From Constantimarinum furrinae (GTDB lineage Bacteria > Bacteroidota > Bacteroidia > Flavobacteriales > Flavobacteriaceae): 64,000 nt of DNA. Every line of letters begins with the position of its first letter. Position 1 is the first letter of the stretch. The notes below the pieces were generated by a model, which was given only the letters and a program-made list of their open reading frames with translations, had not been told where the DNA came from and did not search any database. The stretch is from assembly GCF_014295415.1 (NCBI RefSeq), contig NZ_CP052909.1, positions 2,914,001 to 2,978,000 on the forward strand. The letters are read 5' to 3'. The translations under genes were made by a program, and so were the position numbers. Below, piece by piece: positions 1-64,000 of the stretch.

Positions 1-315
1 ACGAGTCATAAACTCACACACGACGCCCGTACACGACTGGAAACCATGGTGAAGACCAGCGACGGCTTCGAGATCGCTGAAGTTGACCTAAAGCTCAGAG
101 GTCCGGGTGATCTAATGGGAACACAGCAAAGCGGTGTTCTAAACCTTCGTATTGCAGATATCATTAAAGACGGGGAAATCCTTAAAATTGCCCGAAGTTA
201 TGCTATTCAGCTATTAAAGGAGGATCCTGCGCTTTCCAATTCCGAAAATTTTCCCATCAGGAACACCTTCGCACAGTTGGTCAAGTACAGAAATATCTGG
301 AATTATATCTCATAA
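1..315 (+). CDS. recG: ATP-dependent DNA helicase RecG, C-terminal end (partial)
   Basis: The reading frame is open from the first base and ends at 315; the 5' part lies outside the window. The 104 visible residues carry the RecG C-terminal pattern: an ARTRLETM segment, then FEIAEVDLKLRGPGDLMGT, which is the conserved end of the helicase core and wedge-coupling region, then a short helical tail. RecG is a cytoplasmic monomeric helicase that regresses stalled forks and unwinds branched DNA. The identification rests on this conserved block, which is also found in UvrD-unrelated Mfd; the LRGPGDLxGTxQSG form is the RecG form rather than the Mfd form. Confidence 0.9.
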   Translation, partial: TSHKLTHDARTRLETMVKTSDGFEIAEVDLKLRGPGDLMGTQQSGVLNLRIADIIKDGEILKIARSYAIQLLKEDPALSNSENFPIRNTFAQLVKYRNIWNYIS

Positions 316-381
316 GAGGAATAACACCTAACACAATGTTTTACAGTATTTTACCGTTTTATACAGTATATTCTTTACCGT

Positions 382-960
382 ATGAGCCGATTATTACGTT
401 TCGTGATTCTCATTCAGTTACTCGGCTTAGCCACATCAACTACATCACAAACTGATGCGCTAGGTCACGAAAGATGGGAATATGCCTTGGAAGATACCGG
501 TGATATACTTCAGATCGCCATTCCGTTATCCGCCGGGATCATGACCCTTCTTAAAGAAGATTACCAAGGCACTAAACAATTCGGAATATCTTACGGAACA
601 GCCATCCTTACCACCCACGGCTTAAAATACCTTATTCGCAAACAACGCCCCGAAGGGAGAGACAGATACGATGCTTTTCCCAGCGGTCATACCGCTTCAG
701 CCTTTGCAGGCGCATCCTTTATTCAAAAGCGATACGGATGGAAGTACGGTTGGATTGCCTATATACTCGCTAGCGTGGTTGGGGTTAGCAGAATGGAAGG
801 ACCCGACGGCTATCACGATTTTTGGGATGTACTAGCAGGTGCATCAGTAGGCGTTGGAAGCACCTATCTTTTCACAAGTCCTTACGAAAAAGACAATTTC
901 GATATAGGATTTGCTTCAGGAAATGATATGTATCTGCTAACTGTAGTCTATAAATTTTAA
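382..960 (+). CDS. PAP2-family phosphatase with unusual third motif
   Basis: This 192-residue protein starts with a hydrophobic signal-like segment (residues 5-22) and has the PAP2 acid-phosphatase motifs: KYLIRKQRP at 82-90 (K-x6-RP), PSGH at 100-103, and SR at 136-137 followed by H145 and D149. Family members dephosphorylate membrane lipid phosphates such as undecaprenyl or phosphatidyl phosphates, usually on the outer face of the inner membrane. In the third motif seven residues separate Arg and His instead of the usual five. It stands 66 bp after recG on the same strand and ends 9 bp from the convergent neighbour. The substrate cannot be told from sequence. Confidence 0.85.
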   Translation: MSRLLRFVILIQLLGLATSTTSQTDALGHERWEYALEDTGDILQIAIPLSAGIMTLLKEDYQGTKQFGISYGTAILTTHGLKYLIRKQRPEGRDRYDAFPSGHTASAFAGASFIQKRYGWKYGWIAYILASVVGVSRMEGPDGYHDFWDVLAGASVGVGSTYLFTSPYEKDNFDIGFASGNDMYLLTVVYKF

Positions 961-969
961 AACATTGAC

Positions 970-2187
970 TTAGTCAACATTTTCTGCCAGCAACATACTC
1001 ACAAAATCTTCAAATTCTTTTTTAAATTCCTCATACTTCTCCCCGGTGGCCGGGCCGTTAAATCCTGTATGAATCCTTCTAACTTCTCCTTTTTTATCAA
1101 TAAAAATGGTCGTTGGATAAGACAATACCTGAGAAAGCATCGGTAACTTCTCATTAGCTTTTTGTTTACTGCTGGTCCCCACCTGCGCCAGTAAAATGGG
1201 ATAAGGAACATTTAAGGCACTCTTTAACTTATTAATAGCCATCAATGCCTTCTCTTCGGTTTTAGCATATTCAAAAGCAAGAGAAATAATTTCGAGATCA
1301 TTGGAGGGATTATCATTGTAATACTGTGTGTAATATTTGGTCTCATCCAAACAATTAGGACACCAGGTTCCCATGATCTGTACGATGACCACCTTATTCA
1401 TAAAGCGTTTATCGGTTAGGGAAACCGTATTTCCATTGGTGTCGGGAAATGCAAACTCGATACGATCATAACCCTCCTTCAAAAAGGTAAGCGAATCGGC
1501 TGCGGGTAATTCATATGTATCATTGCGTTTAGCCGTAAACGGCTCTTTCCAGTGATTTCCACTATAAAACATACCTTCCATAATACTGTCCTTTACCAAG
1601 GCATGAAACAGAAAAGCATGAGCCCCATCGAAAGTTGATAATTTTAGCGAATCGTTTTCAATGGCACCATCCAGATAACGATAATCTCCTGTAGTAGTCC
1701 TAAAAGTCCCTATAACTTTATTTCCTGTTTGTTTAAAGATTCCTTTTGCGATATAACGGTCTTCTACCGAATTTGGACTAAAAACGGTTTCCCAATTCCC
1801 GGATATCATGGAGGAAGGAGCTTCAGTGACCCTAAACCGGTCTGCTTTTCCCTGAACCATGGTAAAGGGCACTACCCTGTCCAGACTAGGTTGGATAAAT
1901 TCACCATAAATACTATCTTCAGTAAAAATACCCTTAAAGACACCTTCAAATACCGGATGACCGATAATTATAGAATCACCCTTTAACTGTACATCGGTTA
2001 CCTCAATTTCTTCTTCGGCATTATAGATTATTATCGAATTGTCGGCATTGTAGGTGAACAAAAAAGGAAGTTCAAGTCCTTTCCCCAGATCCAACGAAGC
2101 CCGCCACGGACCTTCGTTAGGTGTTGTTTTTTCGTTCGAACAACTCAATAAGACCAAAGTCACACAAAACCAAAGCAATTTTTTCAT
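970..2187 (-). CDS. TlpA-like thiol-disulfide oxidoreductase lipoprotein
   Basis: The 405-residue product begins with a lipoprotein signal (LVLLSCS, predicted lipidated Cys16), so it should be exported and membrane anchored. Residues 25-235 form a beta-rich region without recognised domain. From about 245 the thioredoxin-like fold appears, with the redox motif WCPNC at 275-279, an extended alpha insertion, and the cis-Pro context SYPTTIFIDKKG typical of TlpA/ResA. Such proteins reduce or shuffle disulfides in the periplasm, for example during cytochrome c maturation. The partner is unknown. A TATTTTTG box lies at 2218-2225 on this strand, about 30 bp upstream of the start. Confidence 0.87.
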   Translation of the reverse strand: MKKLLWFCVTLVLLSCSNEKTTPNEGPWRASLDLGKGLELPFLFTYNADNSIIIYNAEEEIEVTDVQLKGDSIIIGHPVFEGVFKGIFTEDSIYGEFIQPSLDRVVPFTMVQGKADRFRVTEAPSSMISGNWETVFSPNSVEDRYIAKGIFKQTGNKVIGTFRTTTGDYRYLDGAIENDSLKLSTFDGAHAFLFHALVKDSIMEGMFYSGNHWKEPFTAKRNDTYELPAADSLTFLKEGYDRIEFAFPDTNGNTVSLTDKRFMNKVVIVQIMGTWCPNCLDETKYYTQYYNDNPSNDLEIISLAFEYAKTEEKALMAINKLKSALNVPYPILLAQVGTSSKQKANEKLPMLSQVLSYPTTIFIDKKGEVRRIHTGFNGPATGEKYEEFKKEFEDFVSMLLAENVD

Positions 2188-2394
2188 AAGAAATTATTTA
2201 TCGTTTAAAGATAAGAACAAAAATATGGGCGCTATAGGTTAAAGGCCCATTTTAGAAAAATTTAATGTTTTAATGGCTTGAGATAAATAGCAACCTTTAT
2301 TGTCGAAATTTCACATTATGTTTTCTCTAAAATGAATTTGATTTAAAATAGTGCCCAAAATAGTGAATTTAAACCTACGAATTATGCATCATTA

Positions 2395-2425
2395 TTTGAA
2401 TGGTGTGCTCAATATTTTATCTTTG
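2395..2425 (+). promoter_or_regulatory. Bacteroidota-type promoter of pheT
   Basis: TTTG at 2395-2398 is followed after exactly 19 bp by TATCTTTG at 2418-2425, matching the Bacteroidota housekeeping sigma consensus TTTG-N19-TAnnTTTG. The pheT ATG follows 22 bp later, giving a short leader of about 17 nt. Confidence 0.75.
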
Positions 2426-2447
2426 TACCCTTAAATTACTTCCGTAA

Positions 2448-4871
2448 ATGAAGATCTCATATAACTGGCTGAAACAATTCATCAATCTCGACTGGGATGC
2501 AGAGAAAACCGGGGAACTTTTAACCGATCTGGGACTCGAAATTGAAGGTATTGAGTCCTTTACTTCAGTTCCCGGCGGACTTAAGGGAATTGTGGTGGGG
2601 CATGTTCTGGAATGCGAGCAACACTCCAATGCAGACCGGCTAAAAGTCACCAAAGTCGACATTGGAACCGGCGAACCTGTTCAGATCGTCTGTGGAGCTC
2701 CAAATGTTGCAGTTGGACAAAATGTTCCGGTAGCAACGGTTGGCACCACCTTGTACGATGGCGATGGAAAGCCGTGGGAAATTAAAAAAGGGAAAATTCG
2801 CGGAGAGGTAAGTGAAGGAATGATCTGCGCAGAGGACGAACTAGGTCTGGGAACCGGTCATGATGGTATTATGATCTTAAAACCAAAACTAAAGCCCGGA
2901 ACGCCGGCTGCTCAACTGTTTGACATTGAAAGCGACAAGGTTTTCGAGATTGGTTTAACCCCTAACCGCGCAGATGCCATGAGTCATTGGGGAGTAGCCC
3001 GTGACCTGAAAGCCGGATTACTTCAAAAAGATATTTCACTGGAACTCATCACCCCTTCAACCAGTAGCTTTCATGTGGATAACAGAACAAAGAAGGTCGA
3101 TGTATCGGCAAATTCTGAACTGGCTCCACGCTATTGCGGAGTCACCATAGACGGGATCACCGTGGCGGAATCTCCTGCATGGTTGCAGAATCGACTAAAA
3201 GCTATTGGTTTGGTGCCAATCAATAATGTTGTAGACGTCACAAACTATGTATTACATGAGCTGGGACAGCCCCTACACGCCTTTGATCTTTCAAAAATTG
3301 CGAAAAATAAGATCGAAGTTAAAACTCTTCCGGCAGGAACAAAATTTACCACCCTTGATGGTGTAGAGCGCGAACTTCATGAGGATGATCTTATGATCTG
3401 TGACGCCGAACAACCCATGTGTATAGCGGGAGTTTTTGGTGGGATACACAGTGGTGTTACTGAAAAAACCACCGGAATTTTCCTGGAGAGCGCTTATTTT
3501 AATCCGGTAAGCATTAGAAAGACGGCCAAGCGACACGGCCTCAATACAGATGCTTCTTTTCGTTTTGAAAGAGGAATTGATATCAATGCGTGTAAATACG
3601 CCATGCTTAGAGCGGCGATCCTGATTACTGAAATTGCCGGGGGTGAAGTGACAAGTGATATTGTTGATATATATCCAAAGAAAATAGAAGATCATCAGGT
3701 GTTTCTGAATTTTGACAATGCCACGCGTCTAATCGGAGAAGAAATTCCGAAGGAAACGATCAAAGAAATACTTACTTCTCTGGAAATTAAGGTAAATAAC
3801 GTAACTGAAGGAGGAATTGGCATGACGATCCCGGCTTACCGCAACGACGTCACCCGCGAAGCCGATGTCATTGAGGAAATTCTTAGAGTTTACGGTTATA
3901 ACCGTATAAAGTTTACTGAAAAACTCAATGCTTCTATTTCAACTACGCTCCCCAACGAAGATTATCTGGTTCAGAATAAGATAGGAAACATGCTGGCAGC
4001 TCTAGGTTTTAATGAAATGCTCGCTAATTCCCTCAGTACGTCAAAATATATTGCACTTAGTGATACGTTAACAGAGACCGAAAGTGTAAAAATGCTCAAT
4101 CCGTTGAGTCAGGATCTTTCGGTACTCCGACAGTCGATGCTTTTTGGAACTTTAGAGGCGTTGGCCTATAATCAAAACCGTAAAATGAACAATGTCAAGT
4201 TGTTCGAATTCGGAAAGACCTATCATGCCCATCCAAAAGGTCATGATGAGAAAAAACATCTTATACTAACGCTTTCAGGCAACAAAACCGAAGATAGTTG
4301 GGCCGTAAATTCAGCAAAAAGTGATTTCTTTTATCTGAAAGGGATAGTGACTACTATTTTGGATCGTCTTGGAATAGTAGGATTTACTGAAGAGCGCGTT
4401 GATAGTGATCTATATTCTGAAGGAATTTGCCTTACACTGAATAAGAAGACTTTGGTTGAACTGGGTGTGGTATCGAAAAACATCACCAAAACCTTCGATA
4501 TTGATGTGGAAACACTAAGTGCCGATTTCAACTGGAATTTGGTTTTAGCTCAAATACCCACAACTACGTTTACGCTGAAGCCTATTCCTAAATATCCTAA
4601 AGTTAAACGTGATTTTGCACTGCTTCTAGACCAATCGGTGAGTTTTGACAGTTTAAAAGAAGCTGCCTTGCAAACCGAAAAACAATTACTGAAAGAGGTA
4701 ACCCTTTTTGATGTATATACCGGTAAGAACCTTCCAGAAGGTAAAAAATCCTATGCGTTAAGTTTTACCATTCAGGATGAACGAAAAACGCTTACCGACA
4801 AACAGATCGATAAGATCATGGCAAAACTGCAGCAGCGCTTTGAAAGGGATTTTGGCGCAACGTTACGATAA
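2448..4871 (+). CDS. pheT: phenylalanine--tRNA ligase beta subunit
   Basis: This 807-residue protein has the full bacterial PheT architecture in order: an N-terminal helix-turn segment, the EMAP/tRNA-binding OB fold (about 40-150, with HPNADRL-like QHSNADRLKV), the B3/B4 editing domain (about 215-400, with VVDVTNYVLHELGQPLHAFD), the B5 domain (about 405-480), the catalytic-like core, and the C-terminal anticodon-binding FDX-ACB domain (about 712-807, starting PKYPKVKRDFAL). It pairs with PheS, which is not in the window, to charge tRNA-Phe; the editing domain hydrolyses mischarged Tyr-tRNA. Length is normal. It stands alone with its own promoter and converges on the fasciclin gene with 14 bp between them. 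Confidence 0.97.
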   Translation: MKISYNWLKQFINLDWDAEKTGELLTDLGLEIEGIESFTSVPGGLKGIVVGHVLECEQHSNADRLKVTKVDIGTGEPVQIVCGAPNVAVGQNVPVATVGTTLYDGDGKPWEIKKGKIRGEVSEGMICAEDELGLGTGHDGIMILKPKLKPGTPAAQLFDIESDKVFEIGLTPNRADAMSHWGVARDLKAGLLQKDISLELITPSTSSFHVDNRTKKVDVSANSELAPRYCGVTIDGITVAESPAWLQNRLKAIGLVPINNVVDVTNYVLHELGQPLHAFDLSKIAKNKIEVKTLPAGTKFTTLDGVERELHEDDLMICDAEQPMCIAGVFGGIHSGVTEKTTGIFLESAYFNPVSIRKTAKRHGLNTDASFRFERGIDINACKYAMLRAAILITEIAGGEVTSDIVDIYPKKIEDHQVFLNFDNATRLIGEEIPKETIKEILTSLEIKVNNVTEGGIGMTIPAYRNDVTREADVIEEILRVYGYNRIKFTEKLNASISTTLPNEDYLVQNKIGNMLAALGFNEMLANSLSTSKYIALSDTLTETESVKMLNPLSQDLSVLRQSMLFGTLEALAYNQNRKMNNVKLFEFGKTYHAHPKGHDEKKHLILTLSGNKTEDSWAVNSAKSDFFYLKGIVTTILDRLGIVGFTEERVDSDLYSEGICLTLNKKTLVELGVVSKNITKTFDIDVETLSADFNWNLVLAQIPTTTFTLKPIPKYPKVKRDFALLLDQSVSFDSLKEAALQTEKQLLKEVTLFDVYTGKNLPEGKKSYALSFTIQDERKTLTDKQIDKIMAKLQQRFERDFGATLR

Positions 4872-4885
4872 ATAGCCTGAGTTGA

Positions 4886-5458
4886 TTATTGCTGTTCGGA
4901 TGGAGATACAAGTCCGTCGACCAAATGAAGGAAGCCGCTTTTATGATAGAAATCGGATGCTTTTAACGTAGCTGTATTATTTTCTGTATCGAAGAGTACC
5001 ACATTATCTCCTACTAATCGTGCTCCCAGTTTTTCGCCACTCAGCGTAGCAAAGTAGGCGGTCCCACCACCCTGACCGATGGCCTTCTTAATCCCGTGAA
5101 GATCGAGACGACCAGGAACCATATGATAATTAACCATTCTTTTAAGAAAGGCTTTGTTAGTTAAGAATGTCTTTAATTCTTCTTCAGACATCGTATTAAA
5201 AGAACTGTTTAATGGTGCAAACACGGTTACCATTTCATGATCGCCAAAGATATTTTCCAAATCGCTGTAAATTATCGCAGTAGTGGAAAGAGCAGGAGCA
5301 TTCTGGAGGTTTTCAAGAAGTGTTTTTTCCGAAGACATAGTGGCTCCCATATACTCCTTAGTAACAGCAACATCGTCTGAGTTCAGATATTTTTGAGCTG
5401 TTAAGGAAGTACTCAAAACAAGAGCACATATCGTTAAAAAAGTCAATTTTAGTTTCAT
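4886..5458 (-). CDS. secreted fasciclin-domain protein
   Basis: The start at 5458 is chosen because it gives a clean signal peptide (MKLKLTFLTICALVLSTSLTAQ); the reading frame is open further upstream but that extension is not signal-like. The 190-residue product is almost entirely one FAS1 domain: NLQNAPALSTTAIIYSDLENIF, then VFAPLNSSFNTM (H1-like box) and a late SGFLHLVDGLVSP (H2-like box), with MVPGRLDL between them. FAS1 domains mediate adhesion to cell surfaces or matrix proteins. Most FAS1 proteins in this group are secreted or periplasmic; the ligand is not predictable. Confidence 0.9.
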   Translation of the reverse strand: MKLKLTFLTICALVLSTSLTAQKYLNSDDVAVTKEYMGATMSSEKTLLENLQNAPALSTTAIIYSDLENIFGDHEMVTVFAPLNSSFNTMSEEELKTFLTNKAFLKRMVNYHMVPGRLDLHGIKKAIGQGGGTAYFATLSGEKLGARLVGDNVVLFDTENNTATLKASDFYHKSGFLHLVDGLVSPSEQQ

Positions 5459-5602
5459 AATAAGCGTATTAACCGGGTAAATGTAAACAATTACAATACC
5501 AAAACGAAAGCCCGTAAAGAATATTTGGCGGAAGTGGCAAATTAGTGTTAAATAATTGCGTTGGTGATCTGTTGTGATTATTTTTATGAAAAAGTGAATG
5601 CT

Positions 5603-6319
5603 ATGTTTCCAAAAACTAGGGTCGAAGAAAAGCTTTCGCAAAAACGCAATAAACGTATTTCTTCTGAAGCCATATTAAAAGAAGTATATGGGTTGTTTGC
5701 CCAAAATGATAAGGAACGATCTCAAATTTTGAATACTATTCGTTCAAAAGATAATAGCGGGACTAACAACCTCAATGTCGAACTATTGGATGCCGATCGC
5801 ATCTATCATTTGGAGGATATACGAGCATTATGTGTGGAATATCGCCTTCGTTTTCTGGATACGCATTTCTTTAAGGGAACCTTTCCGGAAGAAGCCATTA
5901 GCGAGATCCGTCGTTTGGAAAAGGCACATAATACAAGGCTTAAAGGGTTTAAGATCATTGCTCCCTCAAAATTGCTGAAGCTTGAAAATGCAGACGATCC
6001 CTTACTTTTTGTTCCTCTGGGCCATGATTATTTTTATTTTATTCACAAATGGGGAAACGACCTGCATCCTTTTAGAAAATTACAGATGTGGCCTTATCGC
6101 TCCTTTGAAAATCTAGTATTTACAATATTCCTCTTAAGCATTTTGCTTACGGCTATTACCCCCGTCAACCTTTTTTCACATACGGCGAGTATTCAGGAGT
6201 ATGTACTTACCTTCTTATTTATGTTTAAAGCCGTCGGCGGAATCGTTCTGTTCTACGGTTTTGCAAAGGGAAAGAATTTTAACAATGCTATATGGGATAG
6301 CAAATACTATAACGCTTAA
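5603..6319 (+). CDS. conserved hypothetical membrane protein with two C-terminal helices
   Basis: The start at 5603 (MFPKTRVEEKL) is preferred over an in-frame ATG at 5561 whose extra 14 residues look random. The 238-residue protein has a charged helical N-terminal half (about 1-150), an aromatic stretch FVPLGHDYFYFIHKWGNDL, and two hydrophobic segments near 168-190 and 202-225 that should span the membrane. I do not recognise a named domain; similar proteins are common in Flavobacteriaceae. It sits 6 bp before a DUF2007 gene, so the two are likely co-transcribed and perhaps work together. Confidence 0.75.
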   Translation: MFPKTRVEEKLSQKRNKRISSEAILKEVYGLFAQNDKERSQILNTIRSKDNSGTNNLNVELLDADRIYHLEDIRALCVEYRLRFLDTHFFKGTFPEEAISEIRRLEKAHNTRLKGFKIIAPSKLLKLENADDPLLFVPLGHDYFYFIHKWGNDLHPFRKLQMWPYRSFENLVFTIFLLSILLTAITPVNLFSHTASIQEYVLTFLFMFKAVGGIVLFYGFAKGKNFNNAIWDSKYYNA

Positions 6320-6325
6320 GAAATT

Positions 6326-6568
6326 ATGAACGAAAAAGAAAAAGAAACAGTGCGTGTTTATACCGGACCGGCAATGATCGTCAAAGGTCTGGTAGCCAGG
6401 TTAAACGAGATCGGGATAAGTCCTGTGGAACGCAACGATAACGAAAGCAGTATTCAGGCAGGATTTACGGCAGGAGTCCCAGGACAGATCATGCTGTATG
6501 TACGACAGGATGAAATGGTTAAGGCCAAACCGGTAATAGATGAGTATTTAGAACAAATAGGTGAATAA
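6326..6568 (+). CDS. DUF2007-family putative signal-transducing protein
   Basis: The product is 80 residues, matching the DUF2007 family in length and pattern: a beta strand (VRVYTG), a helix (AMIVKGLVARLNEIGI), a mid segment with polar residues ending in a PGQIMLYVRQDE strand, and a final helix (AKPVIDEYLEQ). The ferredoxin-like fold is small and soluble. The family name suggests signal transduction but no biochemical role is established. It follows the membrane protein at 5603 by 6 bp. It directly abuts the end of the convergent ABC-F gene with no spacer. Confidence 0.75.
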   Translation: MNEKEKETVRVYTGPAMIVKGLVARLNEIGISPVERNDNESSIQAGFTAGVPGQIMLYVRQDEMVKAKPVIDEYLEQIGE

Positions 6569-8209
<1,641 letters not shown>

Positions 8210-8223
8210 TTATAAATTTGCCG

Positions 8224-8231
8224 CAAAAGTA
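8224..8231 (-). promoter_or_regulatory. -7 box (TACTTTTG) upstream of the ABC-F gene
   Basis: On the minus strand TACTTTTG matches TAnnTTTG and is followed by GCGGCAAA, a frequent flavobacterial context. It lies 29 bp before the ABC-F start. No convincing -33 TTG is present 19 bp upstream, so the assignment is moderate. Confidence 0.5.
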
Positions 8232-8327
8232 GCCAATAATGTGGTACTGGAGAAACATTAACGTTTTAAAATACCTTTTAACTAGGAATTAACAATTTGC
8301 ATCGTTAACTAAATTATTTTTGTTTTA

Positions 8328-9743
8328 ATGTTTAAACAAAGGCCGTTGATTAGGACTCTACTTCTCACTTTTATTTTACTTCCCTTTATTTCATGTGATA
8401 ACGCCAAAGAAGCGCAGATGGAAACATGGATTGGTGGCGAAATAATTAATCCTAAGACCGATCATGTTATTCTTTTAAAGGACAATGTGCCTTTTGACAC
8501 CGTTAAACTGGACGATAGAAATTTCTTTAAATACAATTGCAAGAAATTAAAACAAGGATTGTATTCATTCCAACACAGTGAATTCCAGGTGTTCTTTCTT
8601 GAACCGGGGGATAGTATCATGCTTAGAGTAAATACTGTGGATTTCGACGAGTCACTTACTTATAGCGGGCGTGGTGCAGAAAAGAACAATTTCCTAATGG
8701 AACTTTTCCTGAACAACGAGGCGGAACGAAAAACCATCACAAGCTGGTATACGCTTACACCCAAGGTATATGAGATGAAGCTTGACTCTATGCGAGAAAT
8801 CCGCAATTCAATATATAATGAGTTTAATTCCACCTATGACCCAAGCGAAGAATTTAAAAGAGTGGCTAAAGCGAATATAGAATATGCCTACAACGCTAAC
8901 AAAGAGTTATATGTGTCTATAAATCACCCGAGATTTATAAACCCCGAAGAGGACTATCCGAAGGGGTTTTTCGACTACAGAAAAGATATAAATTTTGGAG
9001 ACAAAGATCTTCAGTCATATTATCCTTATTATCGCTTTCTCGATTGGTATTTTGATAATTTGTCTTTTCAGAAATACAAGGAAAAAAAATATCTGGATCG
9101 AAAATCCTTTATTCACAACTACAATAAAATTAAGATCATTGACAGTTTCATCACCAATGATACACTAAGGAACCGAATGTTGCGCTCTGTGGCAAGACGA
9201 TATTTTGTGCATGCGAAAGATGCAAGTCACGAACAACAAATGTTGGATCTTTTCTTAAAACTCAATACCAACGAGGACGACCGGAAGGAAATCGTTGCTT
9301 TGGCAGAAGCAACTATGAAACTCACTCCCGGAAATAAGATACCTAATGTTCTTCTGGTGAATACCGACAATATGATGAAGGATCTACAGTCGGTAATTAA
9401 CAAGCCTACCGTTATTTATTTCTGGTCCACGGGTTCCATAAAGCATTTTAAGACCATTCACACCCGCGTGGCTGAGCTTCAGGACAAATACCCCGAATTC
9501 GATTTTACCGGGATCAATACGGACACCCACTTTAAGAAATGGCGAGATGTAGTGCGTAAATCGGGTTATAACAAACAATTTGAGTTTCAGTTAGAAGATC
9601 TGGAAAAAGCCGAAGCTGCTTTAGTGATCAACTCTGCGAATAAAGCGATCATTGTAGATAAGGATGGAACCATTCTTGAAGGGAATACGAATTTGTTTAA
9701 CTCCCTGATCGAAGCTCAATTATTGGGTATTTTAAATAAGTAG
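8328..9743 (+). CDS. thioredoxin-fold lipoprotein lacking active-site cysteines
   Basis: The 471-residue product has a lipoprotein signal (LLPFISCD, Cys24). Residues 30-120 resemble the DUF4369-like beta domain that precedes TlpA domains in Bacteroidota (WIGGEIINPKTDHVILL... FLEPGDSIMLRVN). A long helical region follows. The C-terminal 140 residues have a thioredoxin-like pattern (KPTVIYFWSTGSIKHFKTI) but the CxxC position reads STGSIKH, with no cysteine, so it cannot act as a dithiol oxidoreductase. A structural or binding role is more likely. It converges on the aldolase gene across a shared terminator. Confidence 0.8.
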   Translation: MFKQRPLIRTLLLTFILLPFISCDNAKEAQMETWIGGEIINPKTDHVILLKDNVPFDTVKLDDRNFFKYNCKKLKQGLYSFQHSEFQVFFLEPGDSIMLRVNTVDFDESLTYSGRGAEKNNFLMELFLNNEAERKTITSWYTLTPKVYEMKLDSMREIRNSIYNEFNSTYDPSEEFKRVAKANIEYAYNANKELYVSINHPRFINPEEDYPKGFFDYRKDINFGDKDLQSYYPYYRFLDWYFDNLSFQKYKEKKYLDRKSFIHNYNKIKIIDSFITNDTLRNRMLRSVARRYFVHAKDASHEQQMLDLFLKLNTNEDDRKEIVALAEATMKLTPGNKIPNVLLVNTDNMMKDLQSVINKPTVIYFWSTGSIKHFKTIHTRVAELQDKYPEFDFTGINTDTHFKKWRDVVRKSGYNKQFEFQLEDLEKAEAALVINSANKAIIVDKDGTILEGNTNLFNSLIEAQLLGILNK

Positions 9744-9763
9744 ATACGATTTTTTAAAAACAA

Positions 9764-9798
9764 AAAACCCCGAATCGTAACGATCGGGGTTTATTTTT
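9764..9798. terminator. bidirectional terminator between 8328 gene and aldolase
   Basis: AAACCCCG pairs with CGGGGTTT around an inner ATCG-TAA-CGAT stem (one bulged A), flanked by A-rich sequence upstream and TTATTTTTTT downstream. Both convergent genes can use it. Confidence 0.85.
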
Positions 9799-9813
9799 TT
9801 CAGAATCTCGAAT

Positions 9814-10467
9814 TTAGTTTCCTTTTTTATAATCCTCGAGAAATTTTGCCAGACCTATATCGGTTAGGGGATGTTTTAAAAGGCCTTCTATCGACGACAA
9901 AGGTCCGGTCATTACATCGGCCCCGATTTTCGCACATTCCAGTACATGCATCGTATGTCTTACGGAAGCAGCGAGAATCTCGGTCTCAAATCCATAATTA
10001 TCATAAATAAGACGTATTTCGGCAATAAGATTTAGTCCATCGGTCGAAATATCATCCAATCGTCCGATAAATGGAGAAACATAACTTGCTCCTGCTTTGG
10101 CTGCCAATAAAGCTTGCCCTGCCGAAAATACCAGTGTACAATTGGTGCGAATTCCGTTATCGGTAAAATATTTTATAGCTTTTATTCCTTCCTTTATCAT
10201 TGGAATCTTCACAACGATCTGCTCGTGTAATTCTGCCAACTCCTCCCCTTCCTTGATCATCCCGTCAAAATCTGTCGCGATCACTTCCGCAGATACATCA
10301 CCATCAACAATATTACAAATATCCACATAGTGCTTTAAGATATTGTTTCTCCCGGTTATGCCTTCCTTGGCCATTAAGGAGGGATTCGTGGTAACTCCAT
10401 CCAAAACCCCGAGGTCCTGAGCTTCTTTAATCTGATCTAAATTTGCGGTATCTATGAAGAATTTCAT
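9814..10467 (-). CDS. fsa: fructose-6-phosphate aldolase / short transaldolase
   Basis: The 217-residue protein is of the small TalC/FSA transaldolase class: [16 protein letters not shown] at the start, [14 protein letters not shown] near 24-37, [14 protein letters not shown] with the Schiff-base lysine (near residue 86), [29 protein letters not shown], and the C-terminal LEDYKK. These enzymes catalyse aldol cleavage of fructose 6-phosphate or dihydroxyacetone transfer between sedoheptulose 7-phosphate and glyceraldehyde 3-phosphate. In Bacteroidota without another transaldolase it often serves the pentose phosphate pathway. Sequence alone does not separate the two activities. A TATTTTTG box lies 19 bp upstream of the start (minus strand). 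Confidence 0.92.
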
Positions 10468-10562
10468 GTTGTTCTAATTTGTTTGGTGCAAAAATACACA
10501 AGTTTAAATGGGAACTATATTTTAAACGGAAAAAATTTCTTTACTCCTCAGGTTATGGAACC

Positions 10563-11372
10563 CTACTTTAATTTATAGTGATTTAATAACATTCGCTCAT
10601 ACATTTTATCGGGCAGTATTCGTTTTAATAGTATAGAAAATTTTTGAAGAAATGCTCCCTCTTTGTAATGTATTCTAACGTTTTTATTCTTAATGATCCT
10701 GTAAACCGCTTCAGCCATATGTCTGGGATTCTCACCTTTGTCGACATGTTCGTTCATCATGGCCAGCGTACTGCCATATTCCTCTTTATACGGACTCTCC
10801 TCCAGTACGGGTGAATGGTATCTTCCGGCCGCGATATTTGTGGCAAAATCGCCTGGGGCTATGTTGGTCATCTGAATACCAAACTGCCTGATCTCCATTC
10901 TGAATGCTTCAGTGGTGATTTCCAGAGCTGCTTTAGTAGCCGAATAGATCCCGCGGTACGGTAATCCCATATATCCGGCAATAGATGTAATGTTGATGAT
11001 CTTCCCACCGCGCTGTTTCCTCATATGAGGTAAAACTGTTTTTATGACCTTGATAGGACCATACAAATTAGTATTAAATGCCTTTTCGATCTCTTCGTCC
11101 GGAGTTTCTTCTATGGGTCCGGTGATGCCTACTCCCGCATTATTTACGACCACATCGATGCTTCCCTCCCGTTTAATTATTTCGTTGACTGCTTCCGTAA
11201 TGGATTGCTTATCGCCCACGTCCATAGCGAGTAACGGAAAAGAACAAGAACTTGAATATTTCTCGGGAGAGCGGCTCGTTCCGTAGACCTTAAACCCCTT
11301 TTCTACGAGATACTCGGCTATAGCTTTACCTATACCTGAAGATCCTCCTGTTATCAGTACTACGTTTGACAT
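10563..11372 (-). CDS. short-chain dehydrogenase/reductase
   Basis: The start at 11372 (MSNVVLITGGSSGIGKAIAEYLV) fits the Rossmann N-terminus better than an upstream ATG at 11393. The 269-residue protein has the classical SDR features: TGGSSGIG cofactor loop near residues 8-15, NNAG at about 80-83, catalytic Ser in ITSIAGYMG, and YSATK (Tyr and Lys of the catalytic YxxxK). The C-terminal part (LLKRILPDKMYERMLLNHYKL) is typical of classical SDRs acting on lipidic or ketone substrates. The substrate is unknown. Its 3' end lies 95 bp from the aldolase start, so co-transcription with that gene is possible. Confidence 0.9.
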   Translation of the reverse strand: MSNVVLITGGSSGIGKAIAEYLVEKGFKVYGTSRSPEKYSSSCSFPLLAMDVGDKQSITEAVNEIIKREGSIDVVVNNAGVGITGPIEETPDEEIEKAFNTNLYGPIKVIKTVLPHMRKQRGGKIINITSIAGYMGLPYRGIYSATKAALEITTEAFRMEIRQFGIQMTNIAPGDFATNIAAGRYHSPVLEESPYKEEYGSTLAMMNEHVDKGENPRHMAEAVYRIIKNKNVRIHYKEGAFLQKFSILLKRILPDKMYERMLLNHYKLK

Positions 11373-11471
11373 ATAGTGGTTTGCAATAGGCAAAGATGCG
11401 GTTACGTTAGTACTTTTCCAAATTGTGGTGCAAAATTGACTTAAAAACCCAGAAATAAGGGTACAAAAAAT

Positions 11472-11565
11472 GGCAAGCTACCTACATCACACCGCTACGA
11501 CCGTTTACCCTTGCTGCGTTCCCGCCCTGGGGGATTCAACAGGAGCTGGTTGTGTAGGACTTGCC
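11472..11565 (-). ncRNA. ffs: signal recognition particle RNA (4.5S type)
   Basis: Read on the minus strand, the 94-nt element carries the universally conserved SRP domain IV core: CCCCCAGGGCGGGAACGCAG followed by CAAGGGTAA, with the GGAA-type tetraloop and asymmetric loop that bind Ffh. The ends pair: GGCAAG at the 5' end with CTTGCC at the 3' end, then CCTACA with TGTAGG. An ATTTTTTG run follows directly and serves as terminator. It binds Ffh to target signal-bearing ribosomes to the membrane. Upstream is a textbook promoter that sets the 5' end near 11565. Confidence 0.93.
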
Positions 11566-11569
11566 GGTG

Positions 11570-11599
11570 CAAATATACGGCATTTTGAATGTTTTACAA
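11570..11599 (-). promoter_or_regulatory. perfect Bacteroidota promoter of the SRP RNA gene
   Basis: On the minus strand TTG (11597-11599) is followed by exactly 19 bp and TATATTTG (11570-11577). The paired 5' end of the SRP RNA begins five bases downstream of the box, giving an internal calibration of the start-site distance in this genome. Confidence 0.85.
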
Positions 11600-11654
11600 G
11601 GATTTTTAGATATCAATTATAATAAATACCTTGCCGTAAATTAGAACAAGCTCC

Positions 11655-12707
11655 ATGAAAATTCATAAGATATTAATAGCGATTGCTTTAGTCGTTTTGT
11701 GTACCGCCTGCGGAGATGAATCTTTAAAAGATTCAGATCTTTTTTCAATTGAAATTAAGAATCCTCAGAAAAAATTTGCTGCAGGAGATCATATTGAAGT
11801 TTCCATAAATAGTCTCAAAAAAAAGAAGGTAGAGCAAGTGGTTTTCAGTCTGGGAAATTCAACCCAATCGGGTTCAGAAAATTTTTCGGCCAGCTTAGAT
11901 CTTTCCGAAGTAAAACTGGGAAATCAAAGGATAAAAGCAGAGGTCACTTCCGAAGGACGGGTGTATACAGTTTATAAGATTGTTACGATTTACGCTTCCG
12001 ACAAACCTGTGTTATACACCTATAAGATCCTGGAAACCTATCCTCACGATATCAACGCCTATACTCAGGGTCTGGAGTTTAAGAATGATACGCTGTATGA
12101 AAGTACTGGTCAGTACGGTGAGTCAACTCTCAGAAAGTTAGATTATGAAACCGGAGAGGTACTTCAAAGTGTTCCTTTACCCAAGCAATATTTTGGCGAA
12201 GGACTAACGATATTAAACAATAAGGTATATCAGCTTACCTGGCAGGAAGACACCGGATTTATTTACAAGCTTCCGACGCTCGAAAAAAGCGGAACTTTTG
12301 TCTACGGAAAAAGCGTAGAGGGCTGGGGGCTTTGTAATGACGGAACTACCATCTATAAAAGCGACGGTACAGAGCGAATATGGTCCTTAAATTCGAATAC
12401 TTTAGCCGAAGACGGGTATATTGAGCTCTATACAAATACTTCAAAGATCCCTAAAGTAAATGAACTCGAATGGGTAGAGGGAAGGATCTTTGCGAATATT
12501 TACCAGAAAAGTGCAGTTGCCATCGTCAACCCGGCTTCAGGAGCTGTAGAAGGTGTGATCGATCTTACCACCCTTAAGAACAATGTAACTCAGCACGAAA
12601 AACTCGATGTGCTTAACGGTATTGCCTACAAAGGTGAACCCAATATCATTTATGTAACAGGGAAGAACTGGGACAAACTCTTTAAAATAGAGATCGTAGA
12701 AAAATAG
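11655..12707 (+). CDS. glutaminyl-peptide cyclotransferase, exported lipoprotein
   Basis: The 350-residue product has a lipoprotein signal (VVLCTACGDE, Cys19), a small Ig-like N-terminal region (about 30-115), then a five-bladed propeller of the plant/bacterial glutamine cyclotransferase family: YKILETYPHDINAYTQGLEF, YESTGQYGESTLRKLD, YFGEGLTI, YQLTWQED, GWGLCNDGTTIYKSDGTERIW and NELEWVEGRIFANIYQ. The family converts N-terminal glutamine of peptides to pyroglutamate. The conserved E of FGEGL and the W/D residues around TYQL-W are present. It lies downstream of the SRP RNA on the opposite strand, transcribed divergently from it. Confidence 0.9.
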   Translation: MKIHKILIAIALVVLCTACGDESLKDSDLFSIEIKNPQKKFAAGDHIEVSINSLKKKKVEQVVFSLGNSTQSGSENFSASLDLSEVKLGNQRIKAEVTSEGRVYTVYKIVTIYASDKPVLYTYKILETYPHDINAYTQGLEFKNDTLYESTGQYGESTLRKLDYETGEVLQSVPLPKQYFGEGLTILNNKVYQLTWQEDTGFIYKLPTLEKSGTFVYGKSVEGWGLCNDGTTIYKSDGTERIWSLNSNTLAEDGYIELYTNTSKIPKVNELEWVEGRIFANIYQKSAVAIVNPASGAVEGVIDLTTLKNNVTQHEKLDVLNGIAYKGEPNIIYVTGKNWDKLFKIEIVEK

Positions 12708-12775
12708 ATTCGGAGTGAGGTGGTGAATATCTGAACCCGTAAGCCCCAAGTAGGAGTCTTCATATTTACTATCCC

Positions 12776-12807
12776 CTGCATACTGCCCACTGCTCACTGC
12801 TAACTGC
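12776..12807. repeat. heptanucleotide tandem repeat, 4.5 units
   Basis: Units of seven bases CTGCATA, CTGCCCA, CTGCTCA, CTGCTAA and a final CTGC start at 12776, 12783, 12790, 12797 and 12804. CTGC is invariant and positions 5-7 vary. Short degenerate repeats of this kind are common in Flavobacteriaceae intergenic DNA. Confidence 0.75.
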
Positions 12808-12880
12808 CCCGTTCCCTCACTCATACAGCTTTTTCCCTCAATAGTGGTTTTCTTGGGTTGCCCATTTCACTTCCTTTGGA

Positions 12881-13021
12881 ATGGCGTACTTCTTTAAAAA
12901 TAAGAAACGCATAGAAGCAGCAGAAAACAGTGAGCTTGCCACTGGTAATACAGGTACGTTTGGGGTAAACACAGGTAAGCTTGCTGCTACTGCATTGAAT
13001 ATTCTTTCCCGGGAACAATAA
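12881..13021 (+). CDS. possible 46-residue small protein
   Basis: An ATG at 12881 opens a 46-codon frame ending at 13021, rich in Lys, Ala, Asn and Thr (starts MAYFFKNKKRIEAAENSEL). The near-repeated NTGTFGV / NTGKLAA and the sensible amino-acid composition make it look more protein-like than random intergenic sequence, and it is co-directional with the genes on both sides. There is no recognised domain, no membrane segment, and no evident promoter. It may be a small gene or the remnant of a longer one. Confidence 0.3.
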   Translation: MAYFFKNKKRIEAAENSELATGNTGTFGVNTGKLAATALNILSREQ

Positions 13022-13064
13022 TACCCATACTAAAAAGTTATATTTTTACTGAAAATTTAATTGA

Positions 13065-14609
13065 ATGAGGTATTTATACGGTTTGGCAATCTTGGCATGT
13101 CTTATTTTATGGAGTTCTTGCCGGAATGATTTTGAAAGTGTAGCAAGCACGGGGAATCTTGAATTCTCGCGAGATACGGTTTATCTGGACACGGTATTTA
13201 CAAATATTGGTTCCAGCACTTACAATTTAAAGGTGTATAACCGAAGTGATGATGATATCAACATCCCTAACATTAGATTGGCCAATGGAGAGGCCTCTAA
13301 TTACCGACTTAATGTAGACGGTATTCCCGGAAAATCATTTGAAGATATACAGATCCTTGCCAAGGACAGTATCTTTATTTTTATTGAAACAACCATAGAT
13401 ATCAATAACTTCCCCAATCCGGATAATGCTTTTCTATATACCGACCAGATTCTTTTTGATTCAGGAGGAAATCAACAGCAGGTAGATCTTGTGACGCTGG
13501 TGAAAGACGCTGTCTTTCTCTTTCCCGAACGTTTTGCCGACGGTACTGTGGAGACATTGAGCCTTGGAACGAACAGCGAAGGAGAAGAAATATTGATCGA
13601 AGGCTTCTTTCTGGAAGACGATGAACTCACCTTTACCAACGAAAAACCTTATGTAATATATGGTTTTGCGGCTGTAGCCCCCAACAAAACCCTTACAGTG
13701 GAACCCGGAGCCCGTGTCCATTTTCATGCCAATAGCGGTATTCTGGTTGCCAATCAAGGGACTATGATCGCTAACGGATTACCTAGTACAGATCCAGCGG
13801 TTTTGGAAAATGAAATTATATTTGAAGGAGACCGACTCGAACCGGCTTTTTCAGATATTCCCGGACAGTGGTTTGCCATCTGGCTTACCGCCGGAAGTAC
13901 CGATCATGAATTCAGTTACACCACTATAAAAAATTCAACTGTGGGGATTTTAATGGACAGTAACGACGGAGACAGAACATTAACACTTAGAAACGTTCAA
14001 ATTTATAATAATGCTATTTCCGGATTATTGGCCCGCACGGGTAATGTTTACGGAGAGAATATGGTGATCAATAATAGCGGTCAATCATCGCTGGCACTAT
14101 CATTAGGAGGAACTTATGAATTTAATCACTCCACTTTTGCGAATTACTGGACCAACAGTTTTAGGACATTCCCTTCAGTTTTGATCGATAACATTTTTGT
14201 AGGCGAAAATGAAACGGTAACCGAACCACTAATACAAGCCAACTTTAAGAACTGTATTATCTACGGAAACGAATTGCGCGAAATAGGATTTGTTCGAGAT
14301 GAAAATACAACCTTCAACTTTAATTTCACAAACTCCCTCATTCGATTTGAAGATCCCAATGGGGAGTTCACGACCGAAGAATACAATTTTCAAAATACCA
14401 TGTTTTACAACTCGATCGTACGGAATACAGATCCCGTATTCTTTGATCCGGCTCTAAATGACTTAAATATTGAAACCGGGACATCGGGTGCAGAAAATAT
14501 TGGGCTACCAGGTGTTTTGCCACCGGTAGACCTCAACGGAACCAACAGGCAGACTCCACCCGATGCGGGTGCATACGAAACCGTGGTTTTTCCCGATCCG
14601 GGAGGGTAA
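13065..14609 (+). CDS. large lipoprotein, probable beta-helix surface protein
   Basis: The 514-residue product has a lipoprotein signal (LILWSSCRN, Cys19). Residues 25-145 look like an Ig-like beta domain (LEFSRDTVYLDTVFTNIGSSTYNLKVYNRSDDDINI), and residues 190-480 show spaced short strands typical of right-handed parallel beta-helices (TLTVEPGARVHFHANSGILVA, TTIKNSTVGILMD, LTLRNVQIYNNAISGLLAR), ending with a PDAGAYE motif seen at the end of many polysaccharide-associated beta-helix proteins. It resembles conserved flavobacterial hypothetical proteins. The role is unknown; envelope location is expected. Confidence 0.8.
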   Translation: MRYLYGLAILACLILWSSCRNDFESVASTGNLEFSRDTVYLDTVFTNIGSSTYNLKVYNRSDDDINIPNIRLANGEASNYRLNVDGIPGKSFEDIQILAKDSIFIFIETTIDINNFPNPDNAFLYTDQILFDSGGNQQQVDLVTLVKDAVFLFPERFADGTVETLSLGTNSEGEEILIEGFFLEDDELTFTNEKPYVIYGFAAVAPNKTLTVEPGARVHFHANSGILVANQGTMIANGLPSTDPAVLENEIIFEGDRLEPAFSDIPGQWFAIWLTAGSTDHEFSYTTIKNSTVGILMDSNDGDRTLTLRNVQIYNNAISGLLARTGNVYGENMVINNSGQSSLALSLGGTYEFNHSTFANYWTNSFRTFPSVLIDNIFVGENETVTEPLIQANFKNCIIYGNELREIGFVRDENTTFNFNFTNSLIRFEDPNGEFTTEEYNFQNTMFYNSIVRNTDPVFFDPALNDLNIETGTSGAENIGLPGVLPPVDLNGTNRQTPPDAGAYETVVFPDPGG

Positions 14610-14640
14610 ATTAACGAATCATCATATTGGAATATACAAA

Positions 14641-14667
14641 AAAGCCCGTCTAATATAGACGGGCTTT
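14641..14667. terminator. bidirectional terminator
   Basis: AAAGCCCGTCTA pairs with TAGACGGGCTTT around a short AT loop. It lies between the convergent lipoprotein gene and the cold-shock gene. Flanking A and T runs are short, so efficiency in either direction is uncertain. Confidence 0.8.
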
Positions 14668-14695
14668 GTGTTTCAAAAAGATTATATAATAGAAA

Positions 14696-14887
14696 TTATA
14701 GAACTTTTACGTTTACAGCGTTTAAACCTTTGTTTCCTTCTTTCAATTCGAATTCAACTTCGTCACCTTCGCGAATCTCGTCGATCAAACCTGAAAAATG
14801 TACAAAATGGTCTTTGTTTGCGCCTTCTTCAGTGATAAAACCGTATCCTTTGGATTCGTTGAAGAATTTTACTGTGCCTTTACTCAT
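14696..14887 (-). CDS. cold-shock domain protein
   Basis: A 63-residue single cold-shock domain: [20 protein letters not shown] includes RNP1 (KGYGFI), and DHFVHFSGL is RNP2 with His where most family members have Val (VFVH). The C-terminal strand ends NAVNVKVL. Such proteins bind single-stranded RNA or DNA and act as RNA chaperones. The predicted -7 box TACCTTTG at 14915-14922 implies a leader of only about 20-25 nt, unlike the long thermosensing leader of E. coli cspA. The 200-bp region upstream holds no gene. Confidence 0.95.
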
Positions 14888-14914
14888 TATAAATATATTA
14901 AATTAATTAAGTCG

Positions 14915-14922
14915 CAAAGGTA
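14915..14922 (-). promoter_or_regulatory. -7 box (TACCTTTG) of the cold-shock gene
   Basis: Minus-strand TACCTTTG matches TAnnTTTG exactly and lies 27 bp before the start codon. A TTG at the -33 position is not evident. Confidence 0.55.
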
Positions 14923-15084
14923 GGCTTATATAATGGCTAAATGGTAATTTTAAGGAAATATATTACAGAAAATCTTGATTTTTGAGCATTTACAGCTCAT
15001 AAGCGAGGAAAACATTTACTTATTTATGTTAAAATTATGCCTTTTCGGTACCGATTCCGAAGAAATATTGAAAAAAAGTACCGG

Positions 15085-15612
15085 TTATTGATCGGTTATG
15101 TCGGTGGATTTTTCAATTGAGCTGGCATGATCCTTAATCACATACCATGAACCGTCAATATTTTTAAGGTCATAACTCACTATCATTCGGTTAAAATAGG
15201 GTTCACCGTTTCTATCGGGTTCACGATACATAACCTCAACGACCGCCATTCCGATCTTAGAACCGGCTTCACTATTTAAAATTTTAGGGGTGAAAGTCCA
15301 ATCTGGAATCGCAAACCACTCCTCGTGATACGATATAAATCCTTCTACTCCATCAATGATTTCGCTTGATGGCAAGATGAGTTGCATTTGTCCGTTTGGA
15401 GCCAAAGTAGCTCGTAGGGTATCTAAATTCCTTTCACTAACAGCGTTTAAATGTTTCTGAAGCACCTCACGAAGTGCAATATCATTCTCACGGTCTGAAA
15501 CGGTTGAATCCGTCACATTTACGTGGGCGTCGGAAGCAGGTTTTACATCAAACTGACAAGACGTTGCCGTAATAAATACTCCTAATAGTAATACGAAACT
15601 CAGCTTTAACAT
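15085..15612 (-). CDS. SnoaL/NTF2-like lipoprotein
   Basis: The 175-residue product has a lipoprotein signal (FITATSCQFD, Cys19) and then one NTF2-like/SnoaL-like cone fold: an N-terminal helix (LREVLQKHLNAVSERNLDTLRATLAPNG), GVEGFISYHEEWFAIPDWTF, strands with IGMAVVEVMYRE and FNRMIVSYDLKNIDGSWYVIKDHAS at the end. This fold occurs in cyclases, isomerases and many proteins of unknown function; no catalytic set is obvious. It lies 16 bp downstream of the cytochrome peroxidase gene on the same strand, so the two probably form an operon. Confidence 0.8.
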   Translation of the reverse strand: MLKLSFVLLLGVFITATSCQFDVKPASDAHVNVTDSTVSDRENDIALREVLQKHLNAVSERNLDTLRATLAPNGQMQLILPSSEIIDGVEGFISYHEEWFAIPDWTFTPKILNSEAGSKIGMAVVEVMYREPDRNGEPYFNRMIVSYDLKNIDGSWYVIKDHASSIEKSTDITDQ

Positions 15613-15628
15613 ACGTATGTTTTAAAAG

Positions 15629-16972
15629 TTATTCACACCCCAGATCCTCTCTTGATTGGGGGTCGTTATTCGGAATACAGTTTCCGGATAATACCGCGTC
15701 GGGAACATACCGTACCAGATCCGGATCATATAGGGCGTGGGTAATAAAATCGGTGAGCAGATCGATCTCCTCTGCTGTAAGATTTGTTGTGCCAAACTGA
15801 CTCGCAAGTTGAGAATCGGGCACCACAGCGTTTTCTTTTATTCCATCATTCTTATACTTTATTATCTCCTTGATGGACGTAAAAGATCCTCCATGTCCGT
15901 AAAATGCATTGTCCTTAAGATTATATAGGGTTGGAACTTTGAATTTATAATCATCTTCCGGACGATTTGTAAAGCTGGCTCTACCTACGCGAGTGTTCAT
16001 ACCAAAACTTGAAATACCTGTATTGGGTCCAACAAGATCATTCATTCCCCAAGCGTAAAATTCCATAGATTTCAAAGCAGGTCCGGTATGGCATTGATAA
16101 CACAATCCTTTAGAAAAAAACAGCACAGCGCCTTTTTTCTGATTTTCGGTAAGCGCATCAAAATCTCCTTTTAGCCAGTCCTGCCAAGGTGATCTGTTCG
16201 CAAGTACGGTTCGGTTAAAGGCAGCAATAGCAAGACCTCCGTTAATTCTGGAATATCTTTCGCTCACCGGTACCTCGGGAAACGCGGCATCGAACATATC
16301 GGTATATCCAAATTCCACTGCAAATTCTTCATCAATTTTTAAACGATGCGCCAATTGTCCCGTCATTCCTTGAACTTCAAGTCCCTGAAAACCCAGCAGG
16401 TTATCCGGAAGGGCAGATGCATTTTGTTCCACATAAGGAAGGTTTATACCCGCTCCTCCCAATGCCCCATTCCAAAGAGCTACTTCTTGATAGGCTACAT
16501 TTACTAAGGATGGAGGCTTTATTGGTAAGGCATCTACAGAGTCCAGCGGCATAATGTTGCTTGGCATCATTATCCTGCCTTCTCCTTTTACACCGAAGCC
16601 CATTCCACCTTCACCTATTCCCTGTCGTAATCCGGAGAAAAATCCCGATGCTACCGGGTGACAACTGGCACAGGCATAAGTGTATTTGTTTACTTCCATT
16701 TTAGGACTCCCTCCTGTAGCGGTTTCATGAACGAGTAATTTTCCCAAAGCTACCTTTTCGGCGGTGATGGGATTTAAAGGATCCTGAGGAATAGAAGCAT
16801 AATCGGTTTCAGAAGGTAAAGTAAAGAATGAGGTACCTTCCCCATTGGAAGCCAAATCTAAAAGCTGTAATAATTCATTATCTGTTTCATTTGGCACAGG
16901 TACATAATCGTCGTCACTACATGAGAACAATAAAATGACCAAAGCGCACAGCATCAACTTAACGAATTTCAT
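15629..16972 (-). CDS. dihaem cytochrome c peroxidase (MauG/CcpA family) lipoprotein
   Basis: The 447-residue protein has a lipoprotein signal (LLFSCSDDD, Cys18) and two haem c motifs, CASCH (101-105) and CYQCH (291-295). Typical family segments are present: LGKLLVHETATGG, SLVNVAYQEVALWNGA, AFNRTVLANRSPWQDWL, KVPTLYNLKDNAFYGHGGSFTS and the closing LTDFITHALYD. Family members reduce hydrogen peroxide or oxidise protein substrates in the periplasm; anchored forms occur in marine flavobacteria. It is followed by the NTF2-like lipoprotein after 16 bp. Whether it acts as peroxidase or MauG-like oxidase cannot be decided here. Confidence 0.92.
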   Translation of the reverse strand: MKFVKLMLCALVILLFSCSDDDYVPVPNETDNELLQLLDLASNGEGTSFFTLPSETDYASIPQDPLNPITAEKVALGKLLVHETATGGSPKMEVNKYTYACASCHPVASGFFSGLRQGIGEGGMGFGVKGEGRIMMPSNIMPLDSVDALPIKPPSLVNVAYQEVALWNGALGGAGINLPYVEQNASALPDNLLGFQGLEVQGMTGQLAHRLKIDEEFAVEFGYTDMFDAAFPEVPVSERYSRINGGLAIAAFNRTVLANRSPWQDWLKGDFDALTENQKKGAVLFFSKGLCYQCHTGPALKSMEFYAWGMNDLVGPNTGISSFGMNTRVGRASFTNRPEDDYKFKVPTLYNLKDNAFYGHGGSFTSIKEIIKYKNDGIKENAVVPDSQLASQFGTTNLTAEEIDLLTDFITHALYDPDLVRYVPDAVLSGNCIPNNDPQSREDLGCE

Positions 16973-17044
16973 AATCTGAGTTAATTGTTAGTCCCCTAAA
17001 AATACTCAAAATATTTGAACGTTAATAATTTCTTAAAAATTTAA

Positions 17045-17572
17045 TCAGCTTGTGGAAAAAAGTAATAATTCCTCTGTATCATCCGTTAAAGAAATCGTAC
17101 CCGTTTCAAACAGACCGAGCTTTTTAAGCAAATGGATGGATGCCTTATTTTCTTTAATTGTAACGCCGTGGAATTTGGAAATCTTATAATTCTTTCGGGC
17201 GAATTCCATTAATGCTGCAGCAGATTCGTATCCAAAGCCATTCCTCAAATATTCCGGAAGAAATGCAAAGCCGATATCGGGATGGTCCAAAGACTCTCTT
17301 TTATACAAACCACAGCTGCCTACGGCCAAACCCGTTTTTTTATAGATCACGATATAAGCTCCATACCCCCTATCTTCATTACTTACGATGTAGTGTTTTT
17401 CAATATACGCTTTTGCGTCTTCGAGGTTATTGATCCTTCTGTCACCAATATTCTTTAACCAACCCTCGCTGTTCATAAGCTTGTATATAAAGGGTGCATC
17501 TGCTAACGAAAATTTTCGCAGTTGAAGTCGGTTAGTTTCCAAAAGCACAGCTGTGTTTTCTTCGGAAGCCAT
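17045..17572 (-). CDS. GNAT-family N-acetyltransferase, RimJ/RimL-like
   Basis: The 175-residue product matches the RimJ/RimL type of GNAT fold: LETNRLQLRKFSLADAPFIYKLMN at the start, VGSCGLYKRESLDHPDIGFAFLP in the central sheet, EYLRNGFGYESAAALMEFARKNY around the acetyl-CoA pyrophosphate loop, and IKENKASIHLLKKLGLFETG at the end. It transfers acetyl groups to amines, often N-termini or small metabolites; the substrate is unknown. It sits 3 bp downstream of the DinB gene, which in turn ends 4 bp from glyA, so the three are likely one transcript from the glyA promoter. Confidence 0.88.
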   Translation of the reverse strand: MASEENTAVLLETNRLQLRKFSLADAPFIYKLMNSEGWLKNIGDRRINNLEDAKAYIEKHYIVSNEDRGYGAYIVIYKKTGLAVGSCGLYKRESLDHPDIGFAFLPEYLRNGFGYESAAALMEFARKNYKISKFHGVTIKENKASIHLLKKLGLFETGTISLTDDTEELLLFSTS

Positions 17573-17575
17573 GAT

Positions 17576-18103
17576 TTATTCGCTTCTTAGTATACTGAAA
17601 TACCGCTTCCAGGGTCCAACATCTTCTCGATAGTGCTTTACCATAACCCTGCTAATTTGATTTATATGACTCAGGTCGTGAATAACCCATGTAGACAGAT
17701 GCTGATGAAGCGTAATTTCGCCAAACTCTGAGTGAATTCCTGTTTTATTTAAGTCACTTTCTGAAATATTCCAGGAGCGAAGTTCTTCTAGATTCTTTTT
17801 CCGAAGCATTGAAAATTCATCCAGTAAATTTTCCATTGATTTTCCTTTGGCCAATTTTTTATGACCGGTCATATCGAAGGGGGTGAAATTTTTGTTTTCG
17901 ATATTATTCAGAATTATTCTACATCGCGGGATCCAATCGGTTAGCTCCCCGAAGATCAAATGCGCCATGACTTCAAAGGGACTCCAACTTTCCGGACCTT
18001 CGTTGGCGAATTTCCAGTCGTCCGGGAGATCTCTTAACAGCGTATCAAAAACCTGAGGTGATCTTTCTAATATTGCGGTCGATTTCTGAAGTTCGAAATT
18101 CAT
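17576..18103 (-). CDS. DinB-family metal-binding four-helix protein
   Basis: The 175-residue protein has the DinB/YfiT fold: helices with PESWSPFEVMAHLI (His48) and LHQHLSTWVIHDLSHINQISR (His142, His146). These three histidines are spaced like the metal triad of the family. Bacterial members include thiol transferases that use bacillithiol or mycothiol; that is of interest because a YtxJ gene, linked to bacillithiol, lies near 22.2 kb. The exact reaction is not predictable. It begins 4 bp after glyA ends. Confidence 0.85.
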   Translation of the reverse strand: MNFELQKSTAILERSPQVFDTLLRDLPDDWKFANEGPESWSPFEVMAHLIFGELTDWIPRCRIILNNIENKNFTPFDMTGHKKLAKGKSMENLLDEFSMLRKKNLEELRSWNISESDLNKTGIHSEFGEITLHQHLSTWVIHDLSHINQISRVMVKHYREDVGPWKRYFSILRSE

Positions 18104-18107
18104 CCGC

Positions 18108-19385
18108 TCAATTTTTAAACAACGGTAGCCCAGCCATCATTTCATTCACTTTATGTGAGATATTTTCAAGTTTTTTGTCATCCTCAAAATTGAGAATAAC
18201 CTTATCCATTAAATCGACGATGAGTTTCATATCGTGTTCTCTCAACCCTCGCGTGGTCACTGCCGCAGTACCTACTCGTATGCCACTGGTCACGAAGGGC
18301 GACTTATCATCGAAGGGAACCATATTTTTATTCACGGTAATTTCTGCCTTACCCAATGCCTCTTCAGCCTGTTTACCGGTGATATTTTTATTTCTCAGAT
18401 CGATCAACATCATATGGTTGTCGGTTCCGCCGGATATCACTTTATACCCCTTATCCATAAAGGCTTGTGCCATAACAGCGGCGTTCTTTTTAACCTGAAT
18501 CATATAATGCAGAAAATCGTCGGTAAGCGCTTCGCCAAAAGCGACGGCTTTCGCTGCAATGATATGTTCCAGAGGACCGCCTTGATTTCCCGGGAAGATC
18601 GCACTGTCTAATAATGAAGACATTTTTCTAAGACTTCCGTTTTTTAAAGTGAGGCCGAATGGATTATCAAAATCCTTCCCCATTAAGATCATCCCTCCGC
18701 GAGGACCGCGCAGTGTTTTATGGGTCGTTGTGGTGATCACATGACAATGAGGTACAGGGTCACTTATTATTCCTTTGGCAATTAAGCCCGCCGGATGTGC
18801 TATATCGGCCATTAGGATTGCCCCTACCTTATCGGCTATCTCTCTGAACCTTTTATAGTCGATCTCTCTGCTGTAAGCTGAAGCCCCGGCAATGATCATC
18901 TTGGGTTTTTCCTCTATAGCGATCGCTTCGATCTTATCGTAATTAAGCATGCCGGTTTCTTCATCGACCCCATAAAAAACAGGGGTATACAATCTGCCCG
19001 AAAAATTTACCGGAGATCCGTGTGTCAAGTGTCCGCCATGCGCAAGATCAAAGCCCAGAAATTTATCTCCCGGTTTTAGACATGCCGCAAAAACAGCGGT
19101 GTTTGCCTGAGACCCACTGTGAGGTTGTACATTTACATACTCGGCTCCAAACAAAGTCTTTGCCCGATCTATAGCGAGTTGTTCAACTTCATCCACTACT
19201 TCGCATCCTCCGTAGTATCGCTTTCCCGGGTAGCCTTCGGCGTATTTATTGGTTAGTACCGAGCCGGCGGCATCCAGCACCTGCTGACTCACAAAATTTT
19301 CAGAAGCAATTAGCTCCAAACCATTTAGTTGGCGTTCTTTTTCGGCTTCAATCAGTTCAAAAATCTGTTCGTCTCTTGCTATCAT
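18108..19385 (-). CDS. glyA: serine hydroxymethyltransferase
   Basis: The 425-residue enzyme shows all GlyA features: [69 protein letters not shown], and the PLP-lysine motif [15 protein letters not shown]. It interconverts serine and glycine while loading tetrahydrofolate with a one-carbon unit in the cytoplasm; length is normal. A TATTTTTG box at 19409-19416 (minus) lies 23 bp upstream. It is probably the first gene of an operon with the DinB and GNAT genes. Confidence 0.97.
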
Positions 19386-19408
19386 TACAGTAAAAAGTTA
19401 ATTAATTC

Positions 19409-19416
19409 CAAAAATA
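19409..19416 (-). promoter_or_regulatory. -7 box (TATTTTTG) of glyA
   Basis: Minus-strand TATTTTTG matches TAnnTTTG and lies 23 bp before the glyA start codon. The -33 element is weak. Confidence 0.5.
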
Positions 19417-19489
19417 GTAAAAGCTTGTGGTTAGTTCTTCAGAAATTATATATTTGATTAACATTTTACCAACAATAAAACTCCCAGAA

Positions 19490-20770
19490 ATGCCATTAAC
19501 CGCAAACGACCCTAAACGAAAAACATGGCTGGATGTCCCGGCGAATTCAGATTTTCCCATACAGAATATTCCCTTTGGAGTTTTCTTAACGCGAGATGAT
19601 ATTATCACCATAGGAACACGAATTGGAGACTATGCCATCGATCTGGGTGCGCTGCATCAATTAGGCTATTTTAAAGGAATTGATCTCACCGATGATATTT
19701 TTCTGCAGGATTCCCTAAACGATTTTATTGCCGATGGCCGAAAAACATGGCGCCTGGTTCGGAACAGAATTTCGGATATCTTTTTGGAAGGAAACGATGA
19801 ACTAAAGAACAACAAAGAACACTGCAACCATATTTTATTCACTATGGAAGAAGTAGAAATGCAGCTTCCGGTGGATGTTGGTGATTACACCGACTTCTAT
19901 GCAAGTAAAGAGCATGCTACCAATGTAGGCTCCTTATTCCGTGATCCTGAAAATGCATTGCTGCCAAACTGGCTGCGCATTCCAATTGGGTATCACGGTA
20001 GAAGTTCGTCAATTGTCCCATCGGGAACGCCCATTAGAAGACCAATAGGGCAAACCATGCCGGGTGATGACGGGGTACCTGGATTTGGACCTTCGCAATT
20101 ACTGGACTTTGAGCTGGAAATGGCATTTATCACAACCGATAGCAATCCGCTGGGCAAAAGAGTACCCATAGGCGAGGCCGAAGATTATATATTTGGTTTA
20201 GTATTGTTTAACGACTGGAGTGCTCGAGATATACAGGCCTGGGAGTATGTGCCTCTGGGACCTTTTTTAGGAAAAAACTTCGCTTCAACCATATCACCTT
20301 GGATCGTAACTCTGGACGCTCTTGAGCCATTTAGAACCGATGGTCCCAAACAGGATCCGGAACCTCTGCCCTATCTTCAGCACGGAAAGAACAAGAATTT
20401 TGATATAAAATTGCAAGCAGGAATAAAACCTTCCGGCGGAGAAGAAACCATCGTGGCCAATTCGAATTTTAAATATATGTATTGGTCCATGGCGCAACAA
20501 CTCACACACCATACAGTGAATGGTTGCAATGTGCGTAGCGGTGATATGATGGGAAGCGGTACCATTTCAGGACCCACAAAAGATTCGTTCGGCTCGATGC
20601 TTGAACTCACCTGGCGCGGACAAAATCCAATAAAATTAAAAGACGGTTCAGAACGTAAGTTCATAAACGATGGAGATACAGTGATCATGAGGGGTTACTG
20701 CGAAAAAGACGGGTTGCGTATAGGCTTTGGAAAGTGTAGCGGAAAGGTACTTCCTGCCCGTCCGTTTTAA
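19490..20770 (+). CDS. fahA: fumarylacetoacetase
   Basis: The start at 19490 (MPLTANDPKRKTWLDVP) gives the usual family N-terminus; the frame is open a further 21 codons upstream but these lie over the divergent promoter region. The 426-residue protein has the SH3-like N-terminal domain (FPIQNIPFGVF) and the catalytic domain with DYTDFYASKEHATNVG, GYHGRSSSIVPSGTPIRRP, LDFELEMAF and VLFNDWSARDIQAWEYVPLGPFLGKNFASTIS. It cleaves 4-fumarylacetoacetate to fumarate and acetoacetate, the last step of tyrosine and homogentisate degradation. Other genes of that pathway are not in the window. Confidence 0.95.
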   Translation: MPLTANDPKRKTWLDVPANSDFPIQNIPFGVFLTRDDIITIGTRIGDYAIDLGALHQLGYFKGIDLTDDIFLQDSLNDFIADGRKTWRLVRNRISDIFLEGNDELKNNKEHCNHILFTMEEVEMQLPVDVGDYTDFYASKEHATNVGSLFRDPENALLPNWLRIPIGYHGRSSSIVPSGTPIRRPIGQTMPGDDGVPGFGPSQLLDFELEMAFITTDSNPLGKRVPIGEAEDYIFGLVLFNDWSARDIQAWEYVPLGPFLGKNFASTISPWIVTLDALEPFRTDGPKQDPEPLPYLQHGKNKNFDIKLQAGIKPSGGEETIVANSNFKYMYWSMAQQLTHHTVNGCNVRSGDMMGSGTISGPTKDSFGSMLELTWRGQNPIKLKDGSERKFINDGDTVIMRGYCEKDGLRIGFGKCSGKVLPARPF

Positions 20771-20787
20771 GTTTGGCATTACAATTG

Positions 20788-20795
20788 TATTTTTG
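20788..20795 (+). promoter_or_regulatory. -7 box (TATTTTTG) upstream of the 20820 gene
   Basis: TATTTTTG matches TAnnTTTG and lies 24 bp before the start at 20820, in the 49-bp gap after fahA. A -33 TTG at 19 bp is absent, so use is plausible but not certain. Confidence 0.5.
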
Positions 20796-20819
20796 GTAGC
20801 ATAACCAAATCAATTTGTT

Positions 20820-22001
20820 ATGAGACAAACTATTACTTTACTCACAATGGTATTGCTGTTACTGTCCTGTAACAGCGTAAAACGGAATCAAAAATTTCTG
20901 GCTCGCGGAGATTACGATCAGGCCATCGAACTTGCCGTAAAGAAACTTCAGAAAGATAAGACCTCAGCTAAAAGCGATGAGCATATTGTATTATTGGAAG
21001 AAGCCTACAAAAAGGTCGTGGAGGACGATATACGAAGAATTGCTTTTCTGAAGAAGGAAAATAGAGCCGGCTCAACAAGAGAGATCTATTACACCTACAG
21101 AGGATTGGAGTACAGACAACAACTCCTACGGCCATTATTGCCGCTATACAGTGAAACCTTAGGAAGAAACGCCAGACTTAAGATAGTGGATTACAGCAAC
21201 GAGATGATCGCAGCACAAAATGCGTATGCAAACTATCTGTATGCTGAAGGAGAGCAACTACTGAACCGAAATACTACCGATGCTGCCCGTCAGGCCTACG
21301 ATATGTTTCTTGAGCTATCTGAAATAAAACCTGGATACAGAAACGTAGCTGCTTTAATTGATGAGGCTCGTTTTAGAGGTACGCACTTTGTCTATGTAAC
21401 CTTGAACAATAGAAGCGGACAGATCATCCCAATACGATTAGAGCGGGAATTGCTCGATTTTAATACGTATGGGCTCGATGATTTCTGGACCGAATATCAC
21501 AGCCAACGAGAGAACGGTATCAATTATAAATACGGTATCTCGCTTAATTTCAGAGATATTAATATCTCTCCCGAACGAATTTCTGAAAGAGAGGTTCGTC
21601 GTACTCAGCGTATCAAAGACGGTTGGGAGTATAAAAAAGATAGAAACGGCAATATTGTAAAAGACGAAAACGGAAAACCTATCAAGGTCGATATTTATAA
21701 AACCGTAAGCGCGGTGCTTCTCATTACCGAACAAAGCAAATCGGCATTTGTAGGAGGTACGGTAATTTACCGAGATCTGGAGCGCAATAGGGACCTGAAC
21801 AAGCACCCTATCTCAACCGAATTTATATTCGAAAATGTATTTGCCACCTTCAGAGGAGATGAAAGAGCCCTAAGTGATGATGATACATTGCTTTTAGATA
21901 ATAGATTTATCCCTTTTCCGGCCAATTCACAAATGGTTTATGATGCCGGAGAGGAAATTAAAATTAGATTCAAGGAAATCTTAAAGGATAATTCGTTTTA
22001 A
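20820..22001 (+). CDS. conserved lipoprotein with helical repeats, unknown function
   Basis: The 393-residue product has a lipoprotein signal (VLLLLSCNS, Cys17). Residues 20-185 are helical with TPR-like spacing (YDQAIELAVKKLQKDKTSAKSDEHIVLLEEAYKKV, DAARQAYDMFLELSEIKPGYRNVAALIDEARFRG). The C-terminal half is beta-rich and contains HSQRENGINYKYGISLNFRDINISPERISEREVRRTQRIKDG. I know similar proteins only as conserved flavobacterial hypotheticals. It overlaps the end of the convergent ytxJ gene by 4 bp. Confidence 0.8.
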   Translation: MRQTITLLTMVLLLLSCNSVKRNQKFLARGDYDQAIELAVKKLQKDKTSAKSDEHIVLLEEAYKKVVEDDIRRIAFLKKENRAGSTREIYYTYRGLEYRQQLLRPLLPLYSETLGRNARLKIVDYSNEMIAAQNAYANYLYAEGEQLLNRNTTDAARQAYDMFLELSEIKPGYRNVAALIDEARFRGTHFVYVTLNNRSGQIIPIRLERELLDFNTYGLDDFWTEYHSQRENGINYKYGISLNFRDINISPERISEREVRRTQRIKDGWEYKKDRNGNIVKDENGKPIKVDIYKTVSAVLLITEQSKSAFVGGTVIYRDLERNRDLNKHPISTEFIFENVFATFRGDERALSDDDTLLLDNRFIPFPANSQMVYDAGEEIKIRFKEILKDNSF

Positions 22002-22390
22002 ACAAATTGCCTTAAATGATCGGCCGAAATGCTATGATGAGAATCATTGTGTACGGCAGCGCCGTTCTTTAACACAATAAGTTGTGGACTCTCGTGTGGA
22101 ATTCCAAATTCGGTTGCGATCTGGTTGGACACTTCGCGATACTTCAACAGATCGAGGAAGTATAGTTTTATCTGATCATCACTTAAATCATAAGCACTTT
22201 CAAACTGTCTAAGGACCATTTTACTTATCCCACAACGGGTGGAATGTTTAAAAATAACCACGGGCGTAGATTTAGACTCTTCTTTTAAGGTCTCTAACTG
22301 AGCTACCGTGGACAATACGTGCCATGGTGTTTCTTCAATCTCCTCTTTTGCGATCTCTCTTTGCGATTTAAACTTATCAAATAATCCCAT
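21998..22390 (-). CDS. ytxJ: bacillithiol-system redox protein YtxJ
   Basis: The start at 22390 (MGLFDKFKSQREIAKEE) is chosen because an in-frame ATG at 22408 would sit on the predicted -7 box. The 130-residue protein has a monothiol thioredoxin fold with HSTRCGISKMVLRQFE (single Cys) and the GIPHESPQLIVLKNGAAVHNDSHHSISADHL cis-Pro region. YtxJ is a bacilliredoxin-like protein associated with bacillithiol in Firmicutes and Bacteroidota. It likely removes bacillithiol from protein thiols in the cytoplasm. The bacillithiol synthesis genes are not visible in this window. Confidence 0.85.
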   Translation of the reverse strand: MGLFDKFKSQREIAKEEIEETPWHVLSTVAQLETLKEESKSTPVVIFKHSTRCGISKMVLRQFESAYDLSDDQIKLYFLDLLKYREVSNQIATEFGIPHESPQLIVLKNGAAVHNDSHHSISADHLRQFV

Positions 22391-22405
22391 AACTTTCTTT
22401 TTATA

Positions 22406-22413
22406 CAAAGTTA
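22406..22413 (-). promoter_or_regulatory. -7 box (TAACTTTG) of ytxJ
   Basis: Minus-strand TAACTTTG matches TAnnTTTG and lies 15 bp before the ATG at 22390. It overlaps the alternative upstream ATG and thereby supports the shorter protein. Confidence 0.55.
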
Positions 22414-22595
22414 GGCAATTGCGACATGTTATTTTCTGAATGAAATGGTAAAATTAAATTTCAATCGGTCATAATGTCTGCTAAAGCACTGGATTTTACC
22501 GTCATTTTGTCTTAATCTTAGCTTGGCTCATATTTTGACTTATACGTGTTGAAAATAAAAAATAACTGAAGCACATTTCAGAAAAAATACAAACT

Positions 22596-25202
22596 ATGAA
22601 CTTTAATAATTATACCATAAAATCACAAGAAGTGATACAGCAGGCACAGCAGCTTGCGCAAAGCTTCGGTAATCAGCAGATCGAAATAGAGCACATAATG
22701 AAAGCGATCTTCGAAGTTGATGAAAATGTAACGCCATTCATTCTAAAAAAACTGAATGTCAATACGGTCTTGCTACAACAGATCCTGGAGAAACAATTGG
22801 AATCATTTCCAAAAGTTTCGGGAGGAGACATCATGCTATCCAGAGAAGCCGGAAAGGCTGTGAATGAAGCGAGTATTATCGCCAAGAAGATGAAGGACGA
22901 ATTTGTCTCCATAGAACATTTGCTTCTGGCAATTTTCGGATCTAAAAGTACGATTGCACAAAGTTTGAAAGATCAGGGTGTGACCGAAAAAGCACTTAAA
23001 GCAGCTATAGATGATTTGCGTAAAGGCGATCGGGTGACCTCTCAAAGTGCAGAGGAAACTTATAATTCGTTGAACAAATACGCTAGACACCTCAATCAGT
23101 TGGCTCGCGACGGTAAATTGGATCCGGTAATTGGACGAGACGAAGAAATACGGCGGATTTTACAAATTCTCTCTCGTCGAACTAAGAACAATCCTATGCT
23201 TGTTGGAGAACCCGGAACGGGTAAAACAGCTATAGCCGAAGGATTAGCACACAGGATTGTAGATGGTGATGTTCCCGAAAATCTTAAAAGCAAGGAAGTT
23301 TATTCGCTGGATATGGGAGCCCTAATCGCGGGAGCCAAGTTTAAAGGTGAATTTGAAGAGCGACTAAAAGCGGTCATAAAGGAAGTCACTTCTAGTGATG
23401 GAGACATCGTGTTGTTTATCGATGAGATCCATACCTTGGTGGGTGCAGGTGGCGGACAAGGAGCTATGGATGCGGCAAACATTCTAAAGCCGGCCTTAGC
23501 GCGTGGAGAACTTCGCGCTATAGGAGCAACCACTTTGGACGAATACCAAAAATATTTTGAAAAGGATAAAGCTCTTGAGCGTCGATTTCAGAAAGTACTG
23601 GTAGACGAGCCCGATGTGGAAAGCGCTATTTCTATACTGCGCGGAATCAAGGAAAAGTACGAAACCCATCATAAGGTGAGAATTAAGGATGAGGCCATTA
23701 TTTCCGCGGTAGAACTGTCACAACGCTATATTACCGACAGGTTCTTACCGGATAAAGCCATTGATCTTATGGATGAAGCTGCTTCAAAGATGAGAATGGA
23801 GATCAATAGTAAGCCAGAAGAGCTGGATGTACTGGATAGAAAGATCATGCAACTCGAGATAGAGATTGAGGCAATTAAACGTGAAAAGGATGAAGTAAAA
23901 CTGAAAACCCTTCGAGCCGATCTTGCTAATTTAAAAGAAGAGCGCAATGAATTGAATGCGAAATGGAAGAGCGAGAAGGAAGTTGTAGATAGTATTCAGA
24001 ATTACAAAACAGAAATAGAGGAATTTAAATTGGAAGCCGAACGCGCCGAGCGTGAAGGCGACTTCGGAAAGGTGGCCGAGTTGCGATACGGAAAGATCAA
24101 GGAGGCTCAGGAAGCCTTAAATAAACTGGAAACGGAACTGGCAGAAAACCAAAGCGGCAGCAGTCTGATCAAGGAGGAAGTCACCAATGAGGACATCGCC
24201 GAGGTTGTAGCGAAATGGACAGGTATTCCTGTAACTAAAATGTTGCAAAGTGATCGTGAAAAATTACTGAAGCTGGAAGACGAGTTACACAAACGAGTCG
24301 TGGGCCAGGAAGAAGCGATCGTTGCAGTAAGCGATGCGATTAGACGAAGTCGTACCGGATTACAGGATGCAAAGAAACCTATTGGATCCTTTCTGTTTCT
24401 GGGAACCACAGGTGTGGGTAAAACCGAGCTGGCCAAAACCCTGGCTCAATATCTTTTCGATGATGAAAACGCAATGACGCGTATCGATATGAGTGAATAT
24501 CAGGAACGTCATAGTGTTAGCCGATTGGTGGGAGCTCCTCCGGGATATGTTGGATACGACGAAGGCGGACAGCTAACTGAAGCGGTTCGACGAAAACCTT
24601 ACTCCGTGGTATTATTGGATGAGATTGAAAAAGCACATCCTGATACCTTCAATATACTGCTACAGGTTTTAGATGAAGGAAGGTTAACCGACAATAAAGG
24701 TCGCGTAGCCGATTTTAAGAATACCATCATTATTATGACCAGTAATATGGGAAGTCATATCATTCAGGAAAAATTTGATGCTTTAAAAGATAGTGATTCT
24801 GCTATGGAAGCTGCAAAGGTTGAAGTACTTGGATTATTGAAACAAACCGTGCGACCCGAATTCCTGAATCGAATCGATGATATTATCATGTTTACACCGC
24901 TAAATAAGAGTGATATTAAACAGATCGTGGAATTGCAACTTAAAGGTCTATCCAAAATGCTACAGAAACAGAACATTACCATGGATGCCACAGATGAAGC
25001 TGTCGCTTATTTGGCTGAAAAAGGATTTGATCCCCAATATGGGGCCCGTCCCGTAAAGCGGGTGATACAGCGGGAAGTTCTGAACGAACTTTCTAAAGAG
25101 ATCCTCGCAGGGAAGGTCACCACAGACAGTATTATACTGCTGGATAGCTTTGACGATAAACTGGTTTTCAGAAATCAGGGTGATCTGGTTGAAAAGTCAT
25201 AA
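22596..25202 (+). CDS. clpB: ATP-dependent disaggregase chaperone ClpB
   Basis: The 868-residue protein has the full ClpB layout: the N-terminal Clp repeat domain (1-150), the first AAA+ module with Walker A GEPGTGKT and Walker [15 protein letters not shown], the long coiled-coil middle domain (about 410-530, rich in E/K heptads) that separates ClpB from ClpA and ClpC, and the second AAA+ module with [15 protein letters not shown] and a C-terminal oligomerisation domain. It works with DnaK to extract proteins from aggregates. The 187-bp upstream region has no perfect TAnnTTTG box, which fits a stress-controlled promoter, but no CIRCE or named heat-shock operator was seen. Confidence 0.97.
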
Positions 25203-25254
25203 AGAACAGGTTAGAGTTCCTTAAAAACTCATTTCATAATTGGTTGGTTAGTTG

Positions 25255-25288
25255 AAAACCATCTGTGGTTCGCCGCAGGTGGTTTTTT
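25255..25288 (+). terminator. Rho-independent terminator after clpB
   Basis: AAAACCATCTGTGG pairs with CCGCAGGTGGTTTT (two G-U pairs) around a TTCG tetraloop, followed by six Ts. It ends the clpB transcript 52 bp after the stop codon and isolates it from the TetR gene. Confidence 0.9.
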
Positions 25289-25299
25289 CAGTTTAAAAT

Positions 25300-25313
25300 A
25301 TACCATTCGGTAT
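25300..25313. promoter_or_regulatory. TetR operator 1 (ATACC-N4-GGTAT), overlapping the regulator promoter
   Basis: The perfect inverted repeat ATACC-ATTC-GGTAT lies in the spacer between the -33 and -7 positions of the regulator's own promoter (box at 25322-25329). The same palindrome recurs at 25963 before the thioesterase gene. This points to autorepression by the adjacent TetR protein. Confidence 0.7.
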
Positions 25314-25321
25314 TTTTTAAT

Positions 25322-25329
25322 TATCTTTG
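25322..25329 (+). promoter_or_regulatory. -7 box (TATCTTTG) of the TetR regulator gene
   Basis: TATCTTTG matches TAnnTTTG exactly and lies 18 bp before the ATG at 25348, just downstream of the palindromic operator. Confidence 0.65.
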
Positions 25330-25347
25330 CTGAAAATTGTTAGTAAC

Positions 25348-25944
25348 ATGCTTACCAAGGCAGAACAGACTTCGAAATATATTATTGAAAAAGTGGCTCC
25401 TATTTTTAATCAGAAGGGGTATGCTGCCACGTCTATGGCCGATATTACAGCTGCCACCGGACTCACCAAAGGAGCCCTCTACGGTAATTTTAAAAATAAG
25501 GAGGCCATCGCGATCGCTTCCTTTAATAAAACCATCAATGATCTGCTGAAGCAGGTGGCGAAACATCAGGAACAGAGTGGTTCGCCATTGGGAAAACTGC
25601 TGTTGATCACCGACTTCTATAGAAATTATTTTGAATACAGTAATGCGTTGGGAGGTTGTCCTATATTAAATATAGGAGTAGACTCCACCCACCAGAATAC
25701 GAAACTTTTGGAGCAGGTTCAATATGTGATTCAAAAAACGCAGTCACATATCGTCAAGCTTGTGGAATGGGGCATTGAAATTGGAGAAATAAAGACGGAC
25801 GTTGATGCCCGCGCTTTTTCCAAATTTTTATATTCCAGGATTCAGGGAGCTATTTTTATGAGTCAGACCATGCAGGATAAGTCATACCTAACAGATGCCT
25901 CCGATGAAATTGACAAGTTGATCCATTCAGAATTAAAGAATTAA
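25348..25944 (+). CDS. TetR/AcrR-family transcriptional repressor
   Basis: The start at 25348 (MLTKAEQTSKYIIEK) is preferred because an upstream in-frame codon at 25327 lies inside the -7 box. The 198-residue protein has the TetR helix-turn-helix (FNQKGYAATSMADITAATGLTKGALYGNFKNKEAIAIASF, residues 18-58) and a C-terminal ligand domain with GGCPILNIGVDSTHQN, a YcdC/AcrR-like pattern. It should bind as a dimer to ATACC-N4-GGTAT sites found both upstream of itself and upstream of the thioesterase gene. The inducer may be an acyl-CoA or lipophilic compound, judged only from the neighbour. Confidence 0.9.
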   Translation: MLTKAEQTSKYIIEKVAPIFNQKGYAATSMADITAATGLTKGALYGNFKNKEAIAIASFNKTINDLLKQVAKHQEQSGSPLGKLLLITDFYRNYFEYSNALGGCPILNIGVDSTHQNTKLLEQVQYVIQKTQSHIVKLVEWGIEIGEIKTDVDARAFSKFLYSRIQGAIFMSQTMQDKSYLTDASDEIDKLIHSELKN

Positions 25945-25962
25945 AAAAATTTACATAATAAA

Positions 25963-25976
25963 ATACCAATCGGTAT
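25963..25976. promoter_or_regulatory. TetR operator 2 (ATACC-N4-GGTAT) before the thioesterase gene
   Basis: The palindrome ATACC-AATC-GGTAT has the same arms and spacing as operator 1 and lies 13 bp before the thioesterase ATG, in the 45-bp gap after the regulator gene. Two such copies flanking the TetR gene strongly suggest its binding sites. Confidence 0.7.
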
Positions 25977-25989
25977 AAAAACTAAAAAA

Positions 25990-26469
25990 ATGATAGCAAC
26001 ACCTAAGATACTTGAGAGTAAAACGACGATACGATTTCAGCATTGCGATCCCTTTAACCATTTAAATAATTCAGAATACCTCAATTATATGGTCAATGCA
26101 CGTGAAGATCAGCTTATAGAACACTACGACATAAATATCTATAAGATGGCTCGTGAAGAAGGGAAAAGCTGGGTTGTTGGCAGCAACCAGATCGCTTATT
26201 TAAAACCGGCTTGGCTCATGGAAACCGTCGTGATACAGTCGCAACTGTTACATTTTGATGCTTCCAGCCTCGATGTAGAATTGCGTATGTACAATGAAGA
26301 CAAATCCCGGTTAAAGGCGATCATGTGGAGTAAATATGTGCATTTTAATTTACTGGAACAACGAAGGGAACAACATTCAGATGAATATATGAAATTGTTC
26401 GAGTCTGTACAAGATCCGGTAGCTGAATCAACCTTTGAGGAGCGGGTATTGGCGCTGAAAAGATCATAG
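25990..26469 (+). CDS. acyl-CoA thioesterase, 4HBT hotdog family
   Basis: The 159-residue protein has the hotdog thioesterase pattern: IRFQHCDPFNHLNNSEYLNYM near residues 13-33 (HCDPFNHLNN holds the Asp of the YbgC/4HBT type), WVVGSNQIAYLKPAWLMETVVIQSQL, and SRLKAIMWSKYVHFNL. Family enzymes hydrolyse acyl-CoA thioesters. It is the second gene after the TetR regulator, with operator 2 in the gap, so its expression is probably derepressed by the same ligand. The natural acyl group is unknown. Confidence 0.87.
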   Translation: MIATPKILESKTTIRFQHCDPFNHLNNSEYLNYMVNAREDQLIEHYDINIYKMAREEGKSWVVGSNQIAYLKPAWLMETVVIQSQLLHFDASSLDVELRMYNEDKSRLKAIMWSKYVHFNLLEQRREQHSDEYMKLFESVQDPVAESTFEERVLALKRS

Positions 26470-26490
26470 CATATTCATATAGAATCAATA

Positions 26491-26522
26491 AAAAAACCCG
26501 AAGCGACACACTTCGGGTTTTT
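26491..26522. terminator. bidirectional terminator
   Basis: AAACCCGAAG pairs with CTTCGGGTTT around a short loop; runs of A upstream and T downstream serve both the thioesterase gene and the convergent T9SS gene. Confidence 0.85.
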
Positions 26523-26541
26523 AGGTTACCTTCAGTTTCTG

Positions 26542-27831
26542 TTATTCTTTCAGAACTTTAAACGATGTTGCTCCGGTTTCAGTAGCAACTTTTATAAAAT
26601 AAGCTCCGGCATTCAGTGAAGCCATATCTAAAGAAACTTCTGAAGTATCATTATTAACATATAATACTTGCTGACCAAGAATATTATATACTTCAACTTT
26701 CAATATAGGTTCTGCATTTGAAATCTCAAGTACAGTAGATACCGGACTTGGATAATAACGAAGCTCTCTTAAGGATTCATTCGGCACACCCAGTGTTTCA
26801 GTTACGGTTATTGCGAGCAACTGACTTTCGCAACTGTTATCGGTAGAACTCACATAATACGTAGTTCCGTCCTGCAAAGGAGTGGTGTCGGGTATCACAT
26901 TAGTTCCGGCAGCATCTGAATACCATGTTAAGTTTGTACCTGTCACATCAAGATCGGCCAGGGTCTCTCCAGCCACAAACGTCTGGTTACTATCCCCGGT
27001 TGGAGCAGGTGTAACCGTTACATTCACTACTTCTTCCATTCTTGCTGAAGTACAATTTTCTCCAGGGGTCACTGTCCAGTTATAGAAGAAATAGTATACG
27101 GTTGAATTGGTATTGTTATCATTGATCGTTCCCCCTACTACCGTTCCAATAGTGCCAATAGGATAAGGAAATCCAGGGTGACCTGAAGAAAATTCTCGAA
27201 CCATGTTCGGACTGCTTTCGGCTACCAGATCGTAATCCAGACCTGCAGGCACAAAAAAGTCTAAGTTGAGCGTATGCTGTACCGGAGTGGTTGAATTACC
27301 GGCAGGTACGGCAATTGATACCTGTTCGATTATATTTAATCCGCTGTCCTTAAGCTGCATCACAACAGTTCCCGGTGAATTTGACGCCAGAAAAACATCT
27401 ACCGTGTTAATGGTAAAATCGACATTAGCGTCAAAAGACAAACCCCACGGGCTCGTCACGGCTACGACAGCCGAATTTGTGGTGTTGGTAGGTGCCACCC
27501 GTGCTGCACCGGTAACAGGCGTTCCTGTTCCGCCGTTTACTGCTTCGGCCCAAAATGATGTTGTCGCTGAAAGTGGAGCACTAACAAATGGACTACCCGA
27601 TCCTAACAGATTTCCACCTGAAGCAGCGTCGTACCAATTTACACTTTGTCCGTTGTGGGTAGCAGTGAGTGAAGCAGTTTCCCCTTCACAGATGGTTCCC
27701 GGACCCGATGTGGCTGTGATCACGGGATCAGTACAACCTTGAGAATAGGCCATTCCACTTAATAAAAGGGATAATCCTAGAACCAGTGAATGTTGTAAAA
27801 ACTTGTCTTTCAATGAGTAATTTAATTTCAT
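26542..27831 (-). CDS. T9SS-secreted Ig-like domain protein
   Basis: The 429-residue protein has a signal peptide (LLLSGMAYSQG), an Ig-like domain near 35-100 (GPGTICEGETASLTATHNGQSVNWYDAASGG, the CHU_C-associated type), a mid beta domain (about 105-270), a second Ig-like segment (QTFVAGETLADLDVTGTNLTWYSDAAG), and a type A T9SS sorting tail from about 355 (LRYYPSPVSTVLEISN ... VYNILGQQVL ... FKVLKE). It should pass the outer membrane by T9SS and be attached or released. The function is unknown, with surface adhesion or matrix roles most likely. Confidence 0.9.
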   Translation of the reverse strand: MKLNYSLKDKFLQHSLVLGLSLLLSGMAYSQGCTDPVITATSGPGTICEGETASLTATHNGQSVNWYDAASGGNLLGSGSPFVSAPLSATTSFWAEAVNGGTGTPVTGAARVAPTNTTNSAVVAVTSPWGLSFDANVDFTINTVDVFLASNSPGTVVMQLKDSGLNIIEQVSIAVPAGNSTTPVQHTLNLDFFVPAGLDYDLVAESSPNMVREFSSGHPGFPYPIGTIGTVVGGTINDNNTNSTVYYFFYNWTVTPGENCTSARMEEVVNVTVTPAPTGDSNQTFVAGETLADLDVTGTNLTWYSDAAGTNVIPDTTPLQDGTTYYVSSTDNSCESQLLAITVTETLGVPNESLRELRYYPSPVSTVLEISNAEPILKVEVYNILGQQVLYVNNDTSEVSLDMASLNAGAYFIKVATETGATSFKVLKE

Positions 27832-27943
27832 AACTATATTTTTAATTTTTGAAAAATTAGTAAAAAATATTTAGAATACATATATTCAAAATCAATTTAA
27901 CGTAATCTGTATCCCTACCGTTCTGTTACCTAAAATATACATT

Positions 27944-29683
27944 TTGAAATTTCCCAAATCACTCTTTTTTTTATTAGTATTTTTTATAGTTTCCTGTGAT
28001 AACCCACCTCAACCTATTGAAGATAGCAGAGAAAACGATTATGCCCTATTTGATGAGCAAGGGGCATTTCACCGACTCTCTTCATACAATGACAATACAG
28101 GCATAGTCCTTTGGATACAGGGTAACGGTTGCCCCATTGTGAGAAACCTGCTTTTAGACTTTCATACTATCGAAGCAGAATATTCAGAAAAAGGCTTTAA
28201 ATTTTTCATGTTAAACAGCAATATCCAGGACAACAGGGCGTCCATTAAAAAAGAAGCTTCTGAATTCAATTTTAAGGTACCGGTACTTGATGATTCGGCA
28301 CAACTTCTCGCTGATGAATTGGATATAACCATTACTGCGGAAGCCATCGTACTGGATCCCGTGAGTCGAGAAATTCTGTATCGGGGACCATTGAATGACC
28401 GACTTGATTATGAAGCCCAAAAAAGCACGGCTTCCGAGCATTATTTAAAAAAGGCGTTAGATGAGATCCTTACAGGAAAATCCCCGCAGTTAAAACAAAA
28501 AATGACCAAGGGATGCAGAGTAACCCGCCTGAGTTCACTCGAGGATAATGAAGATCTCACTTATACCGAAGACATTGCTCCTATTCTAAAACAAAATTGT
28601 GTACGATGCCATCACGACGATGGTCTGGCACCTTGGTCTATGAGCGATTATCAAACCATAGTGGGTTGGTCTTCTATGATAAAGGAAGTTATTTTAAGCA
28701 AACGCATGCCTCCCTGGCAAGCAGATCCGCATATTGGTGAGTTTAAGAATTCAGTCGCACTATCAGACAGTAATGCTCGAAAACTACTTCAGTGGATCGA
28801 TAACGGGCTTAAACCCGGAACAGGTGACGACCTTCTTGCCAACCTTGAAATGGACAATAAGGAATGGCCAAAGGGAATACCCGATCAGATCCTCACTCTA
28901 AATACCGAAAGCATTCCGGCTACAGGAATCATAGGTTACCGATATCAGGAAATTCCGCTAAAGCTTACAAAGGGCACTTGGTTAAAAGGGGTTGTAATAA
29001 AACCCGGAAATACCAAAGTCCTGCATCATGTAGTATTAACTAATGAAGCTCGAAATAAAACGAGTCCGATCACCAACAGAAAGCAACGACCGTGGCAGGA
29101 TAATTATATCGCACTAAGCGCCGGAGCGGAACTAAGTACTTTTTACCCCGACAGTACGGGGGTCTTCTTACCCAAGGGAACGGTATTAACTGCACAAATT
29201 CATTATACCCCTTCGGGACGAGAAGAAACCGATCAATCCACCATTGGATTGTATTTTCATGAAGATCCGCCACCCAAAGAGTTCTACGCCTTGTCCCCGG
29301 CAAATATGAACTTTACTATTCCGCCATTTGGAGAAAATATTAAAATTACCGCAAGTGATACCATAAACAGGGATATTTATATTCATTATGTGATACCCCA
29401 TATGCATTACCGTGGGAAGGATATTAGAGTTTCAATTGTTGAACCCGATGGAAAAAACAAAGTATTGGTTTCTGTACCCGATTACAATTTTAACTGGCAG
29501 TGGCTTTATAAATTGAAAGTGCCGACATTCGTTCCAAAAGGATCCATTATTTTGGTAGAAGGTATTTATGACAACACCTACCAAAATCCGCTAAATCCCG
29601 ACCCAACCCAAGAAGTAAACTGGGGATTGCAAAGTACCGATGAAATGCTTATTGGCTTCTTTAATTTCACACTAGCTAATTGA
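27944..29683 (+). CDS. redoxin-cytochrome c-copper monooxygenase fusion lipoprotein
   Basis: A TTG start at 27944 gives a lipoprotein signal (FFIVSCDN, Cys18). The 579-residue protein has three modules. Residues 30-190 form an AhpC/TSA-redoxin fold (QGNGCPIVRN, Cys63). Residues 205-290 form a cytochrome c domain with CVRCH (219-223) and the MPPW segment. Residues 325-579 match the copper type II ascorbate-dependent monooxygenase fold, with candidate copper ligands H361 and H362 (VLHHVVL), H420 (AQIHYTP), H486 and H488 (PHMHYRG) and M568 (TDEMLIG), spaced as in peptidylglycine hydroxylating monooxygenase. Electrons could pass from haem to copper. The substrate is unknown. Confidence 0.85.
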   Translation: MKFPKSLFFLLVFFIVSCDNPPQPIEDSRENDYALFDEQGAFHRLSSYNDNTGIVLWIQGNGCPIVRNLLLDFHTIEAEYSEKGFKFFMLNSNIQDNRASIKKEASEFNFKVPVLDDSAQLLADELDITITAEAIVLDPVSREILYRGPLNDRLDYEAQKSTASEHYLKKALDEILTGKSPQLKQKMTKGCRVTRLSSLEDNEDLTYTEDIAPILKQNCVRCHHDDGLAPWSMSDYQTIVGWSSMIKEVILSKRMPPWQADPHIGEFKNSVALSDSNARKLLQWIDNGLKPGTGDDLLANLEMDNKEWPKGIPDQILTLNTESIPATGIIGYRYQEIPLKLTKGTWLKGVVIKPGNTKVLHHVVLTNEARNKTSPITNRKQRPWQDNYIALSAGAELSTFYPDSTGVFLPKGTVLTAQIHYTPSGREETDQSTIGLYFHEDPPPKEFYALSPANMNFTIPPFGENIKITASDTINRDIYIHYVIPHMHYRGKDIRVSIVEPDGKNKVLVSVPDYNFNWQWLYKLKVPTFVPKGSIILVEGIYDNTYQNPLNPDPTQEVNWGLQSTDEMLIGFFNFTLAN

Positions 29684-29792
29684 TTCACATCAGGTTAAGG
29701 CCAATGTTTTATTTTAATTACCAACATCCTTCTGTAACAAATTATATGGTTTGGTCGTCATATATTCACAATCACCTTAAACCAACAACACT

Positions 29793-29927
29793 ATGAAAAC
29801 AAATTCTAATGCTTCTGTTCACATAGAGGCAAGGCAACGACCCAACACAATTTTGGGAATCTACATCTTATGTGTAACCATCTTTACAATTACTTATTCG
29901 ATAATTACGGCTTCTCATATCCTGTAA
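29793..29927 (+). CDS. 44-residue single-pass membrane protein
   Basis: An ATG at 29793 opens a 44-codon frame with a polar N-terminus (MKTNSNASVHIEARQRPN) and one strongly hydrophobic helix of about 20 residues (ILGIYILCVTIFTITYSIIT). The arginine-rich stretch before the helix predicts a cytoplasmic N-terminus. A defined hairpin follows right after the stop. The composition and the clean membrane segment suggest a real small protein. I do not recognise a family. Confidence 0.55.
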   Translation: MKTNSNASVHIEARQRPNTILGIYILCVTIFTITYSIITASHIL

Positions 29928-29930
29928 ATA

Positions 29931-29986
29931 AAAAAACCCCCTAAGCGTGTGATGAAATATGACATCAATGCTTTAGAGGGTTCATT
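29931..29986 (-). terminator. hairpin with minus-strand T run (possible terminator of an antisense or small RNA)
   Basis: On the minus strand AACCCTCTAAAGC pairs imperfectly with GCTTAGGGGGTT, with an inner TGATG/CATCA stem, followed by seven Ts. It has the shape of an intrinsic terminator for minus-strand transcripts, yet no minus-strand gene precedes it within the gap; on the plus strand only a weak T run follows. Confidence 0.55.
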
Positions 29987-30038
29987 AAATAACAACCTTT
30001 AACTAAATTCTCACAAAAACTAAAGTTTTGTTATCGAG

Positions 30039-30050
30039 ACTTACGTAAGT
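30039..30050. promoter_or_regulatory. 12-bp perfect palindrome upstream of the histidine phosphatase gene
   Basis: ACTTACGTAAGT is its own reverse complement and lies 54 bp before the GTG start at 30105, slightly upstream of a TATCTTGT sequence that could be a -7 box. It could be an operator, but no regulator is known for it here. Confidence 0.3.
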
Positions 30051-30104
30051 TTTTACCTTCCGGTTTTTTGTATCTTGTAATTCTGAACTAACACCAACTC
30101 AATT

Positions 30105-30644
30105 GTGAAAAATCTATTTTTTATTTTTATCACCGTCCTTCTTATTTCTTGTAATAATTCTGAAAAAGATAAAACGGAAAATAATAGTTCAACGGACATT
30201 GAACATACAGAATCCACGACCTATTATCTCATCAGACATGCAGAAAAGGATCGAAGTGATACCAGCAACAGTGATCCCGAACTAACACCCGAAGGACATG
30301 AGCGCGCTAAGAGATGGGCAAAATATTTTAGCGATAAGGAATTGGATTTGATCTACACTACGCCCTTTGTTAGAACGATGCAAACCGTGTTATATACTGC
30401 TTCAGAACAAAATATCGAACCAAAACGATACGACCCCACCTCACTGTATTCCGAAGAATTCAAAAAAAATACCGTAGGAAAAAATGTGCTCATCGTGGGA
30501 CATAGTAATACCACGCCGGCCTTTGTTAATGCCATTATTGGAGATAACAGGTATCCCGAAATGGACGATTACAACAACAGCAGTCTCTTTATTGTTAGGA
30601 TAAAAGGTGATGCAACCAGTGTGCAGGAGGTTACTATTGAATAA
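30105..30644 (+). CDS. histidine phosphatase (SixA/phosphoglycerate-mutase-like) lipoprotein
   Basis: A GTG start at 30105 gives a lipoprotein signal (VLLISCNNS, Cys16). The 179-residue protein has the histidine phosphatase motif LIRHAEKDR (His45 as nucleophile), ELTPEGHERAKRWAKYF, IYTTPFVRTMQTVLY, and the second catalytic His in VGHSNTTPAF (H133). Members dephosphorylate small phosphates or phosphohistidine; the exported lipoprotein form points to a periplasmic or surface phosphatase of unknown substrate. Confidence 0.88.
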   Translation: MKNLFFIFITVLLISCNNSEKDKTENNSSTDIEHTESTTYYLIRHAEKDRSDTSNSDPELTPEGHERAKRWAKYFSDKELDLIYTTPFVRTMQTVLYTASEQNIEPKRYDPTSLYSEEFKKNTVGKNVLIVGHSNTTPAFVNAIIGDNRYPEMDDYNNSSLFIVRIKGDATSVQEVTIE

Positions 30645-30649
30645 TTACC

Positions 30650-31399
30650 CTACTTATTATTGCCTAATGTTACGGTAATATCTTCCGTTTCAATGGTAGA
30701 AAGTAGTTTCAGGGCCCCCTTTTCAAACAAACTGTCCAGTTTTTCGAGAGAGACGTCTTTAGATTCAGGTTTATAATTGTTGTAATCCACAAATCTGATT
30801 CCCTCAATAATTCTTGCGTTATACGCTTCCCGAAACCGAATTCCTCCGCCCTCTACTGAATATTTGTAAGCGAAATAATCTACGGTAAAATTCTGTTTAT
30901 GGATCCAATACATAAAAACATCATCAAAATCCTTACCGCCACCCTCTTCAGTAAAATAAACCTTAACCTTATAATAGGGTTGGTTGTTTACCATTCCCTC
31001 AGCCAGTAGTTCCTTTTTAGCAGCAGGAGCATTTAAGACATAAGGGATTTGAACAAAATAATGAACCGAATTCACGCTGTTGGCATACTTTTCTGAAATA
31101 GAATCGGGAAGTTCAATAATTTCCCCATGTAAACGTCTCTCAAAACCGGAATTGGTTATTACATCTTTTATGAGTCCGATCGAATCTGAAGTATGTCGTT
31201 CAAACCTGTACATCCCCCCTTTCCTCTCACTGACATATGTTCTGTCTCTGAAACTAAATTCGATCAAGGCAAAGTCGCAGTTTCCATTACAGGCTTTTTC
31301 TATTGCCTTGTCCACAATATCCTCAGCACTCAATTCTTGTTTAGTCTCCCCACAGGCCCATAACAATAAAACAATACAAAGCAGGGTTATATTTTTCAT
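30650..31399 (-). CDS. DUF6503-like lipoprotein
   Basis: The start at 31399 (MKNITLLCIVLLLWACGE, Cys16) is supported because the upstream ATG at 31417 lies on a predicted -7 box (TACTTTTG, 31415-31422). The 249-residue protein is beta-rich: FALIEFSFRDRTYVSERKGGMYRFER, IPYVLNAPAAKKELLAEGMVNNQPYYKVKVYFTEEGGGKDFDDVFMYWIHKQNFTVDYFAYKY. This resembles proteins filed under DUF6503 in Flavobacteriaceae, a LolA-like fold by appearance. The function is unknown. It converges on the histidine phosphatase gene with 5 bp between. Confidence 0.75.
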   Translation of the reverse strand: MKNITLLCIVLLLWACGETKQELSAEDIVDKAIEKACNGNCDFALIEFSFRDRTYVSERKGGMYRFERHTSDSIGLIKDVITNSGFERRLHGEIIELPDSISEKYANSVNSVHYFVQIPYVLNAPAAKKELLAEGMVNNQPYYKVKVYFTEEGGGKDFDDVFMYWIHKQNFTVDYFAYKYSVEGGGIRFREAYNARIIEGIRFVDYNNYKPESKDVSLEKLDSLFEKGALKLLSTIETEDITVTLGNNK

Positions 31400-31414
31400 A
31401 GTTTGTGTTTGTAA

Positions 31415-31422
31415 CAAAAGTA
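31415..31422 (-). promoter_or_regulatory. -7 box (TACTTTTG) of the DUF6503-like gene
   Basis: Minus-strand TACTTTTG matches TAnnTTTG and lies 15 bp before the chosen ATG at 31399; it excludes the longer start. Confidence 0.55.
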
Positions 31423-31470
31423 CAGTTTATGTCACTTATCTTCCGAAAACCTTACGTAAAAGTCTGAATT

Positions 31471-32436
31471 ATGAAAAACCATATCTTAGTAATACTACTG
31501 TTTATCGCTTCACATAGTGTTGCGCAAACGGAATCGTATCAAATTGCTCTTGAAGATTTTAAGACTCACTTCAACAACAGTGATGCGCAGGCCATATTCG
31601 ACATGATGAACGGGACCATGCAGGAACAATTAGGATTCGACAACGTACAGAACATTGTTACTTCCTTCCGACGTAATTTAGGAGAAATATCAGATTTTAA
31701 ATTCCTCAGTTCCGAAGGTATTACAGAGATCTACGAAACCACCTTCGAAAATGGAAAGCAGAACATTTCGTTTTCTTTGAATGATAAGAATTTACTCAAC
31801 GGACTTCGTTTCTATCCGGCACAAGAAGAAGATGTTGTTGCAAAAATGGAACGCAATCAATCGAGGCTAAGTCTACCGTTTAAGGGAGAATGGTTTACGG
31901 TATGGGGTGGAGACACCAAAGCGCAGAATTATCACGTTGTTTCAAAAACACAAAAAAACGCCTTCGATTTTCTGGTTTTGGGTCCGAATAGAAAAACCTT
32001 CGAACGCAGTGGAACCCGAAACGAAGATTATTTTGCCTTCGGAAAGCCTATCTATGCGGTTTGTGATGCTGAAGTATTTAGGGTGATCACAGGCGTGGAA
32101 GACAATAAACCGGGCGAAATGAATCCGGCGCAAATGTTGGGGAATAGCGTGATTCTCAAAACCGAATATGACGAATACATTGTATATGCTCACTTCGAAA
32201 AAGAAACGATAAAAGTGAAAGAAGGACAATCCGTAAAGCGCGGACAATACCTCGGAAACTGTGGAAATTCGGGGAATTCTACCGAAGCACATCTCCATTT
32301 ACATATTCAGGATGGTCCTAATTTTATGGGTGCCGTTGGTGTAAAGTGTTATTTTGATGAAATTTTGGTAAATGGTGAGAAAGAAAAAGATTATTCTCCC
32401 GTACGATTAGACAAAATAGCCCCTATAGAAGAGTAA
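31471..32436 (+). CDS. secreted M23 metallopeptidase with DUF3887-like N-terminal domain
   Basis: The 321-residue protein has a signal peptide (FIASHSVAQ), an N-terminal domain (about 20-120: YQIALEDFKTHFNNSDAQAIFDMMNGTMQ) of the DUF3887/NTF2-like type, and an M23 lysostaphin-like domain (about 140-300). Zinc ligands are visible: H155 and D166 (NYHVVSKTQKNAFDF) and the H-x-H at HLHLH (274-278), with H241 also in place. M23 enzymes cut peptidoglycan cross-bridges. It sits 20 bp before smpB, but smpB appears to have its own promoter. Confidence 0.9.
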   Translation: MKNHILVILLFIASHSVAQTESYQIALEDFKTHFNNSDAQAIFDMMNGTMQEQLGFDNVQNIVTSFRRNLGEISDFKFLSSEGITEIYETTFENGKQNISFSLNDKNLLNGLRFYPAQEEDVVAKMERNQSRLSLPFKGEWFTVWGGDTKAQNYHVVSKTQKNAFDFLVLGPNRKTFERSGTRNEDYFAFGKPIYAVCDAEVFRVITGVEDNKPGEMNPAQMLGNSVILKTEYDEYIVYAHFEKETIKVKEGQSVKRGQYLGNCGNSGNSTEAHLHLHIQDGPNFMGAVGVKCYFDEILVNGEKEKDYSPVRLDKIAPIEE

Positions 32437-32443
32437 AATATAG

Positions 32444-32451
32444 TATTTTTG
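32444..32451 (+). promoter_or_regulatory. -7 box (TATTTTTG) of smpB, five bases before the start codon
   Basis: TATTTTTG matches TAnnTTTG exactly. With the SRP RNA promoter as a ruler, the transcription start would fall at the A of the ATG (32457), giving a leaderless mRNA. The -33 element is weak. Confidence 0.6.
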
Positions 32452-32456
32452 CCGCT

Positions 32457-32921
32457 ATGGCACTTCAGAAAAACGTACGCATAAAAAACCGAAAAGCTAG
32501 ATTTGAATACGAGATCCTCGACAAATATACGGCTGGGATAGTGCTGGCCGGTACCGAAATAAAAGCCATACGAGAAGGAAAAGCTTCTATAGCCGAAAGC
32601 TTCTGTGAATTTAACAACAGTGAGTTATTTGTGATCAATATGACCATTCAGGAATATTCTCACGCCAATGCTTTTTCTCACAATCCTAAGAGTGAACGCA
32701 AATTACTGTTGAACCGAAATGAATTGAAAAAGCTGGAAAAAGAGGTGCGCAACAGCGGACTTACCATTGTTCCTCTACTCCTTTTTACCAATGATCGCGG
32801 ACTCGCAAAACTTGAGATCGCCTTGGCAAGGGGTAAGAAAGAATACGACAAGCGCGACAGTATTAAGGATCGTGATAGCAAACGGAACCTCAGCCGGATC
32901 AAGAAGGCTTTTAACAATTAA
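32457..32921 (+). CDS. smpB: SsrA-binding protein SmpB
   Basis: The 154-residue protein is a standard SmpB: VRIKNRKARFEYEILDKYTAGIVLAGTEIKAIREGKASIAESFCEF, ILLNRNELKKLEKEV, VPLLLFTNDRGLAKLEIALARGKKEYDKRDSIKDRD, with the basic C-terminal tail RNLSRIKKAFNN that enters the decoding centre. It partners with tmRNA in trans-translation to rescue stalled ribosomes. The ssrA gene is not in the window. The predicted transcript may be leaderless. Confidence 0.97.
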   Translation: MALQKNVRIKNRKARFEYEILDKYTAGIVLAGTEIKAIREGKASIAESFCEFNNSELFVINMTIQEYSHANAFSHNPKSERKLLLNRNELKKLEKEVRNSGLTIVPLLLFTNDRGLAKLEIALARGKKEYDKRDSIKDRDSKRNLSRIKKAFNN

Positions 32922-33019
32922 ACATGGAAAGGCCTCCTATATACCATAAATGCTAAACTTTTATTAAACAAGCAGCCATTTTAATTTTATCTTCGTTTTT
33001 TCGATAAGATATTTCCTGC

Positions 33020-35497
33020 ATGATTCGATTTTTATTCTTAGGCATTTTTCTTATTAGTGCTACTTCCCATTCACAAATCGCCGGAAAGGTAACCGACGAG
33101 AAAGGAGAGTACCTTCCTTACGTAAATATATATCTGGAGGATTCCACTACAGGAACAACCTCAAATGACGATGGGAATTACGAACTGAATGTATCCAAAA
33201 AAGGAAACTATACTGTGATATTTCAGTTTTTGGGCTATACTACGGTTCGCAAAAATATAAGTATTTCTTCCTTTCCACATATTCTCAATGTTTCCTTGAA
33301 AGAAGAATCGGTGAGTCTGGATGAAGTTGTGATCAATACCTCTGAAGATCCCTCCTACCGCATTATTCGTAACACCATAGCAAAACAGAAAGAAAATCTC
33401 GACCGGATCTCGGCATTTACTGCCGATTTCTACTCCAGAGGGTTATGGCGTGTCGATAGTATTCCTGAAAAAGTCCTAGGTCAGGAGGTGGGTGATTTCG
33501 ACGGGCAATTAGATTCTACCCGAACCGGGTTCATTTATTTATCTGAAACGATCTCAAAGATCGCATATAAAAAACCGGATGATTTTAAAGAAACCATCAT
33601 TGCGAGTAAGGTAAGCGGAAATGATAACGGGTTTAGCTTTAACAGCGCTCAGGATGCCAATTTTTCGTTTTACGAGAATTCTATCGACCTCAATGCTGCT
33701 GTTGTTTCTCCAATCGCTACAAATGCCTTTGGTTATTATACATACAAATTGGATGGGATCTTTTACGAAGGCAGTAAATTGATCAATAAGATATTAGTTA
33801 CGCCAAAACGACCAAAGGACAGAGTGTGGCAGGGTGTGATTTACATCGTGGAAGACGACTGGCAATTGTACGGAGTAGACCTTACCACTAATGGTCAGGC
33901 CATTCAGGTGCCGTTTATTAAAGAACTGATCTTTAAACAGAATTTTAAATTCGATACCGATAATGAAACTTGGATAAAACGCTCACAAACCATAGATTTT
34001 AGCTTTGGTTTCTTCGGATTTAATGGAGACGGAAGGTTCATTGCAGTCTATAGTAATTACAATTTCGACCCGCAATTTGAAAAGAGAACCTTTTCTAATG
34101 AAGTTTTAAAGTTTGAAGCTGAAGCCAATAAAAAGGATTCCTTGTTCTGGAGAGGTACACGTCCAGTTCCACTTACTGATGAAGAGTTAAACGACTACAT
34201 TAAAAAAGACAGCATTCAGCAACTGCGTAAGTCGAAAACTTATCTCGACTCTATCGATGCAAAGAACAATCGATTTGGCCTATTGGACCCTATTACAGGT
34301 TACAGTTTCGAGAATAGTTATAACAAATGGAGACTGAACTATGACGGACCTTTTCCAAAGATCAATTTTAATACCGTACAAGGCTGGAATGCCGGTGCAG
34401 AGCTTTCGTTTTTCAAAAGTTATGACGAAAACCGAACTCAATGGCTTTCGGTATTTACAAGAGCTACCTACGGAATTTCGGATGACCGATTGCGTTTTAG
34501 CGGCGGAATAACGAAAAATTTTAATAGAACCAACCGTTTAAGACTTGGGGCTTACGCCGGAAATGAAGTGGTACAGTTTAATGCAGCCGAACCTATTTCT
34601 CCTCTGGTAAATACGGTATCTTCATTGTTCTTTGAACGAAATTATATGAAGGTCTATGAACTCAATTATGCGAGACTCGCATACAATCAGGAGCTGTTTA
34701 ACGGCCTTAGGATTGGTACAAGTTTCGGGTATGAAGAACGGAAACCGTTATTTAATACCACTAACTATGTGACCCTGCCCAATGATGAAGTGGATTATAC
34801 GTCAAACAATCCGTTAATGCCTTCAGATTTTACCAATGCAGTGATCTTAGAACACACTATTATAAAATCGAATATAACCGCAAATATCACCTTCGGACAG
34901 AAATATATGACCTATCCGGATGGTAAATATAATCTTGGAAGCGAGAAGTTTCCTGCACTTACCTTGACATTAGAAAATGGGTTCGGTGCTTCCGTAGAAA
35001 ACTACAACTACAGCCAACTAAAGGCTTCGCTGTATCAAAGTATAAATACGGGAAATACGGGTCAATTTATTTACCGTCTTAAGGGAGGTACCTTTTTGAG
35101 CGGAGATAATATTTCCTTTGTGGATTATCAGCATTTTAACGGAAATCAGACTCGTGTTGGAACTACGTTCAACTACTCTAACGTATTCAACTTAATGCCT
35201 TATTACGATTTCAGTACAAACAGAAGTTATTTTGAAGGACATTTAGAACACGATTTCAGAGGGTGGATCCTGGGGAAGATACCGGGTATCAATCAGTTTA
35301 ATTTTAATCTTGTTGCAGGAGCTCATTTTTTAAGTACCGAAAATAATAAACCCTATACCGAAATTTCTCTGGGAATAGACAATCTGGGTATAGGTAAATA
35401 CCGTTTATTACGTGTAGATTATGTGCGCTCCTATTACAGTGGTGTAAGTGACGGTGCTTTTATCTTCGGACTTAAGTTCTTAAACATCCTTGAATAA
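33020..35497 (+). CDS. DUF5686 outer-membrane protein with carboxypeptidase-like regulatory domain
   Basis: The 825-residue protein has a signal peptide (LISATSHSQ), then a CarboxypepD_reg-like domain (about 20-105: IAGKVTDEKGEYLPYVNIYLEDSTTGTTSNDDGNYEL), then DUF5686 (about 115-600, including SAFTADFYSRGLWRVDSIPEKV and SFGFFGFNGDGRFIAVYSNYNF), and a beta-strand-rich C-terminus with alternating aromatic residues that looks like an outer-membrane barrel. The N-terminal domain is common in SusC-like transporters. The function is unknown; transport or envelope roles are likely. It follows smpB after about 100 bp. Confidence 0.9.
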   Translation: MIRFLFLGIFLISATSHSQIAGKVTDEKGEYLPYVNIYLEDSTTGTTSNDDGNYELNVSKKGNYTVIFQFLGYTTVRKNISISSFPHILNVSLKEESVSLDEVVINTSEDPSYRIIRNTIAKQKENLDRISAFTADFYSRGLWRVDSIPEKVLGQEVGDFDGQLDSTRTGFIYLSETISKIAYKKPDDFKETIIASKVSGNDNGFSFNSAQDANFSFYENSIDLNAAVVSPIATNAFGYYTYKLDGIFYEGSKLINKILVTPKRPKDRVWQGVIYIVEDDWQLYGVDLTTNGQAIQVPFIKELIFKQNFKFDTDNETWIKRSQTIDFSFGFFGFNGDGRFIAVYSNYNFDPQFEKRTFSNEVLKFEAEANKKDSLFWRGTRPVPLTDEELNDYIKKDSIQQLRKSKTYLDSIDAKNNRFGLLDPITGYSFENSYNKWRLNYDGPFPKINFNTVQGWNAGAELSFFKSYDENRTQWLSVFTRATYGISDDRLRFSGGITKNFNRTNRLRLGAYAGNEVVQFNAAEPISPLVNTVSSLFFERNYMKVYELNYARLAYNQELFNGLRIGTSFGYEERKPLFNTTNYVTLPNDEVDYTSNNPLMPSDFTNAVILEHTIIKSNITANITFGQKYMTYPDGKYNLGSEKFPALTLTLENGFGASVENYNYSQLKASLYQSINTGNTGQFIYRLKGGTFLSGDNISFVDYQHFNGNQTRVGTTFNYSNVFNLMPYYDFSTNRSYFEGHLEHDFRGWILGKIPGINQFNFNLVAGAHFLSTENNKPYTEISLGIDNLGIGKYRLLRVDYVRSYYSGVSDGAFIFGLKFLNILE

Positions 35498-35519
35498 TTT
35501 TCTACAGATTCACAATAGT

Positions 35520-38500
35520 TTAATCGAACCATTCTACGTCAATTCTTTCCCAATCTACTAATTCCAACCCAGCTCTACTTTGATCATAATGAGTCTCCAT
35601 ATGATCGCAAAACTTTTGCATACTGGCCGAATCACCGGTTTCACCGGTAATGAATTCCTTATAGGCTCCTTGCTCCCATACTGCACCAACTCGCCAATCT
35701 TGATTATTCAACATATAATACTCGACATCTACTAATCGATACCCTTGTCCTCTCATACTTCGGACCTTATCATAGAAAGTAGTTGGGTCTATATTGAGCT
35801 CCATTTTGGATGGTGGTCCTTTTACCCATACTCCCGACCAATCAAGCAAATTCCCATTTGGATAACATTCTATATCGACTATTTGCAGTCCATTGCTCAA
35901 AGCCCGATCATGTTCATTTCGGAGTTCTTGAGTTTGCATAACGTTCATCAATTGTGATTTTTTATTCTCTTTTGAGTAAACACCCGCCCATTTACGATTG
36001 CCATTGTCCAGATAAGATTCCACATCTCTTAAAATAAATCCTTCTTGTTTGAGGCCATTTGTCGTAGTTTCCAAAAGACCTCTTGAAAGATTATATACCA
36101 ATTTAGTCTTGGGAACCCCTTTTTTAAGTACGGCATCCCAGTATCTCTTTCCTTCATTCATATAAGTTTCTACATCAACACAGTTATATCCCGAATCCTG
36201 AAGACGCTCTATCTCCTTAAAGAATGCTGCAGTCTCATATCCTGTTCTAATGAGAACATCCCCGTCCCTTCGCCTCCAGACCCCATAAAATAAATCACTC
36301 CCATCTGTCATACCTCGTTCACATTTGTCATACGGTGTAGGGGTTAAGCCCGAATACAGTGTTGGACGAACATTTAATTCCTGAAAAATATACTTAGTTA
36401 ATTCGGGTAAATTGGCATATTCTGCTGGTGCCATAAGAGCAATTCCGGTGCTGTCGGTGGGAAAGAATTGCATATAGGACCTTGAATTTCCCCCGTGACC
36501 CCCGTGATATACTCTAAAATTATTGCCTGTGCCTCTAAAATACAAACCATAACTATATGACAGACTCCCGCCAACCGAGGCTGTGACACTATTATTCCAC
36601 AACTGATCTTTTTGCCCATCAAAAAATACTCCGGTACTCAATGCATAAGTATATTTTGCCAGATCACAAATATTAGACTGATAACCTCCACCGGGCAATG
36701 TCCATTCGGCTCGATTGCTTTGATGAGATGTTAACATCCCATCATAGGTTTTCTTATGTCCCCATCCCGGCGGTTCTGCTATACTAAAGGATTGCATTCC
36801 AATTTTATCAGCAATATTTTTTTGGACCCAATCGACATATCCGTTCGGTGCCGCCTTATCAATTGTTGCTCCGGCCAGAACGAAACCATATGAAGAATAG
36901 TGCCATTTCGAACCCGGATTAAAATCAATCACCGATTTATTGAAAACGCTGACGGCTTTCTTGGCATCAAAAACCCCTGGCGGACTAGAATATTCTTTTT
37001 CTTCTATGAATTGGACGTAAGTGTCTCTTCCCAGTTTAGCGTACTTGTTGTTCGCACCAGCACGAGTACCTTTACCATAGTGCTGGATCCCACTGGTATT
37101 ATTCAACAACTGGTCGATAGTGATAGATGTTAATCGAGCATCCACTCCTTCAACGTTTCCTGAAGTATCTGTATATGTTACATTCTTCCAGTTATCGACG
37201 TACCTATTGGCGTAATGAGATACCTTATACCCTGAAATTCCTTTTTCTTCAAGCTGTGCTGCGGCTACACCTGTAATAGATTTAGAAATTGAAGCCCATT
37301 CCATCGTTGTATTAAGGTTTATAGGAATTTCTTCATATAAATCTCTATAACCGTACGCTTTAAGATGAACCATTTTTCCATTTTTATACACAGCAACTGC
37401 AAGACCCGGAAGATCTTGTAGGATCATTTGTTCTTTAATCACCTTATCAACTCCTGCATCAAAAGCGGGATTGCAAAAACTTTGCGGAACTGTTCCCGAA
37501 CCGGTAGCTCCTCCTCCTACAGTACCACCACCAGAATTCCCTCCTCCACCAGCTGTTCCTCCACTACTTCCGCTACCCGACATTGGACCTCCTCCACCCA
37601 TATTAGGTTGTCCTCCTATGGAAGGTAATCCTGTTTGAATTAATCGTTGACCTCGGTCTGCAGGAACTGCTATGGCATTGGTTGGATTAAAACTTGGGTT
37701 ACCCACTGATGTTGGCACATAGATTTGGGTTTTGGTAGTACTATATCCACTTGGGTAGTAGCGTATAAAGAAACCATCGGGATGCTTGGTCCAGCGTCCG
37801 GGTCCAAACTCAGGCACAAGGGGCTCCTCACCCGGTAACATTGCAATATTTTCATAATCTTCATAGGTAGAAACTCCTCGGTAATAGCTCGCTCTGAGAT
37901 TATTTTCGGCTTCTACAATTGCTCGAACAGCATTGGATGAATACGCCAGTTTCTTCATTTCCTTGCGGGCAAGATTATCGAAACTACCTTTGCTTAATCT
38001 CGCAATTTGTTCGGCAGATAACAGTCGTATGGCTGTTAATTTTACCGGTCCGTTCATTTTATTAAAATCCGTTTTTGCAATTATCGCCCATAATAACAAT
38101 TGTACTTCTTTTTGTGTGAGTCCGGAATCCTGTTCATAGGCCTCTATAATTGTAGCAATAATGTCGGCTTTGGGTCCTTTTAAGGGAGCATAGAAGCGAC
38201 CACGACCCGTTGTTGGCATATATGTGCCGGCTTTAATACAAAAGCTTTGAAATCTTCCTTCATAAAATCCCGGCTGTAACAAAAATCCTTCACCCTCTAC
38301 ATAGGGCTGATTGTGTAAGTCTAAAAAGTCTGCATCATTTCCGAAGTCATCCTCAAAATACCTTGTTTTATCAACATCCTTAAAAGAAGTAGATACAGGG
38401 TCTGCACTTAGCTTTTCGACCGTAATCCCGGCAATAGTATTCTTCACTTTCTTTATTTTATCAAGAATTTGGGCTTCCGAAGCAACTGAAATAAAAATGA

Positions 38501-38531
38501 AGCCAATGAGAAATAAGATACATTTTTTCAT
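35520..38531 (-). CDS. secreted class C-like serine hydrolase with five 50-residue C-terminal repeats
   Basis: The 1003-residue protein has a signal peptide, an N-terminal domain (about 45-275) with FCIKAGTY (Cys98) and LTQKEVQLLLWAI, a Gly/Ser-rich linker (306-348), a beta-lactamase-fold serine hydrolase domain (355-720; SISK 414-417, YSS 545-547, HGGHGG 676-681), and a C-terminal tract of five repeats each 50 residues long (starting near 750, 800, 850, 900, 950; motif VW...GY..VDVE.Y..) like the bacterial tandem repeat domain 1 found in polyglycine hydrolases. It is likely exported and acts on peptides or amides. It follows the lipoprotein gene by 27 bp, in one operon. Confidence 0.88.
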   Translation of the reverse strand: MKKCILFLIGFIFISVASEAQILDKIKKVKNTIAGITVEKLSADPVSTSFKDVDKTRYFEDDFGNDADFLDLHNQPYVEGEGFLLQPGFYEGRFQSFCIKAGTYMPTTGRGRFYAPLKGPKADIIATIIEAYEQDSGLTQKEVQLLLWAIIAKTDFNKMNGPVKLTAIRLLSAEQIARLSKGSFDNLARKEMKKLAYSSNAVRAIVEAENNLRASYYRGVSTYEDYENIAMLPGEEPLVPEFGPGRWTKHPDGFFIRYYPSGYSTTKTQIYVPTSVGNPSFNPTNAIAVPADRGQRLIQTGLPSIGGQPNMGGGGPMSGSGSSGGTAGGGGNSGGGTVGGGATGSGTVPQSFCNPAFDAGVDKVIKEQMILQDLPGLAVAVYKNGKMVHLKAYGYRDLYEEIPINLNTTMEWASISKSITGVAAAQLEEKGISGYKVSHYANRYVDNWKNVTYTDTSGNVEGVDARLTSITIDQLLNNTSGIQHYGKGTRAGANNKYAKLGRDTYVQFIEEKEYSSPPGVFDAKKAVSVFNKSVIDFNPGSKWHYSSYGFVLAGATIDKAAPNGYVDWVQKNIADKIGMQSFSIAEPPGWGHKKTYDGMLTSHQSNRAEWTLPGGGYQSNICDLAKYTYALSTGVFFDGQKDQLWNNSVTASVGGSLSYSYGLYFRGTGNNFRVYHGGHGGNSRSYMQFFPTDSTGIALMAPAEYANLPELTKYIFQELNVRPTLYSGLTPTPYDKCERGMTDGSDLFYGVWRRRDGDVLIRTGYETAAFFKEIERLQDSGYNCVDVETYMNEGKRYWDAVLKKGVPKTKLVYNLSRGLLETTTNGLKQEGFILRDVESYLDNGNRKWAGVYSKENKKSQLMNVMQTQELRNEHDRALSNGLQIVDIECYPNGNLLDWSGVWVKGPPSKMELNIDPTTFYDKVRSMRGQGYRLVDVEYYMLNNQDWRVGAVWEQGAYKEFITGETGDSASMQKFCDHMETHYDQSRAGLELVDWERIDVEWFD

Positions 38532-38558
38532 AGATTGAAATTGTTTAGATTTTAAATT

Positions 38559-39182
38559 TTAATTCGCGATAGCCACTAGTTTTTCAAGTTCCATCGCTTC
38601 AAACATTTGCCATGCCTCCTCCCGCTCCATTTGCTCGGTCTCTACAGTTAAACAAAATCGATCACCGTAAAATGTGGTCAACTCATATTTATTATTACCG
38701 GTGAAATGAGTTTCTTTAGCTTTAATTCCATTTTCCGTAACCGATCGTTGATATCCCCAGTTGTGTTTAGTGTCAAATTCTGAAATAAGAGTATTGTAAA
38801 ATGCGCCAATAGAACCACTTGCTTTTGGCCCTGCTCCATCCATGATAGTGATCTTTACCACTTTCGAATTCTCTTTAGATCTGTATGTCGCACCAAAACT
38901 TGCTATTCCGGCTTGTATCATTAAGTTACTGGCCATATGTGTTCGATTAAAACCACCGGGTAAGGTTTCCGGTGACCAATGTTCCCATTGTGATTTGGTT
39001 AGCGGCTCCAGTTTAGATAAGGTTTCAACTGTGGAAGCTCTGTGATCTATGGTTTTTTCAGCATTCTTAATGGTTTTACTGGTTTGAGAAACCGAACTCG
39101 CAGCTTCTTTAACATCATTAAGACAAGCGCTAAAAAAAAGTAATATTGAAACAGCTATGCATAGGTTAGGTTGAAATTTCAT
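38559..39182 (-). CDS. lipoprotein of unknown function, operon partner of the serine hydrolase
   Basis: The 207-residue product has a lipoprotein signal (LLFFSACLN, Cys20), a short helical segment (VKEAASSVSQTSKTIKNAEKTID) and then a mixed domain: EPLTKSQWEHWSPETLPGGFNRTHM, GIASFGATYRSKENSKVVKITIMDGAGPKASG, FYGDRFCLTVETEQMEREEAWQMFEAME. No known family is recognised. It precedes the serine hydrolase by 27 bp, so the pair likely forms one transcript and may act on the same substrate or location. Confidence 0.7.
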   Translation of the reverse strand: MKFQPNLCIAVSILLFFSACLNDVKEAASSVSQTSKTIKNAEKTIDHRASTVETLSKLEPLTKSQWEHWSPETLPGGFNRTHMASNLMIQAGIASFGATYRSKENSKVVKITIMDGAGPKASGSIGAFYNTLISEFDTKHNWGYQRSVTENGIKAKETHFTGNNKYELTTFYGDRFCLTVETEQMEREEAWQMFEAMELEKLVAIAN

Positions 39183-39255
39183 AATTGATTTAATTAGTTA
39201 AATGTTGAACAGGGTAAAATTCCTTTTTATAGATTTTTACCTATATCAATTATGT

Positions 39256-39288
39256 AACAAAGTTGTTATCATTTGTAACATCTTTGTT
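39256..39288. promoter_or_regulatory. inverted repeat upstream of the lipoprotein-hydrolase operon
   Basis: AACAAAG at 39256-39262 pairs with CTTTGTT at 39282-39288, and GTTA (39265-39268) pairs with TAAC (39276-39279), with equal 2-nt gaps, around a 7-nt centre. It is 74 bp upstream of the start at 39182. It could be an operator or an RNA hairpin; there is no long T run after it. Confidence 0.5.
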
Positions 39289-39355
39289 CTGTGAGAGGGT
39301 ATACGACAGTTATTAGCTTTAATCTAATAGCACGGAGCAAGCAATGTGGTAATCA

Positions 39356-39997
39356 CTAATTTTTATCCTCGAGTAGCGGGACAAACCTAAATTCTCCAAA
39401 TTCTTCCTTTTCGAATTCGGTTTCTGAAGTTCGTGTAAAGACCGTCATGACCTGAATTTTTTCACCAACAGGAATGACCAACTTACCGCCTACTTTTAAT
39501 TGGGCCATTAATGGCTTTGGAACAAAAGGTGCACCTGCAGTAACGATAATTCCGTCAAAAGGAGCCTCTGATGCCAGTCCGATGTACCCATCACCGAAGA
39601 TCAGTTTTTTGGGACGATATCCCAATTTGGGAAGAAATAGCTTCGCCTTTTTAAAGAGTTCACTTTGCCGCTCTATTGAATAAACCAAGGCTTTCATTTC
39701 AATGAGGACAGCGGTTTGATAGCCGCTACCGGTTCCAATTTCTAGGATCTTATCGTTAGGATTTACATCCAGTAATTCGGTTTGACGAGCTACAGTATAG
39801 GGCTGAGAGATGGTCTGATCGGCGCCAATAGGAAAGGCCTTGTCGATATAAGCATGATCAATAAAACCCGAGTCCATAAACAAATGACGAGGAATTTTAT
39901 TTATTGCTTCAAGGACTTTAGGGTTTTCAATACCTTTAGTGATAAGGGTTTCCACCAATTTCTTTCTCATCCCCTTATGTGTGAAGGTATCTTTCAT
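39356..39997 (-). CDS. pcm: protein-L-isoaspartate O-methyltransferase
   Basis: The 213-residue protein carries the PCMT pattern: RKKLVETLITKGIENPKVLEAINKIPRHLFMDSGF, AYIDKAFPIGADQTISQPYTVARQTELL, the SAM-binding LEIGTGSGYQTAVL (motif I), and GYIGLASEAPFDGIIVTAGAPFVPKPLMAQLKVGGKLVIPVG. It methylates isoaspartyl residues and so starts repair of damaged proteins in the cytoplasm. The length fits. It is divergent from the Gfo/Idh gene at 40126. Confidence 0.95.
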   Translation of the reverse strand: MKDTFTHKGMRKKLVETLITKGIENPKVLEAINKIPRHLFMDSGFIDHAYIDKAFPIGADQTISQPYTVARQTELLDVNPNDKILEIGTGSGYQTAVLIEMKALVYSIERQSELFKKAKLFLPKLGYRPKKLIFGDGYIGLASEAPFDGIIVTAGAPFVPKPLMAQLKVGGKLVIPVGEKIQVMTVFTRTSETEFEKEEFGEFRFVPLLEDKN

Positions 39998-40101
39998 TAG
40001 TACAAAGATGGAAAGAAAGCATTAAAAAACAAGTGTCGGAATACAAAAATATGGATTTTGGAATTCGGTGGTTCATTCCCGAAATTTTCTTTAAAATCCC
40101 T

Positions 40102-40109
40102 TACATTTG
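40102..40109 (+). promoter_or_regulatory. -7 box (TACATTTG) of the Gfo/Idh gene
   Basis: TACATTTG matches TAnnTTTG exactly and lies 16 bp before the ATG at 40126. It supports that start over the GTG at 40033, which would lie upstream of the promoter. Confidence 0.6.
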
Positions 40110-40125
40110 TGTAAAAATTCAGCCC

Positions 40126-41094
40126 ATGCTAAAAGCAGGAGTTCTGGGTGCCGGGCACCTGGGAAAAATTCATCTCAAATTACTGCAACAATCGACCAAA
40201 TACGACTTGATCGGTTTCTACGATGCAGATAAGAATGCTTCTCAAAAAATTGAAGAGGAATTCGGGTATAAAAGCTTTCCCTCTATGGAAGCTCTAATCG
40301 ATGCCTGCGATATGGTCGATGTGGTCACCCCCACCATTCATCATTTTGCTTGTGCCAAAAAAGTAGTGGAAGCCGGAAAACATCTCTTCATCGAAAAACC
40401 AATAACCCATACCGTTGAGGAAGCAAATACGATACGGGACCTTGCAAAAAAGCACAAAATTCGTGGACAGGTAGGACAGGTAGAACGATTTAATCCTGCA
40501 TTTATGGCAGTAAATCACATGATCGATAATCCTATGTTTATCGAGGCTCACAGATTGGCAGAGTTTAACCCTAGAGGTACCGATGTTTCGGTGGTGCTCG
40601 ATCTTATGATCCATGATATAGACGCTATCCTTAGTGTGGTAAAAAGTCCGGTGAAACAAATTTACTCCAGCGGTGTTTCAGTTATAAGTGAAACACCAGA
40701 TATTGCCAATGCACGTATAGAGTTTGAAAACGGCTGTGTAGCTAATCTTACTGCAAGTCGTATTTCCATGAAAAAAATGCGAAAGGCGCGTTTCTTTCAA
40801 AGGGACGCCTATATTTCGGTGGATTTTCTTGAAAAGAAATGCGAAGTGGTAAAGATGAAGGATGCACCCGAAAACCCCGATGATTTTGCCATGATTCTTA
40901 CCAACGCCGAAGGAGTGCAGAAACAGATCTATTTCGACAACCCTCAAATTAGTGAAAACAACGCCATATTGGATGAGCTTGAAGCCTTTGCTCATGCCAT
41001 ACAAACAGATACTACTCCGATTGTTTCATTGGGACAAGGAGCTGAAGCACTTCGGGTGGCAATGCAGGTGATCGAGAATTTTAAAACGCTTTAA
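40126..41094 (+). CDS. Gfo/Idh/MocA-family oxidoreductase
   Basis: The start at 40126 (MLKAGVLGAGHLGKIHLKLL) follows a consensus -7 box; the 31 extra codons upstream are not protein-like. The 322-residue enzyme has a Rossmann nucleotide-binding N-terminus (GVLGAGHLGKIH), the EKPITHTVEEA motif near residue 90, and a C-terminal alpha-beta substrate domain with DVSVVLDLMIHDIDAILSV (MIHDID as in UDP-N-acetylglucosamine 3-dehydrogenase-like members). The substrate is not predictable. It leads a run of plus-strand genes with 18-bp spacing to the next. Confidence 0.88.
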   Translation: MLKAGVLGAGHLGKIHLKLLQQSTKYDLIGFYDADKNASQKIEEEFGYKSFPSMEALIDACDMVDVVTPTIHHFACAKKVVEAGKHLFIEKPITHTVEEANTIRDLAKKHKIRGQVGQVERFNPAFMAVNHMIDNPMFIEAHRLAEFNPRGTDVSVVLDLMIHDIDAILSVVKSPVKQIYSSGVSVISETPDIANARIEFENGCVANLTASRISMKKMRKARFFQRDAYISVDFLEKKCEVVKMKDAPENPDDFAMILTNAEGVQKQIYFDNPQISENNAILDELEAFAHAIQTDTTPIVSLGQGAEALRVAMQVIENFKTL

Positions 41095-41112
41095 ATTAAC
41101 AAATCATAAACT

Positions 41113-42003
41113 ATGAAAAATGTAGCGGTTATAGGCGCTGGTACTATGGGGAACGGAATTGCCCATACTTTCGCCCAGTTCGATTATAAAGTTCAGCTAA
41201 TTGATGTTTCTCAAAATTCTTTGGACAAAGGAATGGCTACCATTACCAAAAATCTGGACAGAATGGTTTCTAAAGAAATTATTTCTGAAGAAGATAAAAT
41301 TAAAACCTTAAAAAACATTACCACCTACACCAGTCTTGAAGATGGCGTAGAGTATGCCAGTCTGGTTGTAGAAGCAGCCACCGAAAATGTAGATCTGAAA
41401 CTGAAAATCTTTAGGGATCTGGATAAATTTTGCCCGGAGGACACTATTTTGGCTAGTAATACCTCTTCCATCTCCATTACAAAAATTGCCGCCGAAACCT
41501 CCCGCCCCGATATGGTGATCGGGATGCATTTTATGAACCCGGTTCCTGTAATGAAGCTGGTAGAGATCATAAGGGGGTACAGCACCAGTGACCAAACGTA
41601 TACTACAGTTGAAGAAATCTCTAAAAAGTTAAGTAAAGTTCCTGTTGAAGTGAACGACTATCCCGGGTTTGTAGCCAATCGCATCTTAATGCCCATGATC
41701 AACGAGGCTATTGAGACTTTGTACAATGGTGTTGCGGGGGTGCAGGAGATCGATACCGTTATGAAATTAGGAATGGCACATCCAATGGGGCCGCTGCAAT
41801 TGGCCGATTTTATCGGGCTTGATGTGTGTCTATCCATCCTCAATGTCATGTACGATGGCTTTAAAAACCCGAAATACGCTCCATGTCCTTTATTGGTAAA
41901 TATGGTAATGGCAGGAAAAATGGGGATTAAGAGCGGTGAAGGTTTTTACGATTATAGCGAAAGCAGAAGAGCCGAAAAAGTATCAGGGCAGTTTTTAAAA
42001 TAA
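41113..42003 (+). CDS. 3-hydroxyacyl-CoA (3-hydroxybutyryl-CoA) dehydrogenase
   Basis: The 296-residue enzyme has the HBD/HAD fold: NAD loop VAVIGAGTMGNGIAHTFAQFDYKVQLIDVS (VAVIGAGTMG), VVEAATENVDLKLKIFRDLD, the catalytic region LASNTSSISITKIAAETSRPDMVIGMHFMNPVPVMKLVEII (His of GMHFMNP), and the C-terminal NDYPGFVANRILMPMINEAI and MAHPMGPLQLADFIGLD. It oxidises 3-hydroxyacyl-CoA with NAD, in fatty acid or butyrate metabolism. It is separated by 18 bp from the upstream oxidoreductase and 15 bp from the DUF1015 gene. Confidence 0.95.
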   Translation: MKNVAVIGAGTMGNGIAHTFAQFDYKVQLIDVSQNSLDKGMATITKNLDRMVSKEIISEEDKIKTLKNITTYTSLEDGVEYASLVVEAATENVDLKLKIFRDLDKFCPEDTILASNTSSISITKIAAETSRPDMVIGMHFMNPVPVMKLVEIIRGYSTSDQTYTTVEEISKKLSKVPVEVNDYPGFVANRILMPMINEAIETLYNGVAGVQEIDTVMKLGMAHPMGPLQLADFIGLDVCLSILNVMYDGFKNPKYAPCPLLVNMVMAGKMGIKSGEGFYDYSESRRAEKVSGQFLK

Positions 42004-42018
42004 ACTGATTGTATAAGA

Positions 42019-43257
42019 ATGGCTAACATAATTCCTTTTAAAGCAGTACGCCCCTCCAGGGATAAAGTGAGTTTGATCGCGGCGCGATCCTACGACAGCT
42101 ATACGCCTGCCGAAAGGGAATCGCGTTTACGGGATAATCCGTTTTCCTTTTTGCACATTGTTAATCCGGGATATAAATATCAGAAACAGATCGCAGGTCC
42201 CGAACGCTATACGCTTGTGCGAAATCGCTATCAGGAATTTAAGGAAGATGGTATTTTTTTACAAGAACAGAAACCGGCCTTTTATGTCTATAAGATCGTT
42301 AACCGTGATGGATTGGTTTTCCACGGAATAGTTGCTGCTGCGAGTACCGAAGATTATGTTAAGGATGTCATCAAAAAACATGAAGATACTATTGAGTACA
42401 GAGAAACACTATTTAAGGAATACCTGAAAACTGTCGGTTTTAATTCCGAACCAGTGCTATTAACCTATCCCGATAACCACAAACTAAAATCCATCATTGA
42501 GACCGTTATGAAAGCACGGTCGGAGTACGAATTTACGACTACCTACAGAGATACTCATTATTTGTGGGTAGTAAATGAACCCAAAATAATTGAAGAGATC
42601 GGTTCAATTTTCGATCAAATGGATGTGTTATATATCGCAGACGGCCACCATCGTTCTTCTTCTTCCTATCTACTGGCGGAAACTTTAAAATCTGAAAATA
42701 AAGATCACAACGGAACCGAAGCCTATAATTATTTTATGAGCTACCTCATTCCTGAAAGTGATTTAAAGATCTACGAGTTTAACAGACTCGTCCGGGATCT
42801 TAACGGCCTGAGCAAAGAAGAGTTTTTAATTGCGCTGGACGCCTTATTCCGAATAGAAAAAAGAGGACAGGAATATTATAAACCTTCTAAAAAGCATCAT
42901 TTTAGTATGTATCTGGATGGTGCTTTTTATTCGTTATATCTTCGGAAGGGCAATTATAAAATCGAGAACGCCTTAGACGGACTTGATGCCCAGATCCTAT
43001 ATAAGACAATACTGAAACCTATTTTGGGCATTCACGATCTTCGAAACGATAACCGCATCGATTATGCGCATGGTAAACACGATCTTGCCTATGTAAAATC
43101 GATGGTCGATTCGGGAGAGTTCGCAGTAGGTTTTGGCTTGCTTCCTGTCACCACTCCCGAAATGAAACAGATCGCGGATGAAGGTTTAAAAATGCCCCCA
43201 AAAACTACCTATATAGAACCCAAACTAAGAAGTGGTGTAACGATCTATGAATTTTAA
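42019..43257 (+). CDS. DUF1015-family protein
   Basis: The 412-residue protein matches DUF1015 throughout: IIPFKAVRPSRDKVSLIAARSYDSYTPAERESRLRDNPFSFLHIVNPG at the start, GPERYTLVRNRYQEFKEDGIFLQEQKPAFYVYK, LYIADGHHRSSSSYLLAE with the HHR cluster, and LPVTTPEMKQIADEGLKMPPKTTYIEPKLRSGVTIYEF at the end. The family is widespread; its biochemical role is not established to my knowledge. In many genomes it lies beside 2-hydroxy-acid or serine metabolism genes, but not here. The downstream YggS gene begins immediately after its stop. Confidence 0.88.
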   Translation: MANIIPFKAVRPSRDKVSLIAARSYDSYTPAERESRLRDNPFSFLHIVNPGYKYQKQIAGPERYTLVRNRYQEFKEDGIFLQEQKPAFYVYKIVNRDGLVFHGIVAAASTEDYVKDVIKKHEDTIEYRETLFKEYLKTVGFNSEPVLLTYPDNHKLKSIIETVMKARSEYEFTTTYRDTHYLWVVNEPKIIEEIGSIFDQMDVLYIADGHHRSSSSYLLAETLKSENKDHNGTEAYNYFMSYLIPESDLKIYEFNRLVRDLNGLSKEEFLIALDALFRIEKRGQEYYKPSKKHHFSMYLDGAFYSLYLRKGNYKIENALDGLDAQILYKTILKPILGIHDLRNDNRIDYAHGKHDLAYVKSMVDSGEFAVGFGLLPVTTPEMKQIADEGLKMPPKTTYIEPKLRSGVTIYEF

Positions 43258-43258
43258 T

Positions 43259-43915
43259 ATGTCTGTTTCAGAAAATATAATTCAACTAAAAAGAGAAATC
43301 CCCGATACAGTAACCCTGGTTGCTGTTTCTAAAACTAAGGCAGTGCCCGAGATCATGGAAGCCTATAACACCGGACATCGCATCTTTGGTGAAAACAAGA
43401 TACAGGAAATGGAGGCCAAATGGAAGGAAATGCCAAAGGATGTAGAATGGCATATGATAGGACATGTACAACGAAATAAGGTAAAATACATGGCACCGTT
43501 TGTGAGTTTAATTCATGCTGTAGATAGTTTAAAACTGCTGAAAGAGATCAATAAACAGGCACGAAAAAACAACAGAGTCATAAACTGCCTTATCCAGATA
43601 AAAATTGCCGAAGAAGAGAGTAAATTTGGACTAAGCGAAGCAGCCGCGCGAGAAATTCTTGCTTCAGAAGCTTTTCAGTCTATGGAACATGTAAACGTCC
43701 TGGGCGTAATGGGTATGGCAACTTTTACCGAAAATGAAGCCCAACTGGTTAAAGAATTTCAGAAATTAAAAGCGTTCTTCGACACCTATAAGAACAAGTA
43801 CGGATTTACAGAGATCTCTATGGGAATGAGCGGAGACTATGCGGTCGCCATTGCACAGGGAAGCACAATGATACGTGTAGGGAGTGCAATTTTCGGGAAA
43901 CGCAATTATTCGTAA
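43259..43915 (+). CDS. yggS: PLP-binding protein YggS/PLPBP family
   Basis: The start at 43259 (MSVSENIIQLKREI) begins right after the DUF1015 stop codon; an alternative ATG at 43247 overlaps that gene. The 218-residue protein has VTLVAVSKTKAVPEIMEAYN with the PLP lysine, FGENKIQEMEAKW, WHMIGHVQRNKVKYM, GVMGMATFTEN, and MGMSGDYAVAIAQGSTMIRVGSAIFG. It is a non-catalytic PLP carrier that keeps free PLP and amino-acid pools in balance. It is probably translationally coupled to DUF1015. Confidence 0.95.
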   Translation: MSVSENIIQLKREIPDTVTLVAVSKTKAVPEIMEAYNTGHRIFGENKIQEMEAKWKEMPKDVEWHMIGHVQRNKVKYMAPFVSLIHAVDSLKLLKEINKQARKNNRVINCLIQIKIAEEESKFGLSEAAAREILASEAFQSMEHVNVLGVMGMATFTENEAQLVKEFQKLKAFFDTYKNKYGFTEISMGMSGDYAVAIAQGSTMIRVGSAIFGKRNYS

Positions 43916-43932
43916 AGCCCAAAAAATAGCCT

Positions 43933-43940
43933 TACTTTTG
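43933..43940 (+). promoter_or_regulatory. -7 box (TACTTTTG) upstream of the exonuclease gene
   Basis: TACTTTTG matches TAnnTTTG and lies 35 bp before the ATG at 43976, in the 60-bp gap after yggS. It suggests a separate transcript for the nuclease. Confidence 0.5.
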
Positions 43941-43975
43941 TTTATCATAATAATAAAATCGGGGAAAGTATATAG

Positions 43976-45355
43976 ATGTACGCAATCTTAGACATAGAAA
44001 CTACCGGAGGAAAATTTAATGAAGAGGGAATAACTGAAATTGCGATCTACAAATTCGACGGCCATAAGGTAGTCGACCAGTTTTCCAGTCTTATCAATCC
44101 CGAACGCAGCATACAACCCTTTGTGGTAAATCTCACCGGTATAAATAATGAAATGCTTCGTAACGCTCCCAAATTCTATGAAGTAGCCAAACGAATTATT
44201 GAAATAACTAACGATTGTATCCTGGTGGCACACAATGCCAAATTCGATAACAGGATCCTAACTACCGAATTCGACCGGCTGGGTTACGAATTTGAAAAGG
44301 ACACTTTATGTACGGTGGAGCTCGCAAAAAAGTTACTCCCAGACCTGCCCTCGTATAGTCTTGGAAAATTGGTTCGATCTTTAGGTATTCCATTAAGCGA
44401 CAGACACAGAGCTCAGGGAGATGCCAAGGCTACCGTGAGTTTATTTAAACTTTTACTCTCCAAGGACAGTACGAAAGAGATCGTAAAAAAACTGGTAAGA
44501 AAGGATCCTAAGCGCCAATTGGAACCGAAATTACTGGATATCATAGAACATGCCCCTGCAGAAACCGGCGTGTATTATATGCATCGTGAGGACGGATCGA
44601 TCATCTATATTGGAAAAAGTAAGAATATCAAAAAGCGTCTAACACAGCATTTTACAAGTGACTCCAGAAAGTCTAAGAAAATACAGCTTGAAGTGGTTGA
44701 AGTTACATTCGAGCTTACGGGAAATGACCTTATTGCACAATTGAAAGAGTGCGAAGAAATTAAGAGGAATAAACCGAATTATAATCGTGCTCTTAGAGGA
44801 ACGGTATTTAGATATCAATTATCTTCATTTGTTGATCAAAATGGATATATAAATCTGTCTATTGAAAAAGCAAACAGTAAAAAACAGGCGATAACCACAT
44901 TTACTAATTATCAACAAGCAAAATCTTCACTTTACAGAATTACTGAAGAACATCAATTATGTCAAAAGCTCAATGGCCTTTATAAAACCGAGAGTAGCTG
45001 TTTTTTATTCGGACTTAAAGACTGTTACGGGGCCTGTATCGAACTTGAGCCTGTGGAGGAATATAATGACCGGGTTCAAAGCTTTCTAGAAAAATACAGT
45101 TACGAGAACAATCACATGCTTATTATAGACAAAGGAAGGGATATCGATGAACGATCGGTGGTCTTAATAGAAAATGGTGTTTATAAGGGCTATGGATTTT
45201 ATAATCTAAATTTCCAGATCAATAATATCGATATATTAAGATCGATCATCACTCCCATGCAAAATAACCGAGACGCACAACATATCATTCAAAATTATCT
45301 CCGAAAGAACAAAGTACTTAAAATTGTTAATCTACCCGAGGAAGCCGCCATATAA
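43976..45355 (+). CDS. DnaQ-type exonuclease fused to GIY-YIG nuclease domain
   Basis: The 459-residue protein has an N-terminal DEDDh exonuclease domain (1-165: AILDIETTGGKFNEEG, LVAHNAKFDNRIL, HRAQGDAKAT), then a GIY-YIG domain (about 195-275: TGVYYMHREDGSIIYIGKSKNIKKRL), then a C-terminal UvrC/Cho-like region to about residue 455. This exo-GIY fusion resembles the epsilon-like and Cho-like proteins of other bacteria and is likely to act in DNA repair or flap processing. It has its own predicted promoter. Confidence 0.88.
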   Translation: MYAILDIETTGGKFNEEGITEIAIYKFDGHKVVDQFSSLINPERSIQPFVVNLTGINNEMLRNAPKFYEVAKRIIEITNDCILVAHNAKFDNRILTTEFDRLGYEFEKDTLCTVELAKKLLPDLPSYSLGKLVRSLGIPLSDRHRAQGDAKATVSLFKLLLSKDSTKEIVKKLVRKDPKRQLEPKLLDIIEHAPAETGVYYMHREDGSIIYIGKSKNIKKRLTQHFTSDSRKSKKIQLEVVEVTFELTGNDLIAQLKECEEIKRNKPNYNRALRGTVFRYQLSSFVDQNGYINLSIEKANSKKQAITTFTNYQQAKSSLYRITEEHQLCQKLNGLYKTESSCFLFGLKDCYGACIELEPVEEYNDRVQSFLEKYSYENNHMLIIDKGRDIDERSVVLIENGVYKGYGFYNLNFQINNIDILRSIITPMQNNRDAQHIIQNYLRKNKVLKIVNLPEEAAI

Positions 45356-45392
45356 ATAAAGTTGTTTACTTTTATATTAGAAATAGAACAGA

Positions 45393-46259
45393 TTGGAGCC
45401 CGTAAAAAAGAGTAACTGGAGAAAAAAACTTCATGACATTATCTACGAAGCCGATACCCCATTGGGAAAGCTTTTCGATATTGTCCTGCTTGTCCTAATT
45501 TTACTTAGTGTATTTTTTGTTACTATAGAAAGTGTGGCAGGACTACCGGAAAAGGTCTACGACCTGCTGTATTACGGTGAATGGGTAATTACGATCTTCT
45601 TTACTTTCGAATATATAGCACGGATCATTACGGTTAAAAAACCCGCTCGCTATATTTTTAGCTTCTATGGAATCATTGATTTCTTATCAACCATCCCATT
45701 GTATTTGTCGTTTATTTTAGTGGGAAGTAATTTTTTACTTACCGTTAGAGCTTTACGACTTTTAAGGGTTTTTAGGATCTTAAAAATAACACGATATGTG
45801 GGCGAGGCCAACAAATTAAAAAAAGCCCTTCAGGATAGTAGGCCAAAGATCTTGGTGTTTCTTTTTGCCGTTCTCATTATTTCGGTCATTGCCGGGACGC
45901 TTATGTATTTAGTTGAAGGAGAAGCAAGCGGCTTTAATAGTATTCCAGTAAGTATCTACTGGTGCATTGTTACGCTTACTACAGTAGGTTTTGGTGATAT
46001 AGCTCCCATAACACCCCTGGGACAACTTATCGCAGCGATTATCATGATCATGGGGTATGGAATAATTGCCGTGCCTACAGGGATCGTTAGTGCCGAATAT
46101 GTTAGGTCCAAAAATATAGAAGACGACAATTACGTCCATGTGAATACCCAGGTATGCCGTAATTGCGGTGCAACGAAACATAGGGACGATGCAGAATTTT
46201 GCCATAGGTGCGGTAATACGTTGCACGATGAAATTCAACCAGGTGGTAATGACCTTTAA
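45393..46259 (+). CDS. voltage-gated potassium channel with C-terminal zinc ribbon
   Basis: A TTG start at 45393 is needed, since no ATG begins the first membrane region. The 288-residue protein has six hydrophobic segments: S1 (about 26-47), S2, S3, S4 with alternating Arg (TVRALRLLRVFRILKITRY, 117-135), S5, and S6 (209-235). The filter reads TTVGFGD (196-202) with Phe instead of Tyr. After S6 the tail has CRNCG and CHRCG (Cys 255, 258, 270, 273), a zinc ribbon. It is a single-subunit Kv-type channel, likely tetrameric. It overlaps miaA by 11 bp. A near-consensus TACTTTTA lies 18 bp upstream. Confidence 0.9.
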   Translation: MEPVKKSNWRKKLHDIIYEADTPLGKLFDIVLLVLILLSVFFVTIESVAGLPEKVYDLLYYGEWVITIFFTFEYIARIITVKKPARYIFSFYGIIDFLSTIPLYLSFILVGSNFLLTVRALRLLRVFRILKITRYVGEANKLKKALQDSRPKILVFLFAVLIISVIAGTLMYLVEGEASGFNSIPVSIYWCIVTLTTVGFGDIAPITPLGQLIAAIIMIMGYGIIAVPTGIVSAEYVRSKNIEDDNYVHVNTQVCRNCGATKHRDDAEFCHRCGNTLHDEIQPGGNDL

Positions 46260-47166
46260 AAAACCATTGTTAGTTGTAGTAATGGGCACAACTGCCATAG
46301 GTAAAACCTCCTTGGCAATCTCTATTGCAAAGTTTTTTTCTTCGGAAGTCATTTCGGCAGATTCTAGGCAATTTTTTAAGGAGATGTCTGTGGGTACGGC
46401 AGTCCCATCAGAGAATGAACTAGCCGAAGTTCCTCATCATTTTATTCAGAATAAAAGTATATTCGACAAATACAGCGTTGGTGATTTTGAGCGGGAGGCC
46501 ATTCAGAAATTAACTGAATTATTTAAAAATAATGATTTGGTGGTGATGGTTGGAGGTAGCGGACTGTATGTAGATGCCGTCATAAAGGGACTGGATCATT
46601 TCCCTAATGTAGATCCTTCTATTCGGAAAGAATTAAATAATGAGCTTGAAGCGCATGGGCTGCAACAATTACAACAAGAGCTGCAAGCTGCAGATCCCGG
46701 TCATTATAAAAAAGTAGATCACAACAATCCGCACAGGATAATTAGAGCACTGGAAATTTTCAGAGCGACGGGCAAGCCGTATTCTTCATTCTTAAAAGAT
46801 GAGAATGTACCTAGGAATTTCGATACATTGCAAATTGGGTTAACTGCAAAGCGTTCTACCGTCTATGATCGGATAAATACCAGAGTTGACCAAATGATGA
46901 CCAACGGTTTATTGGAAGAGGCAAAAAAACTTTATAAGCACAGAGCTCTAAATGCTATGCAAACTGTGGGTTACAGAGAATTATTCCAATATTTTGATGG
47001 GACGCTATCGCTTGATACTGCTATTGAAGAAATCAAGAAAAATACCCGGCGTTTTGCAAAGCGTCAAGGAACTTGGTTCAGAAAAAACCCGGATATCCAT
47101 TGGTTCGATGCTTCGGAAGATCATCACACGATTATTGAATTTATTACACAAAGAAAAGCCCTCTAA
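46249..47166 (+). CDS. miaA: tRNA dimethylallyltransferase
   Basis: The start at 46249 (MTFKKPLLVVVMGTTAIGKTSLA) fits the family start; a frame open further upstream lies inside the channel gene. The 305-residue enzyme has the P-loop GTTAIGKTS, SADSRQFFKEMSVGTAVPS, HHFIQNKSIFDKYSVGDFE, MVGGSGLYVDAVIKGLDHFP, and the tRNA-binding region AMQTVGYRELFQYFDG and FAKRQGTWFRK. It puts an isopentenyl group on A37 of tRNAs reading UNN codons. Its first 11 bp overlap the channel gene, a sign of coupled translation. Confidence 0.95.
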   Translation: MTFKKPLLVVVMGTTAIGKTSLAISIAKFFSSEVISADSRQFFKEMSVGTAVPSENELAEVPHHFIQNKSIFDKYSVGDFEREAIQKLTELFKNNDLVVMVGGSGLYVDAVIKGLDHFPNVDPSIRKELNNELEAHGLQQLQQELQAADPGHYKKVDHNNPHRIIRALEIFRATGKPYSSFLKDENVPRNFDTLQIGLTAKRSTVYDRINTRVDQMMTNGLLEEAKKLYKHRALNAMQTVGYRELFQYFDGTLSLDTAIEEIKKNTRRFAKRQGTWFRKNPDIHWFDASEDHHTIIEFITQRKAL

Positions 47167-47175
47167 CAGGGCTTT
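47155..47175. terminator. terminator between miaA and rprY, overlapping the miaA stop
   Basis: AAAGCCC pairs with GGGCTTT around TCTAACA; the miaA stop codon lies in the loop and TCTTT follows the stem. It should serve both convergent genes. Confidence 0.7.
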
Positions 47176-47199
47176 CTTTACACTTATCCTATCAAAATA

Positions 47200-47916
47200 T
47201 TATTGATCAACTTCGTCTTTCACTACCAATCTGAAGCCTTCACCATGAATATTTATAATTTCTACACCATCATCTTTTCCTAAATACTTACGCAATTTGG
47301 CGATATAAACATCCATACTACGTGAGGTAAAGTAATTGTCATCCCTCCATATTTTAGTCAGTGCCAGTTCACGAGGCATTAGGTCATTCTTATGTAAGGC
47401 CAATAATCGAAGAAGTTCATTCTCCTTGGGAGATAGCTTAATTGGATCTTCCTTTTTATAGGTAAGAAAGCGCAATTTAGAATTAAGGTGGAAGTTACCC
47501 ACGTTAAATTCAAATTGTTTACTATCTGCTATAGAATCGGTTGCTTTACGCTGAATTATCGCCTTGATCTTCATTAACAATACTTCACTGTCAAAAGGCT
47601 TATTGAGGTAATCGTCTGCTCCTACTTTATACCCCTTTAAAACATCCTCCTTCATGGCTTTAGCGGTTAGGAATATAATTGGAACATCTTCGTTCTTTTC
47701 TCTAATTTCCTTCGCTAAAGTAAATCCGTCCTTATACGGCATCATTACGTCGAGAATACAAAGATCGAAGTCATCTTTTTTAAACTTCTCGAAGCCTTCC
47801 ATTCCGTTTTTTGCATGAGTGACCTGATAATCATTCATTGCCAAATAGTCTTTAAGGACCGTTCCGAAATTGGGATCGTCTTCTACTAAAAGAATTTTCT
47901 TGTTTTCAGTTTCCAT
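47200..47916 (-). CDS. rprY: OmpR-family response regulator, RprY-like
   Basis: The 238-residue protein has a receiver domain (KKILLVEDDPNFGTVL, with phospho-acceptor D56 in LCILDVMMPYKDG and the conserved K at LTAKAMKEDVLKGYKVGADDYLNKPF) and a winged-helix OmpR DNA-binding domain (LSPKENELLRLLALHKNDLMPRELALTKIWRDDNYFTSRSMDVYIAKLRKYLG). It lies 3 bp downstream of its partner histidine kinase. The pair matches the Bacteroides RprX/RprY system, for which roles in stress and envelope responses are reported; targets here are unknown. Confidence 0.92.
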   Translation of the reverse strand: METENKKILLVEDDPNFGTVLKDYLAMNDYQVTHAKNGMEGFEKFKKDDFDLCILDVMMPYKDGFTLAKEIREKNEDVPIIFLTAKAMKEDVLKGYKVGADDYLNKPFDSEVLLMKIKAIIQRKATDSIADSKQFEFNVGNFHLNSKLRFLTYKKEDPIKLSPKENELLRLLALHKNDLMPRELALTKIWRDDNYFTSRSMDVYIAKLRKYLGKDDGVEIINIHGEGFRLVVKDEVDQ

Positions 47917-47919
47917 AAT

Positions 47920-49485
47920 TTATGATATTAAGTGTAGTTTAATAATAAAGGTACTTCCTTTGCCTTTCTCACTTTCAACGTATATTTCGGCATCATGGTC
48001 CTCCAGAATACGTTTAACGTAGGCAAGGCCAAGCCCATGACCTTTTACGTTGTGAATATCACCGGTTGCTTCCCGGTAAAACTTTTGAAATATATTTTTT
48101 TGCACATTCTTATTCATCCCAATCCCTTGATCGCGTATCTTTAGAATAATACTGTTCTTTACGTTTTCGGAAAAAATATCGATCTTGGGTTCATCTTCCG
48201 AATACTTGATCGCATTATCCAGTATATTAACGAAAACATTACTTAAATGCGATTCATTCCCTAAAACTGAATCTTTCAGGGCTGCAAAATGAGTTTTTAT
48301 ATACCCGTTTCTGTCTTCCACGATCAAACTTACATGTGAAATCGCATCGTCTATTACATCGTGTATTTTTAATCTGTCCTTAGGCAGGTCGAGTTCATTT
48401 TTCTCCAGTTTCGAAATACGCAGCACATTTTCAACCTGTGCGTGCATTCTTCGGTTTTCATCTCGTATCATCTTCAGGTATCGGTCTCTAAACTCCTGGT
48501 TTTCTTTAACCTTTGGATTATTCATTGCATCTAATGCAAGATTGATGGTTGCGATAGGAGTTTTAAACTCATGCGTCATATTGTTAATGAAATCACTTTT
48601 AATTTGTGAAATCTGACGTTGTCTGAAGATCTGGGACAAAGCATTGGCAAATGCGATCACAATTACCGCAGTAAACACCAATGAAAGAACCGCCATTCCC
48701 AGTATGGAATTTAATGCGACCTTTTCCTTCTCTGTGAAATTCACCAAAAGTTGATAACTTAAATTAAGATCTTCATTTACAAATAGCGGAACCTCGAAAG
48801 TCTTCTCGGGAGAATATTTAAATTTTTTCGAATGAACTTTGGTCGCAAGATCATTACTGTAAATTGCGTATTCGAAATTTGAATTTAATCCTCGCTCTTC
48901 AAGTTCTCTTTCAATATGTCCTTCAATTTCTTCTCCGGTAACTCTTTTATGTACCGGTGTTTTTGCTGAAATATTCCTGAATGCCGATTCAAACTGATTC
49001 CGTTCGTAATCTTTTAGACGGCTAAAGGATTCGACGGTCGATTTTGACGTATTACTATTTCCATCCAATCCCGAAACAACTCTGGTCTTGCTTTTCTTAT
49101 TGGTGATCTTTTTAAAAGCAATACTGTCGATCTCCGTATCCAGAAAGTTGGAAGACAATTTAAAATCTTCTTCCAGAATTCCGTCTGAAAAAATATACGT
49201 TTCATTGTTGTTATCGTTCTTCGTTGTATAAACTAACTCACTGAAGTTTATATTATCGGGCGTCTGCAAGCTGTCTACTAGACCACTGTAAATATTATAG
49301 TAGTCTTCAATTTCCCTTAATTGAATCTTTTCTGAAACTTCGAGTAGAATTTGCCGAAAATTAAGATTTATCTGATCCTCTTTAGTTCTATAAGAATTTA
49401 AGATCCAATACCCCTGAACAAAAATTATTCCCAACAATGATAGAGACATCAGTGCGATGAGTAGAATAAAAAGCTTTTTGTTCAT
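47920..49485 (-). CDS. rprX: sensor histidine kinase, RprX-like
   Basis: The 521-residue kinase has two membrane helices (about 5-27 and 261-283) flanking a large periplasmic sensor region (about 30-258), a HisKA domain with FINNMTHEFKTPIATINLALDA (phospho-acceptor H305), and a HATPase_c domain (NILDNAIKYSEDEP, IRDQGIGM, GHGLGLAYVKRILEDH, KGKGSTFIIKL). A TACTTTTG box ends five bases before its ATG, so the transcript may be leaderless. It is coupled to rprY by a 3-bp gap. The coaE gene lies upstream at 75 bp. Confidence 0.93.
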   Translation of the reverse strand: MNKKLFILLIALMSLSLLGIIFVQGYWILNSYRTKEDQINLNFRQILLEVSEKIQLREIEDYYNIYSGLVDSLQTPDNINFSELVYTTKNDNNNETYIFSDGILEEDFKLSSNFLDTEIDSIAFKKITNKKSKTRVVSGLDGNSNTSKSTVESFSRLKDYERNQFESAFRNISAKTPVHKRVTGEEIEGHIERELEERGLNSNFEYAIYSNDLATKVHSKKFKYSPEKTFEVPLFVNEDLNLSYQLLVNFTEKEKVALNSILGMAVLSLVFTAVIVIAFANALSQIFRQRQISQIKSDFINNMTHEFKTPIATINLALDAMNNPKVKENQEFRDRYLKMIRDENRRMHAQVENVLRISKLEKNELDLPKDRLKIHDVIDDAISHVSLIVEDRNGYIKTHFAALKDSVLGNESHLSNVFVNILDNAIKYSEDEPKIDIFSENVKNSIILKIRDQGIGMNKNVQKNIFQKFYREATGDIHNVKGHGLGLAYVKRILEDHDAEIYVESEKGKGSTFIIKLHLIS

Positions 49486-49490
49486 AAGAC

Positions 49491-49498
49491 CAAAAGTA
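49491..49498 (-). promoter_or_regulatory. -7 box (TACTTTTG) of rprX, five bases before the start codon
   Basis: Minus-strand TACTTTTG matches TAnnTTTG exactly. Its distance to the ATG equals that of the smpB box, so the transcript would begin at or next to the start codon. A -33 TTG is not evident at 19 bp. Confidence 0.6.
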
Positions 49499-49560
49499 AG
49501 ATTTTAACATTTAGGCGGCTTTCCATTTAACCAAATGTTAACAAAATGAATTGATCCTAC

Positions 49561-50148
49561 TTATCTTGACTTTTTACATAGTAAAGTATGAAGTTTTTTT
49601 ACTTCGCTTTCTGTCTTATTCAGGTCTATATTTTCGATAATGAAATCGGCCAGTTTCATCTTCTTTGCATCACTCCACTGATTCTTCATTCTGGCCTCGA
49701 TTGCCTCCACATTTGCGTGATCCCGTTTTATAATACGCTGCAGGCGGGTCTTTTTAGGTGCAGTTACTAAAATCGTGTGATCACAGTATTTATAACTTCC
49801 GTTTTCAAATAGAATAGCTGCTTCTTTTATCACATATTCCGTATGCTGTTTTGAAGCCCAGCGCTTAAAATGTTTTGCAACCCTGGGATGTATGATCTCA
49901 TTTGTTGCTTTTAACAACGCTGCGTCATTAAAGATTTTATCAGCAACAAACTTGCTATCAAGTGCATCGTCTTTGTAAGCAGCATTTCCAAGTAATTGAA
50001 TAAGTTTGCGTTTAATTATTTTTGAGGAGTTAGTTAGTTTCTTTGCCTCCTTGTCTGCAATATAAACCGGAACACCAAGCTCCTTAAACATAAGTGCAAC
50101 TGTTGTTTTTCCACTTCCAATACCCCCTGTAAGTCCTACGATCTTCAA
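49561..50148 (-). CDS. coaE: dephospho-CoA kinase
   Basis: The 195-residue enzyme has the P-loop GGIGSGKTTVALMF, VYIADKEAKKLTN, IIHPRVAKHFKRWA, VIKEAAILFENGSYKYCDHTILVTAPKKTRLQRIIKRDHANVEAIEARMKNQW, and an adenine-binding C-terminus. It phosphorylates the 3' hydroxyl of dephospho-CoA, the last step of CoA synthesis. Another CoA gene, coaBC, lies at 62.3 kb but the two are not in one operon. The gap to the YbbR gene upstream is 15 bp, so these two are likely co-transcribed. Confidence 0.95.
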   Translation of the reverse strand: MKIVGLTGGIGSGKTTVALMFKELGVPVYIADKEAKKLTNSSKIIKRKLIQLLGNAAYKDDALDSKFVADKIFNDAALLKATNEIIHPRVAKHFKRWASKQHTEYVIKEAAILFENGSYKYCDHTILVTAPKKTRLQRIIKRDHANVEAIEARMKNQWSDAKKMKLADFIIENIDLNKTESEVKKLHTLLCKKSR

Positions 50149-50163
50149 AATATCTGAGCTAAA

Positions 50164-51114
50164 TTATTTAAAAACGAGATAATCGATTTTCTTTTCACTG
50201 AATTCTATATTCAGTATCCCTTCCGGTTTATCAACCAGTTCGAGTATCATAAAATTTTCACCGGCATCTCTTTTAGCGTAGTCACAAATTAGCGTAAAGT
50301 CTCCTTTTTCAATTTCGTTAAACCGCGCTACCGATACCTCGAAAGTGATGGTTACCATTTCTGGAATTATTTTAATCGTAGTATCGGAAGGTGCATTGGT
50401 TAGCTGTACGGGCACATTGAGTTCTTTTTGAGTAAACTCATGAACTTCTAAGTGGTATCTCACACTTAGGGGATTAAAAAAAACCCCACTATAACCTGCC
50501 GTATCAATCAATACTTCATTAGTTACATCACTTTCAATATTTTTTAAGAATACCTTTTTCGTAAAAATACTATCGACCATCTTAAGCCGCTCCAATGAAC
50601 CCGAAATTGTAATTGAATCGGGTTCAACTTCAAAGCCGTTTATAGCTTTATACCCATCTTTAAAACTAAGCTCCGACGCAACTCTTACCGGGATCTTTTT
50701 TACCGTAATAGCAACCAATTCGATCCTTAACTCAGGAACTGAAACATTGTTAACAGTTGGACTTTTGTCCATCTGCTGGGTGATGGCTTTCACAAGATCA
50801 GATCCGCTTAAAACTACAATATTGTCTCCGGGTTTATAATAATCTGAAACATCGATTTGCACTGTTGGAGATTTCATTTTGTATAGCAGAAATTCGAATC
50901 CATTCGCCGTGAGATCGAAGGATAGTTCAGAAAGATTATCTTTAGAAAGTGTCGTCTCTGGAGGAATATTAGTATACTCCAAAGGAGCCACTATGGTAGC
51001 AGTATAGTCATTTGAAAATTTTGCAAGACCCCAGAAGACAATAGCCACTAATAAGAATAAAAAAAAAGCACGAAGCTTTGTGGTTTTATATTTACGTTTA
51101 TAGGTGTTGCCCAT
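50164..51114 (-). CDS. YbbR-domain (CdaR-like) protein
   Basis: The 316-residue protein has one N-terminal transmembrane helix (AFFLFLLVAIVFWGLAKF) and then repeated YbbR-type beta domains (for example VTVKKIPVRVASELSFKDGYKAINGFEVEPDSITISGSLERLKMVDSIFTKKVFLKNIESDV). In Firmicutes CdaR, a YbbR protein, regulates the diadenylate cyclase CdaA; no cyclase gene is present in this window, so that link is only by family. The protein should be exposed outside the cytoplasm. It lies 24 bp downstream of the GT2 gene and 15 bp upstream of coaE. Confidence 0.85.
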   Translation of the reverse strand: MGNTYKRKYKTTKLRAFFLFLLVAIVFWGLAKFSNDYTATIVAPLEYTNIPPETTLSKDNLSELSFDLTANGFEFLLYKMKSPTVQIDVSDYYKPGDNIVVLSGSDLVKAITQQMDKSPTVNNVSVPELRIELVAITVKKIPVRVASELSFKDGYKAINGFEVEPDSITISGSLERLKMVDSIFTKKVFLKNIESDVTNEVLIDTAGYSGVFFNPLSVRYHLEVHEFTQKELNVPVQLTNAPSDTTIKIIPEMVTITFEVSVARFNEIEKGDFTLICDYAKRDAGENFMILELVDKPEGILNIEFSEKKIDYLVFK

Positions 51115-51138
51115 GGTTTTTTGTATTCTGAATTAAAA

Positions 51139-52140
51139 TTACTTAAAAAATAATTTCGGAAACTGTTTCACTGGATCTTTCTTCAGTAGCCCTATATAAT
51201 AACTGGATCTTAAAAAAGCCATGCCATAACCGAAAAACTGAACGAAAAGTGCCACAACTGCCAGCAGTCCAATTTTTATGCTCTTATTTTTTAAGGCAGC
51301 ATCAAAGAATATTAAAAGCACATAAAAAAGCAAGGGAGCAATACACCATTTACTGAAAAATATGGTACTAAAAACAGAGAATACTACGAACATTAAGAAG
51401 AGCGAAGGAAGCCAGAAAGTTATTTTAGCAGCTCTCGGATGCCAGGAGTTGAGTATAGGTCTTACCAAGCCAAATTTCGTTACCTGAGTATAAAATTTAT
51501 TCCAAGAAATCCTGCGTTTATGAAACACATAGGCGTTGGGGATAAATGTTGTTTTAAAACCGGCCTTTAGAATTCGCTGAGAAAGATCGGGATCCTCACC
51601 GGGATGAATTTTAGCAAATCCTCCTGTTTTTTCGAACGCTGCCTTTGAAATTCCCATATTAAAACTACGGGGTTCAAAATTAGAAATACTTTTTTCACTA
51701 CCCCTAATTCCCCCTGTAGTAAAGAAGGATGTCATCACATAATTAATTGCCTTTTGCAACGGACTAAAGCTTCGATGAGCGGCATCGGCACCCCCATAGC
51801 AGTCGTGATACTGCCTTTCCAAAAAGTCATTAACCGTAGCCAAATAATGTTCGGGCAGCAAACAATCTGAATCCAATATAATAAAGTAATTTCCGGTAGC
51901 TCGTTCCATCCCATAATTTCGGGATGCTCCCGGACCTGAGTTTGGTTTAGAATAATATGAAATATTGAGTTTAGATCTGTATTGTTTAACTACTTCCTCG
52001 GAAGAAAGCGTCGAACCGTCCTCAACAATAACAATTTCAAAGGGTTGATTGAATGAAATTAAAACGAAACTTTCCAGAAGTTCCTTTATTTCCTGGGGCC
52101 TGTTATATACAGGGATAACAAAAGAATAGGAAAGCGCCAT
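51139..52140 (-). CDS. family 2 glycosyltransferase
   Basis: The start at 52140 (MALSYSFVIPVYNRPQEI) is the usual GT2 start; the in-frame ATG 12 codons upstream adds an unlikely MIDGFFFDYLCL. The 333-residue protein has the GT-A fold: SFVIPVYNRPQEIKELLESF, IVIVEDGSTLSS, RNYGMERATGNYFIILDSDCLLPEHYL (DSD metal site), GMERATG and FNMGISKAAFEKTGGFAKIHPGEDPDLSQRILKAG (ED box), and a C-terminal region with three to four hydrophobic helices. It transfers a sugar from a nucleotide donor to a lipid or polysaccharide acceptor of unknown kind. It heads a run with YbbR and coaE. Confidence 0.9.
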   Translation of the reverse strand: MALSYSFVIPVYNRPQEIKELLESFVLISFNQPFEIVIVEDGSTLSSEEVVKQYRSKLNISYYSKPNSGPGASRNYGMERATGNYFIILDSDCLLPEHYLATVNDFLERQYHDCYGGADAAHRSFSPLQKAINYVMTSFFTTGGIRGSEKSISNFEPRSFNMGISKAAFEKTGGFAKIHPGEDPDLSQRILKAGFKTTFIPNAYVFHKRRISWNKFYTQVTKFGLVRPILNSWHPRAAKITFWLPSLFLMFVVFSVFSTIFFSKWCIAPLLFYVLLIFFDAALKNKSIKIGLLAVVALFVQFFGYGMAFLRSSYYIGLLKKDPVKQFPKLFFK

Positions 52141-52154
52141 CAGACAAAGGTAAT

Positions 52155-52190
52155 CAAAAAAAAAGCCATCTATCAAAGACAGATGGCTTT
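52155..52190 (-). terminator. terminator of the first T9SS gene
   Basis: AAAGCCATCT pairs with AGATGGCTTT around a short loop. On the minus strand a run of Ts follows, which ends the T9SS transcript before the GT2 gene at 52140. Confidence 0.85.
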
Positions 52191-52208
52191 AGAAATATAT
52201 GAAAAAAA

Positions 52209-55200
52209 TTACTCTTTCAAAATCTTGTAAGTTCCTATTTCTCCATTCACTGAAACTTTCATAATGTAAGTTCCTGTGGTGAGTGAGGAAACATTTAACT
52301 CACTGCGTGTAGCATTTACATCCATTCCGAGTACTTGCTGACCCAATATGTTGTAAATCGATACAGAATCGATCATCTCGATCGAAGACAGATTTAAAAT
52401 TTCATTAGCAGGGTTTGGATAATAACTGAATCCTTCTATAGTATTATCGGCTGTACCTAAATTAGTACCATCGATCACTATATCGGTAATTCCGCCGGTA
52501 TTCACTACAAATAAGTAGTATGCCTGACCCGCTTCAGTTGTAATATTAGCCGTGGTTCCCGGAGCACACTGGTTTCCTACCTGGAAGAAATATTCCAGAT
52601 CGGTTTCAACTGCGTTCTCATCCGGAGCCTTATAGAATACTATAAAACTCGCTCCTGCTGGAGAAACGATAGAGGCAGTAGCTGTTCCGTTTCCGGCTGC
52701 AACAAAGTTATACCATACACCGTTTGCACCGTCGATGGCACAACCCGTTGGGTTACCATTCTCGGTAGTAGCAGCAGGCATGGCAACGGCAGGATCGGTA
52801 TAAGGGAATCCTATCTCGTCAACATCAATAGAGTTCACGATCATATCGTTTGGTGGAGGTACCGGAGTACACGCCAGATTGATCGAGAAGTCTCCTTGTG
52901 CAGATCCGAATCCGTGAACTAAGATATAGTAGGTTGTACTACCGTCTCCTTGCCATGACACTTCAGACTGTAATCCACAAGAATCGTCGTTATCATCCAC
53001 ACAAGCTAGGGCACCACATGTACCTTCATACACTGTTATCTTACTGTCATAAGCCGTTCCACCATCACATAGGGAAACTGTATAATCGGTAATTAAACCA
53101 CTAGTATCTTCGAAGGTATACCATACACCCGGTGCTGTAATAGGAGTGGTACAAACAGGAGCAGCAGGATCAAAGAACGCAGTTCTTGTTGTCCCCAGCA
53201 GTGTTTCTCCACAAGCTATAGTTTGTGCATTTGCGCATTCATCATTAGGTGCAATAGGTTCGCAGGTAACGGCCATACTAAAAGCTCCGGAACTGGTTCC
53301 GAATCCTTCTACAGCGATTACATACGTGGTAGTACCGTCTGAAAGGAAGGTAACCTGAGATTGTAACCCACAAAAATCGTCGTTATCCACCACAAGGGTT
53401 CCTCCACAGGCATCGTAAACAGCAACTCGGGAATCATAAGTCGTTCCTCCGCCACAGAACGATAGGGTAACAAATTCCTGAGTACCCGAACCGGTAAATG
53501 AATACCACTCATCCGGAGCAGCCGTTACACCTCCCTGATCTGTATTATCTGCTGTAGTTCCTACGACCACATCACCACAGGCAACCGGTAAGGCTCCTGC
53601 GCATTGATCACTGGTTGGTACTTCAACAAAGCTGATGTCCATCATAAGATCCGGACCTGTACCACCACCTACACCACAGGCAGTTTGTCCCGATCCCCAT
53701 GTGGTACAAGGAGTTGCAAATCCGCCACCCGGATTTTGCCATTGATATGGGCCATCATTACCATCGGATGCAGTAGACCAGAACCATTGTCCCGCCAGAG
53801 CAAAATCCAAAGTAGCAACTACGCTCATCCAGTATGTTTCACCGCCAACCAAATTAACTGCTCCGGTAGGTGAAAGTATAAAACTTCCCGTATTTCCGGG
53901 ATCTAGGGCCGGGCCTGGGAAATCTTCAGTATAAATTATTGATCCGGGAATACCTCCGGCATTACTGTAAATATTTAATGTAACTAATGAATTAGGATCT
54001 GCAGGAAATCCTGCGGCCGAACTAATTCCTGTAATAGATACTTCGCAAATAGCTGCTGCCATAGAAGGAGCTAAAGGAATGACAAAATCATCTGCGGCTT
54101 CACTGTCAAAAGGATCATTGGTAGGGTTTGGAAAATTCTGAGATGGAGTTCCATTTAAAGTATTTATTGAGTTCGTATAGTTTGGAACTGTAGTTCCACA
54201 GGTAGCTCCGCCACCACCACCGCAAACCAAACCTGATTCGGTAGTTTGAGATCCCGGAGCTAACTGACCCGAAACAATAACATTTCCACCACAGGAAATT
54301 GTATAGTTAGGGGTATTATCTAGGAATGGACCATTCATAGCCGTGATAAAAAATTCCAAAGGTTCATTAGAAGTTGTGACCATTTGCGTATCACTATAAG
54401 GTGGTGCGCCATAAGGACCTCCACTCAACAACACTACACCTCCATTATCTCTAAGCTCCCATGCAACTTCATCACCAAAGTTAACAGTGTCTTCAACAGT
54501 TACTGTCCAGTTACCTGCACTGGTTGTGTTGGGAATAAAAGCTACAAAGTCGTTCGTAATTGCCCAGTTTTGATTATTACGATTTGGAACAGCAAGTCCG
54601 TCAGTTCCGTCAAAATTTTCAATTCCCTGAGTCGATGGACCACCATCATCGGGTTTAGTCGTAGTATGAATTTCGATCACATTTGTTCCTTCATACAGCT
54701 GAGCTTGTGTAGTTACATTATTTCCGGAAGGAAATTGATCTACATTAAAATATTCAACGATAAATATTCTGTTAGGAGCAGTTCCTTCAGTGGAGTAGCG
54801 AACAACATTCATCGCGGGCTGACCGCCGTTTCCGGGATCAAGATCATCCCATGCAACCGCTATTATATTATTAGGCAGTGTTGCATTAGGAATAGCGTCA
54901 TCAGATAGATCTGTTACGTCTGCAGGATCGAACGTTAAATATCCATTGGATGAAATGTAGATATCGGTATAATCGTTTCCAATAAAATTAAATGTAAAGC
55001 CCATGGATATAGGGCCGGTACCATCATCATCTCCCAAAGTAACTTCCGTTCCGGAGACAGAGATGTCGATTGGATTAAAAGTTCCTGCTTGGTCCAACGT
55101 ATAGTCTATGGCCATGGAACTTGAATTGGTTGTGTTCTGATTTACAGATGTACTTTGGTAATTTGAACTGAGTGATGCCGCTGTTACGGGGCCAACACTC

Positions 55201-55256
55201 TGAGCAAAACCGAAAGAACATACCATCAAAAAGAGTAGTAATGTAATTTTTTTCAT
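52209..55256 (-). CDS. large T9SS-secreted protein, paralogue A
   Basis: The 1015-residue protein has a signal peptide (MVCSFGFAQ), an N-terminal nidogen-like beta domain (about 40-250: FTFNFIGNDYTDIYISSNGYLTF, IIAVAWDDLDPGNGG), a beta domain shared with paralogue B (NWTVTVEDTVNFGDEVAWEL to GLVCGGGGG), a jelly-roll-like segment (DDFVIPLAPSMAAAICEVSITGISS), two PPC-like repeats (DECAGALPVACGDVVVGTT..., NDECANAQTIACGETLLGTT...), a third related domain, and a type A T9SS sorting tail (FSYYPNPANEILNLSS to YKILKE). Its last 760 bp are nearly identical to those of paralogue B. Adhesive or matrix roles are likely; function unknown. Confidence 0.9.
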   Translation of the reverse strand: MKKITLLLFLMVCSFGFAQSVGPVTAASLSSNYQSTSVNQNTTNSSSMAIDYTLDQAGTFNPIDISVSGTEVTLGDDDGTGPISMGFTFNFIGNDYTDIYISSNGYLTFDPADVTDLSDDAIPNATLPNNIIAVAWDDLDPGNGGQPAMNVVRYSTEGTAPNRIFIVEYFNVDQFPSGNNVTTQAQLYEGTNVIEIHTTTKPDDGGPSTQGIENFDGTDGLAVPNRNNQNWAITNDFVAFIPNTTSAGNWTVTVEDTVNFGDEVAWELRDNGGVVLLSGGPYGAPPYSDTQMVTTSNEPLEFFITAMNGPFLDNTPNYTISCGGNVIVSGQLAPGSQTTESGLVCGGGGGATCGTTVPNYTNSINTLNGTPSQNFPNPTNDPFDSEAADDFVIPLAPSMAAAICEVSITGISSAAGFPADPNSLVTLNIYSNAGGIPGSIIYTEDFPGPALDPGNTGSFILSPTGAVNLVGGETYWMSVVATLDFALAGQWFWSTASDGNDGPYQWQNPGGGFATPCTTWGSGQTACGVGGGTGPDLMMDISFVEVPTSDQCAGALPVACGDVVVGTTADNTDQGGVTAAPDEWYSFTGSGTQEFVTLSFCGGGTTYDSRVAVYDACGGTLVVDNDDFCGLQSQVTFLSDGTTTYVIAVEGFGTSSGAFSMAVTCEPIAPNDECANAQTIACGETLLGTTRTAFFDPAAPVCTTPITAPGVWYTFEDTSGLITDYTVSLCDGGTAYDSKITVYEGTCGALACVDDNDDSCGLQSEVSWQGDGSTTYYILVHGFGSAQGDFSINLACTPVPPPNDMIVNSIDVDEIGFPYTDPAVAMPAATTENGNPTGCAIDGANGVWYNFVAAGNGTATASIVSPAGASFIVFYKAPDENAVETDLEYFFQVGNQCAPGTTANITTEAGQAYYLFVVNTGGITDIVIDGTNLGTADNTIEGFSYYPNPANEILNLSSIEMIDSVSIYNILGQQVLGMDVNATRSELNVSSLTTGTYIMKVSVNGEIGTYKILKE
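52231..52994. repeat. 764-bp near-identical tract shared with 55466-56229
   Basis: Aligned base by base at a constant offset of 3235, only five mismatches are seen, all within the first 252 bp. Positions 52483-52994 are identical to 55718-56229 over 512 bp. The tract codes for the last PPC-like domain and the sorting tail of the two paralogues. Confidence 0.95.
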
Positions 55257-55390
55257 AATGAGATTATTAGATTAGTTGCGTTAAATTGAAGCTTAAAAGT
55301 ATTAAAAAAATGTTAATAATTACCCTCTCCGGACAGTAAATAATTAATAAAGAGAAGATTGTTGATTATTGAAGTTCGAAATCTGACCCA

Positions 55391-55425
55391 TAAAAAAAGC
55401 CACCCTTTCTCAAGGATGGCTTTCT
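55391..55425 (-). terminator. terminator of the second T9SS gene
   Basis: AAAGCCATCC (minus) pairs with GGGTGGCTTT with one G-U pair, followed on the minus strand by a T run. It ends the transcript 20 bp after the stop at 55444. Confidence 0.85.
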
Positions 55426-55443
55426 TTTTCCATTTTTAAGGAT

Positions 55444-58400
55444 CTACTCCTTTATAATCTGATAGGTTCCTATTTCTCCATTCACTGAAACTTTCATAAT
55501 GTAAGTTCCTGTGGTGAGTGAGGAAACATTTAACTCACTGCGTGTAGCATTTACATCCATTCCGAGTACTTGCTGACCCAATATGTTGTAAATCGATACA
55601 GAATCGATCATCTCGATCGAAGACAGATTTAGAACCTCATTGGCAGGGTTTGGATAATAACTGAATCCTTCTATAGTATTATCGGCTGTACCTAAATTAG
55701 TACCATCGATCACTATGTCGGTAATTCCGCCGGTATTCACTACAAATAAGTAGTATGCCTGACCCGCTTCAGTTGTAATATTAGCCGTGGTTCCCGGAGC
55801 ACACTGGTTTCCTACCTGGAAGAAATATTCCAGATCGGTTTCAACTGCGTTCTCATCCGGAGCCTTATAGAATACTATAAAACTCGCTCCTGCTGGAGAA
55901 ACGATAGAGGCAGTAGCTGTTCCGTTTCCGGCTGCAACAAAGTTATACCATACACCGTTTGCACCGTCGATGGCACAACCCGTTGGGTTACCATTCTCGG
56001 TAGTAGCAGCAGGCATGGCAACGGCAGGATCGGTATAAGGGAATCCTATCTCGTCAACATCAATAGAGTTCACGATCATATCGTTTGGTGGAGGTACCGG
56101 AGTACACGCCAGATTGATCGAGAAGTCTCCTTGTGCAGATCCGAATCCGTGAACTAAGATATAGTAGGTTGTACTACCGTCTCCTTGCCATGACACTTCA
56201 GACTGTAATCCACAAGAATCGTCGTTATCTCCAACACAGGTAAGAGTTCCACAATCTCCGGAATACACAGTTATTTTACTGTCATAAGCCGTTCCACCAT
56301 CACATAGGGAAACTGTATAATCGGTAATTAAACCACTTGTATCTTCGAAGGTATACCATACACCCGGTGCTGTAATAGGAGTGGTACAAACAGGTGCTGT
56401 TGGATCGAACAATGCGTTTAATGTAGAACCAAGTAGCGTTTCACCACAAGCAATCGTTTGTGCGTTAATACACTCGTCGTTAGCTGCTATAGCCTGACAA
56501 GTCACCTCCATACTGAAAGGACCTACGCTAGCTGCGGCAAAACCTTCAACAGCGATCACATACGTTGATGTTCCGTCTGATAAGAAAGAAACCTGAGACT
56601 GAAGTCCACAAAAATCATCGTTGGTAACGATTACTGCGCCACCACAAGAATCATAAACGGTAACTCTCGAATCGTAAGTTGTTCCTCCATTACAGAATGA
56701 TAAGGTAACTATTTCCTGAGCTCCTGTTCCTGTAAATGAATACCACTCATCCGGTGCTGCGCTTTCACCACCTGTATCTGTATTATCTGCGGTAGTTCCA
56801 ACAACTATATCTCCACACATTACTGGAGTAGCTCCGGCACATTCATCGTTTGTTACTGGTGGTATCGGGGTTCCGGCAATAGCAACAATACCAAGTTCCG
56901 CACAGTCTGAATTAACAGTTCCTAATCCCGTAAAAGCACCTGTAGTAGTATCTACCGTACCGAATTGATTGATTCCTCCTCCAACATAGGCTCCCATATA
57001 AAGTACATTAGAAACCGGATCGAAATCGGCATCCTGTGCAAAGTTAATTGCAATGCCTAAGGGACCAATTTCGGTAAAAGTGGCATTGGCAAGATCCACA
57101 CTCCATAGACTGTCGTTGGCCAGTTCGGCCATATATGCATCTCCGTTATTGTCGATAGCCAGCCATATTCCGAGTCCACCCGGAATATTGGATGTTCCCA
57201 CTTCAGTTAAAGTTCCTGTAGCGAGATCAACGGTATAAATGGTATGGGCATCACCCGAACCGGTCAAGGCATACATGGTACTATTCGCGTAATTCCATGC
57301 CAATCCTCTCGTTCCATGACCTGCTAATATATTGGTTAGCGGTCCAACCGTAGTTTCGGCTCCATTAGACGGGTCAATAGTAATTAATGTAAGTGCGCCA
57401 TTATCTAGAGCGTATAAAGTTCCTGTACCATCATAATCACCAGCAAAAATAGCTGTAGTAGAAGTTCCTACGGTGTTAATATTATATGGTCCTCCTAAAG
57501 AAAAAGTTCCCATATCGTCTGAACAAAATCCTGCATCAAAAGCAAAGACTTCATCCATTCCACCGCCTCCGCCACCGCAGACTAAGCCTGATTCGGTAGT
57601 TTGGGAACCGGGTGCTAATTGTCCCGAAACAACTACGTTTCCTCCACAGGAAATTGTATAGTTAGGCGTATTATCTAAGAATGTACCATTCATAGCCGTT
57701 ATAAAAAATTCTAACGGTTCATTAGAAGTGGTCACCATTTGCGTATCACTATAAGGTGGTGCTCCGTAAGGACCTCCACTTAACAAAACAACACCTCCGT
57801 TATCTCTAAGCTCCCAGGCAACTTCGTCACCGAAATTAACAGTATCTTCAACAGTTACTGTCCAATTGTTACTTCCACCACCGCTTACAGGTTCCGGACC
57901 ATTAAAATTACCTATCTGACCACCTTCCACACACGGACTTGCAGGTGCAGGCCAGGAATCGATCCAGATAAAGTACTCGGTGTTGGCTACCACATTAAAG
58001 TTTAGTGTTCTTGTGGTGGTAGTTGATCTAGTTCCTGCGACACAAGTTCCTCCTCCTTCAGGACAACCATCATACACAAAGATTGCTGTCCATGAAGTAT
58101 TATCTACTGTTATGGTTACCGGACCGTCGGTAGCTGGTGTATAAGAATAAAGTGCTTCAAGACCATTTCCATACTGGGTTGGGATTGCCGTCCCCGTATT
58201 GGCATCTGTAGGACACATTGTAGTAGTGGTAGAATTTAATTGATCTACAGTGTGGCACACAAGTGGCTGATTTGTAAATGTTCCCGAGGTTATTGGGATC
58301 GCAAAATCACAGGGAGCCATTGAACTTCTTTGCTGCGTAAAATACGCACTCAATACTGCTCTTTCAGCATCGGTAAATAAATCTAAAGACCCATCTCTGG

Positions 58401-58587
58401 TATCTTGAGAATCCACTGAATTTAAACGTTCAAGTAATTCATCTATTTGTGATGAATTTACAGTTTGGTTCGATTCAGTAGAATTTGCTAAAATCCGTGC
58501 TTGCTCTTCCGGATAATAATCTTGTGCTAAAAGACTAGATGAAAATCCAATCAAAAAGCACCATAATACTAGCGTAATTTTTTTCAT
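55444..58587 (-). CDS. large T9SS-secreted protein, paralogue B
   Basis: The 1047-residue protein has a signal peptide (SSSLLAQ), an N-terminal propeptide-like helical region (about 25-90: IDELLERLNSVDSQDTRDGSLDLFTDAERAVLSAYFTQQRS), a PPC-like domain (about 90-215), the NWTVTVEDTVNFGDEVAWEL domain shared with paralogue A, a six-strand-like repeat region resembling a beta-propeller (AFDAGFCSDDMGTFSLGGPYNINTVG, GTRGLAWNYANSTMYALTG), two PPC-like domains, and the type A sorting tail (FSYYPNPANEVLNLSS to YQIIKE). It stands 187 bp from paralogue A. Location and likely role are as for A. Confidence 0.9.
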   Translation of the reverse strand: MKKITLVLWCFLIGFSSSLLAQDYYPEEQARILANSTESNQTVNSSQIDELLERLNSVDSQDTRDGSLDLFTDAERAVLSAYFTQQRSSMAPCDFAIPITSGTFTNQPLVCHTVDQLNSTTTTMCPTDANTGTAIPTQYGNGLEALYSYTPATDGPVTITVDNTSWTAIFVYDGCPEGGGTCVAGTRSTTTTRTLNFNVVANTEYFIWIDSWPAPASPCVEGGQIGNFNGPEPVSGGGSNNWTVTVEDTVNFGDEVAWELRDNGGVVLLSGGPYGAPPYSDTQMVTTSNEPLEFFITAMNGTFLDNTPNYTISCGGNVVVSGQLAPGSQTTESGLVCGGGGGGMDEVFAFDAGFCSDDMGTFSLGGPYNINTVGTSTTAIFAGDYDGTGTLYALDNGALTLITIDPSNGAETTVGPLTNILAGHGTRGLAWNYANSTMYALTGSGDAHTIYTVDLATGTLTEVGTSNIPGGLGIWLAIDNNGDAYMAELANDSLWSVDLANATFTEIGPLGIAINFAQDADFDPVSNVLYMGAYVGGGINQFGTVDTTTGAFTGLGTVNSDCAELGIVAIAGTPIPPVTNDECAGATPVMCGDIVVGTTADNTDTGGESAAPDEWYSFTGTGAQEIVTLSFCNGGTTYDSRVTVYDSCGGAVIVTNDDFCGLQSQVSFLSDGTSTYVIAVEGFAAASVGPFSMEVTCQAIAANDECINAQTIACGETLLGSTLNALFDPTAPVCTTPITAPGVWYTFEDTSGLITDYTVSLCDGGTAYDSKITVYSGDCGTLTCVGDNDDSCGLQSEVSWQGDGSTTYYILVHGFGSAQGDFSINLACTPVPPPNDMIVNSIDVDEIGFPYTDPAVAMPAATTENGNPTGCAIDGANGVWYNFVAAGNGTATASIVSPAGASFIVFYKAPDENAVETDLEYFFQVGNQCAPGTTANITTEAGQAYYLFVVNTGGITDIVIDGTNLGTADNTIEGFSYYPNPANEVLNLSSIEMIDSVSIYNILGQQVLGMDVNATRSELNVSSLTTGTYIMKVSVNGEIGTYQIIKE
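55466..56229. repeat. 764-bp near-identical tract shared with 52231-52994
   Basis: This is the second copy of the gene-converted tract, at an offset of 3235. A further patch of about 112 bp (56283-56394 against 53048-53159) has one mismatch, and beyond it identity falls to about the level of older divergence. Confidence 0.95.
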
Positions 58588-58701
58588 AATTAAATAATAG
58601 ATTAGTTAAAATAATGGTATTAAAAATATTGAAATTTAATTTAAGATTGAAATAATTTCGACTATTAACATTTTCTACCGACTAAACATCTTATTTAACA
58701 T

Positions 58702-58737
58702 AAAAAAACACCTGTATCATTAATAAATACAGGTGTC
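58702..58737 (-). terminator. terminator of fabI
   Basis: On the minus strand ACACCTGTAT pairs with ATACAGGTGT around a loop of about 10 nt, followed by seven Ts. It lies 28 bp after the fabI stop. Confidence 0.88.
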
Positions 58738-58764
58738 AACAGAAATTTAAACCGCTGCGATATT

Positions 58765-59583
58765 TTATTGATTTTTTACAAAGGCATCCATGACGGCATC
58801 ACTTACCCCCATATTCGAAAAACCTCCGTCATTGTATAAATTTTGAAGAGTGACTCTTTTGGTTAAATCGCTAAACATGGCAATGGTATAATTGGCACAA
58901 TCTTCGGCAGTTGCATTGCCTAATGGTGACATTTTTTCGGCATAGGCAATAAAGCCATCAAATCCTTTAACTCCCTGTCCGGCGGTGGTAGGGGTTGGTG
59001 ACTGAGAGATCGTATTCACTCTTACTTTTTTATCTTTTCCGAAGAAATATCCAAAACTACGTGCTATCGATTCCAGGTATGCCTTGTTATCGGCCATATC
59101 ATTATAGTCCGGAAAAACACGTTGCGCAGCCATATAGGTTAGCGCAACTATACTCCCCCATTCATTCATGGCATCCTTTTGATACAACACCTGCATGGTC
59201 TTGTGAAATGATCCTGCCGAAACATCCCATCCTTTATGTGTCCAATCGTAATTTTGATCGGTATAGTGTTTTCCTTTTCGAACATTTACTGACATCCCTA
59301 TAGAATGAAGCACAAAATCTATTTTTCCCCCCAGAATCTCCATCGACCGTTCTACTAGATTTTCAAGATCTTCGAGGTTTGTGGCATCTGCAGGGACAAT
59401 TTCAGAATTTGTCTTTTCGGCCAACTGATTTATTTGCCCCATACGCATGGCTATTGGAGCGTTAGTCAATACAAAGACTCCTCCTTCTTCATGAACCCGT
59501 TCCGCTGTTTTCCACGCAATAGAGTTTTCATCCAGTGCTCCAAAGATAATTCCGCGTTTTCCTTTTAATAGATTGTAAGACAT
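58765..59583 (-). CDS. fabI: enoyl-[acyl-carrier-protein] reductase (NADH)
   Basis: The 272-residue enzyme has the FabI pattern: LLKGKRGIIFGALDENSIAWKTAERVHEEGG (nucleotide loop), DFVLHSIGMS, LTYMAAQRVFPDYNDMADNKAYLESIARSFGYFFG with the catalytic Y-x6-K (Y and K of YNDMADNK), and VRVNTISQSPTPTTAGQGVKGFDG. It reduces trans-2-enoyl-ACP in the last step of each fatty acid elongation cycle and is the target of triclosan-like inhibitors. A TATCTTTG box at 59634-59641 lies 50 bp upstream, at the end of recN. Confidence 0.95.
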   Translation of the reverse strand: MSYNLLKGKRGIIFGALDENSIAWKTAERVHEEGGVFVLTNAPIAMRMGQINQLAEKTNSEIVPADATNLEDLENLVERSMEILGGKIDFVLHSIGMSVNVRKGKHYTDQNYDWTHKGWDVSAGSFHKTMQVLYQKDAMNEWGSIVALTYMAAQRVFPDYNDMADNKAYLESIARSFGYFFGKDKKVRVNTISQSPTPTTAGQGVKGFDGFIAYAEKMSPLGNATAEDCANYTIAMFSDLTKRVTLQNLYNDGGFSNMGVSDAVMDAFVKNQ

Positions 59584-59633
59584 AGTTATAGAGGTTATTT
59601 TAGTAGTTTTATGTTCTAGAATTGCAGTTTCAA

Positions 59634-59641
59634 CAAAGATA
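59634..59641 (-). promoter_or_regulatory. -7 box (TATCTTTG) of fabI
   Basis: Minus-strand TATCTTTG matches TAnnTTTG exactly and lies 50 bp before the fabI ATG, 4 bp after the recN stop. It implies that fabI has a separate transcript, with a leader of about 45 nt. Confidence 0.5.
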
Positions 59642-59645
59642 CGCT

Positions 59646-61298
59646 TTAATTCAATAATTCTTTTGCATTGGCTATAGCCGCATCTGTCACTTTATTACCT
59701 CCTATCATTTTGGCTATTTCCACTGTTCGTTCTTCCTGTCCCAGCACTCTTAATCGAGTTTGAGTTACTTCGTCTACATCTTCTTTATAAACCATAATAT
59801 GATGATCTCCCTTAGCAGCGATCTGAGGTAAATGCGTAATACTTAACAATTGCATTCCCTTGCTCATTGTGTTCATTATAGATGCCATTTTATTGGCAAT
59901 TTCACCTGAAACTCCCGTGTCTATCTCATCAAAAATGATAGTAGGCAATTTTTTGTATTCGGCTAAAACCGCTTTTACAGCCAACATGATCCGACTCATT
60001 TCTCCTCCCGAAGCTACTTTTTTCAAGGCACCAAAAGACAAGCCCTTATTTGCTGTGAACAGTAATTCGAGCGTATCGGTTCCATTGGATCTAAAACGAT
60101 TTGATGGTGTTAGATCAAATTTAAATCTAGCATTGGGGAGTCCGAGTTCTTGCAGGATTTCCTCCAATTTCGCTTTTAATATAGGAATAGCTTTACTCCT
60201 TTTCGAATGGAGTTGGGTTGCAATATTTAAAGCAATGGTCCTGTATTTTTCTATTTCTTTCTGAAGTGCCTCAATGCGATCATCAAGTTGTAGCGTTCCC
60301 TCAATTTTTTCTTCCAGATCCTTCTGAATTTCTATCAATTCTGATATGGAGTTTACCGTGTGTTTTTGCTGAAGTTTATAAATATTCTGAAGAATGGTGT
60401 TAACTTCCATCAGCTTCTGCGGATCGGCTTCAACGTTTTCGGCGGTATTCTGAAGCGATTCATACATATCCTCCAGTTCTATGACAACACTTTGAAGCCG
60501 GTCGTTATAATCTGAAAATTCAGAAGAGAATTTCTGTAATCTGGCCAATAGTGTGCGAGTTTCTTTGGCCATTCCAAGCATCCCAATGGATTCTTCAGAA
60601 AAAATTTGAAGGACCCTGGATAGCGTTTCCTGTATCTCTTCGGTATTATTTAAGGTTTCAAACCTATTTTCCAGTTCGGTTTGATCGTACTTTTCCAAAG
60701 AAGCCTGTTTTAATTCGTTAAATAAGAACGAATGATAATCCAGCTCTTTGGTCGCTGTTTCTTTGGATGCCAATACCTGCTCCAGATCTGTAGCAACATT
60801 TCTGTATTCCTCATAGGCATTGGAATACTCCTGTAAAAGCGCATCATTTCCAGCCAAAGCATCGATAACTTCCATCTGAAAAACTTCATTAGACAGCGCC
60901 AATGTCTCGTGTTGTGAATGAACATCCACCAGATGCACTCCTAATGCCTCCAGTTGTGAAAGGGTTACGGGAGTATCATTCACAAATGCCCTAGATTTTC
61001 CACCCGGGAGGATTTCCCGTCGTACAATAGTGATGGGCTCATAATCCAGATCGTTTTCAGTAAAGATCTTTTGTATTTGGTAATCCCCTATTCTAAAATT
61101 CGCTTCAATAACACATTTCTTTGAAGCATCCTTTACACTGCTTAGATCTGCTCTTTTTCCCAACAACAAGGATAACGCACCTAAAATAATAGATTTACCG
61201 GCGCCTGTTTCACCCGTGATAATCGTAAGTCCGGACATAAACCCAACGTTCAGGTCATCGATTAATGCATAGTTTTTTATGGACAGATTTGTAATCAC
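59646..61298 (-). CDS. recN: DNA repair protein RecN
   Basis: A GTG start at 61298 gives VITNLSIKNYALIDDLNVGF, the expected N-terminus. The 550-residue SMC-like protein has Walker A GETGAGKSIILGAL, coiled-coil arms (about 150-350), the ABC signature LxKVASGGEMSRIMLA and Walker B TIIFDEIDTGVSG, then the D-loop STHLPQIAAKG. RecN acts at DNA double-strand breaks to bring ends together. It lies downstream of DUF4835, with 93 bp between them; the gene order bamD-rpoZ-coaBC-DUF4835-recN is conserved in the group. Confidence 0.95.
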   Translation of the reverse strand: MITNLSIKNYALIDDLNVGFMSGLTIITGETGAGKSIILGALSLLLGKRADLSSVKDASKKCVIEANFRIGDYQIQKIFTENDLDYEPITIVRREILPGGKSRAFVNDTPVTLSQLEALGVHLVDVHSQHETLALSNEVFQMEVIDALAGNDALLQEYSNAYEEYRNVATDLEQVLASKETATKELDYHSFLFNELKQASLEKYDQTELENRFETLNNTEEIQETLSRVLQIFSEESIGMLGMAKETRTLLARLQKFSSEFSDYNDRLQSVVIELEDMYESLQNTAENVEADPQKLMEVNTILQNIYKLQQKHTVNSISELIEIQKDLEEKIEGTLQLDDRIEALQKEIEKYRTIALNIATQLHSKRSKAIPILKAKLEEILQELGLPNARFKFDLTPSNRFRSNGTDTLELLFTANKGLSFGALKKVASGGEMSRIMLAVKAVLAEYKKLPTIIFDEIDTGVSGEIANKMASIMNTMSKGMQLLSITHLPQIAAKGDHHIMVYKEDVDEVTQTRLRVLGQEERTVEIAKMIGGNKVTDAAIANAKELLN

Positions 61299-61391
61299 AA
61301 AAGTGTATTAAATGAAAGGGATTCATCTGTTAGATGAGGGACTTCTAAAGTAAAGGAGAATTGTTACTTCTGCAAGAAAAAAAACCTAAGC

Positions 61392-62282
61392 TTAAAACTT
61401 AATTTCACTCCAATTGCTACGCTTGGTTGGAGCCATTCTATTCAGGTTTTCCACTAATTGCACGATATCGACTTTGGGGCCGCCACTGAAGATCGCCTGA
61501 ATTTCATCACTTTTTGCATCAAAAAAGGTTCGAAGCAGAAAAGAATTGGGTCTTCGGTCGTTTATGTTCTTTAACTTTGCGATGGCCTCAACGATCTGCT
61601 GTTTTGCAGCTTTCTGGTCTTCGCCCATTACGTCCAACCCTTTCCGGTGATATTGATATAAGGCATCGTGAAATTCCTGATAGACGTTAGACAACATTGC
61701 ATCGTTATAACGGTATCGGGACTGATTCCCATCAGTTGCCTTCCATCCCGAAAAATTACTTGATGCAGCAGTGTTCACAATTTGCTTGGCTACTTCAAAA
61801 TACTCCTGACCTCCGTTCGGCGAATACGTGTCGGCATCTAAAGCGATAATGGTATACACGTGATAAGCGATCACCGATATAAGGTTAGAATCGAAATTGT
61901 TTATATTGAAATTAAGGGGTTGAAATTCTACATAATCGAAACTGAATTGTCTGTCATTGTAGTTGTACACCGGACTGTCATAGGTAGAACCGAAAATGGT
62001 TCTTGAAGATTGTACTTGAAGGGTCGCGCTAAAGGAATCGGATTCGTAACTGTTTATAATAATTGACATATTGCAGTCGATACGCTCCTGATTCTTATAC
62101 ACCTTGTTCGTCCATTTCGTATTATTAACAAATTCAGTTACCTGCTGCGCCAGCGTTCTGAAAACCTGCTGATTGGGCTGTCCTGTTTGCTCGGCATCCA
62201 CCGTTACGGTACAATTAAGCTCCTGAGATTGACCCACTAAGCCGGTAATGAGAAACGAAAATAAGAGTATAAGTTTACGCAT
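61392..62282 (-). CDS. DUF4835-family exported protein
   Basis: The 296-residue protein has a signal peptide (ITGLVGQSQ) and then the DUF4835 pattern: LNCTVTVDAEQTGQPNQQVFRTLAQQVTEFVNNTKWT, QERIDCNMSIIINSYESDSFSATLQVQSSRTIFGSTYDSPVYNYNDRQFSFDYVEFQPLNFN, VIAYHVYTIIALDADTYSPNGGQEYFEVAKQIV. The family is restricted mainly to Bacteroidota and lies in this same operon in many genomes. Its role is unknown to me; the operon with bamD suggests an envelope function. Its start overlaps coaBC by 8 bp. Confidence 0.88.
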   Translation of the reverse strand: MRKLILLFSFLITGLVGQSQELNCTVTVDAEQTGQPNQQVFRTLAQQVTEFVNNTKWTNKVYKNQERIDCNMSIIINSYESDSFSATLQVQSSRTIFGSTYDSPVYNYNDRQFSFDYVEFQPLNFNINNFDSNLISVIAYHVYTIIALDADTYSPNGGQEYFEVAKQIVNTAASSNFSGWKATDGNQSRYRYNDAMLSNVYQEFHDALYQYHRKGLDVMGEDQKAAKQQIVEAIAKLKNINDRRPNSFLLRTFFDAKSDEIQAIFSGGPKVDIVQLVENLNRMAPTKRSNWSEIKF

Positions 62283-63486
62283 GGAGTTCTTGTATAATAT
62301 GTTCTAAAATATCGATAGCCACTTTCTTCTTGCTTTTAACTTGAAATGGCAGTACTTTATTGCCCTTTGTGATCAAAGTAACCTTGTTTGTGTTGGTCTT
62401 AAAGCCCGCACCTGGATCATTCAGCGAATTTAATACAATTAAATCTAAATTCTTTTTTTTCAGTTTTGTTTTTGCGTTTTCCAGTTCGTTCTCGGTTTCC
62501 AGTGCAAAGCCTACAAGATATTGTTTCTTTTTTATCGCTCCTAGGGAAGCCAGAATATCCTGTGTTTTCTCTAGCTTTAACACCAAAGTATCTTCTTTCT
62601 TCTTGATCTTTTGATCGGCAACTTCAACAGGACGAAAATCGGCCACCGCAGCACTTAAAATTGCAATATTACACTCGTTAAAATACTGGTGCACTGCATC
62701 ATACATTTCATGTGCTGAAGTAACCCGAACGGTCTTGATCAAACTGTGTTCGGTATGCAGTGCAACCGGACCAGACACCAACACCACCTCTGCTCCCAGA
62801 TCTGCTGAAGCTTCCGCAATCGCATACCCCATTTTTCCACTGGAGTGATTACCTATAAAACGTACCGGATCGATCGCTTCATAAGTGGGGCCCGCTGTAA
62901 TGAGTATTTTTTTTCCGCGTAATGGTAGGCTTTTCAGCAGATCCCTTTCAATAAATTCTACAATAGCTTCGGGTTCTGCCATTCGACCCTGCCCTACTAA
63001 ACCGCTGGCCAGTTCCCCGTGCTCTGCGGGGATCATAATATTTCCAAAATCCGTCAACTTCTTAAAGTTATCCAAAGTACTCGGGTGTTTATACATATCC
63101 AGATCCATGGCGGGTGCATAATACACCGGGCATTTGGCAGAAAGATAGGTAGCAAGCAACAAATTGTCACTAGTTCCGGCTGCCATTTTTGAAAGGGTAT
63201 TCGCCGTAGCTGGAGCAATTATAAATAAGTTTGCCCAAAGGCCTAACTCTACATGGTTATTCCATTGGGCATTATCGTCATCTTCGTTGGTGAACGAAGA
63301 GAATACTTCATTCTGTGATAAGGTAGAAAGCGTAAGAGGCGTGACGAATTCTTTAGCCGAAGGCGTCATTACCACTTTAACATGAGCTCCTTTTTTTACC
63401 AGTAACCGAGCTAAAAAAGCGGCTTTGTAAGCGGCAATACCGGCAGTAACGCCAAGCAAAATATTTTTACCGCTTAAAACAGACAT
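62275..63486 (-). CDS. coaBC: bifunctional CoaBC (phosphopantothenoylcysteine decarboxylase / synthetase)
   Basis: The 403-residue protein has the CoaC flavoprotein half (1-185: GVTAGIAAYKAAFLARLL, APATANTLSKMAAGTSDNLL, PAMDLDMYKHPS) and the CoaB half (190-403: ILITAGPTYEAIDPVRFIGNHSSGKMGYAIAE, AAVADFRPVE, KKKNLDLIVLNSLNDPGAGFKTNTN). The usual PxMNxxMW decarboxylase motif is PAMDLDMY here, with Asp for Asn. It makes 4'-phosphopantetheine for CoA. It overlaps DUF4835 at its 3' end and follows rpoZ after 3 bp. Confidence 0.95.
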   Translation of the reverse strand: MSVLSGKNILLGVTAGIAAYKAAFLARLLVKKGAHVKVVMTPSAKEFVTPLTLSTLSQNEVFSSFTNEDDDNAQWNNHVELGLWANLFIIAPATANTLSKMAAGTSDNLLLATYLSAKCPVYYAPAMDLDMYKHPSTLDNFKKLTDFGNIMIPAEHGELASGLVGQGRMAEPEAIVEFIERDLLKSLPLRGKKILITAGPTYEAIDPVRFIGNHSSGKMGYAIAEASADLGAEVVLVSGPVALHTEHSLIKTVRVTSAHEMYDAVHQYFNECNIAILSAAVADFRPVEVADQKIKKKEDTLVLKLEKTQDILASLGAIKKKQYLVGFALETENELENAKTKLKKKNLDLIVLNSLNDPGAGFKTNTNKVTLITKGNKVLPFQVKSKKKVAIDILEHIIQELHA

Positions 63487-63489
63487 TTT

Positions 63490-63825
63490 TTAGCTTTCTA
63501 ATTCTTCGTCTTTGGTATTTCGGTAGTAGATCTTACTTTCCAACCACTCCTGAATTGCCAGCGCATGTGGCTTAGGAAGTTTTTCGTAGAATTTCGAAAC
63601 CTCAATTTGCTCCTTGTTCTCGAAGATCTCTTCAAGACTGTCGTTGTAGGTAGCAAACTCATCCAACTTCTCAAGAAGTTCCTTCTTGATATCGTTATTG
63701 ATTTGATTGGCGCGCTTCGAAATAATAGAGATTGCCTCGTAGATATTATCTGTTGGCTTATCAATTAAATTTTTATCAATAGTGGTCGTATTGATAGGTG
63801 CATCGCTGTTTTTAATATCTGTCAT
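63490..63825 (-). CDS. rpoZ: RNA polymerase omega-like subunit (Bacteroidota type)
   Basis: The start at 63825 (MTDIKNSDAPINTTTIDKN) fits the family; longer frames upstream overlap bamD. The 111-residue protein has DNIYEAISIISKRANQINNDIKKELLEKLDEFATYNDSLEEIFENKEQIEVSKFYEKLPKPHALAIQEWL, the pattern annotated as omega in Bacteroidota; the IYEAISIISKRANQIN segment corresponds to the conserved omega core. It helps assemble RNA polymerase. The gap to coaBC is 3 bp and to bamD 10 bp, so all are in one operon. Confidence 0.85.
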   Translation of the reverse strand: MTDIKNSDAPINTTTIDKNLIDKPTDNIYEAISIISKRANQINNDIKKELLEKLDEFATYNDSLEEIFENKEQIEVSKFYEKLPKPHALAIQEWLESKIYYRNTKDEELES

Positions 63826-63835
63826 AATCTTTATA

Positions 63836-64000
63836 TTAACTTGTAGGCTCTTCGACAAGACGCTCGTCAATTTCAGCCAAAATTTTATCTGCATCTTCCT
63901 TTAGATCAGAATTTGCATAATATTTTACAAAACTGTTATAATACCCTTTCGCTGTCAATAGTCGTTCTTGAACCAATGCCGGGATACTGTTGATGGCCAG
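63836..64000 (-). CDS. bamD: outer membrane assembly lipoprotein BamD, C-terminal end (partial)
   Basis: A minus-strand frame runs from the window edge to a stop at 63836 and gives 54 residues (AINSIPALVQERLLTAKGYYNSF, then KYYANSDLKEDADKILAEIDERL). This matches the C-terminal TPR region of flavobacterial BamD, and its place before the omega and coaBC genes fits the usual operon. The N-terminal lipoprotein part lies outside the window. BamD works with BamA in outer-membrane protein insertion. Confidence 0.78.
   Translation of the reverse strand: MAINSIPALVQERLLTAKGYYNSFVKYYANSDLKEDADKILAEIDERLVEEPTS

Follow-up and report, generated by a model that had tools for sequence, protein, structure and literature searches.

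Gene layout and overall reading

The 1003-residue protein encoded in the 64,000-nucleotide stretch of Constantimarinum furrinae DNA analysed here (the window) is most likely an exported, covalently tethering thioester domain (TED) fused to an S12-type hydrolase, a reading that is drawn from sequence motifs and a structure model and to which we give a probability of about 0.7. We report the domains of the protein, the conservation of their motifs, their fold similarities and the gene context. The most informative part of the protein turned out to be its N-terminal domain (N-domain), about 280 residues ahead of a linker, which is absent from the earlier note on this DNA. The gene pair described in that note is present, with the hydrolase ORF (1003 aa) and the lipoprotein ORF (207 aa) both on the minus strand and separated by 27 bp. 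A scan for promoters and terminators gave no excess over shuffles. The parts of the locus are listed below.

35520-38531, minus strand: exported 1003-aa protein with signal peptide, TED-like domain, Gly/Ser linker, hydrolase of S12/class C beta-lactamase fold and five BTRD1 repeats
38469-38531, minus strand: Sec signal peptide, residues about 1-21, ...SEAQ/ILD (by eye, from the sequence)
37626-38468, minus strand: thioester-domain-like N-domain, residues about 22-302
38238-38240, minus strand: Cys98, predicted thioester Cys, FCIK motif
38088-38102, minus strand: Gln144-LLL-Trp148 helix motif (cf. TQxxPhiW of TEDs)
37647-37649, minus strand: Gln295, predicted thioester Gln, QRLI motif
37476-37625, minus strand: Gly/Ser-rich linker, residues 303-352
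36417-37451, minus strand: PF00144 serine hydrolase, residues 361-705, with Ser414, Lys417, Tyr545 and His676
35523-36290, minus strand: five 50-residue BTRD1 repeats, residues about 748-1003
38559-39182, minus strand: lipoprotein of 207 aa with a PsbP-like fold, encoded upstream of the hydrolase

The N-domain and its likely relation to thioester domains

No Pfam family matches the N-domain of the 1003-aa protein, and 26 relatives gave only stray Pfam and NCBIfam matches. The motifs Cys98, Q144xxxW148 and Gln295-Arg-Leu are kept in 36/36 relatives (N-domain proteins counted), all of which have a single QR[LI] more than 120 residues past the Cys; the Cys is also invariant in 26/26 alignment rows, and QR[LI] is retained in six far relatives with a long insert. 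The count of 36 omits three loci, namely L137, whose row in the A2 alignment has all three motifs, and L131 and L136 (of 27 loci), which have an in-frame stop and are omitted from that alignment too. The A2 alignment also omits L132 (a near-copy of L133, included in the count of 36) and loci L142-L150, while L118/L101 and L121/L100 are one locus each and were counted once. L144 and L132 are apparently identical in the printed part, which probably leaves 35 distinct proteins among the 36. A cysteine protease was rejected as a reading of the N-domain, an invariant His being missing in the 26 rows.

The TED papers define a Cys motif [YFL]C-Phi-zeta, a central-helix motif TQxxPhiW present in most TEDs, and a weak PhiQzetaPhiPhi motif towards the C-terminus of the domain. 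FCIK of the 1003-aa protein fits the first of these, the QxxxW part of the second is found in 36/36 N-domains with the Thr lost, and the residue preceding the Gln of QR[LI] is rarely hydrophobic, in contrast to the published third motif. The N-domain has a Cys motif, a QxxxW helix and a C-terminal Gln motif as in the TEDs of TIE adhesins (Cpa, SfbI, CpTIE, BaTIE, TIEpLS20), and as in these it is placed N-terminally after the signal peptide. In addition, C-x7-P-x2-G is common to both groups, being invariant in 26/26 N-domains and in 12/12 Gram-positive plasmid TEDs, a pattern that was spotted post hoc, after the two had been compared.

The AlphaFold model of the N-domain (pLDDT 84.5, pTM 0.86) has TEDs as its closest PDB folds by VIA-align, in which 999 chains were aligned and 20 reached Z>=2, the top four all being TEDs (4c0z 4.7, 5a0l 4.7, 6fwv 4.6 and 5a0d 4.2, with the next row at 3.4); these values lie below 5, the range for which VIA-align itself cautions about common arrangements, and the absence of other folds from the lists was not taken as exclusion. 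At the aligned ends C79/Q276 of the model (C98/Q295 of the protein) fall on C109/Q261 of SfbI and C138/Q267 of CpTIE, and also on a BaTIE pair 195 residues apart, as are C71/Q266; this register assumes that the last 6-9 residues at each aligned end are ungapped, and the residue numbers of SfbI, CpTIE and BaTIE are those of the TED papers. Foldseek found nothing significant for the same model (best E 0.78).

Sequence similarity to TEDs stays below significance. The profile-profile comparison with hhalign gave P 0.15 with 7 TEDs and P 0.053 with 12 TEDs, where the TED side represents the pLS20-like plasmid group. HMM searches of PDB sequences with the N-domain missed the TEDs, the Pfam TED model matched 0/26 N-domains, and a PF08341 search of the genome itself gave no match, but its controls were silent too. 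For the Cys and Gln registers as predicted, the sequence windows come within the top 0.22% or better of all windows with 12 TEDs, and within the top 0.8% or better with 7; when the anchor column is left out, the ranks are only top 0.02-2.2% and 0.02-4.6%, respectively.

The low similarity scores would suit an alternative that we consider unlikely, in which the N-domain has the TED fold minus its chemistry, Cys and Gln are structural, and the hydrolase merely gains a module that binds non-covalently. Against it, both Cys and the Gln of QR[LI] are kept throughout the 36 proteins, even across the long insert, and according to the TED papers these two are the only universally conserved TED residues.

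The N-domain family is spread mainly in Bacteroidota, plus a small number of genomes assigned to further phyla that are not Gram-positive, and tblastn against plasmids and against phages gave zero matches in both. Aureitalea sp. L0-47 and Lentiprolixibacter aurantiacus are examples of flavobacteria with the locus. The domain stands alone, is fused to a serine hydrolase with BTRD barrel, or is fused to a beta-helix (a single case, L117). This differs from the TIE adhesins, as TEDs have so far been reported from Gram-positives only, and neither an isopeptide stalk nor a sortase anchor was recognised in the N-domain proteins. On balance we favour the view that these genomes hold an unrecognised thioester-domain family whose members serve exported proteins as interchangeable covalent warheads, either by themselves or linked to a beta-helix or to a serine hydrolase with the barrel of polyglycine hydrolases. 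If this is true, covalent thioester capture extends past Gram-positive adhesins and is joined to an enzyme; a TED-like family in Gram-negative Bacteroidota, hydrolase-fused and with no recognised wall anchor, would be a new use of the chemistry, the covalent placing of an enzyme, if confirmed.

Internal thioesters also occur in Gram-negative bacteria in the bacterial alpha-2-macroglobulins, which are large protease traps. They share with the N-domain the thioester, predicted here, but differ from it in their fold and in their contiguous CxEQ motif.

Proposed mode of action

Once the signal peptide has been cleaved, the N-domain would fold like a Gram-positive thioester domain, and an internal thioester between Cys98 and Gln295 would form. 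By analogy with SfbI, a nucleophile of the target, most likely a lysine or other amine, would attack Gln295, and the 1003-aa protein would become covalently tied to its target. The flexible and variable linker may keep the S12-type serine hydrolase close to its substrate, and the five-unit BTRD barrel may position substrate or partners; the hydrolase has a seemingly active Ser414/Lys417/Tyr545/His676 site. The PsbP-like lipoprotein could be an optional membrane-anchored accessory, acting as binding partner or inhibitor. Since a type IX tail is absent, the protein probably acts in the periplasm; both this location and the target are guesses.

The lipoprotein

The lipoprotein, of unknown family according to the earlier note, matches no Pfam family and has a lipobox-like sequence, FSAC (by eye). 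Its model has a PsbP-like fold, which we take to be that of the Mog1/PsbP superfamily, with Z 8.4-9.6 to TiME, the RseB domain, the PknH ectodomain and Tsi3, and up to 7.5 to PsbP itself; unlike these PsbP-like periplasmic proteins it lacks a Pfam family. Foldseek with the same model (best E 3.8e-3) led nowhere.

The suggested partnership with the hydrolase holds in part, as the lipoprotein gene adjoins 6/12 fused hydrolase genes. It was not seen beside the other 6, where the stretches of L114 and L115 end before the downstream side; in the three closest relatives, which are syntenic, no lipoprotein gene lies between the PCMT gene and that of the hydrolase, and 34/38 genomes with the lipoprotein show no N-domain. 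The pair is therefore not obligate, and the two genes do not always occur together, the question that the note had raised as a check. In line with this rejection, six 18-kb stretches around other BTRD genes (L103, L109-L113) hold no match to the lipoprotein (blastp E 1e-4). We read the lipoprotein as an optional partner.

It is improbable that the two proteins form a toxin-immunity pair, with an antagonistic enzyme and the lipoprotein as its immunity protein. The lipoprotein model does match Tsi3 (Z 8.5) and TplEi (Z 7.4), one relative (L100) has four lipoprotein paralogs downstream, and half of the fused genes have the lipoprotein as neighbour. However, TiME, RseB and PknH, which are not immunity proteins, score equal or higher, and the fold is common to many non-immunity proteins; the gene distribution given above also argues against such a pair, and no delivery-system signal was recognised.

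The hydrolase, linker and repeats

The class C beta-lactamase-fold core claimed in the earlier note is borne out by a PF00144 match at residues 361-705 (E 9.9e-39, 133.8 bits against a cut-off of 27) and by the catalytic motifs S414-I-S-K417, Y545-S-S and H676-G-G. In the A4 alignment (12 rows, 11 fused proteins and L103) the Ser, Lys, Tyr and His of the active site are invariant, as are the H and the third-position G of the third motif. Among the best 60 of 139 PDB matches, the closest catalytic domains are LACTB (E 3.6e-31) and other S12-type enzymes. The protein shares SxSK, Y and HxG with LACTB, Flp and alkaline D-peptidase, its best PDB sequence matches, and differs from them in that its hydrolase is flanked by TED-like and BTRD domains.

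The five exact 50-residue repeats of the note were also found, the first-strand V standing at residues 751, 801, 851, 901 and 951, with the fifth copy extended at its end (spacing of the VDxE element 58 instead of 50). The BLOSUM autocorrelation at lag 50 is 0.38, reached by 0/2000 shuffles (mean best -0.61, sd 0.09), and BTRD1 (PF17660) matches with E 1.2e-12, with two stretches above threshold. In a search of the PDB the repeat profile had the fungal polyglycine hydrolase 7tpu as its sole match below E 0.05 (E 1.7e-5). This enzyme (Fvan-cmp; PMC9912923) likewise combines five BTRD repeats of about 50 residues with a beta-lactamase-fold serine hydrolase. The function of the BTRD barrel is not known (PMC9912923), and the barrel here gains a new setting.

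The likeness to polyglycine hydrolases thus stands for the repeats, which are homologous to the 7tpu barrel, and does not extend to function. A bacterial polyglycine hydrolase, which would cut Gly-rich linkers and have its own linker as substrate for self-release, might explain the Gly/Ser-rich linker that the note placed ahead of the core (residues 303-352, 44% Gly, longest Gly run 4), but we regard it as very unlikely and have rejected it. We see no support for polyglycine hydrolysis, as both the domain order and the third catalytic motif are different here and the linker lacks conservation: in the fungal enzyme the repeats are N-terminal to the catalytic domain and the third active-site motif is lost (Phe/Arg/Asp; PMC9912923), whereas in the 1003-aa protein the repeats are C-terminal and HGG is kept, and the linker has 25% Gly or less in 6/12 fused proteins, the three closest relatives included, which also tells against the proposal that it is a polyglycine-type substrate. 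The 1003-aa protein furthermore has the additional TED-like domain, and its catalytic domain is nearer other S12-type enzymes than 7tpu, which is absent from the top 60 of the 139 PDB matches.

An ordinary beta-lactamase, that is, a resistance enzyme, was rejected as highly improbable, since the PF00144 match and weak class C beta-lactamase matches stand against a score of 42.5 bits where the curated class C cut-off is 415, and against HGG in place of KTG.

The idea of a polymorphic toxin head that carries variable toxins at the C-terminus, prompted by G306, was likewise rejected, as the C-terminus of G306 is again PF00144. In G306, where a BTRD1 match is absent, PF00144 is preceded by a repeat region (by eye).

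Organisation of the gene pair

The two-gene arrangement described in the earlier note was confirmed and consists of:

38559-39182, minus strand: lipoprotein of 207 amino acids
35520-38531, minus strand: exported hydrolase of 1003 amino acids, 27 bp downstream of the lipoprotein gene

The 1003-residue protein occurs in one copy in the genome (2.99 Mb, single contig). A Pfam scan found PF00144 at residues 361-705 (active site S414, K417, Y545 and H676) and, towards the C-terminus, BTRD1 (PF17660); residues 1-350 had no match. The five repeats of 50 residues were likewise borne out, with anchors exactly 50 apart and a lag-50 autocorrelation reached by none of 2000 shuffles.

The N-terminal domain

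Residues about 22-302 form a domain (N-domain) that is likely homologous to thioester domains (TEDs), with Cys98 and Gln295 as predicted thioester residues (79 and 276 in the model). PMC6194298 and PMC4450167 give [YFL]C-Phi-zeta and TQxxPhiW as TED motifs, together with a weak PhiQzetaPhiPhi that contains the bond-forming Gln. Cys98, Gln144 and Trp148 are invariant in all 26 aligned N-domains, and all 36 proteins read in frame have the Cys, QxxxW and, further on, exactly one QR[LI]. Pfam and NCBIfam matches to the 26 aligned members were stray, with no TED model among them. In six far relatives (L138, 9407-12307; L139, 9803-12433; L140, 3752-5197; and L148-L150) a long insert precedes the conserved QR[LI] and puts it 377-488 residues after the Cys, which recalls the insert of class II TEDs; L138-L140 gave no Pfam match when scanned.

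The QR-motif region had been named as candidate before the structural match was obtained. The predicted N-domain model (pLDDT 84.5, pTM 0.86) had no significant Foldseek match; in VIA-align the four top rows of the 20 listed are all TEDs. Model residues 70..284 align on SfbI 100..269 and 71..282 on CpTIE 130..273, so that, provided the alignment ends are ungapped, C79/Q276 fall on C109/Q261 of SfbI and C138/Q267 of CpTIE. With the same proviso, the BaTIE alignment (72..283 on 33..242) puts them on positions 40 and 235. These are 195 residues apart, as are C71 and Q266, and the numbering would then be shifted by 31, which agrees with the domain limits as given in PMC8092201. This check by published residue numbers covers three of the four TEDs, SfbI, CpTIE and BaTIE, the fourth being Cpa (4c0z).

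An invariant C-x7-P-x2-G, spotted after the comparison, is common to the 26 N-domains and to 12 plasmid-borne TEDs of Bacillus, Virgibacillus, Terribacillus and Carnobacterium; in the plasmid TEDs the conserved Gln lies within Q-[RKVTD]-[LI]. The profile-profile comparison did not reach significance (P 0.15 for 7 TEDs, 0.053 for 12), and its best alignment was in the Cys-on-Cys register with both sets. By log-odds with 12 TEDs, the Cys register ranked 125 of 56,871 windows and the Gln register 107 of 60,280; their BLOSUM ranks were 5 and 125. Without the anchor column, the log-odds fractions for Cys and Gln were 0.022 and 0.016 with 12 TEDs, and 0.046 and 0.003 with 7; the BLOSUM fractions were 0.0002 and 0.020 with 12, and 0.0002 and 0.006 with 7. 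Since the register windows rank high while the overall comparison is non-significant, we regard homology as likely, the sequence falling short of proof.

No thioester domain family in Bacteroidetes or Flavobacteria was found among the matches listed in the open-access literature; the match for Bacteroidetes was a review of surface proteins of monoderms. Passages of a survey of isopeptide domains, Gram-negative ones among them, report no thioester domains in Gram-negatives (PMC12617251).

Of 299 genomes in the family, 5 carry the N-domain (4 fused to the hydrolase, 1 alone), as do 10 of 345 sampled from the phylum, the window's being counted in both; the species collection has it at 27 loci. 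Carriers include Flavobacteriaceae, Saprospiraceae, Pedobacter, Chryseobacterium and Kaistella, as well as metagenome-assembled genomes labelled Ignavibacteriae, Aminicenantes/Saccharicenans and Sphingomonadales, labels that may be wrong. Fusion to a PF00144-type hydrolase with repeats occurs at 12 distinct loci (window, L099, L114-L123; the L114 gene is cut by a contig end). In Pedobacter, Kaistella and Chryseobacterium the domain occurs on its own, the whole protein of about 311-335 residues being signal peptide plus N-domain. The second N-domain gene of L117 (3390-5903), adjoining the one with hydrolase and BTRD repeats, connects the domain with right-handed beta-helix repeats by a linker rich in Pro, Asp and Glu.

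No anchor was recognised in the stand-alone secreted proteins (L125-L130, L132-L134, L144). Genes for an S13 D-Ala-D-Ala carboxypeptidase and a histidine kinase precede the one in L133, and similar genes, by appearance, stand in the same place in L128-L130 and L132. The N-domain genes of L131 (9884-10816) and L136 (9902-10894) are interrupted by a stop codon in frame, through either decay or an error of sequencing.

Repeats, catalytic domain and linker

The proposed likeness of the repeats to polyglycine hydrolases was upheld: for a profile built from ten repeat regions, the fungal enzyme 7tpu was the single significant PDB sequence (E 1.7e-5; runner-up 0.075). PMC9912923 describes the N-terminal domain of the fungal enzyme as a barrel, its function unknown, that is built from five EHEE repeats of 44 residues with additional loops of 5-6 residues. 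Repeat number and length are thus equal in the two proteins, whereas the order differs, the repeats preceding the hydrolase in the fungal enzyme and following it in the window. Order also varies within the family: in L110 and L112 the repeats precede the hydrolase, and in L103 they follow it. In L121 the N-domain is separated from the hydrolase by a repeat region that was recognised by eye and has no match to BTRD1. The open-access papers matched for PF17660 and BTRD1 do not deal with function.

The catalytic-domain profile matched LACTB best in the PDB (E 3.6e-31), then other S12-type enzymes, and 7tpu was absent from the best 60 of 139 matches. All 12 aligned rows, 11 of them fused proteins, keep the active-site Ser, Lys and Tyr as well as the H and the G at the third position of HGG, the third motif, which is lost in the fungal polyglycine hydrolase.

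Because linker length (20-110 residues) and Gly content (3-53%) both vary among the 12 fused proteins, the linker looks like a spacer rather than a conserved substrate; of the two roles suggested earlier, spacer or polyglycine-type substrate, the former is preferred. In L118 (also L101, 6984-10256) it is built of many near-perfect GGGDQ repeats and its length may vary.

Lipoprotein and neighbouring genes

The lipoprotein model (pLDDT 80.6) has a predicted PsbP-like fold, with fold scores of 9.6 for TiME, 9.4 for RseB and the PknH ectodomain, 9.0 for BT_1490 and MucB, 8.5 for Tsi3 and up to 7.5 for PsbP. Its suggested partnership with the hydrolase holds in part. It adjoins the fused gene at 6 of 12 loci (window, L099, L118, L121, L122, L123), but had no match within five ORFs either side at L116, L117, L119 and L120 (blastp, E 1e-4, ORFs of 80 residues or more); at L114 and L115 it was not found upstream, and on the downstream side there is little or no sequence. 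In the family, 38 of 299 genomes have lipoprotein relatives; 4 of the 38 carry the fused protein, and in each of these 4 the lipoprotein adjoins it. In the nearest relatives, L114-L116, the PCMT gene adjoins the hydrolase without a lipoprotein between, so the lipoprotein was either gained in the window or lost in these.

A DUF4412 gene follows the lipoprotein in L099 and, by similarity to the L099 gene, in L118 and L122. Among five lipoprotein loci without hydrolase (L104-L108), DUF4412 scored above the Pfam cut-off in L107 and below it in L106; L105 has a gene resembling it by appearance, and none was recognised in L104 and L108. The occurrence of DUF4412 genes beside the lipoprotein with and without hydrolase speaks for a lipoprotein role that extends beyond the hydrolase.

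At L121 (L100; G306:C11, 4891-8931) four lipoprotein paralogs lie downstream of the fused gene, the first one gene away, with a 124-residue and a 251-residue gene in between. The window genome encodes one more member of this lipoprotein family (G000:C1:1235306-1235884; L037, L104), 28% identical, with no adjoining hydrolase.

Six fused loci (L099, L118-L122) adjoin a divergent response regulator and partner gene, presumably LytTR/LytS. PCMT adjoins the fused locus in the window and L114-L116; the Pfam assignment is for the window gene alone.

Location and proposed mechanism

Two window proteins carry a type IX sorting tail:

52209-55256: protein with type IX sorting tail
55444-58587: protein with type IX sorting tail

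Since none was found on the window hydrolase or on five TED-bearing relatives scanned (L099, L100, L101, two of L117), we infer that the hydrolase is probably periplasmic. After export, a thioester would form spontaneously in the N-domain and be attacked by an amine of the target, giving covalent tethering; the S12-type domain would then hydrolyse locally while the BTRD barrel may hold substrate or partner, and the lipoprotein would be an optional partner on the anchor side.

A mature start AQ-[IFL]-[LF]-[KD]-K-[IL]-K or similar, seen by eye after the signal peptide, recurs in the window hydrolase, DUF4412-type proteins (L099, L101, L105-L107) and L103 9772-11076, which are otherwise unrelated exported proteins.
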